This document shows, piece by piece, positions 1-64,000 of a stretch of DNA of 64,000 nucleotides. The notes below the pieces were generated by a model, which was given only the letters and a program-made list of their open reading frames with translations, ran no database searches and was not told the origin of the DNA. The stretch covers positions 1 through 64,000 of the forward strand of contig DAIDJG010000474.1 of assembly GCA_027451445.1 (NCBI GenBank), written 5' to 3'. The DNA is from Singulisphaera sp. GTDB taxonomy: Bacteria; Planctomycetota; Planctomycetia; Isosphaerales; Isosphaeraceae. The translations under genes and the position numbers were made by a program. Within the stretch, counting starts at the first letter, position 1; every line of letters begins with the position of its first letter.

Positions 1-582
1 AAACCGGCGTAAGCCCTGCTTCACGCCGGCGAGGTCGTGGCGAACTCTCCTCTAGCGAATGCCGCTTCGCGGTGGGTGGTTTCAGGATCGGCATAATCGC
101 GCCAACCCGAAGTGATCGAACATAAACTCAAATTATCGGACGTTTTCAGACAGCGTGCGTCTCATTCATCCAACCACTTGGTCATACGAGGCCTCAGAGT
201 CCGAGGATCGGCTTTATGTTCGCTTCGCTGGTAACTCAGCCTGCTGTTGGGGTTTTGACGACCTGACACCACCGCAATGGGGTTGGCGCCCGACACTCAA
301 ATTGAACAGAAAGTCGGGTTAGCCCCTTTGGACCAGGCGATCCGAGTTATAGATGGATAAAGCCCGACGATCTTCGGAGCCCCCGACTGTTGCGCCCGCG
401 TCCTCTGCTCAGGATCGCGCACAAGTTAATATAATATAATAATTAAATAATATTTTATCTTGTTTAAATCTGTGGCTACTCCGCCAAGTTATTGGCGTCG
501 CCCACATAGGTTGCCGTGGTCCGAAAAGGCGTTGAAGGAACAGGCGGAGACGGACGCCTTGGCAGCTATGCCGGGGACGGCG
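1..582. other. Non-coding left edge with a dif-like site
   Basis: I see no convincing gene here. The stretch holds a Xer/dif-like site at 117-144 and a possible half-site on the other strand at 199-222. An inverted repeat lies at 285-294 and 313-324 (GGCGCCCGAC against GTCGGGTTAGCC), with a third GCCCGAC near 363. A very AT-rich stretch around 427-465, unlike the GC-rich surroundings, follows the end of cmr6 on the minus strand and could hold its terminator or a promoter. Neither role can be shown from sequence alone. Confidence 0.5.
117..144 (+). other. Xer/dif-like recombination site, copy A
   Basis: The layout is CGAACATAA, a 7-base spacer, then TTATCGGACGTT. The inner CATAA and TTAT ends facing each other over a 6-8 base spacer are the hallmark of XerC/XerD binding arms in chromosomal dif and plasmid pdif sites. 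The same two arms recur in the same orientation at 8372-8400 and 41096-41122. Function as a recombination site is inferred. Confidence 0.45.
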
Positions 583-1392
583 TCATTCCGGTTCCAACAC
601 CCAGTAGCCGTACCCCGCCACGGTCTTGCTGCCCACGCCCAGCTCGGTCAGCGCCCCGCGAAGCCATTGGGCACCTTGCGCGACGGACTCTGGGTCATCG
701 CTGAGGCTCGCCACGCCGAACCGGTATACGCTGCGCGCCCCCAGCGCCAGGAAGAAGATCGGCTGGGGCGAGAGATAATTGGCCGGTGGTGTTTTCCCGG
801 CGTCACGGTAATACGCGCCGAAGATCGGGTTGATCACGTCACGCTCAACTGTCGGCGAGGTCACGGGCACGCCCTCCAGGAAGAGCAGATCGCCGCGAAG
901 CGCCTCCTGACCGTCGACCATCCCGAACCGGGTCTCCAGTTCCTCCTTGGGCCGGTCCGTGACCCATTGGGCGTAGGAACGGCTGATCCCCTTGAGCGCG
1001 GTAGCGGGGATGACGGGGAACCCGAAGATCGGGTGCAGCGTCATCCCGCCGCCGAGCACGGCGTTGTTGCCCAGGCCAACGACCACGCGCCAGTGGACGC
1101 GTGCCGTGAACGTGATCGCCCCGACCTCGTCGGCCAGGTGCTGCCAGCGCGCGTGATGGGCCTCGATCAGTTCACGCTGGCCTGTGTAATCCGGCATGAG
1201 AGCCTTCCGGTTGGTCAGCTCGCGGAGGAGCCCCAACTGCCCACGCTCGTCGCCGTAGGCCAGGTAGCGCTCGAGCAAAAGGCCGAAGTTGTCGCAGTGG
1301 CCGGCCGCCATGAGTGCGTCGCTGGTGTCACGCGGCAAGGGGTACGGTGTTGCCCAGGGAAGGTCCCTCGGCATTCTCCAGGGCCAGTTCAT
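583..1392 (-). CDS. cmr6: Type III-B CRISPR RAMP protein Cmr6
   Basis: A Cas7-like RAMP subunit of the type III-B Cmr effector complex that binds crRNA near the 3' end of the filament. The 269-residue product has the family pattern: a central hydrophobic strand followed by a GlyLeuGlyAsn segment, a ProValIleProAlaThrAlaLeuLysGlyIle motif, and a C-terminal glycine-rich GlyValGlySerLysThrValAlaGlyTyrGlyTyr segment. The ATG at 1392 overlaps the cmr5 stop by 4 bp (ATGA), which fixes the start; a longer open frame upstream is only the cmr5 shadow. It is the last gene of the minus-strand run cmr1-cmr4-cmr5-cmr6. Confidence 0.88.
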   Translation of the reverse strand: MNWPWRMPRDLPWATPYPLPRDTSDALMAAGHCDNFGLLLERYLAYGDERGQLGLLRELTNRKALMPDYTGQRELIEAHHARWQHLADEVGAITFTARVHWRVVVGLGNNAVLGGGMTLHPIFGFPVIPATALKGISRSYAQWVTDRPKEELETRFGMVDGQEALRGDLLFLEGVPVTSPTVERDVINPIFGAYYRDAGKTPPANYLSPQPIFFLALGARSVYRFGVASLSDDPESVAQGAQWLRGALTELGVGSKTVAGYGYWVLEPE

Positions 1393-1763
1393 GGGATGTC
1401 TCGCTCGAGGATCTCGCGTAGGGCGCGCACGAAGAGCCAGGCCTGCTCGCTGGCTTCCCGGTAGAACCGGCTGTCGCGGGATGCCAGCGCCGCCAGCGCC
1501 GAGCGACCTGAGACGGCCTGAGTGGTGAGTAGCCAACGATCGAGTTGACGGATGAGCAGGCTGTAGGGACTGCCGGGCTTGCCCGAGGCGCGCTGTTGCA
1601 AGCACGCCAGGGCCTGTCCCAATCCGTGCCGCAGGAGCAGCATCTGGAACTGCTGGACGACCTGGAGGTAGTAGTTCATCGACGGGACCTTTCTGGCCTC
1701 GGCGATGGCCTCTTCCGCGGCGCGCTGGTGCGGCAGGTGTTCTACGGCGTTGGGTGCGTTCAT
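1389..1763 (-). CDS. cmr5: Type III-B CRISPR protein Cmr5 (small subunit)
   Basis: The small helical Cas11-like subunit of the Cmr complex, which lines the minor filament with no catalytic role of its own. The 124-residue size and all-alpha composition fit. Family features are the N-terminal ArgAlaAlaGluGluAlaIle helix, the Leu-rich GlyLeuGlyGlnAlaLeuAlaCysLeuGln helix, and the C-terminal Trp-Leu-Phe-Val-Arg-Ala-Leu-Arg helix. It sits between cmr4 (17 bp gap) and cmr6 (4 bp overlap), the usual neighbours. Confidence 0.88.
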   Translation of the reverse strand: MNAPNAVEHLPHQRAAEEAIAEARKVPSMNYYLQVVQQFQMLLLRHGLGQALACLQQRASGKPGSPYSLLIRQLDRWLLTTQAVSGRSALAALASRDSRFYREASEQAWLFVRALREILERDIP

Positions 1764-1779
1764 TGATTGGTTTCTCCCC

Positions 1780-2721
1780 TCAGGACTTCCGGGTTGGTGC
1801 CGCTCGTCGAGTGCGGGCGGGGGCTTTGCCCGTCCAGCGGACCCGGACGATGCCGTGGCCCAGTGTCTGTCCGCCGCCCAACTGGAGAACGCCCGGGACC
1901 AGCCCTCGAACCCAGGCGGTCACGTCGCTGGCCTTTTTGATCCCCGGCAACGGCGTCTCCGGCAGGTTGGCCCCCACGAGGGCGTAGACGAGACTCTCCG
2001 GCGGCAAGTATTCCTCGGTCCAGAGCGAGCCGGGGGCGGCCGTCGCGGTCTTCGGGTCGATGCGGATACGAGGTACGACCTGGGTCGCATGGGTCACGAA
2101 GTAGCGATAGGCACCTTCGGGTAAGAGCACGACCGAGCGTACCGCCCGCTGGCGCCAAAATTCGAAGACGGGCTCGTCGGGAAACGTCTGCTCCGCCAGC
2201 CAGGCGCCCAGGGCACCGACCTCGTCGGCCTCCTGAATGGGGAAGCTCAACTCCTCGAGTACCAGCGTCTGCTTGCTGCCGACGAGGGGCGACTGCGGGG
2301 CCACGCCAGCCGTCTCTGGGGCCAGCGCCGGCAACGCCGGGGGCTCGGCGACCGTTACTCCGTAGGTTGTCAGGTCACGGCGGAAGCGCGCCCATACCTC
2401 TGGGCTCGTGACCCACGCGAACAGTCCTGTCAGCGACCGGACCGGGAATAGCAAGGGGATCGCGTCCGAGACGACCACGCTGCTCGGCTGGCGATCGTCG
2501 GCCTCAGGCCCCGATCCGAGCAGCCCGAGCCGCTCGGCGGGCACCTCCAGCGACCTCGCCCGCGCTCGCAACACCCCCTTCAACGTGCTCCCGGGGAGCA
2601 ACGGGTAACCGGTTGCCACTTCGCGCTGGAGCGGCAAGTCTACCTCGCGGCGGTCCTCGCCGCTGCCTACTCTCAGACTCGATTCAACGTACATGAACAT
2701 GCCTTCGGCAGCAGCAAACAT
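1780..2721 (-). CDS. cmr4: Type III-B CRISPR RAMP protein Cmr4
   Basis: Cas7-type backbone subunit of the Cmr complex, responsible for target RNA cleavage at 6-nt intervals. The 313-residue product begins with the canonical TyrValGluSer...GlySerGly strand-loop, then ValAspLeuProLeuGlnArgGlu and the GlyTyrProLeuLeuProGlySerThrLeuLysGly motif. Asp28, in the position of the catalytic loop Asp of Cmr4 proteins, is kept, so RNase activity is plausible. I chose the ATG at 2721 because GGAGG lies 6 nt upstream; a TTG at 2772 overlapping the cmr1 stop would add 17 residues. Confidence 0.9.
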   Translation of the reverse strand: MFAAAEGMFMYVESSLRVGSGEDRREVDLPLQREVATGYPLLPGSTLKGVLRARARSLEVPAERLGLLGSGPEADDRQPSSVVVSDAIPLLFPVRSLTGLFAWVTSPEVWARFRRDLTTYGVTVAEPPALPALAPETAGVAPQSPLVGSKQTLVLEELSFPIQEADEVGALGAWLAEQTFPDEPVFEFWRQRAVRSVVLLPEGAYRYFVTHATQVVPRIRIDPKTATAAPGSLWTEEYLPPESLVYALVGANLPETPLPGIKKASDVTAWVRGLVPGVLQLGGGQTLGHGIVRVRWTGKAPARTRRAAPTRKS

Positions 2722-2768
2722 CGCGATCCTCCAATTCTCGTCGACCCCGACCCCGGTTGCGCGCTCGT

Positions 2769-3998
2769 TCAACGCAAGGCCACTTGACAGAGGGCGGCCC
2801 CTTGCCCTCGGACATGGTCGAACCAGCGGTCAATCAACGAGAAGTCGGCCGGCATGTCCACCCGTGCCGGCCGCATCGAGTAATCGCCAGGCTTGACGGT
2901 CATTTCGTGATCGGGAAGTAGTCGTGAACGAAAGACCCCCATGAGCAGTCCATACGTGGCCGGAGTGCCTTTCAACGGTACGATCCGGAAGAACAGGGGC
3001 GAGCTCCTCCCCAGCCCACGCACCGGTGCCACCGTTGCCGACGCCTTGCGCCTCGCCTCGCGAGAATCGACACCCCGTCCGGTCAGGTCGGCGAAGATCG
3101 ACTTGAAGAAGAACGTGAGCGGCAGCCCCAGCACGGCTCGCTGGATCGTCCGCGCGCTCAGGCGGCCCATCGTGAGCAACTCGGCGATACTGCTGGCGTC
3201 CAGCTTGTGTTCGATCCGGAAGGCCCGGAATGTCTCGCCGGCCCAATTGACGGCCTCCCACCATGAGAGGAAGGTCTTGTCGAGCAGGTACAGTTCGCAA
3301 ACGCGCTCGTGGAGGACGTCGAACGCCGCTGGCTCGGCCGGCGGCCGCGCCTCCCAGCCGGCCACCTGCCGCAAGCGCTGCAACCCCGCGCCCAACTCCG
3401 CAGCTAACTCCGCGGGAGTCGCCGCGCGACTCGCCAGGGGCGGCAAGCCGGCGGGCCAGCTCTCAGGCTCAGCAACGGCCCGGATTCCCCCGGCTCCCCG
3501 TCGAGCGCGTGCGCCGACTCCCCCCAGCCGTAGTAAGAGCCACAGTGAGGCCGACGCCAGCTCGAAGCTGTCGGCCATCTCCACTCTCCGCCCCGCCACG
3601 TCCACCGCGTCGAACGGGAAGGGACGCAGTTGCAACCGCATCGCGAACCGCTCGCCCGGCACGATTGCATCACGCTTCTGCTGAAGGACCGACCAGAACA
3701 TGTAGTGCAGCCCTGGGAGCTGCTCGGGATCACCGGCAACGCTTGGGCTCGTTTGCGGAGACCCGAACATCCGCACCGCCACCGACGAGGCACGCGACGT
3801 GTTCCCGAAGACCGCCGACTCCGCCTCGAAAACATCCTTCAGCGCCCCCCCGAGCAAGCCGCCGGCAAGCGCCCGGAACCAGTACCGTAAGCACCCGCGC
3901 ACAGACGGCGCCCGTAGCTCGGTCCGGGCGTCGGCCCCACCGATCCATAGTGGAGTGACGGCCTCCAACTCCACGTTCAGCGTTCTAGGAATACCCAT
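2769..3998 (-). CDS. cmr1: Type III-B CRISPR RAMP protein Cmr1
   Basis: RAMP subunit capping the Cmr complex. Of the 409 residues, the N-terminus carries the Cmr1 signature: a ValGluAlaValThrProLeuTrpIleGlyGly strand followed by ArgAlaProSerValArgGlyCysLeuArgTyrTrpPheArgAla, which gives high confidence. The frame stays open for another 308 codons upstream, but the homology starts at the ATG at 3998, which has an AAGGGTGA ribosome-binding site. It is the first recognisable cas gene of the run. Normally cmr2 (cas10) and cmr3 lie between cmr1 and cmr4; here cmr4 follows directly, so both are missing. Confidence 0.88.
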   Translation of the reverse strand: MGIPRTLNVELEAVTPLWIGGADARTELRAPSVRGCLRYWFRALAGGLLGGALKDVFEAESAVFGNTSRASSVAVRMFGSPQTSPSVAGDPEQLPGLHYMFWSVLQQKRDAIVPGERFAMRLQLRPFPFDAVDVAGRRVEMADSFELASASLWLLLRLGGVGARARRGAGGIRAVAEPESWPAGLPPLASRAATPAELAAELGAGLQRLRQVAGWEARPPAEPAAFDVLHERVCELYLLDKTFLSWWEAVNWAGETFRAFRIEHKLDASSIAELLTMGRLSARTIQRAVLGLPLTFFFKSIFADLTGRGVDSREARRKASATVAPVRGLGRSSPLFFRIVPLKGTPATYGLLMGVFRSRLLPDHEMTVKPGDYSMRPARVDMPADFSLIDRWFDHVRGQGAALCQVALR

Positions 3999-4963
3999 GG
4001 CGTCACCCTTGTTGACCGCGTTCCCGGCGTGGTCTTTGAAACCTCCCTGAGGACGGTCCAACCAAAGACGACAGGAACCTCGCGGTCGCCCACGGTGCAG
4101 ATGCTCTTGACTCCGGAGATTACGCAGCCTGTTCTGCTCCTGCAAGAGAAACGCGGAACCGCTTGGGCAGAAGAACACGGGTCTTCGCACCTCCCCGAGA
4201 CGATTGGGTCGCGCGTTCATGTTGCGGGGCCGGAAATCCAACGCCGGTTCTTCCAGGTCCTCATCGAGAAGGCAGACAAAGAACTCGTCCTCCAACAGCG
4301 ACAAGGCAGGGGCGGCGCTGGCATTCAGCGTGGGGGCAAATGTCCCTTTACGTTCAAGATGATGTTCGACGAGGTGACGGTCCGGCGGTCGCGAATCCTC
4401 TACAAGCAGGACGGCAAGATCGAGACACCATCGGCCGTCGCCTCGAATACCCCTCACCACTTGGCGATTACCCAGCACCTGGATGATGTGGTTTACGATC
4501 AGATGAGCGACCAGTCGATGGAAAACAGCCGTGCTGAGATTTGCCAAGTCGCCTACGACGAGGATCTCTTGGCGCGAAGTAAGATCCTCAAGACCGTCCA
4601 TCAAGAATGCGAACAAGTCGTTGCCGCGCAACGTACGCGGGCTCGGTCCATCCTGATCGACGCCTCCGACGCTCGGTTGGCCCAGCTTGGCCCTGCGGTG
4701 ACCGATCCCGACGATGTGACGGGTTTGGTCAATGACGACCCGCGGTTTGACGAGACGGAGGAGACCCGACCAACATAATGTCACTTTTATGTTCGATGGG
4801 GCAGGGGAGGTGGTGAGTGATCTCGGGGTCATTGTCGCTGGAAGTGACTGTCGTACTTGGCTGCTGAGCCGAGCTCGGATAGGGGCGCTCTCTTCTCGCG
4901 TACCCGTCCGCCAAATCTCCATGGGTTAACGCCACTCTGGCCGATGCCTCCTTCGCCGGATGT
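3999..4963. other. Ambiguous interval upstream of cmr1
   Basis: About 960 bp separate cmr1 from the MBL-fold gene. Two mutually antisense frames with aligned codons are open: plus-strand 4029-4778 (249 codons from GTG) and the minus-strand upstream extension of cmr1 (to 4922). I recognise neither product. In a sampled part, GC content at codon positions 1 and 3 is nearly equal, so composition does not say which strand codes, if either does. This is the place where cas10 and cmr3 would be expected, but nothing resembling an HD, GGDEF/palm or Cmr3 sequence is seen. A near-palindromic dif-like site lies at 4770-4795. Confidence 0.4.
4770..4795 (-). other. Palindromic dif-like site, copy D
   Basis: Read on the minus strand: CGAACATAA, an 8-base spacer, TTATGTTGG. 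The left arm is identical to that of sites A, B and C, while the right arm is its near-perfect inverse (8 of 9) instead of TTATCGGACGT. It lies between the cmr genes and the MBL/NTPase pair, dividing the block into two sub-cassettes. The function is inferred. Confidence 0.35.
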
Positions 4964-5998
4964 CTACTCTCTCACGACGACCGAACCGCGGCCGTAGCGC
5001 TCGTCCTGGATCTGTCCTGTACGGTCGAAACCCACCAGAACATGGCAGGCGAGAGACTCGGCTGTAAACTTGATGGGCTGGGCCGTGTGCTCACCTGCCA
5101 CGGGGACGGGTGGCGATGCGGGCGCATGTCCGGCGTGCAATGCGGCTCTCGTCGCCTGAGCCGGGACCGGCCCCTGCGACTCGTACGCCACAGGCAGTCC
5201 CGTCAGGCACAGTCGGGAGACGGAACGGAGCAGGAGATCGACCCCTTGGTTCTCCTCGAATCGCGGCAGCCCCCGCTTACGATTCCACGGGGTTACGATC
5301 CAGAAGCGGTCGCGGGACCCCGTCGCGTAGCAGGCGTGGATGGCACCCCGGGACCCGTGGTGAGGGACTTTGAGCGCGTGGTGGTCCCCGAGGTCCGCAT
5401 AGACTTCGGCGATTCTGTCCCACTCTGCCTGCTCCACGTCCGCACCTAACAGGACGCGCACTCGCTCCCATTCGATGAGCATTGCCGCCGACAGGCGGTT
5501 CGGCCCGGGGTGTGGCTGTAGCGAGGCGAGGGCGTCGTCGGGGTGCAGCACCGTGATATTGGCGGTACCCACCGGTCTGGAGTCCCCACGGCGGAGCAGC
5601 CATCGAGTCGCAACATCGCCACTCCAGCGGGTGTGAATGGCGGCCATGACCTGTTCCAGTAATCCCATATCCAGTAGTTCGTCCGCATCAAGTGAGTCGA
5701 ACCATTCCCGCCACTCGACAACTCTCGGGTCGGCGCAGCCCACGACGCCGGCGCGATGGCGATCCAAGATGCGGTCGAAGCCGCGAATGTGATCGAAGTG
5801 CGGATGCGTCAAGAGCGCGTAAGACCACTCGCCACCCGCGAGGTCGAGCATTTGGAGCGAGGGACACTGGTCAGCGATCACGCAACTGTCGATAAGAACC
5901 CAGTGCCCGCCTGGGATGCGAAGGACGACGGCTTCACCGAACCCTGGTCCGAACACCATCACGTAGAGCAGGTCGTCTCGAAGCGCGGGCCAGCTCAT
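4964..5998 (-). CDS. ComEC-like metallo-beta-lactamase-fold hydrolase
   Basis: 344-residue MBL-fold protein. It has the metal-binding signature HisProHisPheAspHis (HxHxDH) after LeuLeuThr, an Asp in the GlyAlaAspVal strand, and the later HisHisGlySer motif typical of the ComEC/Rec2 branch. A nuclease or other hydrolase is likely; the substrate is unknown. There is no signal peptide or membrane segment. The ATG at 5998 overlaps the stop of the upstream NTPase by 4 bp, so the two are translationally coupled. The C-terminal ~60 residues are Pro/Ala-rich and look like a tail. The pairing with a STAND-like NTPase resembles type 1 AVAST (Avs1) defence, though the third Avs1 component, a trypsin-like protease, is not visible here. 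Confidence 0.75.
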   Translation of the reverse strand: MSWPALRDDLLYVMVFGPGFGEAVVLRIPGGHWVLIDSCVIADQCPSLQMLDLAGGEWSYALLTHPHFDHIRGFDRILDRHRAGVVGCADPRVVEWREWFDSLDADELLDMGLLEQVMAAIHTRWSGDVATRWLLRRGDSRPVGTANITVLHPDDALASLQPHPGPNRLSAAMLIEWERVRVLLGADVEQAEWDRIAEVYADLGDHHALKVPHHGSRGAIHACYATGSRDRFWIVTPWNRKRGLPRFEENQGVDLLLRSVSRLCLTGLPVAYESQGPVPAQATRAALHAGHAPASPPVPVAGEHTAQPIKFTAESLACHVLVGFDRTGQIQDERYGRGSVVVRE

Positions 5999-8067
5999 CC
6001 TACCCATCCATCCCCTCTCAGGTATCGCAATGGGTCGGGGAAGAGCGGCGGAAGATCTTGGTCCTCCCAGTGCTCCGCTCGGTGAACCCGGATAATTAGA
6101 ATCTCCTCGTCGCCATAGACTCCGAGTTCCACAAATCGGCCCGCCTTCAATCTGGCCGCTGATTCGTCCCTCGAACAGCGATCGAAGTCTGCGAAGTTGA
6201 AGGACATACTCAGGAAGTGCGGCTGCCCCGCCTGTTCTGTCGGAGCTTCCGCGACGACCAGATGGACCCCGTCGTCGTCTATCTCCTGGATGCGGCCGAC
6301 GAGCCAACGCCGCAATGTCTTGCCGGTCTCCGTCTGCAGGGCGCACAGGTGAGGGCCTCGCCACCACCGCTCGGGCGGTATCGTCAAGGGGAAGACAGCC
6401 CGTTGACGGGCGGCCTCGACTAGGAAGCAGAGCCTACGCCGGATGGCGCGAAGCCCAGGGTGCTCCTGGAACACCTCCTGGGGGATTCCCCAGAGCACCT
6501 TGTTTGCGAAGTCGATCTGCCCCCGGTGGACGAGTAGGCGCGCTACCCAGAGGTGCAAGCTCTCGTACACTCTCGGGTCGGCGTCCTGATCCGGAAGACC
6601 AAGCGCGTCGGTCGCGGCACTCCAGGCGGCCTGCGCATCCGAGATGCGACCTCGCGTGATGAGGAAGTTGATCCAGCGCGACCGCCACCAGACGTTCAGT
6701 TCGTCCAGCTCGATGGCCCGAAGGTAGTGCTCCTCCACCCGCTGGGCATTTTTCCCGAGGACATCGAGGTTGAACGCCAGGTAGTGGTGCCCGTAATCGT
6801 CCTCCCCATCCCACTCCACCGCGCGCTCGAAGACGGTAACGGCACCCTCGCGATCCTTGACCTCCTGCGACAGTACGCGCCCGAGGGTGTGTAGCTGATC
6901 CACGAAAAAGGCGCGGAACGTGGTGAGCGTTGTCCGGTCCGGCGCCGAGGCGGCATGGTGGAAGGCCTCCATCTCGTCCAGGACCGCCCCGGGTTCGTTT
7001 CGGCTCGCGCGGTTCTGGAAGCGGTCCTTGTAATATCGCGCGAGCCGCTGGTGTGTTCGCCCCCGCTCTTCGTGGGACAACCACTCGCGTATTCGCCCTT
7101 CGGCCCGGAGCACCTCGTGCATCGAGAGGATCGATCCGTCGTCTACGAGCAGCCCGCGCGTGATCAGACACGCGTGCGGTCCGGTTGAGGGCAGTTCGCT
7201 CAGGAGCCCGAGGATTTCTCGGTCGAATGGGGCGCGCGGCAGGGCAAGGCGCGCCCAGGTTTGACAAACCGCGGCCATGTCCATTCGCGCCGTTAGGGCG
7301 TCGGCGAGGAAGCGAGCGGCATCCCTCGCGGTCGCAGCCTCTGGAAGCCAACGAATCACAGAAGGCACGCCGGTCACAAACGCACACGCAACCAGGAGAT
7401 CCAGTTCCAGAACCGATCGGTGCGAGGGCCAATCCCCGAGCGCGGCAAGCAAATCGAACGCGGTGGGAGCAAGATCACCCCAACTCTGAGCGTAGGATTC
7501 GCCGAGGGTCGCAGGCGGTGCACCCAACGCCAGCGGGCGCCGCATGTGCCCTCGTAATTCCGGCGGGAGGAAGCCGGCAACGACGCGACGGCAGGGCGCA
7601 GACTCGACTAGAGCGCGGAACACTTCAAGGGAATGGTCGCGAGCACGAGCCTCCTCCGAAACGTCCGCCGGCCATAAGAGGGGTTCGTCACAGAGCAGGA
7701 CGACATCCATTCGCTGCTCGCTGAGCCACTGTCGGATACCCCGAATCTTCTCACTCCAAGGGCAGCTCGGCGCTGTCAGCGTGTCGAACTGGCCGTTGAT
7801 CCGGCCCCGTATTTTCAGCCCCACGCCGAGCTGCATCAACGCACTCGGGCCGGCGTCAAGCGAGCGGAACGAGGGGGCCACGAGCACGGGCACCAGTGAA
7901 TGTCGGTCGAGGTGTTTTTGAAGGAGAGCGAGCAAGTAGCTCTTTCCGGCGCCGGCTGGGGCTGAGACCTGCCAAAGGCTGTGAGGTGAGGGAGCCGTCG
8001 CAAGAATCTCGTCGGTAAGTACTTGCGCCAGATTCTCCACCTGCGGTAGACGGAGGCGACTCATCAC
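5995..8067 (-). CDS. STAND-like P-loop NTPase with helical repeat region
   Basis: 690-residue protein. Residues ~36-43 carry a Walker A (AlaProAlaGlyAlaGlyLysSer) and ~121-128 a Walker B (AspValValLeuLeuCysAspGlu). Residues ~180-340 look like the winged-helix region of a STAND module (LeuSerMetHisGluValLeuArgAlaGluGlyArgIleArg). Residues ~370-580 form TPR-like helical pairs, followed by a beta-rich C-terminal domain. Such proteins usually sense a ligand through the repeats and switch on a partner; the coupled MBL-fold gene is the obvious effector. The start is GTG with GGAG 6 nt upstream; ATG one codon later is the alternative. At 690 residues it is much shorter than known Avs proteins. Confidence 0.7.
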   Translation of the reverse strand: MMSRLRLPQVENLAQVLTDEILATAPSPHSLWQVSAPAGAGKSYLLALLQKHLDRHSLVPVLVAPSFRSLDAGPSALMQLGVGLKIRGRINGQFDTLTAPSCPWSEKIRGIRQWLSEQRMDVVLLCDEPLLWPADVSEEARARDHSLEVFRALVESAPCRRVVAGFLPPELRGHMRRPLALGAPPATLGESYAQSWGDLAPTAFDLLAALGDWPSHRSVLELDLLVACAFVTGVPSVIRWLPEAATARDAARFLADALTARMDMAAVCQTWARLALPRAPFDREILGLLSELPSTGPHACLITRGLLVDDGSILSMHEVLRAEGRIREWLSHEERGRTHQRLARYYKDRFQNRASRNEPGAVLDEMEAFHHAASAPDRTTLTTFRAFFVDQLHTLGRVLSQEVKDREGAVTVFERAVEWDGEDDYGHHYLAFNLDVLGKNAQRVEEHYLRAIELDELNVWWRSRWINFLITRGRISDAQAAWSAATDALGLPDQDADPRVYESLHLWVARLLVHRGQIDFANKVLWGIPQEVFQEHPGLRAIRRRLCFLVEAARQRAVFPLTIPPERWWRGPHLCALQTETGKTLRRWLVGRIQEIDDDGVHLVVAEAPTEQAGQPHFLSMSFNFADFDRCSRDESAARLKAGRFVELGVYGDEEILIIRVHRAEHWEDQDLPPLFPDPLRYLRGDGWVG

Positions 8068-8371
8068 ACGCTACTCCGTTTCGATGAGGAGGGCACTCGA
8101 GGGGACGGTTGCATGAAGTAGCGCGCTCCCCAGTTGCAACTGCGTACGTCGGTGTTCGTCCGAACAATGAGATTATAGCAGGCACCGGGTTGCCGTGTGA
8201 CCACTGGCCGATCACCTGGGTGGGTGACCGCCATGACGGTTCCTAGTTAAGCCGGTAGCCTGCACGCGTTGTGTGCTGGACCGAAGCCATTTTCCCCTTC
8301 GACTCTCGACCGTCGCGGTGGGATCACGGATGTGGAAAGTCCATACAATCGGCAAACGTGGCAGACTCAAT

Positions 8372-8400
8372 CGAACATAATGACATCCTTATCGGACGTT
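8372..8400 (+). other. Xer/dif-like recombination site, copy B
   Basis: CGAACATAA, an 8-base spacer, TTATCGGACGTT: both arms are identical to copy A at 117-144 and in the same orientation. The two copies bracket the Cmr/MBL/NTPase block (about 8.25 kb), so excision or acquisition by a site-specific recombinase is a possible origin. Confidence 0.45.
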
Positions 8401-8464
8401 CTGGCCAACGGCTTTTCAGTGACAAGGTAAACTGAAGGTACCGTCCGTGAGGCAAAGGACATTT

Positions 8465-8563
8465 CTGAGCGTTGCAGAAATAACTGAAGCGGACTCTCTG
8501 CAGACCGCCTTGTTTCAGACCTCAGCGAAGGCAACCGACTTAAGCTATTTCTGCAACGCTCAG
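8465..8563. repeat. MITE-like inverted-repeat element
   Basis: An 18-bp perfect terminal inverted repeat, CTGAGCGTTGCAGAAATA at 8465-8482 and its complement at 8546-8563, encloses about 63 bp with no coding capacity. Imperfect pairing continues inward for about 12 bp. The form suits a non-autonomous miniature transposable element; I see no clear target duplication and no parent element in the window. A structured RNA or terminator is the alternative. Confidence 0.55.
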
Positions 8564-8814
8564 TAGCTTATCAGCCTCCATTCCTGGCCTCTCCCCATAT
8601 AACACGGTCCGTCAGCCCGCCTCCATTTTGTGGGCTCGCGGGGAGCCACTCGGTCCACCTTTTTTTGCGGATCGCTTGGTGGACCTCCGGAGGCGCCGTT
8701 GGACATCGCTCTTACCAGTATCCGTCCCTTGGGGTTGCGGTCGTATTCACCGCGATCGTACCGGCACGGCCCAATTCTTCACGCAAATTAGTTAGTTCAG
8801 TTAAATATCATCAA

Positions 8815-9359
8815 TTAGTTGTCGGCGCCGACACTGGACGATTCCAGAGGAACCGAGTCGACCAAAGGTTCAATGATCGAGAGAGCAACAAAAATGGCGG
8901 CAACAATGGTCAGGTCGAGAATTTCGCAGTCGGACAGTCCCGCCTCTCCAATTCGCCTGAGGTCATCATCAGTAATCGTGTAAGCCGCGTTCGCCACTCG
9001 TCAGGCGTACTGAAGGCAAAGTGAGTCGACATCGGCGTCGGTGCCGCCGAAATGCAAGCGGGAAGACAGTTCGTCACAATCGCCCAGCGACGACGTGGCG
9101 AGCCAGGCGTTGACCATCGTGAAGAGAGAAAGGCTCCGTGCCGCGCGTCGCCGTAGCAATAGCCGCGGCCTGGATCCAAAGGTTGCGACCGATTTCAGCG
9201 GCATCCGCATTCACGCCGAGAAGCATCGCAGTTCCCTCAAGCATGGCCGGCAACCGGCGGAGTTTGTGGAAAAACGCCGGAACGCAATCACCACCGCGCT
9301 CGCGCACGAGATGCTCGAGCCTGCCGAGTACTTCGTCGTGCGAATAATATTTTATGTGA
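8815..9359 (-). pseudogene. Decayed CMD/AhpD-like gene, distal copy
   Basis: Fragments of a carboxymuconolactone-decarboxylase/alkylhydroperoxidase-like protein lie in two frames. One (9074-9359) contains ValProAlaPhePheHisLysLeu and IleGlnAlaAlaAlaIleAlaThrAla. The other, after a frameshift near 9074-9120, gives the C-terminal half with ThrIleThrAspAspAspLeu...GlyLeuSerAspCysGluIleLeuAspLeu, the usual C-terminal helix pair of the family. An in-frame TGA also interrupts the second part at 9001-9003. No start codon is evident. It is almost certainly non-functional as read. Confidence 0.6.
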
Positions 9360-10058
9360 CTATTTAAGTGTATATGCCAAACCAGTAGCGAACGAAAAGA
9401 CTCGTTCGACCCATCCGCGAATCGGTCGGAGATTCCGAAGCCATTCGAATTCCAGTCGAACCCGTCGAGCATCGGCGATCCTGTTGATCGCGTTAAACGT
9501 GAACACAACGCCGGCTGTCTCGAGCAGAAGCACCGAGTTCGCGAGGTTTGCCGCGGCGGCTTTGATGCCAGCGACCGCTGTCGGAGCGGATAGGTCGGAT
9601 AGCGTCGCATAGACCGCGAGCGCGAGACAACGCCGCTCGATAGGGTCCCAGTCGACCGCGGAAAACGCCTGTTCCAGGGCGCCCAGGTCGAGACTTGGAT
9701 GAACCAGCACGCCTCTCTGTCAGTGCGCGCCGGTCTCACGAAGGGCGCCGGCGATGGAGTCGACCAACCGATATGCCACACTCTGTTTCGCTCCTGCAGC
9801 CTGCAGGAAGAGCATGTGCTCACGAGTTCAGTAGCGACATCGAATAGCGGTGGAAACAGCTACGTCGATGGCTTCACGCAGGCGCCGACGCGCGGGATCG
9901 CCCCACATGAGCAGCAGCCATGATTGCTTGAAAGCTGGGAGGTAAGCGGGTCGACATCCGAACGTCGCCGCAATGCTCGGGGAGGTCCAGATGTAACGAT
10001 CCGAATAGCGCTTAATCGCCTGGGTCAAAATTGATCTGATCTGCTTTTCAGTCTTCAT
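9360..10058 (-). pseudogene. CMD/AhpD-like gene with two in-frame TGA codons
   Basis: From ATG 10058 (AAGGA 6 nt upstream) one continuous frame runs to TAG at 9360, broken only by TGA at 9828-9830 (codon 77) and 9720-9722 (codon 113). The product matches the CMD/AhpD peroxidase-like family: ValAlaValSerThrAlaIleArgCysArgTyr, then the position of the second CxxC cysteine, ThrArgGluHis, and later PheAsnAlaIleAsnArgIleAlaAsp. The first TGA sits exactly where the redox cysteine belongs. A hairpin with apical loop AGGCT begins about 26 nt downstream, so selenocysteine is conceivable. The second TGA and the broken neighbour favour decay. Confidence 0.5.
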
Positions 10059-10381
10059 GTTACGTCCTTCGTTCTGCAATAGATGGCACAGTGAAACGAT
10101 TGCGTCTGAATTCATGCTCAGAGTGGTCTGACCCCACTCATCCTGAACTGGTCGTGCGCGGCTGCGAGAAGTTTTCAAAAATTCCTCTTGCTTTCGAGAA
10201 GCCGGCTCGTCAGAGTTGCCAGCTTTGACGAGATTGGTTCCGCGTTCAGCGCTGGGATTCATCGTACGGCTTTGGCTTACATAACATTTCTCTATATGTA
10301 AGCCGCGGCATGGCAGCCCTGGAGCACGTCGGTTCTCTACCGTTCTCTATCGAGTCCGGCTTCCTTCTCCATAGGTGTCAC

Positions 10382-11056
10382 ATGCCTCCCCAAATACGAC
10401 TCGCGATTTTTCATGGGAATCCACTGTTTCGAGAGTGTTTGACGTGGGCGCTGCGGGCCTACAAAGAATACGACGTTGCCATGACCAACGATGGTTGGCA
10501 AGGGGAGTTGGCCTCTGCCGCGGGAGAGCGCCCCGACGTTGTACTCGTGGACGCGGGTCTATCGAATTCGGCGGCGTTCGCTATGGTGCAGAAGCTCGGC
10601 GCGTCGAATGACAGACCGCGCACCATTCTGATGATTTCCACGGCAACGCCGGATCTGATCGAATCCTGCCTGAAGGCGGGTGCAGATGGTTGTGTGCTCG
10701 ATGATGATACGCTCATGGACCTTTGCCAGGCGATCGAGTCCGTGGGATCGGGGAGGAGCTACTGCTCTCCGAACCTGGCCAGCCGGCTGTTTGCTCGATC
10801 AACCGCCGCTGCGCCGCCGACACGGGCTTCGGTGGATCCCCGGGAATATCGTCTGACGCGCCGTGAGATCGAAATCCTCCGGCTGATCGCTGAGCGGGAT
10901 CTGAGCAACAAACAGATCGCGCGGGAATTGCGTCTGTCCATTTACACGGTGAAGAACCACATCCACAGCATCATCGAAAAGCTCGCTGTGGAGGACCGCC
11001 AGTCGGCCGTCCGTCACGCAGTCCGACAGGGGATCCTGGCGGACCCCGTCTCGTGA
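10382..11056 (+). CDS. NarL/LuxR-type response regulator with atypical receiver
   Basis: A DNA-binding regulator of about 224 residues. The N-terminal receiver-like domain keeps ProLeuPheArgGluCysLeu after strand 1 and an Asp in ValValLeuValAsp. It has HisGly in place of the acidic pair, and Asp where the conserved Lys after strand 5 belongs, so phosphorylation by the usual chemistry is doubtful. The C-terminal LuxR helix-turn-helix is complete (LeuThrArgArgGluIleGluIleLeu, ...SerAsnLysGlnIleAlaArgGlu, ...ThrValLysAsnHisIle). An ATG at 10310 would add 24 residues. It sits just upstream of the biosynthetic run and may control it. Confidence 0.75.
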   Translation: MPPQIRLAIFHGNPLFRECLTWALRAYKEYDVAMTNDGWQGELASAAGERPDVVLVDAGLSNSAAFAMVQKLGASNDRPRTILMISTATPDLIESCLKAGADGCVLDDDTLMDLCQAIESVGSGRSYCSPNLASRLFARSTAAAPPTRASVDPREYRLTRREIEILRLIAERDLSNKQIARELRLSIYTVKNHIHSIIEKLAVEDRQSAVRHAVRQGILADPVS

Positions 11057-11225
11057 GACCACGCGCCAGGGAATTCGGTGATCGCTCAGCGACCCGTCGC
11101 TGGGCTTAAGCTCGAGAGCGATCACATCGCGGTCCAACCGTGCTGAACGGCAGCGAGGTCTCAGCCTGGCTTCGTTCGGTCGAGGACCGGTCACCCGACC
11201 GGACCAGAAATAGTTCGCGGGGTTC

Positions 11226-11681
11226 ATGGCGATCGCCTGGGAGAGTCGTCATACCAACAGCTCATCCGGATGCGGAGGAGTGAGGTTGTTGGAACCGACA
11301 TGTATCCTGCTAGCGGTGCGCCCTCGCCTGTTCTGCGAGGCCCTCGGTGAAGGGCTCAGGCAGCGACTTGGCCGGCGTGCCCACGTTGTGACGTTGGAAG
11401 ATTGGCGGGACGAAATCGACCTCCTCGTGGCAACTCGCGAGCATGAGGCCAGTGTCGTCGTCCTGACCGTGGGCCTGGAAGAGCGCGTCCCGTCGGCAGT
11501 CTCGCGGCTCCTTCAGGAGTTTCCGGGGCTCTGGGTGCTCGCCCTCGACTGGAGAACCGAGCGCGCTCGCACCTATCGCGTCCGTATCGAGGTACGCGCC
11601 GTCGAGGAGCTTACGGTCGTAGGACTCGTGCTCGCACTGCGCCGCTTGCTGCCCGACGAAGGGACTGGAGCGGGGAACTGA
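11226..11681 (+). CDS. Stand-alone receiver-like protein, degenerate
   Basis: 151 residues at most; translation may begin at GTG 11280 or TTG 11286, just after GGAGGA, giving about 130 residues. The fold pattern from CysIleLeuLeuAlaValArgProArgLeuPheCysGluAlaLeu onward (alternating strands and helices, ending in a Leu-rich helix) resembles a response-regulator receiver. Like the neighbouring regulator it lacks the acidic pair, and it also lacks a clear phospho-Asp. No output domain is present. It could partner the upstream regulator. No named family is recognised. Confidence 0.5.
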   Translation: MAIAWESRHTNSSSGCGGVRLLEPTCILLAVRPRLFCEALGEGLRQRLGRRAHVVTLEDWRDEIDLLVATREHEASVVVLTVGLEERVPSAVSRLLQEFPGLWVLALDWRTERARTYRVRIEVRAVEELTVVGLVLALRRLLPDEGTGAGN

Positions 11682-11821
11682 ACCGGATCCAGTCCCATGG
11701 GGAGCAGGGAGCTAGTCCGCGGCTCATGTGAGAGGACTGGACCGATTTTGATCCGTTAGAACCATATCGCGAGGGGTGAGGTGCTGCTCCAATGCGACCA
11801 TAAAAGGAGGATATCCCGTCA

Positions 11822-12079
11822 ATGAACACCGATCATATCCGACTTCGAGTGAAAGAAGCCGTCAGTCTGGTCTCCGGGATCACGATCGACAAGATCGCGG
11901 ACGACGCCCGCTTCGCTGAGGACCTTGGGCTGGACTCCCTCTCTGTCATCGAATCGCTCGTTGTCGTGGAGCGCGAGTTCCGGCTCCAACCGAAGGGAGA
12001 GGACGTCGAAGTTCAGATCAAGAGCATTGACGAGGCCGTGCGGCTCGTTCAGGTCCAGTTGAGTCGTAAAGCGGGCTAA
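11822..12079 (+). CDS. Acyl carrier protein
   Basis: 85-residue ACP. The LeuGlyLeuAspSerLeuSer motif places the phosphopantetheine attachment at Ser39. The acidic helix 2 region continues SerValIleGluSerLeu. A strong AGGAGG lies upstream. One base separates its stop from the next start (ketosynthase at 12081), so ACP, KS and CLF-like protein form a minimal type II polyketide/fatty-acid synthase set. As a dedicated ACP of a biosynthetic locus, it probably carries the growing or starter acyl chain for the adjacent synthase. Confidence 0.88.
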   Translation: MNTDHIRLRVKEAVSLVSGITIDKIADDARFAEDLGLDSLSVIESLVVVEREFRLQPKGEDVEVQIKSIDEAVRLVQVQLSRKAG

Positions 12080-12080
12080 A

Positions 12081-13295
12081 ATGCAACCCACCGTCGTCGT
12101 AACTGGGATTGGGCTCGTGACATCACTCGGCCAGGAAATCGGCCCGTTTTGGGACCGGCTCCTGCGCGGCGAGAGTGGGATCTCGAACGTCGATTCCTTC
12201 GACACGAGCCGATTCGCAGTGCATCTCGGGGGCGAGGTGAAAGCGTTTCGACCGGCATCCGGCACCGGTCGTTGCGACCCGGCAGCCGTCGGGCGCGCGT
12301 CGCGCTTTGCGCTCTCCGCCGCGGCCGCGGCGCTGCGCGATGGCGGGATCAACGTCGACAAGGAACTGGGGGACAATTGGGGTGTGTGCGTCGGCACAAC
12401 CTCGGGCGAGCCCCAGGAAATCGAGCAGGCCGTCGATCGCCAGCTTGCCGGCGACGGCGATGGCAGTTGGAGCGAGTTTCTGGAGCGATACCCTTGCCAC
12501 ACGATCGCGTCCAACGTGGCGGTCGAGTTCGGCGTCGGTGGCGACGTGTCCGTGATTCCAGCGGCGTGCGCCGCGGGCAACTACGCAATTACCCACGCCG
12601 TTGAGGCGCTCCGCGCAGCCCGCGCGGAGTACGTACTCGCAGGGGGTGCTGATAGCTTCTCGCGGATCACCTACAGCGGGTTCGCCAGGCTCGGTGCGAT
12701 TGCGCGTGATTGCTGCAGTCCGTTTGACCTCAACCGCCAAGGGATGATCCCCGCGGAAGGTGCGGCGATTCTGCTGCTGGAGCGGTCGGACACGGCACGA
12801 TCCCGAGGCGCCCGCGTCTACGCTGAGGTGGCCGGCTGCGGACTGAGCTGTGACGCCCATCACATGACCGGCGGTCACCCGGAAGGCGCGGGCGCTGTCC
12901 GCGCGATGGAGCTTGCCCTTGCGGACGCCGGGATCGACCGCCGCGATATCAGCTACATCAGCGCTCACGGCACCGGAACCCGGTCGAACGACCTGGTCGA
13001 GGCACTTGCCGTCAAGCGCGTTTTTACCCAGGCGCCGCCGCCGATCAGTTCGATCAAATCGATGCTTGGACATGCCATGGGTGCTGCGTCGGCGATTGAA
13101 GCTGCCGTGTGCGCCTTGGCCGTGCGGAACGACCAGGTCCCGCCCACCGTCAACTTCCGAATCCCTGATCCCGACTGTGCGCTCGACTGTGTTCCCAACT
13201 TCCCCCGCAGCATGAGCGTTCACGTTGCCATGAATAATGCATATGCGTTCGGTGGAACAAACTCGTCCGTGCTGTTCCGGAAGTGGAAGGGCTGA
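12081..13295 (+). CDS. Beta-ketoacyl-ACP synthase (KAS II type)
   Basis: 404-residue condensing enzyme of the FabF/ketosynthase-alpha type. The active-site triad is complete: Cys163 in ProAlaAlaCysAlaAlaGly, the first His in SerAlaHisGlyThrGlyThr, and the second in SerMetLeuGlyHisAlaMetGlyAla. It performs decarboxylative Claisen condensation on ACP-bound substrates. The C-terminal AsnAsnAlaTyrAlaPheGlyGlyThrAsn glycine loop is typical. Its partner at 13299 lacks the triad, so the pair looks like a KS/CLF heterodimer and not housekeeping FabF. Confidence 0.88.
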   Translation: MQPTVVVTGIGLVTSLGQEIGPFWDRLLRGESGISNVDSFDTSRFAVHLGGEVKAFRPASGTGRCDPAAVGRASRFALSAAAAALRDGGINVDKELGDNWGVCVGTTSGEPQEIEQAVDRQLAGDGDGSWSEFLERYPCHTIASNVAVEFGVGGDVSVIPAACAAGNYAITHAVEALRAARAEYVLAGGADSFSRITYSGFARLGAIARDCCSPFDLNRQGMIPAEGAAILLLERSDTARSRGARVYAEVAGCGLSCDAHHMTGGHPEGAGAVRAMELALADAGIDRRDISYISAHGTGTRSNDLVEALAVKRVFTQAPPPISSIKSMLGHAMGAASAIEAAVCALAVRNDQVPPTVNFRIPDPDCALDCVPNFPRSMSVHVAMNNAYAFGGTNSSVLFRKWKG

Positions 13296-13298
13296 GCC

Positions 13299-14504
13299 GT
13301 GGCTGTCCGTCGCCGCGTTTTCATCACCGGTGTCGGGGTTGTGTGTTGCCTGGGCGACTCGCTGGGCGCACTCGTTGATGGGTTGAGCCAGGGTGGTCTT
13401 GCGGCAGGTCCGGTCGACCCTCAATTCCTTGACCCGCACCTTGCCGGGCGCAACACCTACCCGCTTGACCGCCCGGCCCGGCTGCTCACGGCTGCGGCAT
13501 CGCTTGCGCTGGCCGACGCGAGGATCCCAGCGCAACGGCCTGGCGACCGGGACATCGGTCTCTTTGTCGGAACCGTGTTCTCCACGGCGCATACGATCAT
13601 GCGGTTTGACCGGCAGGCGGCCACGGAGGGACCGGCGCTCGTGAGTCCGCAGGCATTCGCCAACACCGTGATCAACGCACCGCTCGGCCAGGCCGCGATC
13701 TGGCACGGGCTCCGCGGAATAAACCGTACGTTCGCGACGGGTGCATCTTCGGGCCTCGAAGCCATCGCGTGCGCCGGCGAGGTGATTCTCAGCGGGCGGG
13801 CTGATTGCATCCTGGCCGGCGGCGTCGAGGAGGTTTCGGACGTGTCCATGCGCGCGTTCGCGGCATCGGGCTTGCTGTCCCCGAGCGGGCGGCATCGCCC
13901 TTACGAGCCCGCGAGCGATGGTATGACACTCTCTGAAGGGGCCGCTTTGCTGGTGCTGGAAGAGGCAGGCGCCGCGGCCAGGCGCGGTGCGACTGTGCTC
14001 GCGGAATTTCTTGGGTGCGGACGTGCGTTCGATGTGTCCCAGCGTACGGATGAAAGACGCTCCGTACGATCGGTGGTCCATGCGTTTCGCGGCGCTCTGG
14101 GTGCGGCGAATCTCGGGCCGGGCCGCGTCGATGCCATCTTTTCCGCAGCGAATGGAATCCCACGCCTGGACCGGCACGAGGCGCTCGCGTTGAGTGCCGT
14201 CTTCGAGTCCGAGCCTGAGCCGCCGGCTATCTGTGCGGTGAAGGGCCAGATCGGCGAGGCACTCGGTGCCGGAGGCTCGATCCAGTGCGCCGCGTTGATT
14301 GGATCCCTCCGTCGAGGATGCGTTCCCACTCCGCTTGTCGTCTGTGCCACACCAACCGGAGTCGTTGCCGTCAGGCCGCAGGACGCACCGGTGCGCGCCG
14401 GCGAGCCTCGAATCGGGCTGATCAGCTCGTTGAGCTTCGACGGTCATTCGAGCGCGCTGGCGCTTGCTTCAAGTTCGGTCTCAGACAGCCTTGACGCCAC
14501 TTGA
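13299..14504 (+). CDS. Chain-length-factor-like ketosynthase homologue
   Basis: 401-residue thiolase-fold protein that aligns with KAS II from its ValPheIleThrGlyValGlyValVal start to its end. The nucleophile loop reads ThrGlyAlaSerSerGly, with no cysteine. The HisGlyThrGlyThr motif is replaced by SerAlaAlaAsnGlyIlePro, and the final His region by GlyGlnIleGlyGluAlaLeuGlyAla. These losses are what KS-beta/chain length factors show. GTG start 3 bp after the KS stop. It probably forms a heterodimer with the KS and sets acyl length. Beta subunits of aryl-polyene synthases are an alternative relative. Confidence 0.78.
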   Translation: MAVRRRVFITGVGVVCCLGDSLGALVDGLSQGGLAAGPVDPQFLDPHLAGRNTYPLDRPARLLTAAASLALADARIPAQRPGDRDIGLFVGTVFSTAHTIMRFDRQAATEGPALVSPQAFANTVINAPLGQAAIWHGLRGINRTFATGASSGLEAIACAGEVILSGRADCILAGGVEEVSDVSMRAFAASGLLSPSGRHRPYEPASDGMTLSEGAALLVLEEAGAAARRGATVLAEFLGCGRAFDVSQRTDERRSVRSVVHAFRGALGAANLGPGRVDAIFSAANGIPRLDRHEALALSAVFESEPEPPAICAVKGQIGEALGAGGSIQCAALIGSLRRGCVPTPLVVCATPTGVVAVRPQDAPVRAGEPRIGLISSLSFDGHSSALALASSSVSDSLDAT

Positions 14505-14525
14505 AAACCAACCCGGAGAGTCGCG

Positions 14526-16106
14526 ATGTTGAACCAGAAGCCGAGGATCCCGTCCCGTGGAATGCTTTTTGTTGGTCTCGGTGCAGTCTGCGGCGCGGTG
14601 TTTGTCGCATCCGGACAGGAGGTACGCGATCAAAAGCATCGCACCGTGCTCACCGCGAGCCGGCGCGTCTCGTCAGAGAGTACGGGGGGCCTAGACTACC
14701 TGAAGCAAAGCCCGGGCGCCGTGGCGTCAGGCACACTACCCTCGGACTACGGCCTGGGGACGTCACACGTCTCGAAGCTCGAGCCTTATCCGCAGCCCTG
14801 CACTGAAGGGATGAGGACCCCGTTCGACCTGTGGCGCTACGCTGGCAAGGGGCGTTCGTCGTGGGGCTCACCTCAGCTTCGCATGCCGTTTAGCGAATGG
14901 ATCGAACTGCATCGGGAGCAGAAGCCGAAACTGATGGCCGACGTTCGCGCTTACATGGCATCGCGCTACGACTTCTCGGGCAAGACGATCGAGGGTGCCC
15001 TGATGTCGGGCGGGCGCAAGGCCGTCCCGGCGGGACCCATTGCGCGACTTCCGAGGGACGTCCGCTCCTATGAAGCACTCGCCGAGTTTTCTCCGGACGA
15101 TATCAAGGACCGCGACCTGTTCCCGTACAAGCCGCTCGCGCACCCACTTCAGAGCACGGCTCACATGCTGTTCCCCTCGATGTGGGTCGAAGCCCATCCC
15201 GAACATGCCCGGATCGACGTCGACTTCGACATTCCGGATTCTTATCTACCAGAATTCCCGCCTCCGCTCTTCCTGACGATCCACAAAGAACTGGGCGACA
15301 TCACGCAAGGTCAGGAGATCACGCTTGGCAACTACTACGAAATGTTCGACGGACTGCTCACCGCCGAGCAAATGGAGGGTCTCAAGGAACTGCTGCGGCC
15401 CAGCCCAACCACATGGTTCAACCACACCGAACATCGTGTCACGGCCGACGCCAGTGCGGGCGTGAGCTGCATGTCGTGCCACGTCAACGGCCACACCAAC
15501 GGCGCGATTGAGCTGACCCCCGATTCGCGCCCGAACGAGGCACGCCTGCGCGTTGATACGCCGACAATGCGGGGCAACTTCAACCTCATGCAACTCTCGC
15601 TGAAGCGGTCGGTCCGCAGCCTCGACCACTTCTGTGAGGTGGAGGAGTACTTCGACGGCGACCCAGGCCTGATGCAGGCCATTGGGCCCCGCGGCGCGCA
15701 GCGGCAGATCACCAACCGCATGGGGGACTTTTGCGCCCTCATCGACAATCCCCCCGCGCCCAAACTCAGCCCGCTCATGAAGCTCATTCCGGCCAAAGCC
15801 AGCGTGCAAGAGCTACGCGGCGAAACGCTCTTCCACGGTAAAGCAAAATGCGCGACGTGCCACTACGGGCCGGCGTTTGCCGATGATTATATGCACGATC
15901 TTCAGGTCGAGCGCTTCTATAAAGGCCGGCCCGAAGGGCCGGTCAAGACGTTTGGCCTACGCGGCATCAAGGATTCGCCCCCGTATCTCCACGACGGCCG
16001 TTGCCCGACGCTGCACGACTCAGTCGAGTTCTTCAACGTCGTGCTCGAGTTGAAGCTGACCCAGCAAGAGAAGGAAGACCTGGTCGCTTTCCTCCTCTGC
16101 CTCTAA
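14526..16106 (+). CDS. Di-haem cytochrome c peroxidase/MauG-like protein
   Basis: 526 residues with an N-terminal hydrophobic export segment (MetLeuPheValGlyLeuGlyAlaValCys...) and two haem c motifs, CysMetSerCysHis (~residue 315) and CysAlaThrCysHis (~residue 442). The AspThrProThrMetArgGly and IleLysAspSerProProTyrLeuHisAspGly segments are typical of the MauG/cytochrome c peroxidase superfamily. The ~200-residue N-terminal part has no recognised domain. Periplasmic redox chemistry on the pathway product, or electron transfer, is the likely role. It follows the CLF-like gene by 22 bp in the same run. Confidence 0.78.
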   Translation: MLNQKPRIPSRGMLFVGLGAVCGAVFVASGQEVRDQKHRTVLTASRRVSSESTGGLDYLKQSPGAVASGTLPSDYGLGTSHVSKLEPYPQPCTEGMRTPFDLWRYAGKGRSSWGSPQLRMPFSEWIELHREQKPKLMADVRAYMASRYDFSGKTIEGALMSGGRKAVPAGPIARLPRDVRSYEALAEFSPDDIKDRDLFPYKPLAHPLQSTAHMLFPSMWVEAHPEHARIDVDFDIPDSYLPEFPPPLFLTIHKELGDITQGQEITLGNYYEMFDGLLTAEQMEGLKELLRPSPTTWFNHTEHRVTADASAGVSCMSCHVNGHTNGAIELTPDSRPNEARLRVDTPTMRGNFNLMQLSLKRSVRSLDHFCEVEEYFDGDPGLMQAIGPRGAQRQITNRMGDFCALIDNPPAPKLSPLMKLIPAKASVQELRGETLFHGKAKCATCHYGPAFADDYMHDLQVERFYKGRPEGPVKTFGLRGIKDSPPYLHDGRCPTLHDSVEFFNVVLELKLTQQEKEDLVAFLLCL

Positions 16107-16151
16107 CGCAGAGCGCTAAGCGTCAGCAACTTTTTCACGTGGAGCCTCGCG

Positions 16152-17402
16152 ATGAGCCAACGGACCGGTCACACTGTCGGATCCGTATCTCCGACACTGG
16201 ACCTAGTACCGCGTCTGGGCAGCCCTGGCGATGTCGCACAACGACGCAAGTGGGTGGCCGAGCGAACCGACACGGCGCTGGGGCACGTCGGCCACCACTC
16301 GCTCGACACCGAGTCCGTGCGAGGCAACATCGAAAACCTGATCGGAGCGGCACAAACGCCGCTTGGAATCGCCGGACCGCTCCTTGTCAAAGGTGAATCC
16401 TCGGAACGCGTCCACTACGTTCCACTGGCAACTACGGAGGGCGCTCTGGTCCGCTCCTTTGAGCGCGGAATGGTTGTCCTGACTCGCTCCGGTGGTGTCA
16501 CATCCCGAGTCATCATCGACGAAAACAGCATCACGCCGGTCTTTGGCTTCGACGGGATTGTGGCGGCCAGCTCGTTCGTCCAGACACTGCCGGATCTCTT
16601 TGATGATGTCCGGATGGTCGCAGAAGCCACGACCCGGCACGGAAAGCTCGTCCGGCTGGAACCACGGCTGATCGGCCGCGACGTTTATGTGCGCTTCGTC
16701 TACCACACGGCCGACGCGCATGGCATGAATATGATCATGCGAGCTACTGACGCAGCCTGTCGCTGGCTTATGACCCGGGCGGCAGCGAGGCGGTACTACG
16801 TCATTACCGGCGCGTGCTCCGAGAAGCGCTCGGGCGGGACCGCGCTCGCCGGGGGCAAGGGGAAAACCGTCGTCGCTGAGGCGATCGTGCCGGCCTTCCT
16901 GCTCAAGCAGTACCTCCGTGTGACGCCCATCATGATGCTCGACATGTGGCATCGCACCATGCTCGGTCAAGCGGCGGCGAACGTGGCGGGATACAACGGA
17001 CACCTGGCCAACGGCCTTACCGCTCTGTTTATCGCTTGTGGCCAGGACGTTGCCAACGTTGCCAACGCGGCCACTGGTCTCACGGCCTTCGACCTGACCG
17101 TCGGGGGAGACCTCTATATCAACGTGACCCTTCCCTCCCTGACTGTCGGGACCGTCGGCGGCGGGACTCACCTCGCGACCAGCCACGAATGCCTCGGAAT
17201 GCTCGGTTGCGCCGGTACGGGAGGGGCGCGGAGGTTCGCCGAGATCGCGGCCGCTACCGTCCTTGCCGGCGAGTTGTCGATGGGCGCGGCGATCGCCAGC
17301 GGCGAAATGGCCGCGGCCCATGAGGCTTACGGTCGCAATCGTCCTGAAGAGCGAAACCCAGTTCATCGCGCGGCGGCGGCGGAAGTCGAGGTGCGCGTAT
17401 GA
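16152..17402 (+). CDS. Hydroxymethylglutaryl-CoA reductase
   Basis: 416-residue HMG-CoA reductase, the enzyme that makes mevalonate. Recognisable motifs in order: GluAsnLeuIleGlyAlaAlaGlnThrProLeuGlyIleAlaGlyPro, the ThrThrGluGlyAlaLeuValArgSerPheGluArgGly substrate loop with its catalytic Glu, AspAlaHisGlyMetAsnMetIle, the lysine/glycine-rich GlyGlyLysGlyLysThrValValAlaGlu, GlyGlnAspValAlaAsnVal, and GlyThrValGlyGlyGlyThr. There is no membrane anchor, so it should be soluble. Mevalonate supply inside a locus with carotenoid-type enzymes points to an isoprenoid moiety in the product. The end overlaps the next GTG/ATG by 4 bp. Confidence 0.85.
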   Translation: MSQRTGHTVGSVSPTLDLVPRLGSPGDVAQRRKWVAERTDTALGHVGHHSLDTESVRGNIENLIGAAQTPLGIAGPLLVKGESSERVHYVPLATTEGALVRSFERGMVVLTRSGGVTSRVIIDENSITPVFGFDGIVAASSFVQTLPDLFDDVRMVAEATTRHGKLVRLEPRLIGRDVYVRFVYHTADAHGMNMIMRATDAACRWLMTRAAARRYYVITGACSEKRSGGTALAGGKGKTVVAEAIVPAFLLKQYLRVTPIMMLDMWHRTMLGQAAANVAGYNGHLANGLTALFIACGQDVANVANAATGLTAFDLTVGGDLYINVTLPSLTVGTVGGGTHLATSHECLGMLGCAGTGGARRFAEIAAATVLAGELSMGAAIASGEMAAAHEAYGRNRPEERNPVHRAAAAEVEVRV

Positions 17403-18979
17403 ACCGGGCATTCCGCACGTTAGCCTCCGCCCGCGGGCTTGCCGACGACTACGACGCCGTCGTCATTGGCGCGGGGATTGGCGGCCTGATTTGCGGCAAT
17501 CTGCTCGCCAAGGCCGGTCTGCGCGTTTTGCTGATCGAGCATCATTCGGTCGTGGGTGGCTACTGCTCCACGTTCACGCGCCGCGGCTACACGTTTGATG
17601 CCGCCAGCCATTTCTACCCCCTCCTCGGCAATGCCACGTCGATCACGGGACGCCTGCTCGCCGAACTCGGCGTCGAGACCGAGTGGATCAAGATGGACCC
17701 GGTCGACCAGTTCCATCTGCCGGACGGTTCGACCTTCGCCGTGCCTGCCGGCGAAGCGGCTTACCTCCAGCAACTCAAGCTGCAGTTTCCCGGAGAAGCG
17801 GAGGCGATCGACGGGTTCTTCCGACAGGTCCGGCGGCTCTATTTCCTCGGGATACTCGAATACTTCGAGGATTTCGCGACGGGCCGCATCGACGCGGAGT
17901 CAGGGCTCACGGTAAGGGATGCGCTCAACCAGTGGTTTACCTCGCCGCGCCTCAAACTGCTCCTCACGGCCGACTGTCCCCACTGGGGTGCGCCTCCCGG
18001 ACGCACTTCATTTATATTTGATTCTATGCTCAGACTCTCGTATTTCCTGGGCAACTACTATCCCCAAGGAGGTTCGCAACGATTCGCCGACGCGCTGGCG
18101 AGGCGCTTCGAGGAGCTTGGTGGACATATCCTTCTCAAATCGAAGGTGGTGCGGATCGAGACCCGCAACGGCCGGGTCAAGGGCGTTCAAATTGAGACCG
18201 GCGCGCTCCGCGAACGCACGCAACGCTCCATCAAGGCTGCGGTCGTTGTGTCGAACGCGGACCTCAGACAGACCGTGCTCAAACTGCTTTCGGCTGACGA
18301 GGTGGACGGATCGTATCGCGAGAAACTCGCGGCGATGCGCTCGACCTATCCGTGCTTCCTGATCCACCTCGGTGTCGAAAACGTGCCAACCGAGCGACTC
18401 GAGCAGATTCACGGCTACCACTGGCGCGACTGGGACGCCGAGCGAGTGGGCAGCGACGCGTTTCGCTTCAAGCTTTTCGTGCCCAGCCTTTACGAGCCGG
18501 CGCTCGCACCACCCGGGGGGCATGTCTTGATTGTGCAAAAAGTCACGGAGATCGACTTCGATTCCGTGGACGATTGGAGTAGCCACAAGCTTGCCCTCGA
18601 GACCGAGGTGATGAACTACTTGCGGCAACTCTTGCCGCCAACGGCACGGATCCACGTTCAACTCAGCGCTTCGGCGATGACATCGTATCGCTTCACGCTC
18701 AACGACCGCGGGGCGATGCTCGGCTGGGAGATGTCGCCGGACCAGCTCGGCCCGAATCGGCCCGACATTCGGGGGCCCGTTGAAGGGCTGTATCTCGTCG
18801 GTCAGTGGACTCGTCCCGGCGGTGGTATTACGCCGGTCATCGTCTCCGCGATGCGGGTCGCCGGCCTCATCACTGGCGTCTCCTCGTCTTCTCGGCGGGT
18901 CGGCGTCAGACCCGTACTTGCCGGACGTCGATCGTTGGACCTGAGCGCCTCCACGGTTCAAAAGGAGGTCTGCTCGTGA
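17399..18979 (+). CDS. FAD-dependent phytoene desaturase/carotenoid isomerase-like protein
   Basis: 526 residues. The N-terminal dinucleotide-binding motif ValValIleGlyAlaGlyIleGlyGlyLeu (~residues 20-30) is followed by a Glu-ending second strand and GlyGlyTyrCysSerThrPheThrArgArgGly, the pattern of CrtI/CrtISO-type flavoproteins. The C-terminal GlyLeuTyrLeuValGlyGlnTrpThrArgProGlyGlyGlyIle is the family's FAD-proximal signature. It probably desaturates, saturates or isomerises a polyene or isoprenoid. ATG at 17399 overlaps the HMG-CoA reductase stop by 4 bp, and its own stop overlaps the next start by 4 bp. Confidence 0.8.
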   Translation: MNRAFRTLASARGLADDYDAVVIGAGIGGLICGNLLAKAGLRVLLIEHHSVVGGYCSTFTRRGYTFDAASHFYPLLGNATSITGRLLAELGVETEWIKMDPVDQFHLPDGSTFAVPAGEAAYLQQLKLQFPGEAEAIDGFFRQVRRLYFLGILEYFEDFATGRIDAESGLTVRDALNQWFTSPRLKLLLTADCPHWGAPPGRTSFIFDSMLRLSYFLGNYYPQGGSQRFADALARRFEELGGHILLKSKVVRIETRNGRVKGVQIETGALRERTQRSIKAAVVVSNADLRQTVLKLLSADEVDGSYREKLAAMRSTYPCFLIHLGVENVPTERLEQIHGYHWRDWDAERVGSDAFRFKLFVPSLYEPALAPPGGHVLIVQKVTEIDFDSVDDWSSHKLALETEVMNYLRQLLPPTARIHVQLSASAMTSYRFTLNDRGAMLGWEMSPDQLGPNRPDIRGPVEGLYLVGQWTRPGGGITPVIVSAMRVAGLITGVSSSSRRVGVRPVLAGRRSLDLSASTVQKEVCS

Positions 18980-21450
18980 AACGGTGGAAGACGTGGATCC
19001 GTGGTGCGGCCGTGGTCGCTCTCATGTTGGCGGTCGTTGCTGGCATCGGCACCATCTACGCCGGTCGCTTCATGAGGCGGCTCGACACTGAGCACGCGCG
19101 GTTCCTCGAATGCGGCCAGAGCATCAACCTGTTCCTCAAACACTACGGTCAGGAGCTGGTTCGCGCGCAACAGAGTGGCGACCTTGGTCCGGTGCTCGCC
19201 GCCTACGTTGAGGATTACCGCTCGCCCGGGCGTGGACACTGGAAACTCGGCCCGGAAGTTGATCTCGGCTCGGCCGCTCTCAGTCGGTTCGAAGCGAACG
19301 GTCGAGACGACTACCGGTGCGCGGAGCTCTCGGTCGAGTTCGCCGAGTACCTCGCCGGTCTGAGCGACGTGAAGAGCGTCAAATGCAAGATCAACTTGAT
19401 CGAAGATGTGGTGCCCGATGAGTCGGCCGTCATCACGGTGAAGTACATCCTCGATGGTCGCGACCATCACGGCCGTCTGCTTGAAGACCGGTTCTTCTTT
19501 CGTTGGCGGCTGCGCAAGGCCACACTTCCGAGCGGCCTCAGAGACTGGCGGATCGTAGGCGACGAGCTCGTCGGTGGCGAGCGCGTCGCCGGATTCGCCA
19601 ACGGCTTCCTTAGCCCGACTCCGTCCACGGTCGGCGTCGATTATGTCCACCGCCGCGACCCCAAACTCGATCCATCAACACATGCGCTCAAGTTCGCGGT
19701 TATCCAGCACTCTTCAGGTGGGATAAGTGCAGTCGACTTTGACGATGACACGCTCGTGGACCTCTTTTTTTCGGACGGCCTGCAGAGCCGGCTCTACAAG
19801 AACGTCACGAATCTTGGCGCGTCCTCCGCGCTTCCCGCGTTCCGCGACGTGACCACGGAAGCCGGCCTCGACGGGATTGACCAGGCCCAGTGTGCTTTGT
19901 TCGTGGATATCGACAACGACGGAGATCGAGACCTTTATGTCGTCCGGTACCTCGCGCCCGGCCGGCTCTTCATCAACCGGGGCGACGGCACGTTCACCGA
20001 CGCAAGTCGCGGTTCTGGACTCGACTTCGTGATTCCGGCCACAGCGGCAACCTTCTTCGACTACGACGGCGACGGTCGCCCCGACCTGTACGTCGGCAGC
20101 AACGGGAACGCGTTCAAGGCGTCGCCCAACATCCCGTTCTACGCGACCAATGGGGAGCCCAACCGGCTGTACCGCAATGTCGACGGTCGGCGGTTTGAGG
20201 ACGTGACCGCGGCATCAGGGACCGGCGACACGGGCTGGACCCTCGCGGTGACGGCCAGCGACTTTGACGGCGATGGCCACGTCGACCTGGGAGTCGCCAA
20301 CGACTTCGGCCGCAAGATCCTCTACCGGAACAACGGCAACGGCACCTTCACTGACGTCACCAAGGCCGCCGGCGTCCTCGACTTCAGTGGTGGTATGGGC
20401 CTGGCCTTCGGTGATATGAACTTCGACGGCCGCCCCGACCTGTACACCAGCAACATCAACAGCAATCAGCGCTGGTTTGGAGAGGAGGTTACGCTCTGGC
20501 AGTACGGTCGCAACCTCTGGAGAAGCGGCTGGCTCTCCCACGACTTCGCCGAGATGCGCGACCTCTACAACCTGCTCGGGGACGACTGGCGCAAGTTGGG
20601 AAAGATGATCGGCGAGGGCAACTCGCTCTTTTTCAACCAGGGCGACGGCACGTTCCGCGAGATCCAGGATAGCGGCACAGACCGCGCAGGTTGGTCCTGG
20701 GGCGTCGCGCTGCTTGATATGGATAACGATACCGATCTCGATATTGTCGTCTCTAACGGTTGGATTAGTGGAAAGAATCAGGACGATCTCTGACTACCGT
20801 TTATCAATGGTGCGGTCGCACACATCAGTAAATATAAACATGGATTTTTCTTTAGCCCCCAGTTTATCGGCGACAATTCCTGGAATGGGTATGAAAACAA
20901 GCTTCTTTACGAATGCATCGGCGACGGACGGTTCACGGATGTTGCGCGCGCGATGGGCTGTGACGCACTCAAAGACGGAAGGGGGGTGGCCGTGGCAGAC
21001 CTGAACGGCGATGGGCTCCTTGACCTTGTGATCGGCAACAACAACGCGAGCCCGACGATTTACATCAACAGCCAAACCGAGTGCGGGAACTGGCTCGATA
21101 TCGATCTCGGGCCAGCCACGCCCAAAGGCGGTCGCGATCCCCTCGGTGCGCGGGTCGACGTCGTTGTCCGCCTTGGATCGGGAACCCGGACGGTGAGCCG
21201 TTGGGTGGAGGCGGGAGCGGGCTATGCCTCGCAGTCCGACTATACGCTGCACTTCGGACTCGGAGAGGCTCGGGTCGTCGAGTCGGTGCGCGTGACCTGG
21301 CCGGGTCTGCCGACTCGTACGTACTCGGGTGTTGAGATCAACCCGTTCTTCAACAAGACGGTCAGTCTGCGAGGGGCCAGCACGCCCGTTTCGAGGCGCA
21401 GGCCCCCGGTGACCGCGTTGTCCGAGCGTCCGAAAGCGAGGGGGCAATGA
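18976..21450 (+). CDS. FG-GAP/ASPIC-UnbV protein with in-frame TGA, candidate selenoprotein 1
   Basis: Read through TGA at 20791-20793 (codon 606), the gene encodes 824 residues. GTG 18976 overlaps the previous stop by 4 bp and has AGGAGG 7 nt upstream. Order: membrane anchor/signal segment (~8-28), an alpha/beta region, then FG-GAP-type repeats with calcium-loop motifs (AspIleAspAsnAspGlyAsp, AspTyrAspGlyAspGlyArg, AspPheAspGlyAspGlyHis). The TGA follows AspAspLeu; after it come LeuProPhe, AlaValAlaHisIle, SerTrpAsnGlyTyrGlu, another repeat, and an ASPIC/UnbV domain with GlyTyrAlaSerGln and HisPheGlyLeuGly. The frame has no other stop up to 21450, where it overlaps the next start. Conventional annotation would end it at 20793 and call a separate 3' fragment. 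Function unknown; extracytoplasmic. Confidence 0.7.
20794..20825 (+). promoter_or_regulatory. Candidate bacterial SECIS hairpin 1
   Basis: Immediately after the in-frame TGA, arms 20807-20813 (ATGGTGC) and 20818-20825 (GCACACAT, one bulged A) enclose the loop GGTC at 20814-20817. The loop starts 21 nt after the TGA and contains GGU, as in the E. coli fdhF element, within the spacing known for bacterial SECIS elements. The UGA-CUA context could instead favour plain readthrough. Pairing was worked out by eye. Confidence 0.55.
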
Positions 21451-23990
21451 ACCACCCGATTGCAGTGCCAGCACCCGGTAAAGGAAAAACCGATGGCCAG
21501 CAACTACGGTCTCGCCCAGGGCGCCGGCTCCGTCGCGCGGCACTCGCTCTCCTCCTCGTCTTCATGGCGGCCGGAGTCGGCGCAAAGCTCTATCTCGATC
21601 GGGTCGAAGGACGCGCTCAGCGGCTCGCGTCGACGGGAACATCGCTGAATACATTCTTCAAAGATTATGTGGATGGACTCAAATCACGAGACGTCGGGAC
21701 CGTTGTCAAGCTGCACGACGCGCGGTACGTGGATGAGCGCGATGGTTCCTGGGACGAGACCTTTGTTTCCAGTCGCGATGGAGTCGATGTCTACGCGTGG
21801 ACGTCGTCAAGCGCCGCGCCAATGACGCCGGTCGGGCTTCGCGCTCAGACCGAGAGCCAGATGAGCCGGTTTGCCACGATCGAATCGGGAAAGATTCGGA
21901 TCGCATCCATCGAATCGCTGAACGCTGACGGCTCAGCCGTGATTCGGGCCGTCCTTTGGCTCCGTGGGTCAACGCCCGAACGCAGGACCAGGGAAAGCTG
22001 GACCACCCTGCGGTTCCGGCTCCGGCCCCTCGGCTCGAGCTGGACGATTATGGGCAAGGAACTGATCTCGGGGCAGACGGTCATCGGCGCGGGGGAAGGG
22101 TTCGTCGACGTGACAAAGCAAGCCGGGATCGACTTCGAGGCAGGGCACAACCCGATGCTGCTCGAGCCCGAATGGTTTCCGAAGAAGTTCGGCATCATGA
22201 AATACGCCACGGCCGGCGTCGCCGCGGCCGATTACGATAACGACGGTTTATGTGATATCTTTTTTGCCGATGGCGCACACCCGTGTCTCTATCGCAACAA
22301 GGGGGATGGAACTTTCGAGGACGTGACGACCATGGTCGGCCTTCCCGCTGACTTGAAGGCCGTCCACGTCGCTCTTCTCGTGGATCTGGACAACGACGGG
22401 AATCGCGAGCTGTTTTTGGGCAGAAGCACGGGCCCGAACTACCTCTTTCGGAACGAAGGCCGCGACTCACAGGGGCGCCATCGGGGATTCACGGATGTGA
22501 GCGCGACGGCCAATATCGGCGGCGTCTGGGTGGCGACGGCCGCGGCGGCCGACTACGACAACGATGGTAAGGTCGACCTGTACCTCGGCCGCTATCTCGA
22601 CCCGCGCAAGAACCTGCCGACGACCAACTTCTACACGCGAAACGGTGAGGGTAACTCGCTCCTTCATAACGAGGGACAACTCCAATTCCGCGACGTGACC
22701 GAGAGCGCAGGCGTCCGCGAAGGCGGGCTGACCCTGGGGATTTCTTTCGCCGATTACGACCGGGACGGTGACCAGGACATTTACGTCGCCAACGACTTCG
22801 GTCGGAACGCCTTGTTCCGGAACAACGGCAACGGGACGTTCACTGACGTCTCTCGCCAGGCCGGCACGACCAACCTGGGCTATGGCATGAGTGCGTCGTT
22901 CGCCGACATCGATAACGATGGAGATCTCGACGTCTATGTCGCCAGCGTGCACAGCGGGCAGCGTTGGTTCGGAAACGGCGTCACGCTGCAGCGCTATTTC
23001 GTAACGAGTCTCCAGGAAGGAACGATCGTCGACGACTACCCGCTCTACCGCGAGCTCCTCGGCCTGACAGGCTGGGACTGGCAAACCCTCGGCGAGCGCG
23101 TGATTCGGGGCAATTCTCTGTTTCTGAACAACGGCGACGGCACGTTCACGGACGTCACCGAAAAGTGCAAGGCAAACCCACACGGGTGGTACTGGAGCTC
23201 GCAAATAGCCGACCTCGACAACGACGGACTACAGGACATCTACGCAGTCAATGGTTGGATCACTGGAAAAACCGAAGATGATCTCTGACTGCCCTTCGTA
23301 AGGAGCGCAGTTGCGCACATTCGCACATATAAATCAGGACAATACTACCAGGATTCATTTCGTGGAGAACGGAGTTGGAACGGTTATGAGCGCAAGGTGC
23401 TTCTCCGGAATGAAGGGCTCGACGCGGAGGGCGTGCCTCGGTTTGCGAATGTGGCCGCCGCGGTTGGCGCCGATAGCATCGCCGACGGTCGGGGCATGGC
23501 CTTCGCCGACTTCGACAACGACGGAGACCTCGACATCGTGATGAACACGAACCCTGGCGACTGCGGCAAGCCCAGCAGTCCGCCCGTGCTCTACCGCAAT
23601 GACCTCGGCCAGCGGCGCCATTGGTTGTCAATCGAACTCGTTGGCACGCGGAGCAACCGTGCCGCTCTAGGGGCTGAGGTGCGCATCGAAACAACGCCAG
23701 AACATGGCAAGCCCCGTCGGGCGATGCGGCATGTCAGCGCCGGGGGCGGCTACGCGTCTCAGAACGATCACCGGCTCTACTTTGGGCTGGGTGATCAGTC
23801 TTCGCCCGTGACGGTCACGATCCACTGGCCGTCAGGCGGTGAGCAGACGTTTGAAAGCGTGATGCCAGACCGTTGGTTGCGGATCACGGAAGGCGGGCCG
23901 ATCGAGAGCTACGATCCTGCTGGTCCAAACTCCGGGCGCCACATCTTGACCTCGACGGTCGATTCGGGGCTGGGAGGACGTCCGCAATGA
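21447..23990 (+). CDS. FG-GAP/ASPIC-UnbV protein with in-frame TGA, candidate selenoprotein 2
   Basis: Paralog of the preceding gene, 847 residues if TGA at 23286-23288 (codon 614) is read through. ATG 21447 overlaps the preceding stop by 4 bp. It has a hydrophobic anchor at ~31-48 (AlaLeuAlaLeuLeuLeuValPhe), then repeats with AspTyrAspAsnAspGlyLeu, AspLeuAspAsnAspGlyAsn, AspTyrAspArgAspGlyAsp and AspIleAspAsnAspGlyAsp. AspAspLeu precedes the TGA, with LeuProPheVal, AlaValAlaHisIle, SerTrpAsnGlyTyrGlu, a further repeat and a GlyTyrAlaSerGln/TyrPheGlyLeuGly ASPIC domain after it. The frame runs unbroken to 23990, overlapping the next gene by 4 bp. The two paralogs differ widely elsewhere, so the shared TGA is not a recent copy. 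Confidence 0.7.
23289..23320 (+). promoter_or_regulatory. Candidate bacterial SECIS hairpin 2
   Basis: After the in-frame TGA, GCGC at 23305-23308 pairs with GCGC at 23313-23316 around the loop AGTT (23309-23312), starting 21 nt after the TGA: the same offset as in the paralog. A U-A pair of hairpin 1 is replaced by C-G here through synonymous third-position changes, one compensatory pair. The extension of the stem below the 4 bp core is weak. Confidence 0.5.
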
Positions 23991-25768
23991 GCAACGGCCC
24001 GACGTTCCGGAGAATCCTGGTGTATGAGCCGAGGCGGCCGCTGGCCGACCTGATCACGTCTCGGCTCAATGCGCTGAGTGGCGTTGAGGCGATGAACGGT
24101 GCCTCGGGCGATTTCGCTTCGCTGAGCGCGGCGATCGAGGAATATCGACCGTCCATCTTCGTGTTCTCGCCGCTGTCAGAACGGGCGACGGACTTTGTAC
24201 CCGACCTGACGGGCGTCGCGAGCATCTTCGATGCGTGCACCCGTTCGAGCGTGCGCAGGGTGGTACTCCTCTCCAGCGCATTCGCATATGGTGCCGACTA
24301 CCACAACCCGGGGATGCTCCTCGAGTCGCGGCCGCCTTCAGCAAGGCGACCGAACGCGGTCGCGTCGGCGTGGCGTGCCCTGGAATGCCTCGCCCGCGAG
24401 TCGATCGAGCAGGCCGGCACGCTGCAGCTTACGGTCCTTCGTCCTGCAATGACGGTAGTACCTGGAGCCACGGACTGGGTGAACCGATTACTCAGTCGCA
24501 GTTGGGCGCTGACCTTGAGCGGGTACGACCCGTCCGTCCAGTTTGTCCATGCCTCCGACCTCGCCGAGGCAGTCGTCTGCGCGGTGGAAAGCGGCAGGAC
24601 AGGGACGTACAACGTTGCGCCGGACACGGTCGTTCCGCTACGTAAGGGGCTTCGTGCGGCCGGTGTGCGCTGTGCGTCGCTTCCTTGCAGCGTACAGCGA
24701 TTGGCTCGCTGGTCGTTGCGTCGATGGCTGCCGGTTGCGTCATCATCCCAGCAGGAGTTTCTTCGTTATTCCTGGACCGTGGACAACGGTGGGAGTGTGC
24801 AGGAGCTTGGAGTTCGCTACCGAATCACATCAGCGTCAGCCGCTGCCTCCGCAAGGTCGGCCAAAAGGCGAATCGCCGCTGAGTTGGCCGCACCCATGGG
24901 GGAAGATGACGCGTTCGGGATGGATGCCCACTTCATCCACGTACGCAGCCGCCCGCTGATCGACTTCTTTCGGCGCCGCTACTGGCGACTTGAAGTGCGA
25001 GGACTCGAGCGCATACCGCGCACCGGAGCCGCTGTTCTCGCGGGTCTCCACCGTGGCTTCATGCCGTTCGACGGTGTGATGATGGTCCATCTCCTCGCCA
25101 CCCAAGCGGGTCGCATTCCGCGTTTCCTCATCCACCCAGCGCTCGTGAAATTCCCCTTCCTGGCCCCGTTTCTCACTAAGCTCGGCGGCGTGGTCGCTTC
25201 GCAGGAGAACGCCGATCGCGTGCTCGTAGAAGGCGAGTTGCTCGGGATCTTTCCGGAGGGCATTCGAGGCGCGTTCCGGCTGTACAAAGAGGCTTACCGA
25301 ATCGAACGGTTTAGCCGTATGGATTTCGTGAAGATGGCATTGCGCCACCAAATACCGATTATTCCATTTGTCTTCCTCGGGACCGCTGAAACCTTCCCGA
25401 TTTTGGCAAAAGTCGAAATGTCCTGGTGGAAGCGCTACACCGAATGGCCGTTCTTCCCGATCACGCCGACGTTCCCGTTGCTCCCCGTGCCATTGCCATC
25501 GAAGTGGCATTTATTAATTTTGCCACCTATTAATGTGACCGCGGAGTATTCAGCCACGGCTGCCGACGACCCTGAGATTGTCCGGCGGATCGGCAATAAT
25601 GTGCACGATCACATGCAAAGAACAATCGATGCGATGCGCAGCAAGCGGCGCTCCATGTTTTTCGGTTCGATCTTCGATAGGACGGATTTCAGTGGATCGC
25701 CGTCCCAACCCGCTCTCGGCATTGTTCGGGCGGCCACATCCGAGCACCTGGAACCGACGGTTTCGTAA
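23987..25768 (+). CDS. NAD-dependent epimerase-like and PlsC-like acyltransferase fusion
   Basis: 593 residues starting at ATG 23987 (4 bp overlap with the preceding gene). Residues ~1-290 resemble an extended SDR/epimerase: ArgArgValValLeuLeuSerSerAlaPheAlaTyrGly, then AlaTrpArgAlaLeuGluCysLeu where the catalytic Tyr-x3-Lys would lie, and ValLeuArgProAlaMet. The catalytic Tyr is not evident. Residues ~340-560 carry a glycerol-phosphate-acyltransferase-type domain: HisArgGlyPheMetProPheAsp in place of Asn-His-x4-Asp, and GlyIlePheProGluGlyIleArgGly. It probably moves an acyl chain from the local ACP or from CoA to an acceptor. Two-domain proteins of this layout occur in several bacterial lipid loci. 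Confidence 0.72.
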   Translation: MSNGPTFRRILVYEPRRPLADLITSRLNALSGVEAMNGASGDFASLSAAIEEYRPSIFVFSPLSERATDFVPDLTGVASIFDACTRSSVRRVVLLSSAFAYGADYHNPGMLLESRPPSARRPNAVASAWRALECLARESIEQAGTLQLTVLRPAMTVVPGATDWVNRLLSRSWALTLSGYDPSVQFVHASDLAEAVVCAVESGRTGTYNVAPDTVVPLRKGLRAAGVRCASLPCSVQRLARWSLRRWLPVASSSQQEFLRYSWTVDNGGSVQELGVRYRITSASAAASARSAKRRIAAELAAPMGEDDAFGMDAHFIHVRSRPLIDFFRRRYWRLEVRGLERIPRTGAAVLAGLHRGFMPFDGVMMVHLLATQAGRIPRFLIHPALVKFPFLAPFLTKLGGVVASQENADRVLVEGELLGIFPEGIRGAFRLYKEAYRIERFSRMDFVKMALRHQIPIIPFVFLGTAETFPILAKVEMSWWKRYTEWPFFPITPTFPLLPVPLPSKWHLLILPPINVTAEYSATAADDPEIVRRIGNNVHDHMQRTIDAMRSKRRSMFFGSIFDRTDFSGSPSQPALGIVRAATSEHLEPTVS

Positions 25769-25774
25769 ATCTGT

Positions 25775-27451
25775 ATGTTCTGGACCTCTGTACTTCGCCT
25801 GTATTCGATTCTGGCCGTGCTGCTCGGTCACGCGGTTGCTCATTACGCGCGCGCGCTCGTCGTCCGGTGCGGCTGGCTCGCGCGCAGGGTTCCGTCCACC
25901 GCTTTAACCGGCCCCATGCGTCTTCGAACCATCTTCGAGGATCTCGGGGGCTCGTTCATTAAGCTCGGCCAGATGTTGGCCATGCAACCCGATATCGTGC
26001 CCAGTTCGTATTGTGAGGCGCTATACGATCTACTCGATCACGTCAGCCCATTCCCGAGCGACCAGGTCCGCCAGGTCATTCGAGAGGAGACCGGCCACGA
26101 ACCGGCTACATTGTTTGACCGCTTCGACCCTGTGCCGCTCGCTTCAGGTTCGATTGGGCAAGTTCACGTGGCGTGGAAGGCGGGGCATAAGCTTGCAGTG
26201 AAGGTTCAGCGCCCCGATGCGCGGGCGTGCTTCGACAGAGATGCGAAGCTCATGAGGCTGACCGTATGGTTCGTGCAAACGTTCCGGATCCGAGCGCTCT
26301 CATTCCTGATCGACCCGTTGACCGAATTTGCCGCCTGGACGCGTGACGAGCTCGACTTCACTCAGGAGGCCGCGTTCATGCGGCAGCTCCGTCGGAACGC
26401 CGAGGGAAGCGTTAGTCAATACGTTCCCTACGTGCTTCCCGGATACACGACGCGGCGGTTGCTGGTCATCGAGTTTCTCGAAGGCATCACGCTCATGGAC
26501 CATCTGCGCACGCTTGGCCGGCAGGACACGGACTATGAGGCTCGCCTGGCCGCGCTCGGGTTCGATGCAGATCAGCTTGCTCGGAACGTGATCGATAACT
26601 GCCTCGGCGATGTATTTCGCTTCGGGCTGTTCCATGCCGACCTCCACCCAGCGAATCTGATGATTCTCCCCGGGAACGTCATCGGCTACATCGATTTCGG
26701 AATCACCGGAAGAATCAGTAAGTATTCGCGTCATAATTTGCTCGCAATGACGCTGGCTTATGCGCGGAAGGATACCGATGGGCTCTGCGATCGTTTCTTC
26801 GATGTTTCGTCCATCGACAGGACGTCGGACCCCTCCGGCTTTCGAGCGGGTCTGAAACGCCTTTCCGAACGGTGGTATTCTCCACAGGCAGGGGGAACGC
26901 AATTACAGACGACCACCACTCAGGTGATGCTGGACATGCTAATGCTTTCGCGAAAGACTCGCATCTGGCCTCAAAGAGATATTATTAAATACATACGATC
27001 GACAATCGCCATCGATGGCCTAGTCCGACGGTTCGCGCCAGGTTTTGATTCCGGTCACTATCTTGGGACGGCCTGCCGCCGCCACTTGGCGTGGCATGCG
27101 CGGCGAATGCTAGTCTCACATGATACGTTGATCAGTAGCAGCAAGGCAAGTGTCGATTTGGTCCGCGACGGAATGTTTCGGATCGCGGCGGCTCTCGAGC
27201 AGACGGCTGACTCTCGGCTTCGAGTGCATGAGAGTTGGACGCTCGGTCCTCGAAGCGAGGTAGGCGGAGACGGGCCTCTTCTTCTTAGCGCAATTGCCCT
27301 CTGTCTTGCGTTCACGACCCACGATTCAATCTGCATCGGACCAAATCTGCAAACGGCGGAGTTGCTTGTGGCCGTTGCCGCGGCGATGCGACTTGGCGCG
27401 GGGCGGTGGGCGGGAGCCGTTGCAACGAGACTCAGCTACCGAAGGAGCTAA
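25775..27451 (+). CDS. ABC1/UbiB-family atypical kinase
   Basis: 558 residues. The family signature is clear: GluAspLeuGlyGlySerPheIleLysLeuGlyGlnMetLeu (the KxGQ region), AlaSerGlySerIleGlyGlnValHis replacing the P-loop, a Lys in LeuAlaValLysValGlnArgPro, and the catalytic PheHisAlaAspLeuHisProAlaAsn and IleAspPheGly. Such ATPases support the biosynthesis of ubiquinone and other isoprenoid lipids at membranes, which fits the mevalonate/carotenoid theme of the locus. C-terminal hydrophobic segments near the end may anchor it. It is 6 bp downstream of the acyltransferase fusion. Confidence 0.85.
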   Translation: MFWTSVLRLYSILAVLLGHAVAHYARALVVRCGWLARRVPSTALTGPMRLRTIFEDLGGSFIKLGQMLAMQPDIVPSSYCEALYDLLDHVSPFPSDQVRQVIREETGHEPATLFDRFDPVPLASGSIGQVHVAWKAGHKLAVKVQRPDARACFDRDAKLMRLTVWFVQTFRIRALSFLIDPLTEFAAWTRDELDFTQEAAFMRQLRRNAEGSVSQYVPYVLPGYTTRRLLVIEFLEGITLMDHLRTLGRQDTDYEARLAALGFDADQLARNVIDNCLGDVFRFGLFHADLHPANLMILPGNVIGYIDFGITGRISKYSRHNLLAMTLAYARKDTDGLCDRFFDVSSIDRTSDPSGFRAGLKRLSERWYSPQAGGTQLQTTTTQVMLDMLMLSRKTRIWPQRDIIKYIRSTIAIDGLVRRFAPGFDSGHYLGTACRRHLAWHARRMLVSHDTLISSSKASVDLVRDGMFRIAAALEQTADSRLRVHESWTLGPRSEVGGDGPLLLSAIALCLAFTTHDSICIGPNLQTAELLVAVAAAMRLGAGRWAGAVATRLSYRRS

Positions 27452-27454
27452 TTC

Positions 27455-27907
27455 ATGAAAGATCTTACCAAGTCGACATTAAGCGCCGGTCTGGCGCTGT
27501 CGGTATTTGGTATGCAGACAGTATTGCACGCCTTCCGCCGATCTCGCGACGGCGGACCGAACCCAACAATTGAGGCGCTCGACGCAGTTACGCAGGTGAT
27601 AGTCGACCGGACCGACGACGCGCTCCGCGAAGCGTTTCAGGCCGGCGACAAGGTGCAGCGCGAGATGGTCGACCTCACGTTTCGGTTCCTGACGCTTGCA
27701 CCCATGAATCCTGTGGACGGCACTTCCCCACCGTCCGGCGCGGCGGGTCAGGCAGGCGAGCGAGTTCGTCGGTGGATGGAAGAGATGAGCTCCTCCAGAC
27801 CGTGCGGGGACTGTGGAGCCTCAGGAACTCCAGGCAAGGAGACGAGTTCGCCGCCGCCCGCCGACGTGGACCCGGTTGCAGATGGATGGGGGGCGGTCGA
27901 GGAGTAG
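27455..27907 (+). CDS. Small membrane-anchored protein of unknown function
   Basis: 150 residues, beginning 3 bp after the ABC1 gene. A hydrophobic N-terminal segment (~7-26) is followed by a helical, phasin-like amphipathic stretch (ThrIleGluAlaLeuAspAlaValThrGlnVal...) and a Pro/Ser-rich, acidic C-terminus containing CysGlyAspCysGly. I do not recognise the family. Tight spacing suggests it works with the ABC1 protein. The CxxC could bind metal or be redox active, which is a guess. Confidence 0.6.
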   Translation: MKDLTKSTLSAGLALSVFGMQTVLHAFRRSRDGGPNPTIEALDAVTQVIVDRTDDALREAFQAGDKVQREMVDLTFRFLTLAPMNPVDGTSPPSGAAGQAGERVRRWMEEMSSSRPCGDCGASGTPGKETSSPPPADVDPVADGWGAVEE

Positions 27908-27977
27908 CCTAAGCGCGCGACCGCCATACGTCGCATTGTTCTCGCCGTGAAGAGCTTGAAACACGCGGAGTTATACG

Positions 27978-28592
27978 ATGAAACGAATCTGCATCACGCT
28001 GCTTGCTTGTTCGACGTCCGCGCTCGTCGCCGGCTGTGGAGGAAGCGAACCCGGCTCAATCGAGATCGGAGACCTAGTCCCGGCCTTCAGCCTGCCGGCG
28101 GTCAGCGGCACCACGAAGAAGGTTACAAGGGACGATTTGAAGGGCAAGATCGCAATCGTCAATTTCTGGTCGACCAGTTGTAGCGTTTGCCTCAAGGAGT
28201 CTGAAGATCTGACTGAAATTCACCGGGATGGCCGGGCATTCGTGCTCGGGATTGCGCTGGACGAGGACGCCGAAAACCTGAGCCGCTTCGTAAAAGAACG
28301 CGGCATCAAGTATCCCGTAGCCCTTGGCAACGAAAAGATATTTATGCGGTTCGATGGCGCTGCCATTCCCTACACGCTCGTACTTGACCGTGCCGGCGCA
28401 GTGCGGAAGAAGGTGTACGGCAGAATTGAAGCCGGGGAACTCGCCCGTGTGATCGACGAGATTGATCGGTCCGCCGCCAGTCTCGATGTGCCCCAAACGA
28501 TCGGTGAAAGAACGGTTCTCGCAGGCCCGGCGACTCCGATCGGCAGCGCGTCAAACCAGGCCGCAATTTCCGGCGCCGCGAACCACCCATGA
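27978..28592 (+). CDS. TlpA/ResA-like thioredoxin-fold lipoprotein
   Basis: 204 residues. Signal peptide with lipobox LeuValAlaGlyCys (acylated Cys ~20), then a TlpA-type domain: ValProAlaPheSerLeuPro, ValAsnPheTrpSerThrSerCysSerValCys (redox CxxC at about residues 74-77), and a cis-Pro in AlaIleProTyrThr. It is a membrane-tethered disulfide reductase. A reductant of cytochrome c, or of a Cys/selenocysteine centre in the neighbouring exported FG-GAP proteins, would be a sensible role, but this is inference. It overlaps the next gene by 4 bp. Confidence 0.82.
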   Translation: MKRICITLLACSTSALVAGCGGSEPGSIEIGDLVPAFSLPAVSGTTKKVTRDDLKGKIAIVNFWSTSCSVCLKESEDLTEIHRDGRAFVLGIALDEDAENLSRFVKERGIKYPVALGNEKIFMRFDGAAIPYTLVLDRAGAVRKKVYGRIEAGELARVIDEIDRSAASLDVPQTIGERTVLAGPATPIGSASNQAAISGAANHP

Positions 28593-30241
28593 TCAATTTG
28601 CGGCGAAAGCGAATGCGGGAGCGCCGTGCCGAGATTCTCAACCGCCTCCGCGGACGGGCCAATTGTGCGGTCCCGCCCCGGACATCCGGACATCGGCACG
28701 CTCCTGGCGATGGTCAGCGAGATCGAGGACTCGCGCCGCTCTGCCGCGCACTGGCCGATCTCGGGCCAGTCTTCGCGTCGTACGGCGTCTACCTTTCTGC
28801 CCGCGGCGATCTGTTGCCGCAGGCGTATCGCCACGAACTGGCCGCGCTTGGCCGCGAGGTCGTCCCGATGCCGGCGGCGCATGTCCAGGCGATCGTGCGA
28901 GCCGAGACCGGGCGAGCGAAGAAGCGCGATGGGTCGTCCAAAAGCCAATCGGACGCCATCGCTGCGCTCGAACACGCGCCGTTCGACACCCGGCTCTTGT
29001 TTCAGCGCCATCACGGACGGCTCAAGAGCGGCCGCGCGGTGGTGGTCCGCGTTGCGCGCTCGCAACGGGACGCCGAGTTCGACGTCAAGCTGCTTGCGTT
29101 GCTGCGTGACATCGTTAGTCCGTTTTTCGCCGACGGCCGTCTCTTCCTTCAGTCGATTGATGACTTTCGGGCAACGTTAGCCGCCACGACCGACGGGTTT
29201 GCCTTGGCCGAAGCCCTCGATTTTCTCCGTCGTGACGCGCAGGAACTCGATTGCCTGAGTATCCCCACAGTTTACCGTGAACTGTCCACGTCGCGCGTTT
29301 TGGTCCTGGAACACATAGCGGGCAAGCGGCTCAGCGCGGCTGCGACTCTCGACAACGCGCACGCCGCAGATGACACCGGAGGGGCTGATGGATCCGCACG
29401 ATTGCTCTGCGAGATCTGGCTGCGCCACGCGTTCGACGGTGGCCTGATCGCCATGGATCTGCGCGCGGAGAACGCGCTCGCGCTGGGACGTTCGCGACTC
29501 GCCATCGATGAGGGGACGTTCGCGATCCTGCCAAGCGAGACGCGCCAGGCGCTGTTGAAGTACCTGATCGCCGTCGCCCTTGACGAACCGCGAAAGGCAC
29601 TCGACAGCCTTCAGAAGGAGTTTGACGGAACCCATCAACGAGTTCTACTGAATGACCTTGACCGTTTGTTCCGCCAGATGGTTCCGGACGACGCGGGCGA
29701 CGGATCATTTGATGACCTGGGCGGGCGCCTGGCCGCGATCGTCTCGGCCCAGTGGCGGCTCGCCATCGAGAACGGCTACTGGCCACTCCGACATGGACTG
29801 CCGGTGCTGCGCGGGATTGTTGAGCTGGACGAGACGGTCCGCCGATTGGCACCCCACAGGGACGCAGTACTTGAGGGCCTCAAGGACTTTCGGGTGACTC
29901 GACTCCTAGGCGACGTCCAGAGAATGCTGGAGCCCGTCCACTGGATCGGGCGATTCGACAATATCGCTTCGCTCGTACTGAGTTCCCCGCGACTCCTGGA
30001 CGACGCCCTCTCGGCGACGGGCTCCACTCGATCTAGCCACGAGTGCGCGGCGACGCCGATGAATGTATCACCCACGAGATTGCGGCGCGCGCACTTCCCG
30101 GTGCTCGGACTGTTGCTTGTCCTTGGCCTCTTCCAGGGGCGGGCATCGCCTATCGGCGAAGCCGGAGGCCCCTGGGGCGAGGCCATCGCCGCTCTTCTGT
30201 TTGTGGTGCTGGGCTACTGGCTGCTCAACGCCGACGCCTGA
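28589..30241 (+). CDS. Second ABC1/UbiB-like protein, divergent
   Basis: 550 residues starting at ATG 28589 (ATGA overlap). Similar in layout to the ABC1 gene at 25775 but worn: ArgAlaLeuAlaAspLeuGlyProValPheAlaSerTyrGly stands for the family's N-terminal helix, and AspLeuArgAlaGluAsnAla followed by AlaIleAspGluGlyThr stands for the catalytic AspLeuHisProAlaAsn and AspPheGly. The GQ motif and the usual Lys context are lost or changed, so kinase activity is doubtful. Two hydrophobic helices close the C-terminus (~500-547). It may be a pseudokinase partner of the first ABC1 protein. Confidence 0.65.
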   Translation: MINLRRKRMRERRAEILNRLRGRANCAVPPRTSGHRHAPGDGQRDRGLAPLCRALADLGPVFASYGVYLSARGDLLPQAYRHELAALGREVVPMPAAHVQAIVRAETGRAKKRDGSSKSQSDAIAALEHAPFDTRLLFQRHHGRLKSGRAVVVRVARSQRDAEFDVKLLALLRDIVSPFFADGRLFLQSIDDFRATLAATTDGFALAEALDFLRRDAQELDCLSIPTVYRELSTSRVLVLEHIAGKRLSAAATLDNAHAADDTGGADGSARLLCEIWLRHAFDGGLIAMDLRAENALALGRSRLAIDEGTFAILPSETRQALLKYLIAVALDEPRKALDSLQKEFDGTHQRVLLNDLDRLFRQMVPDDAGDGSFDDLGGRLAAIVSAQWRLAIENGYWPLRHGLPVLRGIVELDETVRRLAPHRDAVLEGLKDFRVTRLLGDVQRMLEPVHWIGRFDNIASLVLSSPRLLDDALSATGSTRSSHECAATPMNVSPTRLRRAHFPVLGLLLVLGLFQGRASPIGEAGGPWGEAIAALLFVVLGYWLLNADA

Positions 30242-30301
30242 GCGGATCGGGACCTATCGCGTGCTCATTTGCCAATGCGCTCTGTGAATGGAGATTGACC
30301 A

Positions 30302-31027
30302 ATGGATCAATCAGCGAGCGATCAATCTGACATGATTTCGTCGATCGGTCGGATGATGAGGCTTCCGATGGACCTCTTCCTCCGCAGTTTCGTGGTCTTT
30401 GTGCGACCGTTCGAGAGTTTCCAGCAAACGATGAGTTCTTCGTCCCGTACCTCGTCCGGGATGTCTCCGCCGCCTCCGAACGCCGTGTCCTGGTCGACCG
30501 CGTGGCCGACGGTCTCACCGTCGATGGCTGCGTCGCCGATGGCCAGCGGATGGTCGCCGCCCGACACAGGCTGGGGCGGACAGGATGTACCCGTTGCCGA
30601 TGTTAGTTCAGCTCCAAACCCTGAGGAGGCTTGCCCAATGGATGATCAGGACCTGAGTGGAGACGACCTCAAATATGTTAGCTACGCCATCATTTTTACC
30701 AAACGTGACTTCGAGACCACCCTCGAGAAGAACGAGCAGGAGGTGGTGAACTACTCGACGAACGGCGGGAGCTTCGGAGGCCTGAAGATCGCGAAGTTCT
30801 TTAAGAAGCTCAACGACCCGAAGCAGGGAGTCCTCCGCCCGAAGCTCTGGGCTGACGCGAAGTATCCGCCAGAGCTCACGGACGAGAAACACTGGGAGCT
30901 CCCTGAAGAGGACGAGAAGTATGTGACATTCATTTACCGGGTCGAAAAGCGCTTCCCGCGCCAGGAAGCCGACTACGACAAGCGGCAAGTCGAGACCCTC
31001 GAGAAGATCTCAAACAAGATCGGTTGA
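30302..31027 (+). CDS. Protein of unknown function with a C-terminal charged domain
   Basis: 241 residues, unrecognised. Residues ~1-40 are mildly hydrophobic and Met-rich. Residues ~45-105 are Ser/Pro/Trp-rich low complexity. From ~110 a compact charged domain follows (LysTyrValSerTyrAlaIleIlePheThrLysArgAspPhe...), ending in a Lys/Glu-rich helix. A second start at the Met at ~113 (within CysProMetAspAspGlnAsp) would give a 129-residue protein holding only this domain and cannot be excluded. It lies in the co-directional run. Confidence 0.5.
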   Translation: MDQSASDQSDMISSIGRMMRLPMDLFLRSFVVFVRPFESFQQTMSSSSRTSSGMSPPPPNAVSWSTAWPTVSPSMAASPMASGWSPPDTGWGGQDVPVADVSSAPNPEEACPMDDQDLSGDDLKYVSYAIIFTKRDFETTLEKNEQEVVNYSTNGGSFGGLKIAKFFKKLNDPKQGVLRPKLWADAKYPPELTDEKHWELPEEDEKYVTFIYRVEKRFPRQEADYDKRQVETLEKISNKIG

Positions 31028-31112
31028 TCACCCTCGCGGTCCCGCTCGCATTCGCGGCGGGACCACAATCGCCCGCCTGGTTTCGATCCGAGTCCGTCTG
31101 CCTGGAGGCCCC

Positions 31113-32162
31113 ATGAAGCAGCAACCGGTCACCGTCGTGGCAAGGATCAAGGCCAAGGTGGGCCAGGAGAACTTTGTCAAACGTTCGATCGTCGACCTCG
31201 TCGGGACGGCCCGCTCGGAGAAAGGGTGCCTGATGTTCGAGGTCCAGCAAGAGGTAAACGACTCGTCGTTGTTCATGTCCTACGAGCGGTGGGAAAACCA
31301 GTCGGATCTCAACGCCCACCTGGCGCAGCCCTACATGCGCGACTTCTTCGCAAGCGCGGTGGACTTGCTCGATAGCCAGCCCGAGATTACCCAGTGGAAG
31401 GTTCTGTCCCCCTCCAAGAGCCGGCCCAAAGGCCAGGAAGAATCTCAGATGGATTCGGAAAACAAGACGCTTGTTGCGGCGATCGATGCACTCTCGAAAG
31501 AGGTCAAAGTTCCCCTCGAAAAGATCGCGGCGGCACTGGGAGGCGCCGGCGTTCAACTCCCGGGGCATTCGGGGACGGCGTCGACGTCGCATTCCTTTCT
31601 TTCCGATGCACCGAGCGCGGCGGTATGCGATTCGCGCGAACATGCATTCATGAGATATACCGTTGGGACTGGAAAATTCAGCAAGGGCGATAATATGAGG
31701 TTCAGTTCGCTCGCATGTGCGATGTTCAAAATGAACGGTGATCCGGACGGTCACCACGAAGGCGTTTGGGAGCCCCAGGGGTCGCCCAACGATTTGACGA
31801 TTGTACCCCACCCGCCGGACGGATCTTTGCGCGAGCCCGAGGGTCCTGTTCCCAAATTCTGGCCGAGTGCGTTCACCAAGGCGATTTGGACGTTCGGCGA
31901 CAACAGCTCGATCACGGCGATCGGGCCGGCGATGCTTCACCTTGTACCCCTCACCGACGAGTCCCAAATCTTTGTGGTCTCGGTCGCTGGCATCATCACG
32001 AACGGGGAGGGGCGATTTAAAGGGGCGCGCGGCGTAAAAACTGCGCTCGGGGCGACATTCGTTCCGGCGGGAAAAACTATGTTTGACCCGAGCATCGCAT
32101 CTTTCCAAGCTCTTACGATCGAGACCTTCCGGGTCGTGCTCGCTCGAGACGTCGCACCGTAA
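31113..32162 (+). CDS. ABM-domain protein fused to an unknown beta-rich domain
   Basis: 349 residues. The first ~95 form an antibiotic-biosynthesis-monooxygenase (dimeric alpha/beta barrel) domain: ValValAlaArgIleLysAlaLysValGlyGlnGlu, GluLysGlyCysLeuMetPheGluValGlnGln, and TyrGluArgTrpGluAsnGlnSerAspLeuAsnAlaHis. A Lys/Gln linker and a short helix follow. The remaining ~190 residues, from AlaPheMetArgTyrThrValGlyThrGlyLys on, are beta-rich, resemble nothing I can name, and end in ThrIleGluThrPheArgValVal. ABM domains often act as cofactor-free oxygenases or cyclase-like enzymes on polyketides, which fits the KS/CLF/ACP set upstream. Confidence 0.65.
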   Translation: MKQQPVTVVARIKAKVGQENFVKRSIVDLVGTARSEKGCLMFEVQQEVNDSSLFMSYERWENQSDLNAHLAQPYMRDFFASAVDLLDSQPEITQWKVLSPSKSRPKGQEESQMDSENKTLVAAIDALSKEVKVPLEKIAAALGGAGVQLPGHSGTASTSHSFLSDAPSAAVCDSREHAFMRYTVGTGKFSKGDNMRFSSLACAMFKMNGDPDGHHEGVWEPQGSPNDLTIVPHPPDGSLREPEGPVPKFWPSAFTKAIWTFGDNSSITAIGPAMLHLVPLTDESQIFVVSVAGIITNGEGRFKGARGVKTALGATFVPAGKTMFDPSIASFQALTIETFRVVLARDVAP

Positions 32163-32408
32163 GCCTTCTGCAGTCAAGGCTGGATTGCGGTTCTCGAGAG
32201 CGGAAGGCTCTGTCCGAGCCTTGGCCCCTGTGCCCAGGGGCCGAGGCGCCGTACGCAGGATCGTAGGACACACGGTGATCTAACGGCTAGTGCGCTCGCC
32301 GTCCCACACCTCGCCGCACGTGTCTGGACCTGTCAACGCCGTTCTTGCGCAAGCTTCAAGTGTCACGCGCCAGCGCTTTGAAAACGTGAGTCGGACCCAA
32401 AATAAGAT

Positions 32409-33665
32409 ATGAACATTAATAGCTTTTCGAAGCCGTACGCCGGCTCACCCGTGAAATCGCTACCGCCCGGAGCCAACCCGGAGACGTATGGGATTGAAAG
32501 CATGACCGCCCTCCTCAAGAGAGCGGCCTACTTCCCAATCTTCTCCGTCCACGACCCAGGCCGGCCGAATATGCCCTTGCCTTCACCGAACAAGCCTGGC
32601 GCTTTGATCGGCGTCGACGTGAACGAGGAACTCCACCGGTTCGACGTTCGCGCCGAGTTGGCTCCGAGCATCGGCTGCCCACCAATCTCCAAGCGCGTGG
32701 GCGAACCGGTCGCTAATGTGTCGATTCGCTGGCTCGTGATTCCGGACGACTTCGTGGCTGCCCCAGACCGAATCCCTCCACCGACCGAGCTGGATCCCAC
32801 CCGGTCGCAACGCTTCGCCATGCTGAACGGCCATATGACGTTCAAGGATGAGAAGCAGAGTGGTTTCAGGGCCTTCGGCACGGGACGCACGTTTCCCGCT
32901 CTGGTCGAGGGTCGCCCACAGCTTCGGATCGGCGCGGTAATCAACGTCCTCGAGGGCTTCGGCGCGTTTCGAGCGTTGCCGGGAACGGTCGTTGTTAATG
33001 GCTACATCCAGCCACCGTACGGCCTGGACCTCAACTTCGTCATTCGCTTCGCCGATCCGGACTCGAAGCTGCTCGCAGGATCACGCATCACGCCGATCCA
33101 GCCGATCGCCGACCCTGATCCCGAGACCGCGTTCCTGGTCCTCTTGGGTGAGCCCGACCCGACTCGCCCCACGACCTTGAATCAAGCGCCGAACGGAACC
33201 GTCCTGGGCTCAAACGTTTTCGAGCGCCTTCGTCTCGTCCGTCTCAATTTTGACGTTGGCACTCGGCGGGGCCCCCGATCGCGCGTGAGTGAGGGGGCCC
33301 TCGTCGGAACCCTGAGCGGCACGCTGTCATTCAACCCCATGGACCCGAGGGCGGTCTCACCGATCCAGACGACCAACGGCGTGTTCACGTTCTACGACCG
33401 AAATGGATGCGCGTTTGGAGTGCTCCGCGCGAACATCGTCGAGGGCAGGGCGTTTCCTACTCCACTTGGCGGTCGGCCGGTGTGGCGCTTCGGGGGGGTC
33501 GGCCCCTTTCTTGGTGGCACCGGTCCGTTCCAGGACGCCGTAGGAATGATCTCGCTCAATGCCGCCGTCAGTGTCTTCCCACGGACACTCTCGAACTTGT
33601 ACGTACTGCGCGTCTCCGACCCCGATGGCCGATTTCGAGCGAGCTTCGCGCGGGCGTGGTCCTGA
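32409..33665 (+). CDS. Unknown soluble protein of the biosynthetic run
   Basis: 418 residues, family not recognised. There is no signal peptide or membrane segment. It is rich in beta-prone and Pro/Gly-containing segments, with two similar-looking halves, each with a Gly-rich region (GlyPheGlyAlaPheArgAlaLeuProGlyThrVal and GlyGlyValGlyProPheLeuGlyGlyThrGlyProPhe) followed by a hydrophobic strand. This suggests an internal duplication. It starts after a 246-bp gap, so a promoter may lie there. The stop is 17 bp before the next gene. Confidence 0.55.
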   Translation: MNINSFSKPYAGSPVKSLPPGANPETYGIESMTALLKRAAYFPIFSVHDPGRPNMPLPSPNKPGALIGVDVNEELHRFDVRAELAPSIGCPPISKRVGEPVANVSIRWLVIPDDFVAAPDRIPPPTELDPTRSQRFAMLNGHMTFKDEKQSGFRAFGTGRTFPALVEGRPQLRIGAVINVLEGFGAFRALPGTVVVNGYIQPPYGLDLNFVIRFADPDSKLLAGSRITPIQPIADPDPETAFLVLLGEPDPTRPTTLNQAPNGTVLGSNVFERLRLVRLNFDVGTRRGPRSRVSEGALVGTLSGTLSFNPMDPRAVSPIQTTNGVFTFYDRNGCAFGVLRANIVEGRAFPTPLGGRPVWRFGGVGPFLGGTGPFQDAVGMISLNAAVSVFPRTLSNLYVLRVSDPDGRFRASFARAWS

Positions 33666-33682
33666 ACCGTAGGAGGCATTCC

Positions 33683-34957
33683 GTGCAGCGCACCAAAGAA
33701 AACATCGGTGCAACGACGGGCCGGCAGTTACCGGCTGGTGATTGGACCGACCAAGACCTCATTCCGTTGGGTCAGGTGGAAGACGCCCTGAGCGACGGCC
33801 TCGCTTTGCTGAGATGGTGGCAAGGATGCGAAGTATCGGGCGGGTACGATGAGCGATTTGACGTTGTTCGTTCTTACAACCGATCAGATCAAAGCTATGG
33901 CTTCTTTGGCCGCGCACCGGTCCGAGGCGAGCTTATGCCGGTCATGGGGATCGTTGACGATCTGCTCTATGACGAGCCGAAGCAGGCTTCACCGTTCCAG
34001 GTCAGGGACGAGTTCCGCGAGTTTGTCCTCCGTTATTTCATGCGTGTCAGTTCCTTCACGAACCCAGCGTCCGCAGTGAACGGTTGGCAGCCGTCACCGC
34101 AGGACTATTTCCCCGGGGCGAGTTGGTGCCCTGTAAAGGACGTACGCAGAGAAGGCTTCGGATACGCGCAGCTCTATTTCAAGGAGATGGGCACCGGCGA
34201 AATCGGCAGGTTTGCGGAGCACGAAGCCTATATGTGTGTCGACCTACGTGATTTTGCTTTTCGGTATGAGTGGACCATTTGTAAGGTGGAGCTCTTCGAC
34301 TTCAACCTGGCGTTCCGGCCGCTGGGTAATTCCGCCCCGTCGCTGAATCTGCCATTGAAAGAGCAAAACCTACTCGCACTCAGCCGCGATTTCGTCACCG
34401 CGCGCGATGATCCTGCGCCAGACGTACTTGGCGAGTACGGTGTGGGTTACAGCTTACTTCCGTCCGTCGTCAATGACGGCCCCGTTCGATACGGCCCAGG
34501 CCGCTTCCGGGCCGGCTTTCAGTTGATCAATTTCCGAGTGATGGCCAATGGCAAGACTCGGGCGCGGCTCGTGTTCGTCGTGAACCGACCGGACAGACTT
34601 CTCGAGGTCCCCCTCGACCCCGTGGGCTGGGGACTTCAGCTCGCAAATACCTTGTCCCTGGGCCTGGCGTCCGAACTCTTCGGCCCGACGTTTCAGATCC
34701 TAGCGGGCTTGCGCTCGAGCTTGATCACCTTCGACCCAATCCAGGCGTATATCGCATTCATGGACGTACTGACCGGTGGAAGCTCTATAACGGATATGTG
34801 TATCTCATTAAGTCAACTGGAACGTTACTTTTTGTTGCAACATTTCGACCAGCATTACGCGATGATCGTCGGATCACTTCGAACCTGGCGGCACGTCTCC
34901 GACTGGCTCGACCCCGCGTCCATTCCAGCCTCCTTTGTGACTGGAGTACGGTCATGA
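33683..34957 (+). CDS. Unknown protein with aromatic-rich N-terminal half
   Basis: 424 residues from GTG 33683, chosen because AGGAGG lies 6 nt upstream; the open frame further upstream is a shadow of the preceding gene. No known domain is recognised. Residues ~40-230 are rich in Tyr, Phe and Trp (AspTyrPheProGlyAlaSerTrpCysPro), and ~300-370 hold a hydrophobic helix pair (LeuGlnLeuAlaAsnThrLeuSerLeuGlyLeu). The end overlaps the patatin start by 4 bp, so the two are coupled. Confidence 0.55.
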   Translation: MQRTKENIGATTGRQLPAGDWTDQDLIPLGQVEDALSDGLALLRWWQGCEVSGGYDERFDVVRSYNRSDQSYGFFGRAPVRGELMPVMGIVDDLLYDEPKQASPFQVRDEFREFVLRYFMRVSSFTNPASAVNGWQPSPQDYFPGASWCPVKDVRREGFGYAQLYFKEMGTGEIGRFAEHEAYMCVDLRDFAFRYEWTICKVELFDFNLAFRPLGNSAPSLNLPLKEQNLLALSRDFVTARDDPAPDVLGEYGVGYSLLPSVVNDGPVRYGPGRFRAGFQLINFRVMANGKTRARLVFVVNRPDRLLEVPLDPVGWGLQLANTLSLGLASELFGPTFQILAGLRSSLITFDPIQAYIAFMDVLTGGSSITDMCISLSQLERYFLLQHFDQHYAMIVGSLRTWRHVSDWLDPASIPASFVTGVRS

Positions 34958-36309
34958 CTCGGACACGCCGTCAAGTCCACGGGCTGGTGGTCTCGGGTGG
35001 CGGGGCGCATGCCGCCTACGGGGTCGGCGTGATGAAAGCGCTCTTCGACGGGGAGTCGCCAGGCACCAATTTCGTGCCTCTTGTCCCGAGCGTGCTCACA
35101 GGAACGTCTGGAGGGGCCATCAACCTGGCGATCCTGCTTAGCCAGATTGGCGTTGGCCCTCGGGACGCGGTGAGGCGGCTGGAGCAACTGTGGGTGCAGT
35201 TGTTGAGTTCCGCCTCTCCAGGTTGCGGCAATGGCGTTTACCGAATCCGCGGGAATCCGTTTCGTTACATTAACCCTTGCCTTCTGGACACCCCTTGGCT
35301 CCCGTTTACTGAACTTAGCGGGGACGTAGCGTTCTTTGCACGCCGCTGGTTCGAGATGGCCGTCAATTTCGCCCTTTCTTCGGGCGACCTCGAGCGACGC
35401 CTTCTCGATCTCTTCGACCTCGGTCAACTTGTCTCTGCCGAACCGATCATTCAGAACATTTCTCGAATGATCAATCTCGAGGCAGTTCGACGATCGAGGA
35501 CGATATTCAAGGTCGTCACAACAAACTGGTTGACTGGCGAATTGTTCCTGTTCGGCAATGCCGACTTGACCGACGACATGGGCTACCAGATCTTGCTTGC
35601 CTCGGCCGCGATTCCCGGTTTCTTCCCACCGCACGATCTTCGAGGCGTTCCCTTCGTTGACGGCGGCCTCGTCATGAACGTGCCTCTCATGCCGGCCATC
35701 GACGCAGGCGCCGACGTTTTGCACGTCACCTACTTCGACGCGGATGCCATCGAGATGCCTCTCCGCAAGCAGCTCAATACCTACGCCACGTTCGACCGGG
35801 CCCGCGTTATCGATTGGGCAACGCGGATGGACGAAGACATCAAGACCGCCCAATGGATCAATCAGGGACTCGATCTTTTCGAGCGCGTGTCGCGAGGAGA
35901 AGAACTACCTGCGAACGAGCTCAAGCCGTTCGTCGCCGTAATCGCCAAGATTCACGAGCGACGCCGAGAAGGACGCCCCTATCGAAAGTTAACGATCCAC
36001 CGCTATCACCCTCGGCAAGATCCTCTCGGTGCGCTCGGAATCCTCGACTTCAGCCGCGACCAGATTCAGCGGTTGATCGCTCGGGGATTTGAAGAAACTG
36101 TTACCCACGATTGCCATGCGAATCATTGCGTCCTGCCCGACTCGCACACGCCGCTTCAAGCACCGATCCAACGGCCGTCACAATCTTCACAGCTCAGGAG
36201 GTCCACATCGTGGAGTCCCACAAAGTCGACGTCATCATCCTCGGCGCAGGCTTGGCCGGCCTCTCGCTCTCAAGGCAACTCCTCCTCGTCGCAGACAAGA
36301 GAATTCTAG
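34954..36309 (+). CDS. Patatin-like phospholipase/acyl hydrolase
   Basis: 451 residues. The patatin catalytic elements are present: the oxyanion GlyGlyGlyAlaHisAlaAlaTyrGly near residue 15, the nucleophile elbow GlyThrSerGlyGlyAla, and the catalytic Asp in ValAspGlyGlyLeuValMetAsn. It should cleave acyl esters of lipids, for instance to release or remodel the product. The start overlaps the preceding gene by 4 bp. The last ~33 residues are Ser-rich and overlap the next gene by 100 bp, so the original C-terminus may have been altered by a frameshift. Confidence 0.82.
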   Translation: MTRTRRQVHGLVVSGGGAHAAYGVGVMKALFDGESPGTNFVPLVPSVLTGTSGGAINLAILLSQIGVGPRDAVRRLEQLWVQLLSSASPGCGNGVYRIRGNPFRYINPCLLDTPWLPFTELSGDVAFFARRWFEMAVNFALSSGDLERRLLDLFDLGQLVSAEPIIQNISRMINLEAVRRSRTIFKVVTTNWLTGELFLFGNADLTDDMGYQILLASAAIPGFFPPHDLRGVPFVDGGLVMNVPLMPAIDAGADVLHVTYFDADAIEMPLRKQLNTYATFDRARVIDWATRMDEDIKTAQWINQGLDLFERVSRGEELPANELKPFVAVIAKIHERRREGRPYRKLTIHRYHPRQDPLGALGILDFSRDQIQRLIARGFEETVTHDCHANHCVLPDSHTPLQAPIQRPSQSSQLRRSTSWSPTKSTSSSSAQAWPASRSQGNSSSSQTREF

Positions 36310-37979
36310 TCATCGACAAGAACCACCAGGTGCCTACGCCGCGGCAAAAGGTTGGCGAGTCGACCGTGCAGGTGGCCGGATACTACTACTCCAAAATCTT
36401 GCGTCTTGAAGAGTATCTCTGGCGCGAGCATTATATGAAATACAATCTGCGTTTCTATTGGAAGACGCCGGGGCACCCGGGCAGTGATTTTGAAGACTAC
36501 GCACAGTCGTACATACGGGGACTCTCGAACATCGCCTGCTATCAGCTTGATCGAAACAAGTTCGAGCGGGAGCTGAGGAGATTGAATGAAAACGACACGC
36601 GGTTTCGACTCATCACCGGCGTCACGGGCATCGATGTGCAGCTCTCAGAGGACGGGCTGCATAAGGTTGGTTTTGTTGACGACGGTGGGTCCGTGGAAGT
36701 CAGCGCGGAGTGGGTCATTGACACCACGGGGCGTGGGCGATTCCTCGCGAGGCGCATGGGGCTAACCCAACCGAGCCCGATCCGGCATGGCTCATCGATC
36801 GTCTGGGTCGACGGACTCGTAGATATCGAGAAGCTAACTGAAAGTTCGCCGCGACAGATCCGTTTGAACAAGGCACGAACCTCACTTGGGCATCTGCCAT
36901 TCTGGGCGGCTACGAACCACTTCATGGGAGAGGGTTACTGGTTCTGGGTAATTCCGCTGCCGGGGGTCACAAGTCTCGGCCTTGTCTATGATCACCGGAC
37001 CGTTCGCCACGCCGACGTCTGCTCGGCCGACAAGCTCCTCAAATGGGTCTGCGAAACCTTTCCCCTCTTTGCCCGCGACCTCCCTCACCGCAAGATCATC
37101 GACTACACGTGCTATAAAGAATATTCGTATGGCTGCACCCAGACGATTCACCCCAACCGCTGGGCCCTTTCCGGTATGTCGGGCCGTTTCACCGACCCCC
37201 TCTACAGCCCGGGTAGCGACTTCATCGCGCTTCACAATACCATGATCGTCGATGCGATCCTTACGAACGATAACGAATTCCTCGATCGGAAGTGTCGCAT
37301 CTACGAAGCGCTCATGAACTCGCTCTATAGCTCACTCTTGCCTACGTTCTCGACGAGCTACAACGCACTCGGTGACCAGGAGGTGTTCACACTTAAGTAC
37401 ACCTGGGAGCTTTCGGTCTACTTCGCCTTCTTTGTCTTCCCGTTTATCAACGACCTCTCGACCGACCTCGGCTTCGTGCCGTTGTACCTCCGTCGCTTCG
37501 CCCGACTCGGGACCGTCAACCACGGACTTCAGGCGTTCCTCAGCGGCTATTTCCAATGGCGCTCTGCGAGCCCGTGCGTGCGCACAGAGCCGTTGTTTCA
37601 CGACTTCAGCTCGCTCGAGCCCCTGCGCCGCGCCGAGGCCTTGTTCTACAAGGTGGATGTGTCAGCGTCCGAAGCCTTGCGATTGATCGACGAACAGCTC
37701 GATAGTCTTGAAGAACTCGCCCGTTTCATCGTCACTCATGTGCACGTGGCCGTGCTAGACGATCCTGAGCTGCTCTCCAGCCGCACGCTCATCGAGGGGA
37801 TCGATTTTCGGACTCTCGTCTTCGATCCCGAGGCAATGCGCGCGTCGCAGACGCGGTTGCGGGAGGGAATCGGCGGCTGGGATTGGTCGTTCTGCACCCG
37901 GCCGATGGACCATCTCCGCTCCGGGACGCTGCCCCAAGAAACCCGCGCCAAAGCCCTGTCCGAGGCGAGGCCGTGGTGA
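36210..37979 (+). CDS. Flavin-dependent halogenase-like oxidoreductase
   Basis: 589 residues from GTG 36210 (AGGAGG 8 nt upstream). It has an FAD-binding GlyAlaGlyLeuAlaGlyLeuSerLeu, then LysValGlyGluSerThrValGln (the GES segment of halogenases and geranylgeranyl-reductase-like enzymes), and TrpPheTrpValIlePro, which fits the WxWxIP motif of flavin-dependent halogenases. AspProLeuTyrSerProGly follows later. This points to chlorination or bromination, or a related monooxygenation, of the pathway product. The family also includes non-halogenating members. A separate flavin reductase is not seen in the window. Confidence 0.72.
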   Translation: MESHKVDVIILGAGLAGLSLSRQLLLVADKRILVIDKNHQVPTPRQKVGESTVQVAGYYYSKILRLEEYLWREHYMKYNLRFYWKTPGHPGSDFEDYAQSYIRGLSNIACYQLDRNKFERELRRLNENDTRFRLITGVTGIDVQLSEDGLHKVGFVDDGGSVEVSAEWVIDTTGRGRFLARRMGLTQPSPIRHGSSIVWVDGLVDIEKLTESSPRQIRLNKARTSLGHLPFWAATNHFMGEGYWFWVIPLPGVTSLGLVYDHRTVRHADVCSADKLLKWVCETFPLFARDLPHRKIIDYTCYKEYSYGCTQTIHPNRWALSGMSGRFTDPLYSPGSDFIALHNTMIVDAILTNDNEFLDRKCRIYEALMNSLYSSLLPTFSTSYNALGDQEVFTLKYTWELSVYFAFFVFPFINDLSTDLGFVPLYLRRFARLGTVNHGLQAFLSGYFQWRSASPCVRTEPLFHDFSSLEPLRRAEALFYKVDVSASEALRLIDEQLDSLEELARFIVTHVHVAVLDDPELLSSRTLIEGIDFRTLVFDPEAMRASQTRLREGIGGWDWSFCTRPMDHLRSGTLPQETRAKALSEARPW

Positions 37980-39403
37980 CCCGCGAGGCTCTCCACACTC
38001 CCGCACTGGGGAGGGTGTTCGAAACGCCCTACGCTGAGATCTCCGCCGAGGTCGCGGAGCTCGAAGGCGAGGTCCCTCGCGGTCTCCGCGGGACGTACTA
38101 CGTTAACGCGCCAGCTTGTTTCGCGCGGGGCGGTCAGCACTATCGTCACTGGCTTGACGGCGACGGAATGGTTTGCGCCCTCACCCTGGGGTCGACAATC
38201 CACGTCACGAGCCGTTACGTCCGCACACACAAGCGAGTCATTGAAGAGCAGACCGGCGCATTTGTTTTTCGTACCTTCGGCACCGCGTTTCCAGGCGATC
38301 GCCTCCAGCGCGGCATCGCGACCGCGTCGCCGACGAATGTGAGCGTCTACGCCTTCGCGGGTCGGCTCCTCGCGTCGGGCGAACAGGGGCTCCCACACAT
38401 ACTCGACCCCGCTACGCTGGAGACCACCGGGGTCGAGACCTTCAACGACGCGATTAATGAGATCACACCCTTCTCCGCCCACGCGAAGTCGGACTCTCGT
38501 ACGGGGGAATTGGTGAACTTCGGTATCTCGTACTCCTCGCGCGCGCCTCGTCTCCACTACTTTCGCTTCGAATCAAACAGGAGCCTGGCCGTCCGTGCGA
38601 TTGCCCCTCTCGACGCCCCCTACAGTGTTCACGACTTCGCATTAAGCGATCGGTACGCCGTCATACACTTGGGCCCTTATTTCCTCGACGTCGAGCGGCT
38701 CCTCCATGCGGGCACGACGACGATCGATGCCCTTGAGTGGATGCCGGAGATGGGAAGCCGTCTCATGGTTCTCTCACGCGATGACGGTCGGGTGCTCGCG
38801 AAACCCCAGGTCCGTTGTGGCTACGCTCTCCATGCCATCCGCGCATTCGAGCAGGACGACCGCCTCTTCGTGGATCTGATCGAGTATGAATCACCGTTGT
38901 ATCCCTCCTACCAGCCTCTTTCCCGACTCTACGACAATGTGCCGGCCGGACTCCCTGTTCGGTATGTTCTCGACACCCGGACCTGGGAGGTTGAGGGCCG
39001 GTATCCGGTCCCATACCACAGCGCTCCGGACTTTCCAGCGACCAATCCGGCCGACGTAAAGGGCGACGTCTGGCTCCTCGGGATGTCTGCCGCCGGAGAA
39101 CACAAGCCGAAATTTTTCGACCGACTCGCACGAGTCGGGTGGGATGACGCGCCAGGCGTCGATGAGTACGAACCACCGGACGGGCGATATCTGTCCGGGG
39201 AACCCGCGGTCGTGCCCGATGGCTCGGGCGAAGGGGCCTGGGTCGTTTGCCGGGAATTCGATGACGAGACCCTCGCAAGCTGGTTCATCATTCTCGACGC
39301 CTACAACCTTAGCCAAGGCCCCAAGGCCAGACTTTCCCTGGAGCAGCCGCTGCCGCCGGGCTTTCATTCGTGCTTCCTGCCAACTACCGACAACCTGCGC
39401 TAG
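37976..39403 (+). CDS. Carotenoid cleavage oxygenase family protein
   Basis: About 475 residues from GTG 37976 (GTGA overlap with the halogenase-like gene). RPE65/carotenoid-oxygenase features: ValProArgGlyLeuArgGlyThrTyrTyrValAsnAlaPro, HisTrpLeuAspGlyAspGlyMet, SerAlaHisAlaLysSerAsp with ThrGlyGluLeuValAsnPheGly, ValHisAspPheAlaLeuSer, and a final GlyPheHisSerCysPheLeuPro. Iron-binding His are available in these motifs. It would cleave or isomerise a polyene double bond, consistent with the carotenoid-type flavoprotein earlier in the run. Confidence 0.82.
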   Translation: MTREALHTPALGRVFETPYAEISAEVAELEGEVPRGLRGTYYVNAPACFARGGQHYRHWLDGDGMVCALTLGSTIHVTSRYVRTHKRVIEEQTGAFVFRTFGTAFPGDRLQRGIATASPTNVSVYAFAGRLLASGEQGLPHILDPATLETTGVETFNDAINEITPFSAHAKSDSRTGELVNFGISYSSRAPRLHYFRFESNRSLAVRAIAPLDAPYSVHDFALSDRYAVIHLGPYFLDVERLLHAGTTTIDALEWMPEMGSRLMVLSRDDGRVLAKPQVRCGYALHAIRAFEQDDRLFVDLIEYESPLYPSYQPLSRLYDNVPAGLPVRYVLDTRTWEVEGRYPVPYHSAPDFPATNPADVKGDVWLLGMSAAGEHKPKFFDRLARVGWDDAPGVDEYEPPDGRYLSGEPAVVPDGSGEGAWVVCREFDDETLASWFIILDAYNLSQGPKARLSLEQPLPPGFHSCFLPTTDNLR

Positions 39404-39458
39404 GGACCGGCCAGCTCCGACGCGGAGGTTGCGAGTCGAATTCGCGTACAACGATGGG

Positions 39459-40796
39459 ATGAATCCGATGACGCATCACGAATCGGCAGCGTTCCTCGTC
39501 ACGCTGGGTGTGTTGCTCCTGGCGGCACGCTTACTGGGAGCTTTGGCCAGGCGCTTCGGCCAGCCATCGGTTCTCGGCGAGCTGGCGGCAGGTGTCCTGC
39601 TCGGCCCAACCGTAGTCGGTCGACTTCATGGTGGCGCAGTCGCGTGGCTGTTCCCGATGGTCGGTCCGAGAGCCGTTGCGTTTGACGGTTTGGCGAAACT
39701 GGCAATTGTGCTTTTTCTGCTCTGCGCAGGTCTCGAAGTCGACCTGTCCTTACTACGCCGACAGGGCCGCGCCGCGGTGATGGTGAGTCTGGCCGGACTT
39801 CTGATACCCTTCTCCGCCGGATTTGCTACGGCGTGGGGTTGGCCTCAACTGATTGGCACTGGGGCGGATGAGCCCGTGCTCGTCTTGTCGATGTTCCTGG
39901 GCACAGCCCTCGCGATCACCGCACTGCCGGTGATTGTCAAGATTCTGAAGGATCTCGACCTCTTTCGTACGGATTTTGGGATGCTCATCGTGGCAAGTGC
40001 CGTGGTGGACGACTTGGTCGGGTGGATATGTTTCGCCGTCGTTCTGGGCATGGCGGGTGATCGAGCCCCGGGAGTGGAGTTCGTATTAACGTGTGTTTCA
40101 ACCTTCGTTTTCGCGGGCCTCGTTCTCAGTGTCGGGCGCCGGTGGATCGACCGGGCGCTCAACACGTGCAGCAAGGGCGACCATGGTCCGGGCGTGGGCC
40201 TTGGAATCGTTCTCGTCCTCGGGCTCGCCGGCGCGGCGTTTACGGAGTGGACCGGGACCCACGCCAACTTCGGAGCATTCTTGATCGGAGTCGCCGTTGG
40301 GGATTCGCGGAACCTGCAACAAAGGGTGATCCGAAGCCTCGACGATATCGTGTCTGGATTTTTCGCTCCGCTCTTCTTCGCGAGCGTCGGCCTGAAGGTT
40401 GACTTCCTTGCCAACTTTCATGGTCCGCTCGTGTTGCTTGTGCTTTCGATCGCCACGGCTTCGAAACTGTTTGGGTGCTGGGTCGGTGCGCGCGCCGCCG
40501 GTATCCCAGACCGGCAGGCGTGCGCCATCGGGTGCGGAATGAACGCCAGGGGAGCTATGGAGATCGTGCTCGCGACGATCGCCTTACAATACAAGGTCAT
40601 TGGCGAACCCTTGTTCGTCGCCATCGTCTTGATGGCACTCGTCACGTCGGCGGCAAGCGGCGCGCTGATCCGCATGATTCTGGGATCAGTGCATGGAGAA
40701 CACATGGCGGCCACCGGCGCCGCCGGGGCATTTCCTCCTGAGCGTTCCAGCAACGGCGCCGGCTGGCAGAGCGCGCTGGTTCAACGCGAAATATAG
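39459..40796 (+). CDS. CPA2-type cation:proton antiporter
   Basis: 445 residues (ATG 39459; 39468 is also possible). A polytopic membrane protein with about 12-13 hydrophobic helices. Typical Na+/H+ exchanger features are GlyGluLeuAlaAlaGlyValLeuLeuGlyPro, LeuPheLeuLeuCysAlaGlyLeuGluValAsp, SerAlaValValAspAspLeuValGly (ion-binding Asp pair), and AsnAlaArgGlyAlaMetGluIleVal. No RCK domain is attached. It is the last gene of the long plus-strand run and could support self-resistance or membrane energetics, which is not shown by sequence. Confidence 0.85.
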   Translation: MNPMTHHESAAFLVTLGVLLLAARLLGALARRFGQPSVLGELAAGVLLGPTVVGRLHGGAVAWLFPMVGPRAVAFDGLAKLAIVLFLLCAGLEVDLSLLRRQGRAAVMVSLAGLLIPFSAGFATAWGWPQLIGTGADEPVLVLSMFLGTALAITALPVIVKILKDLDLFRTDFGMLIVASAVVDDLVGWICFAVVLGMAGDRAPGVEFVLTCVSTFVFAGLVLSVGRRWIDRALNTCSKGDHGPGVGLGIVLVLGLAGAAFTEWTGTHANFGAFLIGVAVGDSRNLQQRVIRSLDDIVSGFFAPLFFASVGLKVDFLANFHGPLVLLVLSIATASKLFGCWVGARAAGIPDRQACAIGCGMNARGAMEIVLATIALQYKVIGEPLFVAIVLMALVTSAASGALIRMILGSVHGEHMAATGAAGAFPPERSSNGAGWQSALVQREI

Positions 40797-41343
40797 CCGG
40801 TGGCCAAGATATTAGATGAAAGTCAATATACTATCTCAGTCTTTGTGCCGGCTTGCCGCTGAAAGTAAGACCACTAATTCTGCGCGAAGGTTATTTAGGT
40901 CCGCGCCGCTTGTCGTGGTCTGCGCGAAACGAGTCGGCGCGTCCGATAGGGAAGAGGGAAGCGACTTGCGGAGCCTTCTTTTTGGCCACCAAGCTACTTC
41001 TGATAATAAATCTCATGTTTCTTGATGGGTTTTAAGCGCGAACCGACATCGTGCCACCCTGGATGACCGCTACAGTTCGCCCATCTTACGACTTACGAAC
41101 ATAAGATTTATTATCGGACGTAGATTGTGCCGGCACCCGACTCCCTCTTCGTCAGCTTCCAGACGGACTCCTGGGCGCGGCTTTCGCCCGGCTTCTCGCG
41201 ACCTACTTACGGCGGGGCCGACACGTGGCGGTGAGTCCACCGCGCAAACCGTAATGGTGGAAGCGAGAGCTCAAAAAGTTTCGCGCCCGCCCGTTAAGAG
41301 AAATCCCCTCGCTTCGCCCGTGCCTTGATGCTATACCACCGGT
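40797..41343. other. 547-bp gap with dif-like site C
   Basis: No gene is supported. The composition is more AT-rich than the flanks. The interval holds the dif-like site at 41096-41122 and marks the boundary between the biosynthetic run and the accessory region. Confidence 0.5.
41096..41122 (+). other. Xer/dif-like recombination site, copy C
   Basis: CGAACATAA, a 6-base spacer, TTATCGGACGTA: the same arms and orientation as copies A and B, here with the canonical 6-bp spacer of chromosomal dif. It lies about 220 bp upstream of the DUF1016 gene. Confidence 0.45.
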
Positions 41344-42462
41344 ATGGCCAAGAAACGCAGTCCTCCCAAAAAGTCGTCACGCATGACGGCGGCGAGCCGG
41401 TCCGACATTCCCAACACCATGCCCGTCGAGTCACGGCTCGATACCCTCTACCGCCAAGTCAGTGACATCCTCAACGCAGCGCGGGACCGAGCTTGGCAAT
41501 CGGTCAATGCGGCGATGATCCGCGCGTATTGGAACGTCGGCCGCGTTATCGTCGAGGAAGAGCAAGCAGGCCGTGAACGGGCTGACTACGGCAAGCGTGT
41601 CATCGGGGACCTTGCCGAACGTCTCCGTAAGGAATTTGGCAAGGGCTTCGACCGCTCGAATCTTTTCCACATGCGGGCTTTCTTCCTGGCCTACCCAAAA
41701 GTCGACGCAGTGCGTCGACAATTATCCTGGACCCACTACCGCCTCCTGCTCCGGGTCGACAGCCCCAAGGCGCGAGCTTTCTACGAGGCTGAAGCGGTCA
41801 ACGCTCGATGGTCGACTCGCGAACTGGAACGCCAGATCAACTCGCTCTTGTTCGAGCGCCTGGCCCTGAGCCGTGACGAGGCCGGCACGCTTGTGCTGGC
41901 TCGTAAAGGTCAAGAGATCACTCAGCCTGCCGACCTCGTGAAAGACCCGTTCGTGCTCGAATTCACCGGACTCCGGCAAGAAGTGCGGTTCCGCGAGACC
42001 GACTTGGAAGACGCCCTGATTGCGAAGCTCCAACACTTCTTACTCGAGCTTGGCAAAGGATTCGCCTTCATGGGTCGCCAGCAGCGGATCACGCTCGATG
42101 GGGAGCATTTTTTCATCGACTTGGTGTTCTACAACCGCCTCACTCGCTCCTTCATCCTGATCGACCTTAAGGTGGGTAAACTGACACACCAGGATCTCGG
42201 ACAGATGCAAATGTACGTAAACTACTACCAGCGCGAGCTGACCGCCCGTGACGAGAATCCACCGATAGGGATCGTGCTCTGCACGGACAAGAGTGAGGCC
42301 GTGGTCCGGTACACTTTACCCGAGGGGAACACACAGATCTTCGCGTCACGATACAAGCTGCATCTGCCAACGGAAGCGGAACTCGCAGCAGAACTCCAGC
42401 GGGAGCGACACGAGATCGAGCTAACGCGCAGCCTTTCGCTCGAGGACAGTGATTCCGAGTGA
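41344..42462 (+). CDS. DUF1016 (YhcG-type) PD-(D/E)XK nuclease family protein
   Basis: 372 residues. The N-terminal DUF1016 helical domain is recognisable (AlaAlaMetIleArgAlaTyrTrpAsnValGlyArgValIleValGluGluGlu, TyrGlyLysArgValIleGlyAspLeu, SerTrpThrHisTyrArgLeuLeuLeu). The C-terminal nuclease-fold domain has PheIleAspLeuValPheTyrAsnArg followed by IleAspLeuLysValGlyLys, the D-x(n)-(D)xK core. Such proteins are scattered in accessory regions beside restriction systems and transposons. It lies next to dif-like site C. The N-terminus is Lys/Arg-rich. Confidence 0.85.
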   Translation: MAKKRSPPKKSSRMTAASRSDIPNTMPVESRLDTLYRQVSDILNAARDRAWQSVNAAMIRAYWNVGRVIVEEEQAGRERADYGKRVIGDLAERLRKEFGKGFDRSNLFHMRAFFLAYPKVDAVRRQLSWTHYRLLLRVDSPKARAFYEAEAVNARWSTRELERQINSLLFERLALSRDEAGTLVLARKGQEITQPADLVKDPFVLEFTGLRQEVRFRETDLEDALIAKLQHFLLELGKGFAFMGRQQRITLDGEHFFIDLVFYNRLTRSFILIDLKVGKLTHQDLGQMQMYVNYYQRELTARDENPPIGIVLCTDKSEAVVRYTLPEGNTQIFASRYKLHLPTEAELAAELQRERHEIELTRSLSLEDSDSE

Positions 42463-42574
42463 TCCGATGCTCCGAATGTTGACACCAATGCCCGCTCATA
42501 AATGTTACGTTCAGATGTCTTAAAATGGCTATCCTGTAACGATTGTATGGGAGACACTGCCTGAGCGGAACGCG

Positions 42575-43045
42575 TTAGCCGGACCGCTGGAGCTTCCGTA
42601 GGAGCTGGATCTCACCGCAGTGGCAGGCCTCGTCGTGAAAGCCATGCACGATGGCCGAGCGAACGGACCGGGCGGGGTTGTCTGTCAAGGTGCTCGCGAG
42701 CCGTTCCTCGGTCGCCCGGCCAACCGCGTGGCGCAGCCTGTCGCGCTGCGCGACGAGTCGCGCGATCACCGCGGACAATGGCGGCCAACCGTCGGCAGAG
42801 ACGTTTGCCGGACGGCTCTGCCAACTGAACATCTCGAACCAGCCGTCGGGGACTTGAGTCGCCTCGCCCAGCGTTCTCAGCGCCAACCATTCGGCGAGGA
42901 TGTAGCTGTGGCCGGCGTGCCAGAGAATCGAGTTTTGCAGTCCGGGAGGCGCCCAACGGGCCTCTGCTTCGCTGACGTCCTGCAGCATGCGCAAGGTCTT
43001 ACCGCGAACCTCGTCGAGCAGCACAAGCAGCGAATTATCCGGCAT
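42575..43045 (-). CDS. DinB-like protein
   Basis: 156 residues, a DinB/YfiT-type four-helix bundle. Metal-ligand histidines are visible in IleLeuTrpHisAlaGlyHis and HisGlyPheHisAspGluAlaCysHisCysGlyGluIle. Family members are metal-dependent and include bacillithiol transferases and stress proteins; no specific substrate can be assigned. It is a single gene facing the DUF1016 gene. Confidence 0.72.
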   Translation of the reverse strand: MPDNSLLVLLDEVRGKTLRMLQDVSEAEARWAPPGLQNSILWHAGHSYILAEWLALRTLGEATQVPDGWFEMFSWQSRPANVSADGWPPLSAVIARLVAQRDRLRHAVGRATEERLASTLTDNPARSVRSAIVHGFHDEACHCGEIQLLRKLQRSG

Positions 43046-43180
43046 GGTGTGCTCCCATTCTTCTCAAGATTACGTGCTGGTCGTTCCAAACCGCGAGTAG
43101 TTGCACGGGGTCGAAGTCCCACGTCGATAGCCGGTTTGCAAGTGTCTGTAAAAGCTTATTGCCGTTATGAAAAAGGCTGA

Positions 43181-45014
43181 TCTCAATAACCCGGTGGTGT
43201 GCAATGCGCGCAGGTGGGTGGCTCGCGGCGGCCGCAAGCGGTCGTTGGGAAGGAGGACTTCACTCGTCTGGTGAGGTTATGGGTTGGCGAGTTCAGCGGC
43301 CTTTCGTCGGATCAAGTCGGCCAGCGGAGGGATTTCGTGGAGGCCCTGTATGCGATCCTGAAGGTAACGCCAGAAGGTAATGCCAAGCTTCCGGCAGGTG
43401 GTCTTTAGGCTGAGGAAGGTATCCCGGCAGCGGCGGCCCGCGTCACTCCGCGTCCCCGCGCTGATCTTCCGCTTCTTCACGTACTGCCGGATATCGTTCT
43501 CCGACAGATTGTTGTGCAGCGGGATTTCCGGGTGGTCGAGAACCAAGAGCAACTCTGACTTCTTGCCGTGAATCTTTCGCAACACCTCGTTCAGTTCCGG
43601 CCAGCGCGTTTCCTTCAGGAACAGGTGATCGAATCCGGCTTCGAGGCTTGCCCGATGCGCGGGTGTCGGCGATTCACGATAGGCCTTCAGTTGCTGGTAG
43701 TAGTCCCAGATCGCATCCCGCGCCGCTTCGTGTGCGGCACGCTGGTCGTCGGTGAGCGGGATCAGTTGCGCGACATGCCGCTCCATATGCACCCAGCACA
43801 AGGCGTGCAGGAACGCGAGTAGCTTGAACTGGGCGGCATCGTCGCTGACGAACACCAGATCGTTGTACAGATCGAGCGCGAGCAAGTTGGCCCACAAGGC
43901 GCCTTCGGTCAGCAGCCGCCGGTGTTCCGCCGAGCCGATCTCCCAGGCATCGAGTTGTGCTTCCCAAGACGTGTCGTCTTCGTAGAAGCAGCCCGTGTCG
44001 GCGCGCAGTCGCGCGACGAGCTTTTTGGGGAGATCGAAACATTCGAGGTAGAACAAGGCGTCGTCATTGAAGAGGTAGCCTTGATGAGGCGTGATCAGAA
44101 TCTTCAGGAAGTTCACCCGGCTCTTGGTGTCGGTCGTGAAGAACGAGGCGAACAAGTCGTTGCCGATGTGCAGCGTGTGCCCGCTTTTCCCCCGGTGCCT
44201 GGCGGAGGTGTCGTCGGTTTGCAGGTACGCGGAGACCTCGCGGGCGGCCGGCAGCAGACTGTCTTTCTCCTGAAAGAACGCCCCATGTCCTTCGGTCAGC
44301 AAGCGATTGATCTGGCCGGCCGAGATGTCCACACCCACTTCCAGCAGTTCCTCGTGCAGTAACGGCTGGGTGACGTGGTTGTGAAAATGCTGGTAGAGCA
44401 CATATTGCCTGAGCGTCGGACCGAAATGCGACGTGACGTCCAGCGGCAAGGGAGCGGTGACGACCGTTCCGTCCGGCAGTTGGTAGCGGGCTCGGCGATA
44501 CCGCGTGTTGTACGGCTCGAAGCGCAAATCCTGGACGGTGAAATCCTGATAGCCGAGGAACCAGGCACCATCGGGCAGGTCGTCGAGCGGCAACGGCTTG
44601 GTCTCATGGATCGTCAGTTCTGGTGTCTTGGAGCGTTTGGCGGAGCCGGGCCGTTTTCCGTCGGGTGTGTTCGATTTCTTCTTCTCAACGGACGCCGATG
44701 GCGGGCCGCTGGGGTCGTTCAGCGGGCTGGGTCCTGGCTTGCGTTTCGGAAGATCTGGCAATCCCTTCAGCCGCCGGACTTCGTCTTCAAGGCGGTCGAT
44801 TCGCAATTGCTGTTGCTCGACCGTCGCCCGTAGTTGCGCGTTTGCGGCCTCCAGTTGATCAATCACGCGCAGCAGCGCGTCAACCAGCGGAGTCCGTTCC
44901 TCCGACCGAATCTCGACACCGCAAACAGTCTGCGTATCAGGCTTCCGTTCCATGCCCAAAAGGAAGCATCACGCGCGGTTTTCGTAAAGAGCAAGTTCCA
45001 CCGGGTTATTGAGA
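43181..45014 (-). mobile_element. IS66-family element (single-ORF type)
   Basis: An 1834-bp element bounded by perfect 17-bp inverted repeats TCTCAATAACCCGGTGG (43181-43197 and complement 44998-45014). It encodes only the TnpC-type transposase, as in the ISBst12-like branch of IS66, without tnpA/tnpB. No 8-bp target duplication is evident. Its right end supplies the stop codon of the truncated DUF4419 gene. Confidence 0.85.
43277..44959 (-). CDS. IS66-family transposase (TnpC-like)
   Basis: 560 residues. An N-terminal Leu/Gln-rich coiled coil (~25-65), a Lys/Pro/Ser-rich linker, then the catalytic region: GlnThrAspAspThrSerAlaArgHis, ValSerAspAspAlaAlaGlnPheLys, CysTrpValHisMetGluArgHis, and the C-terminal IleProLeuHisAsnAsnLeuSerGluAsnAspIleArg with the catalytic Glu. 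The frame is intact, so the element may be active. Confidence 0.88.
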   Translation of the reverse strand: MGMERKPDTQTVCGVEIRSEERTPLVDALLRVIDQLEAANAQLRATVEQQQLRIDRLEDEVRRLKGLPDLPKRKPGPSPLNDPSGPPSASVEKKKSNTPDGKRPGSAKRSKTPELTIHETKPLPLDDLPDGAWFLGYQDFTVQDLRFEPYNTRYRRARYQLPDGTVVTAPLPLDVTSHFGPTLRQYVLYQHFHNHVTQPLLHEELLEVGVDISAGQINRLLTEGHGAFFQEKDSLLPAAREVSAYLQTDDTSARHRGKSGHTLHIGNDLFASFFTTDTKSRVNFLKILITPHQGYLFNDDALFYLECFDLPKKLVARLRADTGCFYEDDTSWEAQLDAWEIGSAEHRRLLTEGALWANLLALDLYNDLVFVSDDAAQFKLLAFLHALCWVHMERHVAQLIPLTDDQRAAHEAARDAIWDYYQQLKAYRESPTPAHRASLEAGFDHLFLKETRWPELNEVLRKIHGKKSELLLVLDHPEIPLHNNLSENDIRQYVKKRKISAGTRSDAGRRCRDTFLSLKTTCRKLGITFWRYLQDRIQGLHEIPPLADLIRRKAAELANP

Positions 45015-45803
45015 ACTGACCCCCTGGGTGGCTCGGACGAACTGGCGGAGGATTGGCCTCAACACCTCGATCCACGCCCCCAGGCCCCAGTCGGCGAAGG
45101 CTTCCACTCGATAAGCGACGGTCTGCCAGTCCTCCGTCGTTCCCTCGACCGTGATCGTCGGGATGCCACATCTGGTGTGGAGGACACACTGAAAATAGGA
45201 CTGCACGGCGTCGAGCAGAATGATTTCCGTAGTCGACCTCTCCACGGGACCAGTGGTCGAGAAATCGGGAAGGAGGAGATCGAGCGCCGGCCCGACGTGC
45301 TCCCGGATCGTGGTCGAGAACTCGGCAAAGACTTCGGGCCAGGGGTTCTCGGGTGAACCTTTCACGAAGTCATTTCGGATCACATCGATCTGGACACGGC
45401 CCTGGTGGCGCACGAAGCGAGGGCGAAGCTCTTCCGCGTGCGCGTTCAGGTGATTCGCCACCGCCTGGCAGATCATCAGCCAGATGATGTCAGGCGACAA
45501 GACCAGGGGACGGTGGTCCATGAAAGCCAGATGGACGGCGGCGACGACCGGGTGGTATGCGACGTCGGCCACCAGCCGGCCGTGGTAACGGGTGCAGGCT
45601 TCGACGGGCCGGGATGCCGGGGCCTGGGGCAAGGCGAGCGAGCGCCCCCGTTTCGAGAAGCTCTCGATCATCCTGCGGTCCTCCTCCGGCAGGCCGACCG
45701 TCAGCAGCGCCTCGACGGCCTGCTTGTACGCCACCTCGGGAAGAGGTTGGTCTGCCGCCGGGACATCCGAAACCTTGAAGGTTGTCACTGTCGCAGTCTT
45801 CAT
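45006..45803 (-). pseudogene. DUF4419 protein, 3' end truncated by the IS
   Basis: From ATG 45803, 265 codons match the DUF4419 family: AlaPheMetAspHisArgProLeuValLeuSerProAspIleIleTrpLeuMetIleCysGln, HisAlaGluGluLeuArg, and the later ArgCysGlyIleProThrIleThrValGluGlyThrThrGluAspTrp. Family members are longer. The frame stops at TGA 45006-45008 within the IS66 right inverted repeat, so the C-terminus was replaced by IS sequence. The missing part is not found on the other side of the element. The role of DUF4419 is unknown. Confidence 0.7.
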
Positions 45804-45891
45804 GGCTTGCTCCAGTCTTCGGGAATCCACCGGTCATCTCGACTATAGAAAATGGAGACGGAGGCCGGTAGACCCGCCTTGCTGTTCGACT

Positions 45892-46375
45892 TCACGGACA
45901 CGCGAACGTCTCGGTGAATTTGCGGGTCAAGTCGACCAGGTGATCGTCGAGCCTCTCGTAGACGCCCTGTCGGATCGGCTCCGGCACCCCTCCGTAGAAG
46001 GCCTGAGCGATCCCGCCTGCCATGCAGGCCAGCGTATCGCTGTCGCCGCCGAGCGAGATTGCCAGCCTGATGGCGTCCTCGAAGTCTCTCGACTCCAGGA
46101 ACGACCGGATCGCCTGCGGGACGCTGTGTCGGCACGACACTTCGAAGCAATACCTCGGTCGGATCTCGTCCAGCGGCGTACTCAGATCGTACCCGAACGA
46201 GGTCTCGACGTAATTCTTTATCTGCTCCTTGGTCTGCCCGGTCCGGGCCAGAAACACCGCCGAGGCGACCGCCTGCGCCCCCTTGATCCCTCGGGGTGGT
46301 CGTGCGTGACCTCGGCACTGCGTTTGGTCTGATAGAGTACCTCTTCCAGCGTGTTGTGGAAGTTCGCAGGAATGG
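45892..46375 (-). pseudogene. ADP-ribosylglycohydrolase fragment
   Basis: The C-terminal ~165 residues of a DraG-type ADP-ribosylglycohydrolase: PheGlyTyrAspLeuSerThrProLeuAspGluIleArgPro, ValProGlnAlaIleArgSerPheLeuGluSer, and the metal-binding LeuGlyGlyAspSerAspThrLeuAlaCysMetAlaGlyGly. The upstream part LeuGluGluValLeuTyrGlnThrLys...ThrHisAspHisProGluGly lies in a different frame, joined by a one-base deletion near 46292. The N-terminal half is absent, the sequence passing directly into a macro-domain gene on the other strand. Confidence 0.68.
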
Positions 46376-46672
46376 ACCGATCCCACTGGGCGGGGTCGTT
46401 CTGATCTCAGCCGGACGTCTGCCGTTCAAGGGCGTCATCCATGTGGCGGGGATCAGTCTGCTTTGGAGGGCGTCCGAGCGGTCAATCCGGGATTCTGTAA
46501 GGAACACTGTCCGAGTGGCGTATGAGAAGGGCTTCCGGTCGATGGAGTTTCCGCTGATCGGAGCCGGTTCGAGAGGGTTCGACCCCGAGCGGGCCAAGCA
46601 GATGATGCTCATGAGTTGCACCGCATCGATCTTCCGATCGATGTGACCGTCGACTTGTTCAAGAAGCGCTAA
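46376..46672 (+). pseudogene. Macro-domain (ADP-ribose binding) fragment
   Basis: The frame encodes IleSerAlaGlyArgLeuProPheLysGlyValIleHisValAlaGly and IleGlyAlaGlySerArgGlyPhe, the middle and C-terminal parts of a macro domain. The N-terminal third is missing. Near 46605-46620 a frameshift separates GluArgAlaLysGlnMetMetLeu from the natural ending IleAspLeuProIleAspValThrValAspLeuPheLysLysArg (stop 46670-46672). It is head-to-head with the ADP-ribosylglycohydrolase fragment. Confidence 0.65.
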
Positions 46673-46744
46673 ACATAGGGCCGCTCGGTATCATGGACCC
46701 GAAAGCTGGATTGAGGTCAGAAGTTGAGACGTGTGAGGTCGGGC

Positions 46745-47305
46745 ATGGCCGAACGAGAATGGCTTCGTCTCCCAGTAGTGTCCACAGGAGCCGAGTACCT
46801 CGTGATGGGCTACCTGATGCGACGGAACATTCTGACGTATAGAGCACCGCCGAACAACGAGGGTTACGACCTGATCTGCATCCACCCCGATCCAAGGCGA
46901 ATCCCTCAGCCCGGCGAACTCGCCCAAGTCCGAGTTCAGGTGAAGAGCCGCTACGCAACCGATTGTGATCGAGGTTTCCCCGTCAAGGAGACCTGCCTCG
47001 ACGCATTCGACTTCTTGATCGTGGTGTTTCTCAACATCGGCAAGTTCTTCGGCAAGAACGACGGCTCCACCGGTGAGCAGGAGCCCGAGTTCTACACGCT
47101 ACCGAGAGATTTCATCCGGGAGCATCACGATGCTACCTCGACGTGGCAAAAGGTCAGGCTCCGCAATCTGGTCGCCGAGATCGAGCCGTACAAGAACGGG
47201 GCCGGGTTCGAGTTGATCGCCGAGGCGCTGGGGATTCCTCGGCCACGGAAACCGCGTGGAATGCCTTCACCCGAAGTTCCGGTCGTCGAAGCTCCATCGG
47301 ATTGA
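46745..47305 (+). CDS. Nuclease-fold-like protein of unknown function
   Basis: 186 residues from ATG 46745. [12 protein letters not shown] followed by GluGlyTyrAspLeuIleCysIle and ValArgValGlnValLysSerArg gives a Glu...Asp...Gln-x-Lys arrangement like PD-(D/E)XK-type nucleases and DUF4365-like proteins. Catalysis is not proven. The C-terminal ~25 residues are Pro/Arg-rich. It is an accessory gene in a region full of insertion scars. Confidence 0.55.
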
Positions 47306-47394
47306 ACAGATCGCCCGTGACGATCGAGTGGGTCGGCGACCGGGAGGTGCAGGAGGATCGCACTTGGGACGAACTGGAAGTTGAGGGCTCCTTC

Positions 47395-48702
47395 ATGAGC
47401 AAGCCATTCAAGCCGGGTGATTGCGTCAAAATACCAGACGGCCGCATCGGAAGAGTCCGAGAAGTTAAGGGCTCTCAATACAAAGTCCGGGTGCGACGGA
47501 AGACGAGCGATACCCACCAATTCCTCCAACTCTCGGCGGGGGAACTCGTGAGGGTCGAATGCCCGGAGGGGTGGATGAGCCCGGAGGGTTATGTGCGGTA
47601 TCTGGATACGACGCTGGCCAAGATGCGGCAGAGAGACTGCGAAGAAACGGAAACCCGAGGACGGACGCAAATGATTGGTACGTCCATGCCAGATCCAGCG
47701 ATCGTCTTCGACCTGCTGGAAGCGTTCCGCCGCTCGAAGACAATGTTCGCCGCCGTGTCCCTTGGCATTTTCGACGCATTGGAGAGAGAGGCGTCGTCAA
47801 TCGACGAACTCGCACGGAAACTGGAAGTGAACGCCGACGCACTGGAGCGGCTGCTCGATGCCTGCGTCGGTCTCCAGTTGCTCACCAAGCGCCACGATCT
47901 GTACGAGAACACGGAAGTGGCCTCGGCCTACTTGGTGACGGCGAGCCCGCAGCGCCTCATCGGTTATGTTAACTACTCAAACGACGTGCTCTGGAATCTG
48001 TGGGGTCATCTTGAAGATGCCGTACGGGAGGGCACTCATCGCTGGCAGCAGACGTACGGTCTGGATGGGCCAATCTTCTCGCACTTCTTCCGAACCGAAG
48101 ACGCCAAGCGGGAATTCTTGATGGGCATGCACGGCCTCGGCACGATCAGTTCGCCTCAAGTGGTCACTGCCTTCGACCTTAGTCCGTTTCGCCGCATGAT
48201 CGATCTTGGGGGAGCCACCGGTCATCTGGCGATTGCGGCATGCGAACGGTGGCCCGAATTGCGTGCCGTTGTGTTCGACTTGCCCGACGCCTTGCCGTTG
48301 GCCCGAGAGATCATCGGGGCGTCCTCGGTGGCCGACCGTGTGGATCTGATGGCGGGAGACTTCTTCAACGATCCACTGCCCGAAGGCGACCTGTTCGCCT
48401 TGGGACGCATCCTCCACGACTGGACCGAAGAGAAGATCCTCAGGCTGCTGGAGCGGATCTACGACCGTTTGCCCGAGCATGGTGCCGTGCTGATCGTCGA
48501 GAAGTTGCTCCTCGACGACAAAACCGGTCCCCGATCGGCCCAGATGCAATCGCTCAACATGCTCGTGTGCACCGAGGGTAAGGAAAGGACGCTCGGCGAG
48601 TATGAGTCCTTGCTCAAGCAGGTCGGCTTCGAGGAAGTGATTAGTTGCCGAACAAACTCGCCGCTCGATGCAATAGTGGCGAGAAAGGCCAGTGGGCGTT
48701 GA
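47395..48702 (+). CDS. SAM-dependent O-methyltransferase with N-terminal KOW-like extension
   Basis: One uninterrupted frame of 435 codons from ATG 47395. Residues ~1-60 form a small KOW/SH3-like unit (PheLysProGlyAspCysValLysIleProAspGlyArgIleGlyArgVal). From Met93 (47671) a plant-type O-methyltransferase follows: a dimerisation winged helix (SerLeuGlyIlePheAspAlaLeu), the SAM motif MetIleAspLeuGlyGlyAlaThrGlyHis, and a catalytic-His region GlyArgIleLeuHisAspTrp. These methylate hydroxyl groups of aromatic or polyketide substrates. The methyltransferase alone would start at 47671, so this is either a fusion or two genes joined by loss of a stop. Confidence 0.68.
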   Translation: MSKPFKPGDCVKIPDGRIGRVREVKGSQYKVRVRRKTSDTHQFLQLSAGELVRVECPEGWMSPEGYVRYLDTTLAKMRQRDCEETETRGRTQMIGTSMPDPAIVFDLLEAFRRSKTMFAAVSLGIFDALEREASSIDELARKLEVNADALERLLDACVGLQLLTKRHDLYENTEVASAYLVTASPQRLIGYVNYSNDVLWNLWGHLEDAVREGTHRWQQTYGLDGPIFSHFFRTEDAKREFLMGMHGLGTISSPQVVTAFDLSPFRRMIDLGGATGHLAIAACERWPELRAVVFDLPDALPLAREIIGASSVADRVDLMAGDFFNDPLPEGDLFALGRILHDWTEEKILRLLERIYDRLPEHGAVLIVEKLLLDDKTGPRSAQMQSLNMLVCTEGKERTLGEYESLLKQVGFEEVISCRTNSPLDAIVARKASGR

Positions 48703-48852
48703 GCGACTGAGCGTTGACCAAAGGATGGCCACCTTGCGAAGCTTGTCGAGACTTTGGGCAACGACCTGATGAGCGGCCTCGATCCGAAATAACGATAGCG
48801 GGACCGACGACACCGAGAACCTGAGGGTGTTCCTGCGAAGCAGGTTGAGTCC

Positions 48853-49179
48853 ATGACGGCCAGCCTATTTGCCGACCTCTCGTCTTGCCAGCCGAACGAG
48901 CTTTTGACGGCACTGCTCGATGCAGGGAACGTCTGAATCGAGCGGATTGTCTCGCACGGTCACGCCTCGCCCGAGGGCTTTTGGTACGATCAAGATCAGC
49001 ACGAATGGGTCGTCGTGCTCAAGGGATCGGCGAGGTTGCAGTTCCGGTATCGCATGGTCGAGATAAAGGTCGGCGATTTCATCAACATTCTGGCGTTCAA
49101 GCAGCATCAGATTGATCGGACAACACCGGATGAGCCGACCGTGTGGCTCAGGGTGCGGTACGGAGCAGAAGCGACATGA
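48853..49179 (+). pseudogene. Cupin-like gene with a nonsense codon
   Basis: A 109-codon frame from ATG 48853 encodes a single cupin domain: HisGlyHisAlaSerProGluGlyPheTrpTyrAspGln, GluTrpValValValLeuLysGlySerAlaArgLeu, and ValGlyAspPheIleAsnIleLeuAlaPheLysGlnHis. TGA at 48934-48936 (codon 28) stands where the family usually has Arg, so a CGA-to-TGA change is the simple reading. The stop overlaps the next ATG by 4 bp. A short product might still start after the TGA. Confidence 0.62.
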
Positions 49180-50996
49180 ATCTGAACATCCTGATCGGAA
49201 TTGCCTTCTTCCTGCCGACGGTCAATCTTGCCGCGGAACCGAAAGCCCCCGCTACGGTCAAGGAACTCTTTGCCGATTTCGACCCTCGCAACGATGCGCT
49301 CGATTCCAAGGTCGTGCGGGAATGGGAGAAGGACGAAATCGTCTATCGCTACGTCACATTCCACATTGGCACCTTCAAAAGCAAACCGGCTCGCATGGCG
49401 GCGTTTTATGCCTTCCCCAAAGGGGTCAAGAAGACCGCTGCTCTGTTGCATATTCACGGCGGAGGTCAGCGGGCGTTTCTGGATGAGGTTGAGTTCTACT
49501 CCAAGCGTGGGTATCCCTGCCTCTCGATCAATTGGGGTGGGCGGGAAATGGAAAAAGCTGAGGAGGGTGATCCGAACACTGATTGGGGCGATGTCGATCC
49601 TACACAGAAGAACGTGCCCGGCTATTTCAACCTCAAGCCTGGCGAGAAGTGCCTCGATCCCTTTGACTCGCCCCGCAACAACAACTGGTATTTGCTTACT
49701 TGGGGAGCGAGACGAGGGCTGACGTTCCTGGAGCAGCAACCCGAAGTCGATCCCGACAAACTCGGCGTGTACGGACATTCGATGGGCGGTAATCTCACCG
49801 TCTACGTTGCCGGAAGTGACAGCCGGGTAAAGGCCGCTGCACCGTCAGTCGGCGGGTCGGGATTTCAGACCCAGCCTTGGCCTCTGCTTCCCCAGCACAA
49901 GCCACAACTTCCCAATGGAGACGTGAGGCTATTTGATGCGACCCTGGGATTCGAGTCCTATGCGCCGAACGTCACGGCTCCGCTGCTTTGGCTGGGAGCA
50001 ACGAATGACTTCCACGGGATCATGGACGACACGTATCGCACCGGTGAGTTGATCCCACACAAGAACGTGCGGTACTGCTTCACGCCGCACATGAACCACC
50101 GCTTCACTCCGGAGTTCGCCGTCACGAGGCCGCTCTGGTTCGATCAGCATCTCAAGGGGACCTTCGCCTTCCCGAAGACACCTGAGACGCACTTGATCGT
50201 CGAGACGAAGGATCACGTCCCCATGCTGGTCGTTAGGCCGGATTCTTCGCAGGAAGTAACTGAGGTCCAGATTTACTACTCGGTCGATCCTGATCCTACG
50301 GCAAGGTTTTGGCGGTCAGCAGACACGAAGAAGGCCGGTGACAACCTTTGGACCGGCAAGCTGCCCATCTTGAGCGTGGACCAGCCTCTCGTCGCCTTCG
50401 CCAATGTCGTGTACAAGCTAAAGAATTCCGAGTCGGAACCCCACGCTCGACCGACAGAGCGATTTGCCCTGAGTTCAATGCTCCACACAGTTAGTCCTAA
50501 GGATGTGGCCGCCAGGGGAGCGAGCGCCACCGACGAGCCTGACCCCCTGATCGATGACTTCACCCACGGCTGGAGGGATTGGTACACGCTGTCACCTGAC
50601 AACCCTCACCACTGGGAGTTCTCAACCAGGAAGTTGACCGACCCGAAGTGGCGAGGGCGAGAAGGCCAGCGGCTTGCGGTCGAGGTCCAGGCCGAGAAGC
50701 CGAACGAACTCGTCATCGTCCTGACGGAAAACTTCTTCCGGCAATACCGGGGCAAGCAGAAGGAATTCGTGGCGGTCGTGACACTTGACGGCGGCAAGAA
50801 CACGCAGACGGTCATGCTCGAACCGCAGGATTTCAACGGTGAGGGTGTGGCTCTGTCGTCGTGGAAGAACGTCGATTTGCTCTCGTTCCGGGCGTATTAC
50901 GACAAGGACGAGAAACGGATCGGAAGCAAGAGCTGGGCAGGGCCGCAGCCAGTGTTTCGGAAATTGCGGTGGGAAGGAAAAATGAATGCCGAGTAA
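49176..50996 (+). CDS. Secreted alpha/beta hydrolase
   Basis: 606 residues from ATG 49176. The signal peptide (IleGlyIleAlaPhePheLeuPro...AlaAla) is followed by an acetyl-xylan-esterase/dienelactone-hydrolase-like domain: oxyanion LeuHisIleHisGlyGlyGly, nucleophile GlyHisSerMetGlyGly, an Asp in GlyAlaThrAsnAsp, and a His in HisMetAsnHisArgPhe. A C-terminal beta-sandwich-like region of ~150 residues follows. Planctomycetes have many such secreted esterases acting on polysaccharide acyl groups; the substrate is not defined. Confidence 0.78.
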   Translation: MNLNILIGIAFFLPTVNLAAEPKAPATVKELFADFDPRNDALDSKVVREWEKDEIVYRYVTFHIGTFKSKPARMAAFYAFPKGVKKTAALLHIHGGGQRAFLDEVEFYSKRGYPCLSINWGGREMEKAEEGDPNTDWGDVDPTQKNVPGYFNLKPGEKCLDPFDSPRNNNWYLLTWGARRGLTFLEQQPEVDPDKLGVYGHSMGGNLTVYVAGSDSRVKAAAPSVGGSGFQTQPWPLLPQHKPQLPNGDVRLFDATLGFESYAPNVTAPLLWLGATNDFHGIMDDTYRTGELIPHKNVRYCFTPHMNHRFTPEFAVTRPLWFDQHLKGTFAFPKTPETHLIVETKDHVPMLVVRPDSSQEVTEVQIYYSVDPDPTARFWRSADTKKAGDNLWTGKLPILSVDQPLVAFANVVYKLKNSESEPHARPTERFALSSMLHTVSPKDVAARGASATDEPDPLIDDFTHGWRDWYTLSPDNPHHWEFSTRKLTDPKWRGREGQRLAVEVQAEKPNELVIVLTENFFRQYRGKQKEFVAVVTLDGGKNTQTVMLEPQDFNGEGVALSSWKNVDLLSFRAYYDKDEKRIGSKSWAGPQPVFRKLRWEGKMNAE

Positions 50997-51045
50997 CTGG
51001 CACAACTGCATCTGATCTGGCTTCGGCCAACAACATAAGTTCAAA

Positions 51046-51429
51046 GTGCATTCCGGCGTTGAGGATTACCTCATGACGTCCGTCGCCCTCGTGGCGCTTG
51101 CCGAGATCATTGGGCGATTTGTCTGGCCTGTTCACGCCCGCGACGTGTTCTTGATGAGTTTGGTTTTCTTCTTCGTCGGCGCATCGTTCGGCCTGTTCGC
51201 TGGACTTGTAGCGGGCGTTACGCCGCCCGAAACGATTAACACGATGGCGGAATCACCGGCCTGTTTGGTGCGTTCGTTCGGGGATTTGCCACTGATGGAT
51301 GGTTCGGTACCCTCCTCACCAGGCCGCTCGGTCTTGTGGCGGGGTCGTTGCCTCGATCCCGTTGAAACTCCTATTCATCGTGATCGTCAGTCTCAGAACC
51401 GGCTTCGGTCTTGGAGGAGAAAGCTAACC
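51046..51429 (+). other. Remnant of a small membrane protein
   Basis: The interval before the DUF2293 gene contains a frame starting at 51073 with two hydrophobic helices (SerValAlaLeuValAlaLeuAlaGlu; LeuValPhePhePheValGlyAlaSerPheGlyLeu). Its continuation GlyIleThrGlyLeuPheGlyAlaPheVal is in another frame after ~51245. This looks like a membrane-protein gene broken by a frameshift. The evidence is composition only. Confidence 0.3.
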
Positions 51430-52101
51430 TTGATCACCAATACTTTCACCCTCGGCCCGACGCCGAACGCCGTCCGTTCCGCCGATGGGGAAGTGCTGAC
51501 CGTACCGGAGGGCTGGGCTCTACTCCCACCCGGTGATGCCGCCCTGACTCGCCGAGTGAAGGCGGCGGGAGGGCATTGGATTGTTCAGGAGAAGGTGGGC
51601 CGGAAGATGTTCTTCCGAGGTGTCTGGGCACCGGCAGCGACCATCGAACGCATCCGGGCCGAACTCGAAGCTGAGCGATCCACCGAGGATTTTGCAAAGA
51701 AGCGGCAGGCGAATGACCGGCGCCGGGAGAAGGAGCAGGCCCAGTACGTCGATGACTTTCACGGCGCCGTCCTATCGTTTCTGTCTTTCCATCCGTCGCA
51801 TTCCGATCTCGCCGACCGGCTCGCTCGTGCGGTGACGAATCATGCCACGCCAGTTGGGAGCGGCACGGTCGCCCGGACGAAGCGCATCCCAGTCGGGCAA
51901 CGGGCTGAGGCCGCTGTGATAGCCTGGATGCGGCACCAGACGACCGCCTACGATTCGATGACAATTCCCAGGATCAAGGGCAAGCGCCGGGAAGTCCGTC
52001 GAATGCTGGCCCAGCGGTCGCAGGAGCTTCTCGGTCGCTACCGCAACGGAGAACCGGTTGAAGACGGTTGTCCCCTGAAAAAAGTTCTGGCAGATGGTTG
52101 A
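51430..52101 (+). CDS. DUF2293 family protein
   Basis: About 223 residues from TTG 51430 (GGAGGAG upstream at slightly long spacing). The start is uncertain because the frame is open further upstream. The C-terminal segment MetThrIleProArgIleLysGlyLysArgArgGluValArgArgMetLeuAla is typical of the DUF2293 domain, whose function is unknown. The N-terminal ThrValProGluGlyTrpAlaLeuLeuProProGlyAspAlaAlaLeuThrArgArg also occurs in family members. A Lys/Arg-rich helix lies in the middle. Confidence 0.68.
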   Translation: MITNTFTLGPTPNAVRSADGEVLTVPEGWALLPPGDAALTRRVKAAGGHWIVQEKVGRKMFFRGVWAPAATIERIRAELEAERSTEDFAKKRQANDRRREKEQAQYVDDFHGAVLSFLSFHPSHSDLADRLARAVTNHATPVGSGTVARTKRIPVGQRAEAAVIAWMRHQTTAYDSMTIPRIKGKRREVRRMLAQRSQELLGRYRNGEPVEDGCPLKKVLADG

Positions 52102-52555
52102 TCATTCGGCGAAGAGGTTAAAGGAATGCGTCTCAGCGATGAAGGGGAGGGATTCGGGATTGGCGAGGAACACGGAGCCCACTCCGACTTGTCTAGGCGT
52201 GGTTCGAGTTAGGCCACGGCGTTCCGACACCCCGCTTCTAGCGATACGGCATGCGTGCCGAGTTTGCCACCAATTTCATCTCGCTATGGATTCGCAACTC
52301 GCCTGAATGTTGCCCGCAATTCGAGCGGGTAATCTGTGAGGATTGTGATGGTTCAGCGTGAAATGGAGAAACCGGGGTTGGGAGATAAGGTAGAGTGCAC
52401 GCTGGAACAGTATGGGTCGATTTTCCGCCTTGGTGCCAATCCCGAAGGGAACAGACAGGGCGGCATCGTGCCGCCCCCCTTCGGTCTTGGCCCCCAGGTC
52501 GGCGCTCGGGTCGTGTCGCCACGGAGCCCTATCCTCCGCCTGGGCCGCGCTCATT
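52102..52555. other. Gap before the IS3 element
   Basis: I see no supported gene. The last part probably belongs to the left end of the IS3 element, but I could not identify its terminal inverted repeat. Confidence 0.4.
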
Positions 52556-53584
52556 CTAGGGCCCCCCGACGGGCTGGGCAATGGGCGGACCGGAGTCCGT
52601 CGCCGCACCGCCTTGGCTTGTCGCGCGGGCGACCTTCCTTCGCTCGCGAGCTGCGTCCAATTTACGGTCTCGCTCGGCGAGGATCTGGCGATCGCGGCCG
52701 GCCAGCTTGTCGGCCGGCGCGACGTAGCCAATCGCGCTGTGCAAGCGAACCGCGTTGTAATGCGCCACGAAATCCTCAACGATTCGCCGGGCATCGGCGA
52801 GAGTCAACGGCGTCTTGACCCGGATGCACTCTCCCTTGAGGGTCTTGTACCACCGCTCCATCTTGCCGTTGCTCTGCGGATAGTATGGTGACGTTCTCAC
52901 GTGAGTCATTCCGCAAATCCGGATGAACTCCTTGAAATCCTTGGCGATGAACTGCGGCCCGTTGTCCGAGATGATCCGGGGCCGCTCGTCGGGGAAGCGC
53001 TCACGAGCCCGCTGGATGATCGTCTCGACGTCGGCCTCAGTCATGCTCTCGCGGATCTCCCAGTGGACAATGAACCGGCTGTAGCCGTCGAGGAGGCTGC
53101 AGAGGTAGAAGAACGTGCCGGCGATGTTGATATAGGTGACATCGACATGCCAGTGCTCGTGGGCGCGTAGGGGTTGCTGAAAGCCCTTCCCCTTGAGCGA
53201 AGGTTTGTTGTTGCGCGGCTTGATCTCTCCGGCCTGACGCAGGACGCGGTAGACGCTCGAAGGGCTGGCGGCGACGACATCGGCATCGAGCATCATGAAG
53301 GCGAGCCGCCTATAGCCCTCCAGGGGGTGGCCCTTGTGGTACTCGAGGATGGCCGCCTTTTCCCACGGTTCGAGCCACCAGTCGCGAGGAATCAAGGCGT
53401 TATGCTCGTTGGCCAATCCGTAGCGTGTCCTCCAGTCGTGGAACTTGCTGGCCGCAATGCCGAGCCAGCCGATGAAGCGCCGCGCGGGGATTTCGGTGCG
53501 CTCGGCCCAGTGCCGGACGAAATCGATGATGGAGTCCCGGGTATCGTGGGGAACCCAGACTCCGTTCAGAGTTCCCCAAGCTCT
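52556..53584 (-). CDS. IS3-family OrfB transposase (by -1 frameshift)
   Basis: 343 codons in the -1 frame after the A7 run, including TTG 53416 as a possible internal start. DDE triad: HisValAspValThrTyrIle, IleSerAspAsnGlyProGln, and AsnGlyLysMetGluArgTrpTyrLysThrLeuLysGlyGlu. It makes the OrfAB transposase. The frame is intact, so the element may be active. Confidence 0.82.
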   Translation of the reverse strand, partial: RAWGTLNGVWVPHDTRDSIIDFVRHWAERTEIPARRFIGWLGIAASKFHDWRTRYGLANEHNALIPRDWWLEPWEKAAILEYHKGHPLEGYRRLAFMMLDADVVAASPSSVYRVLRQAGEIKPRNNKPSLKGKGFQQPLRAHEHWHVDVTYINIAGTFFYLCSLLDGYSRFIVHWEIRESMTEADVETIIQRARERFPDERPRIISDNGPQFIAKDFKEFIRICGMTHVRTSPYYPQSNGKMERWYKTLKGECIRVKTPLTLADARRIVEDFVAHYNAVRLHSAIGYVAPADKLAGRDRQILAERDRKLDAARERRKVARATSQGGAATDSGPPIAQPVGGP

Positions 53585-53874
53585 TTTTTTAGCTTGATAT
53601 GTTCCTCCATCAATTCGGCGACAACCTCGTTCTTGCGCTGGAGCTTGTCGCGCAATGCGGTGATGGTCCGCTGAAGGTGACCGTCGGGCGTGGCGTTCTT
53701 CCGCTCGAAGGCCGCCGAGCCGTTCTCGAAGAACTGCTTCTGCCAGAGGTAGAACAGCGTAGGGGCGAGCTGATGCTCATCGCAGAGGTCGGAGATGGGG
53801 ACGCGGTCGATCAGATGACGCCGCAAGATGGCGACCTTCTCGACAGGCGTATAGTTCTTTCGGGCCTTCCGCAT
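53566..53874 (-). CDS. IS3-family OrfA (DNA-binding)
   Basis: 102 residues from ATG 53874. The helix-turn-helix of transposase_8 type is visible: TyrThrProValGluLysValAlaIleLeuArgArg, ValProIleSerAspLeuCysAspGlu, ProThrLeuPheTyrLeuTrpGln. A leucine-zipper-like tail follows (LeuArgAspLysLeuGlnArgLys). The last codons run through AAAAAAAGAG, a typical slippery site for the OrfAB fusion. Confidence 0.82.
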   Translation of the reverse strand: MRKARKNYTPVEKVAILRRHLIDRVPISDLCDEHQLAPTLFYLWQKQFFENGSAAFERKNATPDGHLQRTITALRDKLQRKNEVVAELMEEHIKLKKELGEL

Positions 53875-53887
53875 GGGAGAAACTCCT

Positions 53888-53908
53888 CCGAGTTCTACTA
53901 TAACTCGG
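53888..53908. promoter_or_regulatory. Palindrome upstream of IS3 orfA
   Basis: CCGAGTT and AACTCGG arms around a 7-base centre, 14 nt before the orfA start. Possibly the binding site for OrfA self-regulation, or part of the transposon end. This is inferred from position. Confidence 0.35.
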
Positions 53909-54041
53909 ACATGGCGTTTCTCCATTTCCGGCTGACGCAAAACACAGGAAGGGGCGTGGGTGGAAGTGGGGAGATTTGAGGGAGACGAGCCACGAAAACG
54001 AAGAAGCCCCGCTGCAACTCTTTGTTGCATCAGGGCTGACG

Positions 54042-54078
54042 TAGCTGGGGATCTAGGATTCGAACCTAGGTGCGAAGC
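54042..54078 (-). tRNA. tRNA 3'-end fragment
   Basis: On the minus strand the sequence reads as a T-arm (CTAGG, loop TTCGAAT, CCTAG) followed by a 3' acceptor-like ATCCCCA. A matching 5' acceptor TGGGGAT and a proper D-arm are not found in the next ~90 bases, so a whole tRNA is not supported. Such 3' fragments are often left by integrases that use tRNA genes as attachment sites. Confidence 0.4.
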
Positions 54079-54450
54079 ATTGGGGAGATGCTGGCTTGAT
54101 GTCGCTAACGCGTTGGTCTGCCTCCGGATACGCAGAAATCACACCGTACTCACATTTAACCAAGATTGGGCTCGCACGGGCAATACCTTCCCCTGTTTTT
54201 CCCCTGTCCGAAACAGTGTCTTATTCCTGCAAAGCGTGATCTGTCAGTAACGGCTTCCCTGCCTTTCTGACCGAAACTGACAGTGAACTGCAACATAAAC
54301 CTTAAATACAGTAAAATAGTTTGATTATAGAGACATTAATTGAAGTTGGTCACGTTTCGTTCGTCTGCACGAGGCATACGTCGTCGCCAGACCGTCCTCA
54401 TGACGTAAAGGCCACTGGGTTCAAGCCCGAGCCACCATAGCTTAATGATC
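54079..54450. other. Intergenic stretch
   Basis: No gene is supported. The AT content rises around 54290-54350. It separates the insertion-rich segment from the following ordinary genes. Confidence 0.4.
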
Positions 54451-54849
54451 TCACTGTCGGGATTCCACGACATCTTCGGCTACGATCCAGCCTTTCTCGT
54501 CCTTATGCAGCCCGCCAAGGATCCGCCCCAACCTGCGCCCAGACTCCGATTCCTCGATTCCTGCGTCCGTGGCCGGCTCGACCTCGAAGACGCGTTTCTG
54601 ATCACGAAGGCGAATGAGAAGAGCCTCGGTCCCTTTGCTCTTCCATTCGGACGAAGCTACGAAGGAGCCTTTGTCGATGGCGATGAGGATTCTACCCGAA
54701 CCTTCGGCGCGGGAGAGCGTGATCTTCGTTCCGGGGCCGAGATTCGCGAGCTTCTCCGCCGCGCGAGCTGCGGGCATCGGTGCTGTCGCCGTCTGCTTTC
54801 CGCAGCCGACCGGGGACACGACCAGCGGCAGCAATGCGAGGTTACGCAT
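54451..54849 (-). CDS. Small lipoprotein of unknown function
   Basis: 132 residues from ATG 54849. The signal peptide ends in SerProValGlyCys, a lipobox, followed by ~110 residues with alternating charged and hydrophobic stretches (GlyThrLysIleThrLeuSerArgAlaGluGlySer). No family is recognised. It is transcribed divergently from the glycosyltransferase at 55090. Confidence 0.6.
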   Translation of the reverse strand: MRNLALLPLVVSPVGCGKQTATAPMPAARAAEKLANLGPGTKITLSRAEGSGRILIAIDKGSFVASSEWKSKGTEALLIRLRDQKRVFEVEPATDAGIEESESGRRLGRILGGLHKDEKGWIVAEDVVESRQ

Positions 54850-55089
54850 TCGCGCTCCTTCCAAAACAAGAACGACTCTTGTAGTCGCTTAATAGTACGC
54901 CCGCCACGACACCGTGATGGAACCCTGACGTGAATGCCAAGGCGTTGCGGAAGCGCTCGGACATGCCGCCCAGCGCGGGCGCCAACACGCGTCTCATCTG
55001 ATATACTGAGGTTTCGACAACGATCACGGTCCCACCTCGGTCCCGATTTCTGATGTCGAGTCGGACCGTCCGTTGAGGAACTCACGAGC

Positions 55090-57363
55090 TTGCGCAAATC
55101 CACGATCCAGAAGATTGCATTTATCGGTGATTATCTACCGCGCAAGTGCGGGATCGCCACGTTTACCAGCGACATGTACGCCTCGGTGGCCGGCGTTTAT
55201 CCAAAAACCGAATGTTTCGTGGTGCCCGTCAACGATAGACCCGAGGGGTACGAGTACCCCTCGGAGGTCCGCTTTGAGATCGACGAGCAGGACCTGGACT
55301 GCTATCTGACGGCGGCCGACTTCCTGAACTTCGCGAACACCGATGTCGTCTGCCTCCAACACGAGTACGGGATCTACGGCGGCGTCGCCGGCAGTCATAT
55401 TCTGGGTCTGATGCGGGAACTGCGGATGCCGATCGTCACGACCCTCCACACCGTACTCCGTGAGCCGGACGACGACCAACGGCAAGTCCTGATGGAACTG
55501 GGGAGACTGTCGGCCCGTGTGGTGGTCATGACCGAGCGCGCCCGAACGTTCCTGCGCGAGATTTACGGCGTGCCAGAGGCCAAAATCGACCTGATCGCGC
55601 ACGGTATCCCCGACACGCCGTTTGTCGCCCCGGACCCATTCAAGGAGCAGTTCGGCGTCGAGGGCCGGCTGGTGGCGCTGACATTCGGACTGCTCTCGCC
55701 GAACAAGGGCATCGAACATATGCTCCGCGCCGTGCCGGAGATTCTCGGTGCATTCCCGAACTTCGTCTATATTGTCCTGGGCGCGACCCACCCGAGCCTT
55801 GTGCGGGAGCAGGGCGAGCGGTATCGCCTGAGCCTGAAGCGACTCGCCCGCGACCTCGGGATCCGCCAGAACGTGATCTTCTATGACCGCTTCGTCGAGC
55901 TGAACGAGTTGACCGAGTTCATCCGGGCGGCCGACATCTATGTGACCCCTTACCTGAACCCAGCACAGATCACGTCGGGCACGTTGGCCTACTCCTTCGG
56001 CTGCGGCAAGGCCATTGTTTCGACACCCTACTGGCACGCCGAGGAACTGCTCGCCGAGGGCCGCGGCGTGCTCGTTCCATTTGCCGATCCGAACGCTCTG
56101 GCGGGGGCCATCTGCGGGCTCCTGAGCGATCCGCCGCGACGTGCCGCCATGTGTGCGCAGGCCTACCAGTTGGGCCGCAAGATGATCTGGGCGCGGTCGG
56201 CCGAGCACTACATGGAGGCGTTCCAGCTCGCCCGGCGAGGCCTTCAGGACCAGCCGTCAAAACCGCTGGCCGTCCGCACGCTGGCCGAGCAGCAGGCGGA
56301 CCGGCCGGGCTGGCGCCTGGACCATCTCGCGCGGATGACCGATTCGACCGGGATGCTCCAGCACGCTACCTACGCCATCCCGAATTTCTCTGAGGGGTAT
56401 TGCACCGACGACAACGCCCGGGCCTTGCTCCTCACGACTATGCTGGAGCAGTTGGGCCACGACGCTTCGACGGTGCGTCGCCTCTCGACCACCTACGCCG
56501 CGTTCCTCCAACTGGCCTTCAACCACGAGCGTGGGAGGTTTCGCAACTTCCTGCAGTTCGACCGGTGCTGGCAGGAGGCGGCCGGTTCGGACGATTCGCA
56601 CGCTCGGGCCGTCTGGGCCCTTGGCGCCTGTGTTGGCCGGTCGCGGCGGCAGGACCTACCGCCCTGGGCCGCCGATCACTTCGAGAGGGCACTGCCGGCG
56701 ATGCTGGAGATGAGCTCGCCGCGGGCCTGGGCGTTCGGGTTGCTGGGCATCCAGGAATACCTCCGGCGGTTCGGCGGCGATCGGGCCGCAGGCCTGGCCC
56801 GCGACGAGTTCTTGGCGCGCCTCGTCCGTCTGTACGAGAGTTGTGCCACGCCCGACTGGCCCTGGTTTGAGGAGGCGTTGAGTTATGACAATGCCCGGCT
56901 GCCTCAAGCCCTCATCGGCGGGGGCCTCGCAACGGGCGGTGCGCGGGCGGTGGAAATCGGCCTCTGCGCCCTGGGCTGGCTGGTCGAGGTCCAGCGTGCC
57001 CCGCAGGGTCATTTCCGGGCGATCGGCAGTGACGGGTTCTATCGCAAGGGGGGCCTCCCGGCTCGGTTCGACCAGCAGCCGATCGAGGCCAACGCAACCG
57101 TCTCCGCCTGCCTGGAGGCGTACCGCGTTACGGGGGATCCCGCCTGGCTGAACGAGGCCCGCTCTGCCTTCGAGTGGTTCCTCGGGCGCAATGATCTCGG
57201 TCTAGAGCTGTACGACTCCGTCACCGGCGGGTGTTGCGACGGCCTTCACCCCGACCGGGTGAACCGAAATCAGGGCGCCGAGTCGACGCTCGCTTTCCTG
57301 CTCTCGCTCGCCGAGATGAACCTCCTCGAAAGCTCCCTGGCGGCTTTCCGCCGGGCGCGGTAG
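55090..57363 (+). CDS. GT4 glycosyltransferase with C-terminal helical-barrel domain
   Basis: 757 residues from TTG 55090 (GAGGAA upstream). Residues ~1-385 form a GT-B glycosyltransferase of family 4: N-terminal IleAlaPheIleGlyAspTyrLeuProArgLysCysGlyIleAlaThrPhe, LeuGlnHisGluTyrGlyIleTyr, PheGlyLeuLeuSerProAsnLysGly, and a C-terminal donor region TyrLeuAsnProAlaGlnIleThrSerGlyThrLeuAlaTyr. Residues ~410-757 resemble an alpha/alpha toroid with glycosidase-like repeats (ThrAspAspAsnAlaArgAla). It probably builds a mannosyl or glucosyl chain linked to the GH130 enzymes downstream. Confidence 0.78.
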   Translation: MRKSTIQKIAFIGDYLPRKCGIATFTSDMYASVAGVYPKTECFVVPVNDRPEGYEYPSEVRFEIDEQDLDCYLTAADFLNFANTDVVCLQHEYGIYGGVAGSHILGLMRELRMPIVTTLHTVLREPDDDQRQVLMELGRLSARVVVMTERARTFLREIYGVPEAKIDLIAHGIPDTPFVAPDPFKEQFGVEGRLVALTFGLLSPNKGIEHMLRAVPEILGAFPNFVYIVLGATHPSLVREQGERYRLSLKRLARDLGIRQNVIFYDRFVELNELTEFIRAADIYVTPYLNPAQITSGTLAYSFGCGKAIVSTPYWHAEELLAEGRGVLVPFADPNALAGAICGLLSDPPRRAAMCAQAYQLGRKMIWARSAEHYMEAFQLARRGLQDQPSKPLAVRTLAEQQADRPGWRLDHLARMTDSTGMLQHATYAIPNFSEGYCTDDNARALLLTTMLEQLGHDASTVRRLSTTYAAFLQLAFNHERGRFRNFLQFDRCWQEAAGSDDSHARAVWALGACVGRSRRQDLPPWAADHFERALPAMLEMSSPRAWAFGLLGIQEYLRRFGGDRAAGLARDEFLARLVRLYESCATPDWPWFEEALSYDNARLPQALIGGGLATGGARAVEIGLCALGWLVEVQRAPQGHFRAIGSDGFYRKGGLPARFDQQPIEANATVSACLEAYRVTGDPAWLNEARSAFEWFLGRNDLGLELYDSVTGGCCDGLHPDRVNRNQGAESTLAFLLSLAEMNLLESSLAAFRRAR

Positions 57364-57422
57364 AGTTCCCCGTCCCCAGGGAAGTACGGCCACCTAGCGA
57401 TCCGACGTCGGAAGTTCCCCAC

Positions 57423-58874
57423 ATGGATGTCAAGCGGACCGGGATCGTCCTCAAACCAACCAATTCCCGCGTCGTCATCCGGCCATTCGAAGTTGCGAAT
57501 GAGAGCCGAATCGAGCGGATCGTCGCCCGTGTCGCATCGCTCTCCGAGCCGGAGGTCGAAGCGCTGCTGGAGTCGGTGATGAGCGAGTTCCGCTCGCGGC
57601 ACCAGCGCACCCGCGAGTTCTTCCTGAATCGGTTCGAGCAGGTACGCAAGTATCTCCTGACCGATGCGCCGAGCACCGAGAGCCGACGCCTGCTCATCGG
57701 GTCGTACTTCACCCAGGAATATGCGCTGGAATCCGCGGCCCTGTTCAACCCATCGATGGTCTGGGCTCCCGACCAATCGGGCTTGTCCGACGGGTCATGC
57801 CGGTTCATCGTGAGCCTGCGTGCGACCGGTGAGGGGCACATCTCGTCGATCACGTTCCGGTCGGGGGTGGTCGACGCCGAGTGCCGGATTCTCATGGACG
57901 AACCGACCCGGTTCGTCGCGGCCCCCGACCTTGTGCCCAACGCCCTTTACGACCAGACTCTATTCCACCGCAAGCTGACGGAACTGGGAATCAACGGGCC
58001 GCTGACCGACCAGGTCATGGGCGCGCTCGGCGAGCGGTTCACGCTCGACGACCTCGAACGGACCTTGGGAAACGTCTTGCGGAGCAACCGCGCCCGCCAG
58101 CGTGAGTTCGAACCGGTCGCCCATACGATGCTCGTGCTGGCAAAGGCCAACTACGAGATCCGGTTCGACCCCGCATTGGGCGTCTCGGAGCGGATCATCT
58201 TCCCGTCATCGCCGACCGAGACCAACGGCATCGAAGACGCCCGCTTCGTCCGCTTCACGCAGGACGACGGCCACGTCCGCTACTACGCGACGTACACTGC
58301 CTACGACGGGCGCATGGTGCTGCCGCAGATGCTCGAGACCGCCGACTTCCTCCACTTCAAGGTCAGCACTCTGAATGGCCCGGAGGTGCGCAACAAGGGG
58401 TTCGCCTTGTTCCCGCGCAAGGTCAACGGGCAGTACGCGATGCTGTCGCGGCAGGACAACGAGAACCTCTACCTGATGTACTCGGAGATGCCCTACTTCT
58501 GGTACACCAAGGAACGGCTCGCGCGACCGACCTATCCGTGGGAGTTCATCCAACTCGGCAACTGCGGCTCACCGATCGAGACCGAGGCCGGCTGGCTCGT
58601 CCTGACCCACGGTGTCGGCCCGATGCGGAAGTACGCGATGGGCGCCTTCCTTCTCGACCGGGACGACCCCGCCCACGTCATCGGGCGACTAAAGACCCCG
58701 CTTCTGGAACCGAACTCGAACGAGCGCGAGGGATACGTTCCGAACGTGGTGTACAGTTGCGGCGCGGTCGTACACGGCCGCCACCTGATCATCCCCTACG
58801 CGATGTCGGATTACGCGAGCACATTCGCCACGGTCCCGCTCGACGAAGTGCTCGACGCCATGAACCGGCCTTGA
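57423..58874 (+). CDS. GH130-family beta-mannoside phosphorylase/hydrolase
   Basis: 483 residues from ATG 57423. GH130 five-blade features: LeuPheAsnProSerMet, GlyIleGluAspAlaArgPheValArgPhe (the catalytic-Asp region), LysGlyPheAlaLeuPheProArgLysValAsnGly, and HisGlyValGlyProMetArgLysTyr. The ~160-residue N-terminal extension matches the longer GH130 subgroup found beside GT4 genes. Phosphorolysis of beta-mannosyl linkages is the family activity. Confidence 0.8.
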   Translation: MDVKRTGIVLKPTNSRVVIRPFEVANESRIERIVARVASLSEPEVEALLESVMSEFRSRHQRTREFFLNRFEQVRKYLLTDAPSTESRRLLIGSYFTQEYALESAALFNPSMVWAPDQSGLSDGSCRFIVSLRATGEGHISSITFRSGVVDAECRILMDEPTRFVAAPDLVPNALYDQTLFHRKLTELGINGPLTDQVMGALGERFTLDDLERTLGNVLRSNRARQREFEPVAHTMLVLAKANYEIRFDPALGVSERIIFPSSPTETNGIEDARFVRFTQDDGHVRYYATYTAYDGRMVLPQMLETADFLHFKVSTLNGPEVRNKGFALFPRKVNGQYAMLSRQDNENLYLMYSEMPYFWYTKERLARPTYPWEFIQLGNCGSPIETEAGWLVLTHGVGPMRKYAMGAFLLDRDDPAHVIGRLKTPLLEPNSNEREGYVPNVVYSCGAVVHGRHLIIPYAMSDYASTFATVPLDEVLDAMNRP

Positions 58875-58879
58875 GGCAA

Positions 58880-59947
58880 TCAGTCGGTGTCGATCATCGT
58901 GTCGAGCAGCTCCCGTTCGGAGAACTCGGCGACCGCCGTGAACGTATCGGCGGCCCCGTAGTAGACGAGGATGGTCTCGCCGTCGCGGACCACGCCCGTC
59001 GGGAAGACGACGTCGGGCACGAACCCTACGACCTCGAAAGACGCCTCGGGGCAGAGGAACGGCTGGGGCGTCCGGCGGAGCACGCGCGCCGGATCGTCCC
59101 GGTCGAGCAGGAGGGCGCCGCCGTAATAGGTGCCGACCGCCCCGGGGCAGTCGGGCTGCCGGTTGCCGTGATAGATCTCCAGCCAGCCATCCGGAACGCG
59201 AATCGGCGGCGCGCCGGCCCCCACGCGACCCGACCGCCATTCCGCCCCGGCGAGGTCCAGCGGGCGGTGCGATCCCCAGGAGATCAGGTCGGGCGACTCG
59301 GCGAACCACATTTCGGGCCGGGTGAACGGCGTCCCGCAGACCGGCCGATGGAGCGCACCGTAGCGACCCCCGCACGCTTCCGGGAACAGGACCACATCCT
59401 TGTTCTCGGGGCAGAAGATCACCCCGTACCGCTCGAACGTGCGGAAATCGTCGGTCCACGCGAGCGCGGTCGCTGGGCCGTGCCGTGAGACGGCAACGTA
59501 CGTGACCCAGAACCGGCCATCGATCGCGGTGATTCGCGGGTCCTCGACGCCAAACTCTTCCAGCGCCGTCTGCGGGCGGAACGTGACTTCCGTGACCTCG
59601 CGGACGGCCCGACCACCGCCGCACCGCACCACCCGCAGGTGCGAGATGAAGGTGATCCGCACCAGCCCGTCGGCCTTGCGACGGACCACCCGTGGGTCCA
59701 CCTTGTCCAGGTGCGCGTCGGCGACCCAGTCGACCGTCAGCCCATCGGCCAGGTCCCATCGCGGCAGGCCCGTGAACCCCGGCCGCCGCTCCCGGGGCCG
59801 CTCGGCCACGCGGACCAGGAGGACGACTTCGTCTCCGATCCGCACGGCACCGGGGTTGAAGACACCGACAACCTCGAAGTCGTCGCGAGACGGGGGAAGG
59901 TCCTCGGGACAGAGCAGGTGGTGTGTGGCGAGCCGCGGCGCCGTCAT
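58880..59947 (-). CDS. Second GH130-family protein
   Basis: 355 residues, shorter than its neighbour. Features: ValPheAsnProGlyAlaValArgIleGlyAspGlu, PheGlyValGluAspProArgIleThr (catalytic region), LysAspValValLeuPheProGluAlaCysGlyGlyArg, and TyrTyrGlyAlaAlaAspThr. It faces the first GH130 gene 6 bp away, and its start overlaps the upstream oxidoreductase stop by 4 bp (ATGA), so it is expressed with that gene. Confidence 0.82.
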   Translation of the reverse strand: MTAPRLATHHLLCPEDLPPSRDDFEVVGVFNPGAVRIGDEVVLLVRVAERPRERRPGFTGLPRWDLADGLTVDWVADAHLDKVDPRVVRRKADGLVRITFISHLRVVRCGGGRAVREVTEVTFRPQTALEEFGVEDPRITAIDGRFWVTYVAVSRHGPATALAWTDDFRTFERYGVIFCPENKDVVLFPEACGGRYGALHRPVCGTPFTRPEMWFAESPDLISWGSHRPLDLAGAEWRSGRVGAGAPPIRVPDGWLEIYHGNRQPDCPGAVGTYYGGALLLDRDDPARVLRRTPQPFLCPEASFEVVGFVPDVVFPTGVVRDGETILVYYGAADTFTAVAEFSERELLDTMIDTD

Positions 59948-61071
59948 CGGGCGGCCCCGGCCCGGTGAGCCAGGGCGTCGGCCTCACAGGCCATCGCGAG
60001 GGAATCCCGGCCGTTCACCTCAGTCACGACCCGCCGGTGGTTGCGGTCGCGGATCCAGGCCGCCTGGTCGGCCATGATCGACTGGAGCAGCCGGCCGTAG
60101 AGCGGCGACTTCGCCTGACCGTCGCCGAACGCGAGGTCGACGATCTGGTAGGCGTCAATCTCCCGGCCCCGACCCCAGCAACGGCGGGCCTTGTCACCAT
60201 AAGAGGCGACCACGTCGAGCCGCGCCCCCGGAAACAGGTCGCACAGATCCCGGGTCTGCCGCTCATCGACCAGGGCGTGAATCCGGGCCCGGGTCGGGAC
60301 CCAGTCGTACAGGGTCACGTCCCCGCGCTCGAATACGAGGCGGAGCTCCTGGCGATCCATCCGCCCGGTCTGGTGAAAGCCGTGGTAGAAATTCACCAGT
60401 GCCGTCTCGCCGTAGCGGGCCGTGGCGTGGACGTGTTCCTCGATCGCGGTCGCGGGCCGGACCCCGACGTGTGCCGCCTCGACCCGCCCCGGTCCGAACC
60501 AGCCGGCGAACAAGTCGAAGAAGTGGACCCCATGCTCCACAAAGATACCGCCGCTCTTGGTACGGTCCCAGAACCAGTGCCTTGGCGGCAGGTTTTCGTC
60601 CGACGCGTAGTTCTCGAAAGATCCGTGCAGGAACTCTCCCAGCACGCCGTTCTCCACCAGCCGGCGCACGGCGCCGAACAGGGGGTTGTACCGTTGCATG
60701 AGGTTGGCAACCAGCAACCGGTCCCGCTCCCGCGCCGCGGCGATCAGCTCGTCGGCCTGACCGAGAGTCATGGCCAACGGCTTCTCGACGATCACGTGCT
60801 TGCCGGCCTCCAGCGCCGCCAGGGCCTGAGCGTGGTGGAGGAAAGGCGGGGTCGCGATGTAAACGACGTCAAGGTCGTCGCGCGAGAGGAACATGCCCAG
60901 GTCGTCGGTGTTCTCGATCCCGAATCGGGAGGCCGCGGCGAGCGACGCGGGGCGGTGAGTACCTGCCATGCCGATGAGCACGACACCGGACACCTGTGTG
61001 AATTGCTGGAGGGCGAAGAGACCAAAACCGCCGCAGCCCACCACTCCCAACCCGATGCGGCCGTCGTCCAT
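59944..61071 (-). CDS. Gfo/Idh/MocA-family NAD(P)-dependent oxidoreductase
   Basis: 375 residues. Rossmann motif GlyValValGlyCysGlyGlyPheGlyLeu near the N-terminus, the family's GluLysProLeuAlaMetThr, HisGlyValHisPhePheAsp in the catalytic domain, and a C-terminal AspArgAsnHisArgArgValVal. It oxidises or reduces a sugar or sugar derivative and probably works on the product of the GH130 enzyme with which it is coupled. Confidence 0.82.
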   Translation of the reverse strand: MDDGRIGLGVVGCGGFGLFALQQFTQVSGVVLIGMAGTHRPASLAAASRFGIENTDDLGMFLSRDDLDVVYIATPPFLHHAQALAALEAGKHVIVEKPLAMTLGQADELIAAARERDRLLVANLMQRYNPLFGAVRRLVENGVLGEFLHGSFENYASDENLPPRHWFWDRTKSGGIFVEHGVHFFDLFAGWFGPGRVEAAHVGVRPATAIEEHVHATARYGETALVNFYHGFHQTGRMDRQELRLVFERGDVTLYDWVPTRARIHALVDERQTRDLCDLFPGARLDVVASYGDKARRCWGRGREIDAYQIVDLAFGDGQAKSPLYGRLLQSIMADQAAWIRDRNHRRVVTEVNGRDSLAMACEADALAHRAGAAR

Positions 61072-61241
61072 GCGTATTGATCCTCAGGCTGGAGTTCGGG
61101 AGGGGACGGAAATCGCCCGCTCCGTCTCGATCCGGGACACGCCGGACCGTAGCCGATTATACGAATCCGCGCCGCCGCGGCTATGGCGACTCCACCCTCT
61201 CGGGGTGGAGATCGCCAATAAGACTCGTTTTAATCCGTCAA

Positions 61242-61706
61242 TCAGAGACGGCTGAGGTCGGCCGCAAGAACGCGCACGCCATCCTTCAGCCGCAGCCGCT
61301 TGACCATTTCGGCCGATCCTCCAACCGTCAGGCGCTTCAAGTGAGGGATGGTGAGCCCTGCCAGGACCGACGGCGGATTGTCTTCACTGACATCCGGCCC
61401 TCCCAGCGCCAGGCCGTTGAGAATCATCGGCGATCCATTCACGATTTTGATCCGGAACGTCTCCTTCCCCTTGTCCCTTGGTCCGCGCGTGAGTCGCACA
61501 CGCACGAGCCGCGTCAGCATTCCCTCGGCCAGCCTTGACGCCCGTCGAATGAGCCCCTCGGTCCCCACGAGCTCGAAAGACGGCCACCTCTTCGCAGGCC
61601 GGCGGGCCTTCCTGCAGGATTGCTCATAGTCTTTTGCGTTCGTTTTCCAGCGCAGATTCGTCAATTTTTTAATTATTTGCGGATACGCCCTATCTTTTCG
61701 GAGCAT
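61242..61706 (-). CDS. Hypothetical protein, possibly a C-terminal fragment
   Basis: 154 residues. The N-terminal ~35 are Lys/Arg-rich. The rest contains PheArgIleLysIleValAsnGlySerProMetIleLeuAsnGlyLeuAlaLeuGlyGly and ends LeuLysAspGlyValArgValLeuAlaAlaAspLeuSerArgLeu, the style of a beta-rich C-terminal domain of larger planctomycete proteins. I do not recognise the family. It may be a remnant of a longer gene. Confidence 0.45.
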   Translation of the reverse strand: MLRKDRAYPQIIKKLTNLRWKTNAKDYEQSCRKARRPAKRWPSFELVGTEGLIRRASRLAEGMLTRLVRVRLTRGPRDKGKETFRIKIVNGSPMILNGLALGGPDVSEDNPPSVLAGLTIPHLKRLTVGGSAEMVKRLRLKDGVRVLAADLSRL

Positions 61707-61886
61707 TCGGTGCTACAATCTCACCGGTCGGAAATCGAAACGAGACCGCGACGTCGTTCCGTTCGGAATCTGCTCTCGCTCATCTCTCTCCGCTTCCCGC
61801 CTGTTGGGCTGACACCTCGGCCCCTTTCATTTTCGACCCTGGAAGCCAACAAGTGGGTCGTCGCGTAATCCCTTAGGGAGTCGATT

Positions 61887-62207
61887 GTGAGCAGGAAACT
61901 TTACGTCGGGAATCTGACCTACCAGGTCAGCGACTCCGATCTCGAGCAGTTGTTTTCTGAGTTCGGAAGCGTTCAGCGCGTGCAGATTATCACCGACCGT
62001 GACACGGGTCGCAGCAAAGGCTTCGGCTTCGTCGAAATGTCCAACGAGGCCGAGGCCAACGCCGCCGTTCGGGCCCTCCACGACCAAGACCATCAAGGAC
62101 GCCGGCTCACGGTGAACGAAGCCAAACCGCGCGAGGCTCGCGCAGGTGGCGGCTACGGTGGAAGCAGCGGCGGTCGAAGCAACGGCTACGGCAACAGCCG
62201 CTATTGA
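61887..62207 (+). CDS. RRM-type RNA-binding protein
   Basis: 106 residues from GTG 61887. A complete RNA recognition motif: RNP2 LysLeuTyrValGlyAsnLeu and RNP1 SerLysGlyPheGlyPheValGlu, followed by a Gly/Arg/Ser/Tyr-rich tail. Bacterial glycine-tailed RRM proteins of this size are usually cold- or stress-responsive RNA chaperones. Confidence 0.88.
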   Translation: MSRKLYVGNLTYQVSDSDLEQLFSEFGSVQRVQIITDRDTGRSKGFGFVEMSNEAEANAAVRALHDQDHQGRRLTVNEAKPREARAGGGYGGSSGGRSNGYGNSRY

Positions 62208-62519
62208 GCGAGCCTGCGTCTGGCGCACCGCGCTGAGAATTGATAACGCTTCATCACCCCGCCGCTGGACCGACTCCGTTATGGAGTCAGTTTGGCCGGG
62301 GGCCGCTTATCCTTCTCGGTCTCTCGCTCCACGATCCGTCATCGCCGAATTCATACTTATAAACGATCTTAGTTTATCTATATCTAGCATTGCCTCCTCG
62401 GCACCATTGCCGCTTCTCGATCAACGAATATAAAAACACATGCTTTTTTATAAGATCGCTGTCTGACTCGGAATATCGAGGTCCGAACTTCCGCGTGCCA
62501 TTCCTTCCGGAGATTCCGT
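62208..62519. other. Intergenic stretch before the desaturase
   Basis: No gene is supported. An AT-rich segment around 62350-62460 contrasts with its surroundings and probably carries the desaturase promoter; no exact -10/-35 pair is claimed. Confidence 0.4.
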
Positions 62520-63491
62520 TTGTCCACTGTCGCGTCTCCGCGCAAAGTTCCTCAATACATCGCCTGGGCTCCCCTGTTCTGGATCGCTGGCCTTCACCTC
62601 GGAGCGTTTCTAGCGCTCGTCCCGGCGTTCTTCAGTTGGTCGGCCGTTGCTGTGTGTGCGTTTCTGATGTGGGCGACCGCCGGGATCGGCATTTGCATGA
62701 CCTATCACCGGCTCCTCACACACCGGAGCTTTGCCGTCCGGCCACGCTGGCTCGAGTATCTCTTCACCGCCCTGGGCTGCTGCGCGTCCGAGGGAGGGGC
62801 CATCGGTTGGGTGGCCGACCACCGCAAGCACCACGCCCACTCCGACGACGAGCACGACCCGCACAGCCCCGAACGCGGACTCGGCTGGGCCCACGTGTTC
62901 TGGTGGATGACTCCCGACGTCACGTCGCACCATACTCCCCACCACTACACGAAGTGGGCCCCCGACCTTGCGGCTGACCCGGTTCACGCGTTCCTCGACA
63001 GGTATCACTACCTGTTCCCCCTTGCCATGGGCGCTGGCCTGTATGTCGTTGGCGGCCTGCCCTGGCTGGTCTGGGGCGGATTTCTCCGCTCCGTGTTGGT
63101 CCTGCATTCAACCTGGCTCGTCAACTCGGCCACCCACCGCTGGGGCTATCGCTCGTACGAAACGCGCGACAAGTCGACCAACCTCTGGTGGGTGGCGCTG
63201 CTGTCCTTTGGCGAGGGCTGGCACAATAATCATCACGCCCTTCCCACTTCCGCGCGGCACGGATTGCGTTGGTGGGAGGTCGACGTGACGTTCTCGGCGA
63301 TTCAAGTCCTGTCCGTGCTCGGGTTCGCGCACAGCGTCAAGGTCGCCAAACCCACGCCGCCGGCCGGTCCGGCGCGAGCGGATTGCTGTGCGCAGGCTCC
63401 AGCGCGATCGTCCGTCCTACCGTCCAGCGAACGTGAATCCTTGGGGCTACGGCCCCCAGCAGGGCAACCCACGTTCAGGCGAGGCTCGTAG
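62520..63491 (+). CDS. Acyl-CoA (stearoyl type) fatty-acid desaturase
   Basis: 323 residues from TTG 62520 (GGAG upstream). Membrane di-iron desaturase with the three histidine boxes HisArgLeuLeuThrHisArg, HisArgLysHisHisAlaHis and HisAsnAsnHisHisAla, plus four hydrophobic helices. The C-terminal ~55 residues are Pro/Ala-rich and probably non-catalytic. It introduces a cis double bond, likely at C9. Confidence 0.85.
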   Translation: MSTVASPRKVPQYIAWAPLFWIAGLHLGAFLALVPAFFSWSAVAVCAFLMWATAGIGICMTYHRLLTHRSFAVRPRWLEYLFTALGCCASEGGAIGWVADHRKHHAHSDDEHDPHSPERGLGWAHVFWWMTPDVTSHHTPHHYTKWAPDLAADPVHAFLDRYHYLFPLAMGAGLYVVGGLPWLVWGGFLRSVLVLHSTWLVNSATHRWGYRSYETRDKSTNLWWVALLSFGEGWHNNHHALPTSARHGLRWWEVDVTFSAIQVLSVLGFAHSVKVAKPTPPAGPARADCCAQAPARSSVLPSSERESLGLRPPAGQPTFRRGS

Positions 63492-63554
63492 GAACGGAAA
63501 CGCCCGTGCGGTGGCCTGGCACTACCCCGCCTCATCCCAGGAGGGAACGGCTCC

Positions 63555-63797
63555 ATGTCGGAATTCTTCGAGATCACGGTTCGTCGGGAAGACGGATCCG
63601 AAGGCATCCAATACATTAACATCGACGCGGTGTCCTATGCCGAGCATGATAGATCCCGCACCGCGTCTACGGAACTCAAGGTTTATTTGAACAACGGCTA
63701 CTGGTTCACAATCTCCGGACCGATGGCCGACGACCTTCTGTACCTGATCAACACGCGCCTCTGCCTTCAGTTCAAACGTAATCCCAGCGCGGGTTGA
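63555..63797 (+). CDS. Small hypothetical protein
   Basis: 80 residues with a beta-strand pattern (PhePheGluIleThrValArgArgGluAspGly, LeuLysValTyrLeuAsnAsnGlyTyrTrpPhe). No signal or membrane segment. It reads as a compact single-domain protein. No family is recognised. Confidence 0.5.
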   Translation: MSEFFEITVRREDGSEGIQYINIDAVSYAEHDRSRTASTELKVYLNNGYWFTISGPMADDLLYLINTRLCLQFKRNPSAG

Positions 63798-64000
63798 AGC
63801 GCGCCGCTGCGCGAGGGGGCCGGCCCCGGTTCTTGCACGACGCCAATCCGCTGCCCGGGCCAACGCCGACGTGACGGCGCGCCGCCACTCCCGACCCGTC
63901 GGCGTGCGTATAGGCGACGGAAATGTCGTCGGCCGTCAGGGCGTCGTTGACGTATTACCGGCCGCCATCGCGAACCTCCACTTCGCACGACCGCCCGCCG
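63798..64000. other. Right edge of the window
   Basis: No gene is supported. A minus-strand frame with AsnAspAlaLeuThrAlaAspAspIleSer is interrupted by a stop and runs off the window, so it could be part of a broken or partial gene. Confidence 0.3.

Follow-up and report, generated by a model that had tools for sequence, protein, structure and literature searches.

W1 and W2 are two neighbouring paralogous genes of Singulisphaera sp. in the window (the whole stretch of 64,000 nucleotides that was analysed), each of which carries one in-frame TGA codon. Reading through both codons yields proteins with FG-GAP_3 and UnbV_ASPIC domains, the ASPIC domain lying 3' of the TGA according to Pfam (for the W1 read-through ORF, FG-GAP_3 at 1.3e-42 and UnbV_ASPIC at 2.4e-15). 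The TGA of W1 stands in the context DDL-TGA-LPFINGAVAHI...SWNGYE and that of W2 in DDL-TGA-LPFVRSAVAHI...SWNGYE, where the ORF 21447..23288 stops. As the preliminary description had claimed for W2, the codon lies within this motif, the frame then stays open through the ASPIC domain as far as the TGA at 23988-23990, and the gene overlaps the next one (ATG at 23987) by 4 bp. Its further claims that the two TGAs are homologous in position and that the paralogs are divergent also hold, since pairwise alignment places both codons in one column and the proteins share 220/584 identical residues (38%) before the TGA and 82/216 (38%) after it. Selenocysteine (Sec) was not named in that description of W2. 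The features of the locus are collected in the table.

Table. Features of the W1/W2 locus (positions are those of the window)
Feature	Position	Strand	Details
HMG-CoA reductase-like gene	16152..17402	+	Syntenic (L327, L331); Pfam PF00368 3.3e-103
FAD amine-oxidase/desaturase-like gene	17399..18979	+	Directly upstream of W1, syntenic; Pfam Amino_oxidase
W1, putative selenoprotein gene 1	18976..21450	+	FG-GAP propeller + UnbV_ASPIC, 824 aa, one predicted Sec (U606); read-through ORF + Pfam
UGA codon of W1, probable Sec codon	20791..20793	+	Same alignment column as the W2 UGA and 128 other homologs
bSECIS-like hairpin of W1	20810..20821	+	GUGC-GGUC-GCAC; apical loop 20 nt 3' of UGA
W2, putative selenoprotein gene 2	21447..23990	+	N-terminal TM helix, FG-GAP propeller + UnbV_ASPIC, 847 aa, one predicted Sec (U614)
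UGA codon of W2, probable Sec codon	23286..23288	+	
bSECIS-like hairpin of W2	23305..23316	+	GCGC-AGUU-GCGC; apical loop 20 nt 3' of UGA
Epimerase + acyltransferase gene	23987..25768	+	Syntenic, overlaps W2 by 4 bp; Pfam
TlpA-like thioredoxin lipoprotein gene (WSTSCSVC)	27978..28592	+	Candidate redox partner; Pfam AhpC-TSA/Redoxin

The shared TGA is not a matter of chance, because 128 further homologs have UGA at exactly this codon, which brings the total to 130 genes when W1 and W2 are counted. These homologs derive from Planctomycetota, Acidobacteriota and one MAG labelled as Verrucomicrobia. A UGA-containing homolog at locus L331 is 54% identical to W1. Conserved residues resume at the codon right after the UGA, and in non-UGA homologs the frame is continuous with a sense codon at the site. 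Purifying selection acts with equal strength on either side of the UGA, with pooled dN/dS values of 0.100 before and 0.126 after the codon in 15 close homolog pairs; such pairs were used because W1 and W2, at 38% protein identity, are saturated and give no usable dN/dS. Values near or above 1 were obtained from distant pairs and were discarded, as their dS is saturated or skewed by the high GC content. The earlier proposal that the TGA position is selected and translated through, for which a dN/dS comparison of the two paralogs had been suggested, is thus supported by constraint on both sides of the codon, by the further UGA homologs, and by the SECIS-like hairpin and Sec machinery described below. 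That the UGA is a genuine stop, leaving a 605-613 aa propeller product and a decaying or separately translated remnant, is extremely improbable given this equal selection, the conservation from the next codon on, the sense codons of non-UGA homologs and the ASPIC and often Trx/TPR domains that lie downstream, even though W1, W2 and most of their neighbours end with UGA as their ordinary stop codon.

The residues that replace the UGA in other homologs include Glu, Asp, Ala, Gln, Asn, Gly, Ser and Met, while neither Cys nor Trp occurs at the site in any of the 65 non-UGA homologs. Cys homologs at the Sec position are the usual, though not definitional, support for a selenoprotein, and their absence is unusual. 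A search of 392 genomes with a Cys-variant pattern returned two matches only, both in unrelated short ORFs and attributable to chance.

Bacterial SECIS (bSECIS) elements have been modelled with an apical loop of 3-9 nt, a stem of 4-16 bp, a distance of 16-37 nt from the UGA and a G within the first two apical-loop positions (PMC13188914). The hairpins of W1 and W2 agree with this model, each having a stem of 4 bp, a loop of 4 nt (GGUC in W1, AGUU in W2) and a spacing of 20 nt. In the commoner subtype of the family the five core pairs form in 90% of 104 UGA sequences, as against 5% (maximum 12.5%) of synonymous-codon shuffles and one of 30 (3%) homologs that lack the UGA but share the amino-acid context. 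The corresponding figures for the window-type subset are 68% of 19 sequences, 17% of shuffles (maximum 42%) and 0/11 Glu homologs. Stem covariation amounts to 0.422 compared with 0.157 after shuffling (0/500), and slid controls fail. At the level of the family the SECIS-like hairpin is conserved beyond coding constraint, as judged from these sequence comparisons. Taken singly, neither the W1 hairpin (p 0.36) nor the W2 hairpin (p 0.11) stands out from shuffles of its own codons, and the window contains no Rfam match at gathering thresholds. The review criterion for SECIS elements is an MFE of -7.5 kcal/mol or lower (PMC13188914); the 60-nt regions of W1 and W2 fold at -10.2 and -14.9 kcal/mol, the MFE structure of the isolated W2 strand being not the homologous hairpin but a different pairing nearer the UGA, and the bare upper stems have -3.6 and -5.1 kcal/mol with a family mean of -8.95. 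Single-sequence MFE folding fails to single out the SECIS, with local MFE similar to that of codon shuffles, whereas the position-specific test succeeds.

The assembly of the window encodes tRNA-Sec(UCA), selA, selB and selD, all on one contig that is placed together with the window contig by MAG binning only; within the window itself ARAGORN finds no tRNA gene. In a phylum sample of 392 genomes, all 74 with the UGA-bearing gene have selB and/or tRNA-Sec. selB is present in 69 of these 74 as opposed to 167 of the 318 others (p=3e-12), and the five UGA genomes without a selB match have tRNA-Sec at 67-74 bits. Insertion of another amino acid, be it through a code change to Trp or Gly or through leaky near-cognate read-through, is very improbable in view of this co-occurrence, of the restriction of the SECIS-like hairpin to UGA members and of the absence of Trp from the site. 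Reassignment of the code is rejected because UGA terminates the adjacent genes normally. What speaks for such insertion is that the site holds Glu, Ala, Gln, Asn, Gly or Ser and never Cys, so that the homologs leave its chemistry unfixed.

Most family members have a C-terminal TlpA-like thioredoxin domain, often together with TPR repeats. The product of the lipoprotein gene at 27978..28592 matches the profile of this fused domain (E 1.1e-7), and homologs of the epimerase + acyltransferase gene at loci L326 and L327 have a fused TlpA-like domain. Upstream of W1, the FAD amine-oxidase/desaturase-like gene has syntenic homologs in L327 and L331 that are 54-60% identical. In an AlphaFold2 model of W2 (pLDDT 83.9, pTM 0.83) the Sec is predicted at a helix N-cap within an insertion of the propeller. 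The CxxC of the thioredoxin domain is intact in 99/102 UGA members and in only 1/17 non-UGA homologs, which suggests a redox relay between Sec and CxxC; this link is based on few events, with three independent contrasts, all of them concordant (sign test p 0.25). The loss of Sec together with this CxxC argues against a role of the residue as a metal or metalloid ligand instead of an electron-transfer nucleophile, as do the Ala, Gly and Met replacements. Such a role is unlikely, although Glu, Asp, Gln or Asn substitute in many homologs and the propeller is rich in DxDxDG-type Ca-binding repeats, both of which would suit a ligand.

Termination always competes with Sec insertion, and the UGA could for this reason be a selenium-sensing switch that gives a short product without selenium and a long one with it, the switch and not the redox chemistry being selected. 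One study (PMC4513850) measured a recoding of 30-40%, and homologs tolerate non-redox residues at the site. This reading is nonetheless quite improbable, as both halves of the protein are under equal constraint and Sec loss accompanies loss of the Trx CxxC, as a chemical role predicts.

On comparative sequence evidence, the in-frame UGA of W1 and W2 is almost certainly read as selenocysteine. SelB and tRNA-Sec would decode it, directed by the bSECIS hairpin that the immediately following codons form. The resulting protein is predicted to be an FG-GAP beta-propeller of the CRTAC1/ASPIC type that is anchored in the membrane and probably faces the periplasm, with the Sec at the N-terminal end of a helix within the propeller insertion. 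There it may act as the redox-active residue of an oxidoreductase reaction and exchange electrons with a TlpA-like CxxC thioredoxin, which would be supplied as a C-terminal fusion in most of the family and from the same operon in the window type. This explanation as a whole is regarded as very probable. It is also likely that W1 and W2 belong to a large Planctomycetota/Acidobacteriota family of two-centre redox enzymes that combine Sec in a beta-propeller with a TlpA-like CxxC module and have no Cys counterparts, for which reason the family would have evaded screens for Cys/Sec pairs.

The family is apparently undescribed and spread through Planctomycetota and Acidobacteriota of soil and water. 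It matches no NCBIfam selenoprotein model, and neither an FG-GAP/ASPIC propeller nor a DL-U-SFFWRQVV or DDL-U-LPF motif appears in any of the 119 prokaryotic selenoprotein families of a 2026 catalogue (PMC13188914 Table 1). If the proposed reading is true, two phyla that abound in soil and water gain a large selenoprotein family (more than 100 genes in the sampled genomes, with only about 3-4 candidates scored per genome), and Sec is found on a new scaffold, a beta-propeller as opposed to thioredoxin or another known Sec fold. The lack of a Cys homolog would then break the assumption of many selenoprotein searches that Sec aligns to Cys, and other such families may therefore be hidden. Standard gene callers would then probably split the family's genes in two. 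That Sec and the thioredoxin CxxC are lost together offers a hypothesis on the enzyme that can be tested directly.

Like the CRTAC1/ASPIC-UnbV propellers (PF13517 + PF07593; PDB 9etn), the window proteins consist of an FG-GAP propeller followed by UnbV_ASPIC, and they share both domains and fold with CRTAC1 (profile match E 1.8e-29; top Foldseek match E 1.5e-29, TM 0.74 by target length). Unlike CRTAC1, for which the papers found describe neither Sec nor SECIS, the window branch has an insertion that holds the UGA, and its C-terminus is often a TlpA-like + TPR fusion. With the known bSECIS selenoproteins, such as formate dehydrogenase, Prx, Trx and the TlpA-like 'UGC' proteins (PMC13188914), the family has in common an in-frame UGA, a downstream hairpin with an apical-loop G 16-37 nt away and dependence on SelA/B/C/D genes, but it differs from them in having no Cys homolog. 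The WCxxC of TlpA/ResA-type thioredoxins is likewise present in the C-terminal or operon partner domain of the family, whose putative Sec is located in the propeller and not in the thioredoxin motif.

The two tandem paralogs, gene 1 and gene 2, each contain one inner in-frame TGA, and their read-through products are FG-GAP propellers with a UnbV_ASPIC domain at the end. The preliminary description had gene 2 staying open beyond its TGA as far as a 4-bp overlap with the next gene, which the sequence confirms (the terminal TGA overlaps the following ATG), and the residues that it gave around both codons match. It also took the two TGA codons to be homologous, and in a pairwise alignment of the paralogs, which are 38% identical on each side of the TGA, they do share one column. 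Relaxed selection behind the codon would bring dN/dS near 1, whereas the pooled dN/dS of 15 close homolog pairs is 0.126 downstream of the UGA, where the highest value is 0.31, and 0.100 upstream of it.

Features of the two paralogs, their surroundings and the selenocysteine (Sec) genes
Feature	Position	Strand	Remarks
Gene 1	18976-21450	+	inner TGA 20791-20793
Gene 1 hairpin			GUGC-GGUC-GCAC
Gene 2	21447-23990	+	inner TGA 23286-23288, frame otherwise open
Gene 2 hairpin			GCGC-AGUU-GCGC
TlpA-like lipoprotein	27978-28592		separate gene in the window
Biosynthetic cluster	12081-40796	+	conserved
tRNA-Sec	L009:3987-4081		about 2 kb away from the sel genes
selD (putative)	L009:6190-7365	-	divergent from selB-selA
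selB-selA (selA putative)	L009:7648-11003	+	divergent from selD

Of 392 genomes from the window's phylum, 81 were matched at E <= 1e-80 by a family profile built from three UGA-containing sequences, and most matches had a single TGA in the open frame. Profile matches were also obtained in 50 of 297 genomes of Acidobacteria (the phylum of homolog locus L043), and one Verrucomicrobia-labelled MAG (L048) has four UGA-type genes. In the collected loci the 130 UGA rows, 128 distinct members once two duplicates are removed, all place this codon in one alignment column. The main family motif is NGF[IV]T...D[LT]-U-SFFWRQVVSQSP (U, Sec) and that of the window type is DDL-U-LPF...AVAHI. At the Sec site 65 non-UGA homologs carry Glu (18), Ala (8), Pro (7), Ile (5), Asn, Gln and Leu (4 each), Gly and Ser (3 each) and other residues, with Cys in none, and a Cys-version pattern found only two matches in the 392 genomes, both unrelated short ORFs. 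Glu occupies the site in L043-L047 and L075, which are acidobacterial apart from one Zixibacteria-labelled locus; several of these loci hold two or three FG-GAP/ASPIC paralogs in tandem, and in five of the six genomes SelB scores above the curated cut-off. The matched frame of one member (L224, genome G020) contains three TGA codons, and the next stop follows the Sec-site UGA after only 20 codons, which could reflect a second Sec, a frameshift or a pseudogene.

The UGA is followed by a conserved hairpin that resembles those directing Sec insertion in bacteria (bSECIS). In the commoner subtype, with xxxWR after Sec, the core pairs are 15-29, 16-28, 17-27, 18-26 and 19-25, counted from the U of UGA as 0, and 90% of the 104 unique UGA sequences form all five of them, against 5% (maximum 12.5%) in synonymous-codon shuffles of the same genes and 3% in 30 non-UGA homologs with the same protein context. 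In a first set of 72 unique UGA sequences, 50 of the 51 Ser residues at the closing codon are encoded by UCG, compared with a UCG share of 27% for Ser elsewhere in these genes. After thinning to 38 sequences, pairing holds in 97.4% of cells, and in 26 cells both sides have changed; the covariation score of 0.422 (0.157 in shuffles) was reached by none of 500 shuffles, and sliding the partner by 1-3 columns abolishes the signal. In the window subtype the hairpin is shifted, with its loop 20 nt after the UGA, and 68% of 19 sequences have the complete core pairing, versus 17% (maximum 42%) in shuffles and 0 of 11 Glu homologs. Considered alone, neither of the window hairpins outperforms its own codon shuffles (p 0.36 and 0.11); the hairpin evidence lies at the level of the family.

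A general code change for UGA is excluded, because TGA is still the terminal stop in six of nine other cluster genes checked and in both selenoprotein genes. The assembly (10.9 Mb, 622 contigs) encodes a tRNA-Sec with anticodon UCA (71.7 bits) and, on the same contig (C494), selB (359 bits, over the curated cut-off), beside which reading of translated ORFs points to selD and selA. Gene content on this contig suggests that the window's phylum is Planctomycetota. The translated SelD of locus L009 apparently has Cys (NCAGCAGK) rather than Sec. Across the 392 genomes SelB (E <= 1e-60) is found in 69 of 74 with a UGA member versus 167 of 318 others (Fisher p = 3e-12), and the remaining five all have tRNA-Sec (67-74 bits). 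The L048 genome combines a tRNA-Sec of 62 bits with only weak SelB-like matches, and therefore may be incomplete or mis-binned.

Most UGA members end in a TlpA-like thioredoxin domain with a WCxxC motif, and TPR-like repeats often come after it. Where this domain is present, 99 of 102 UGA members but only 1 of 17 non-UGA homologs have an intact CxxC (Fisher p 6e-16, kinship ignored); an example of the altered motif is NFWATTAPLC in place of NLWASWCAPC. On the tree Sec changes seven times, and there are only three independent contrasts for Sec with CxxC, all concordant (sign test p 0.25). The window type is without a fused TlpA-like domain; the window has a separate TlpA-like gene, and in the acidobacterial relatives L326 and L327 the next gene, epimerase plus acyltransferase, carries the domain as a fusion. 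It was not found in the locus stretches examined of the Glu-type loci. In an AlphaFold2 model of the gene 2 product (pLDDT 83.9, pTM 0.83) a helix within an insertion of the propeller begins with Sec614, a position that would favour a reactive selenolate. Since CxxC is kept with Sec, a TlpA-like domain is fused or nearby and Sec614 is modelled at a helix start, it is proposed that the propeller Sec and the thioredoxin CxxC could act together as a redox relay, which the N-terminal TM helix and the lipoprotein partner would probably place outside the cytoplasm.

The surrounding cluster encodes two ketosynthases, HMG-CoA reductase-like and FAD amine-oxidase-like proteins, the selenoprotein pair, epimerase/acyltransferase, ABC1 kinases, TlpA-like, Trp-halogenase-like and RPE65-like carotenoid oxygenase proteins and a Na/H exchanger, and is partly syntenic with the acidobacterial loci L326, L327 and L331. 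Only one other genome searched of the window's order (G990, same genus) has a member, a distant one, so that the locus was possibly transferred from Acidobacteriota or sits on a foreign contig binned in; GC content (window 58-67%, sel contig 65-67%) does not settle this. The family-level evidence is independent of this origin. A divergent UGA member of the same genus (L265 / L303) reads PDG-U-NCVWQAVVSQ, and a gene near it is 55% identical to window 14526-16106, whose 526 aa product has no Pfam match.

No FG-GAP/ASPIC protein is among the 119 prokaryotic selenoprotein families of a 2026 review (PMC13188914), and no NCBIfam selenoprotein model matches the family. No open paper joins 'selenocysteine' with 'FG-GAP' or 'selenoprotein' with 'UnbV', and FG-GAP, UnbV, CRTAC1 and planctomycetes are all absent from the main text of the deep-Sep paper; the family may nevertheless have been mentioned earlier, for instance in a supplementary list like the one on planctomycete selenoproteins (PMC4807772). 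The window genes very probably belong to a known kind, the bSECIS-directed bacterial selenoproteins, and the hairpin geometry is that of the published bSECIS model (PMC13188914), while the scaffold, the lack of Cys counterparts and the proposed thioredoxin coupling appear to be new.
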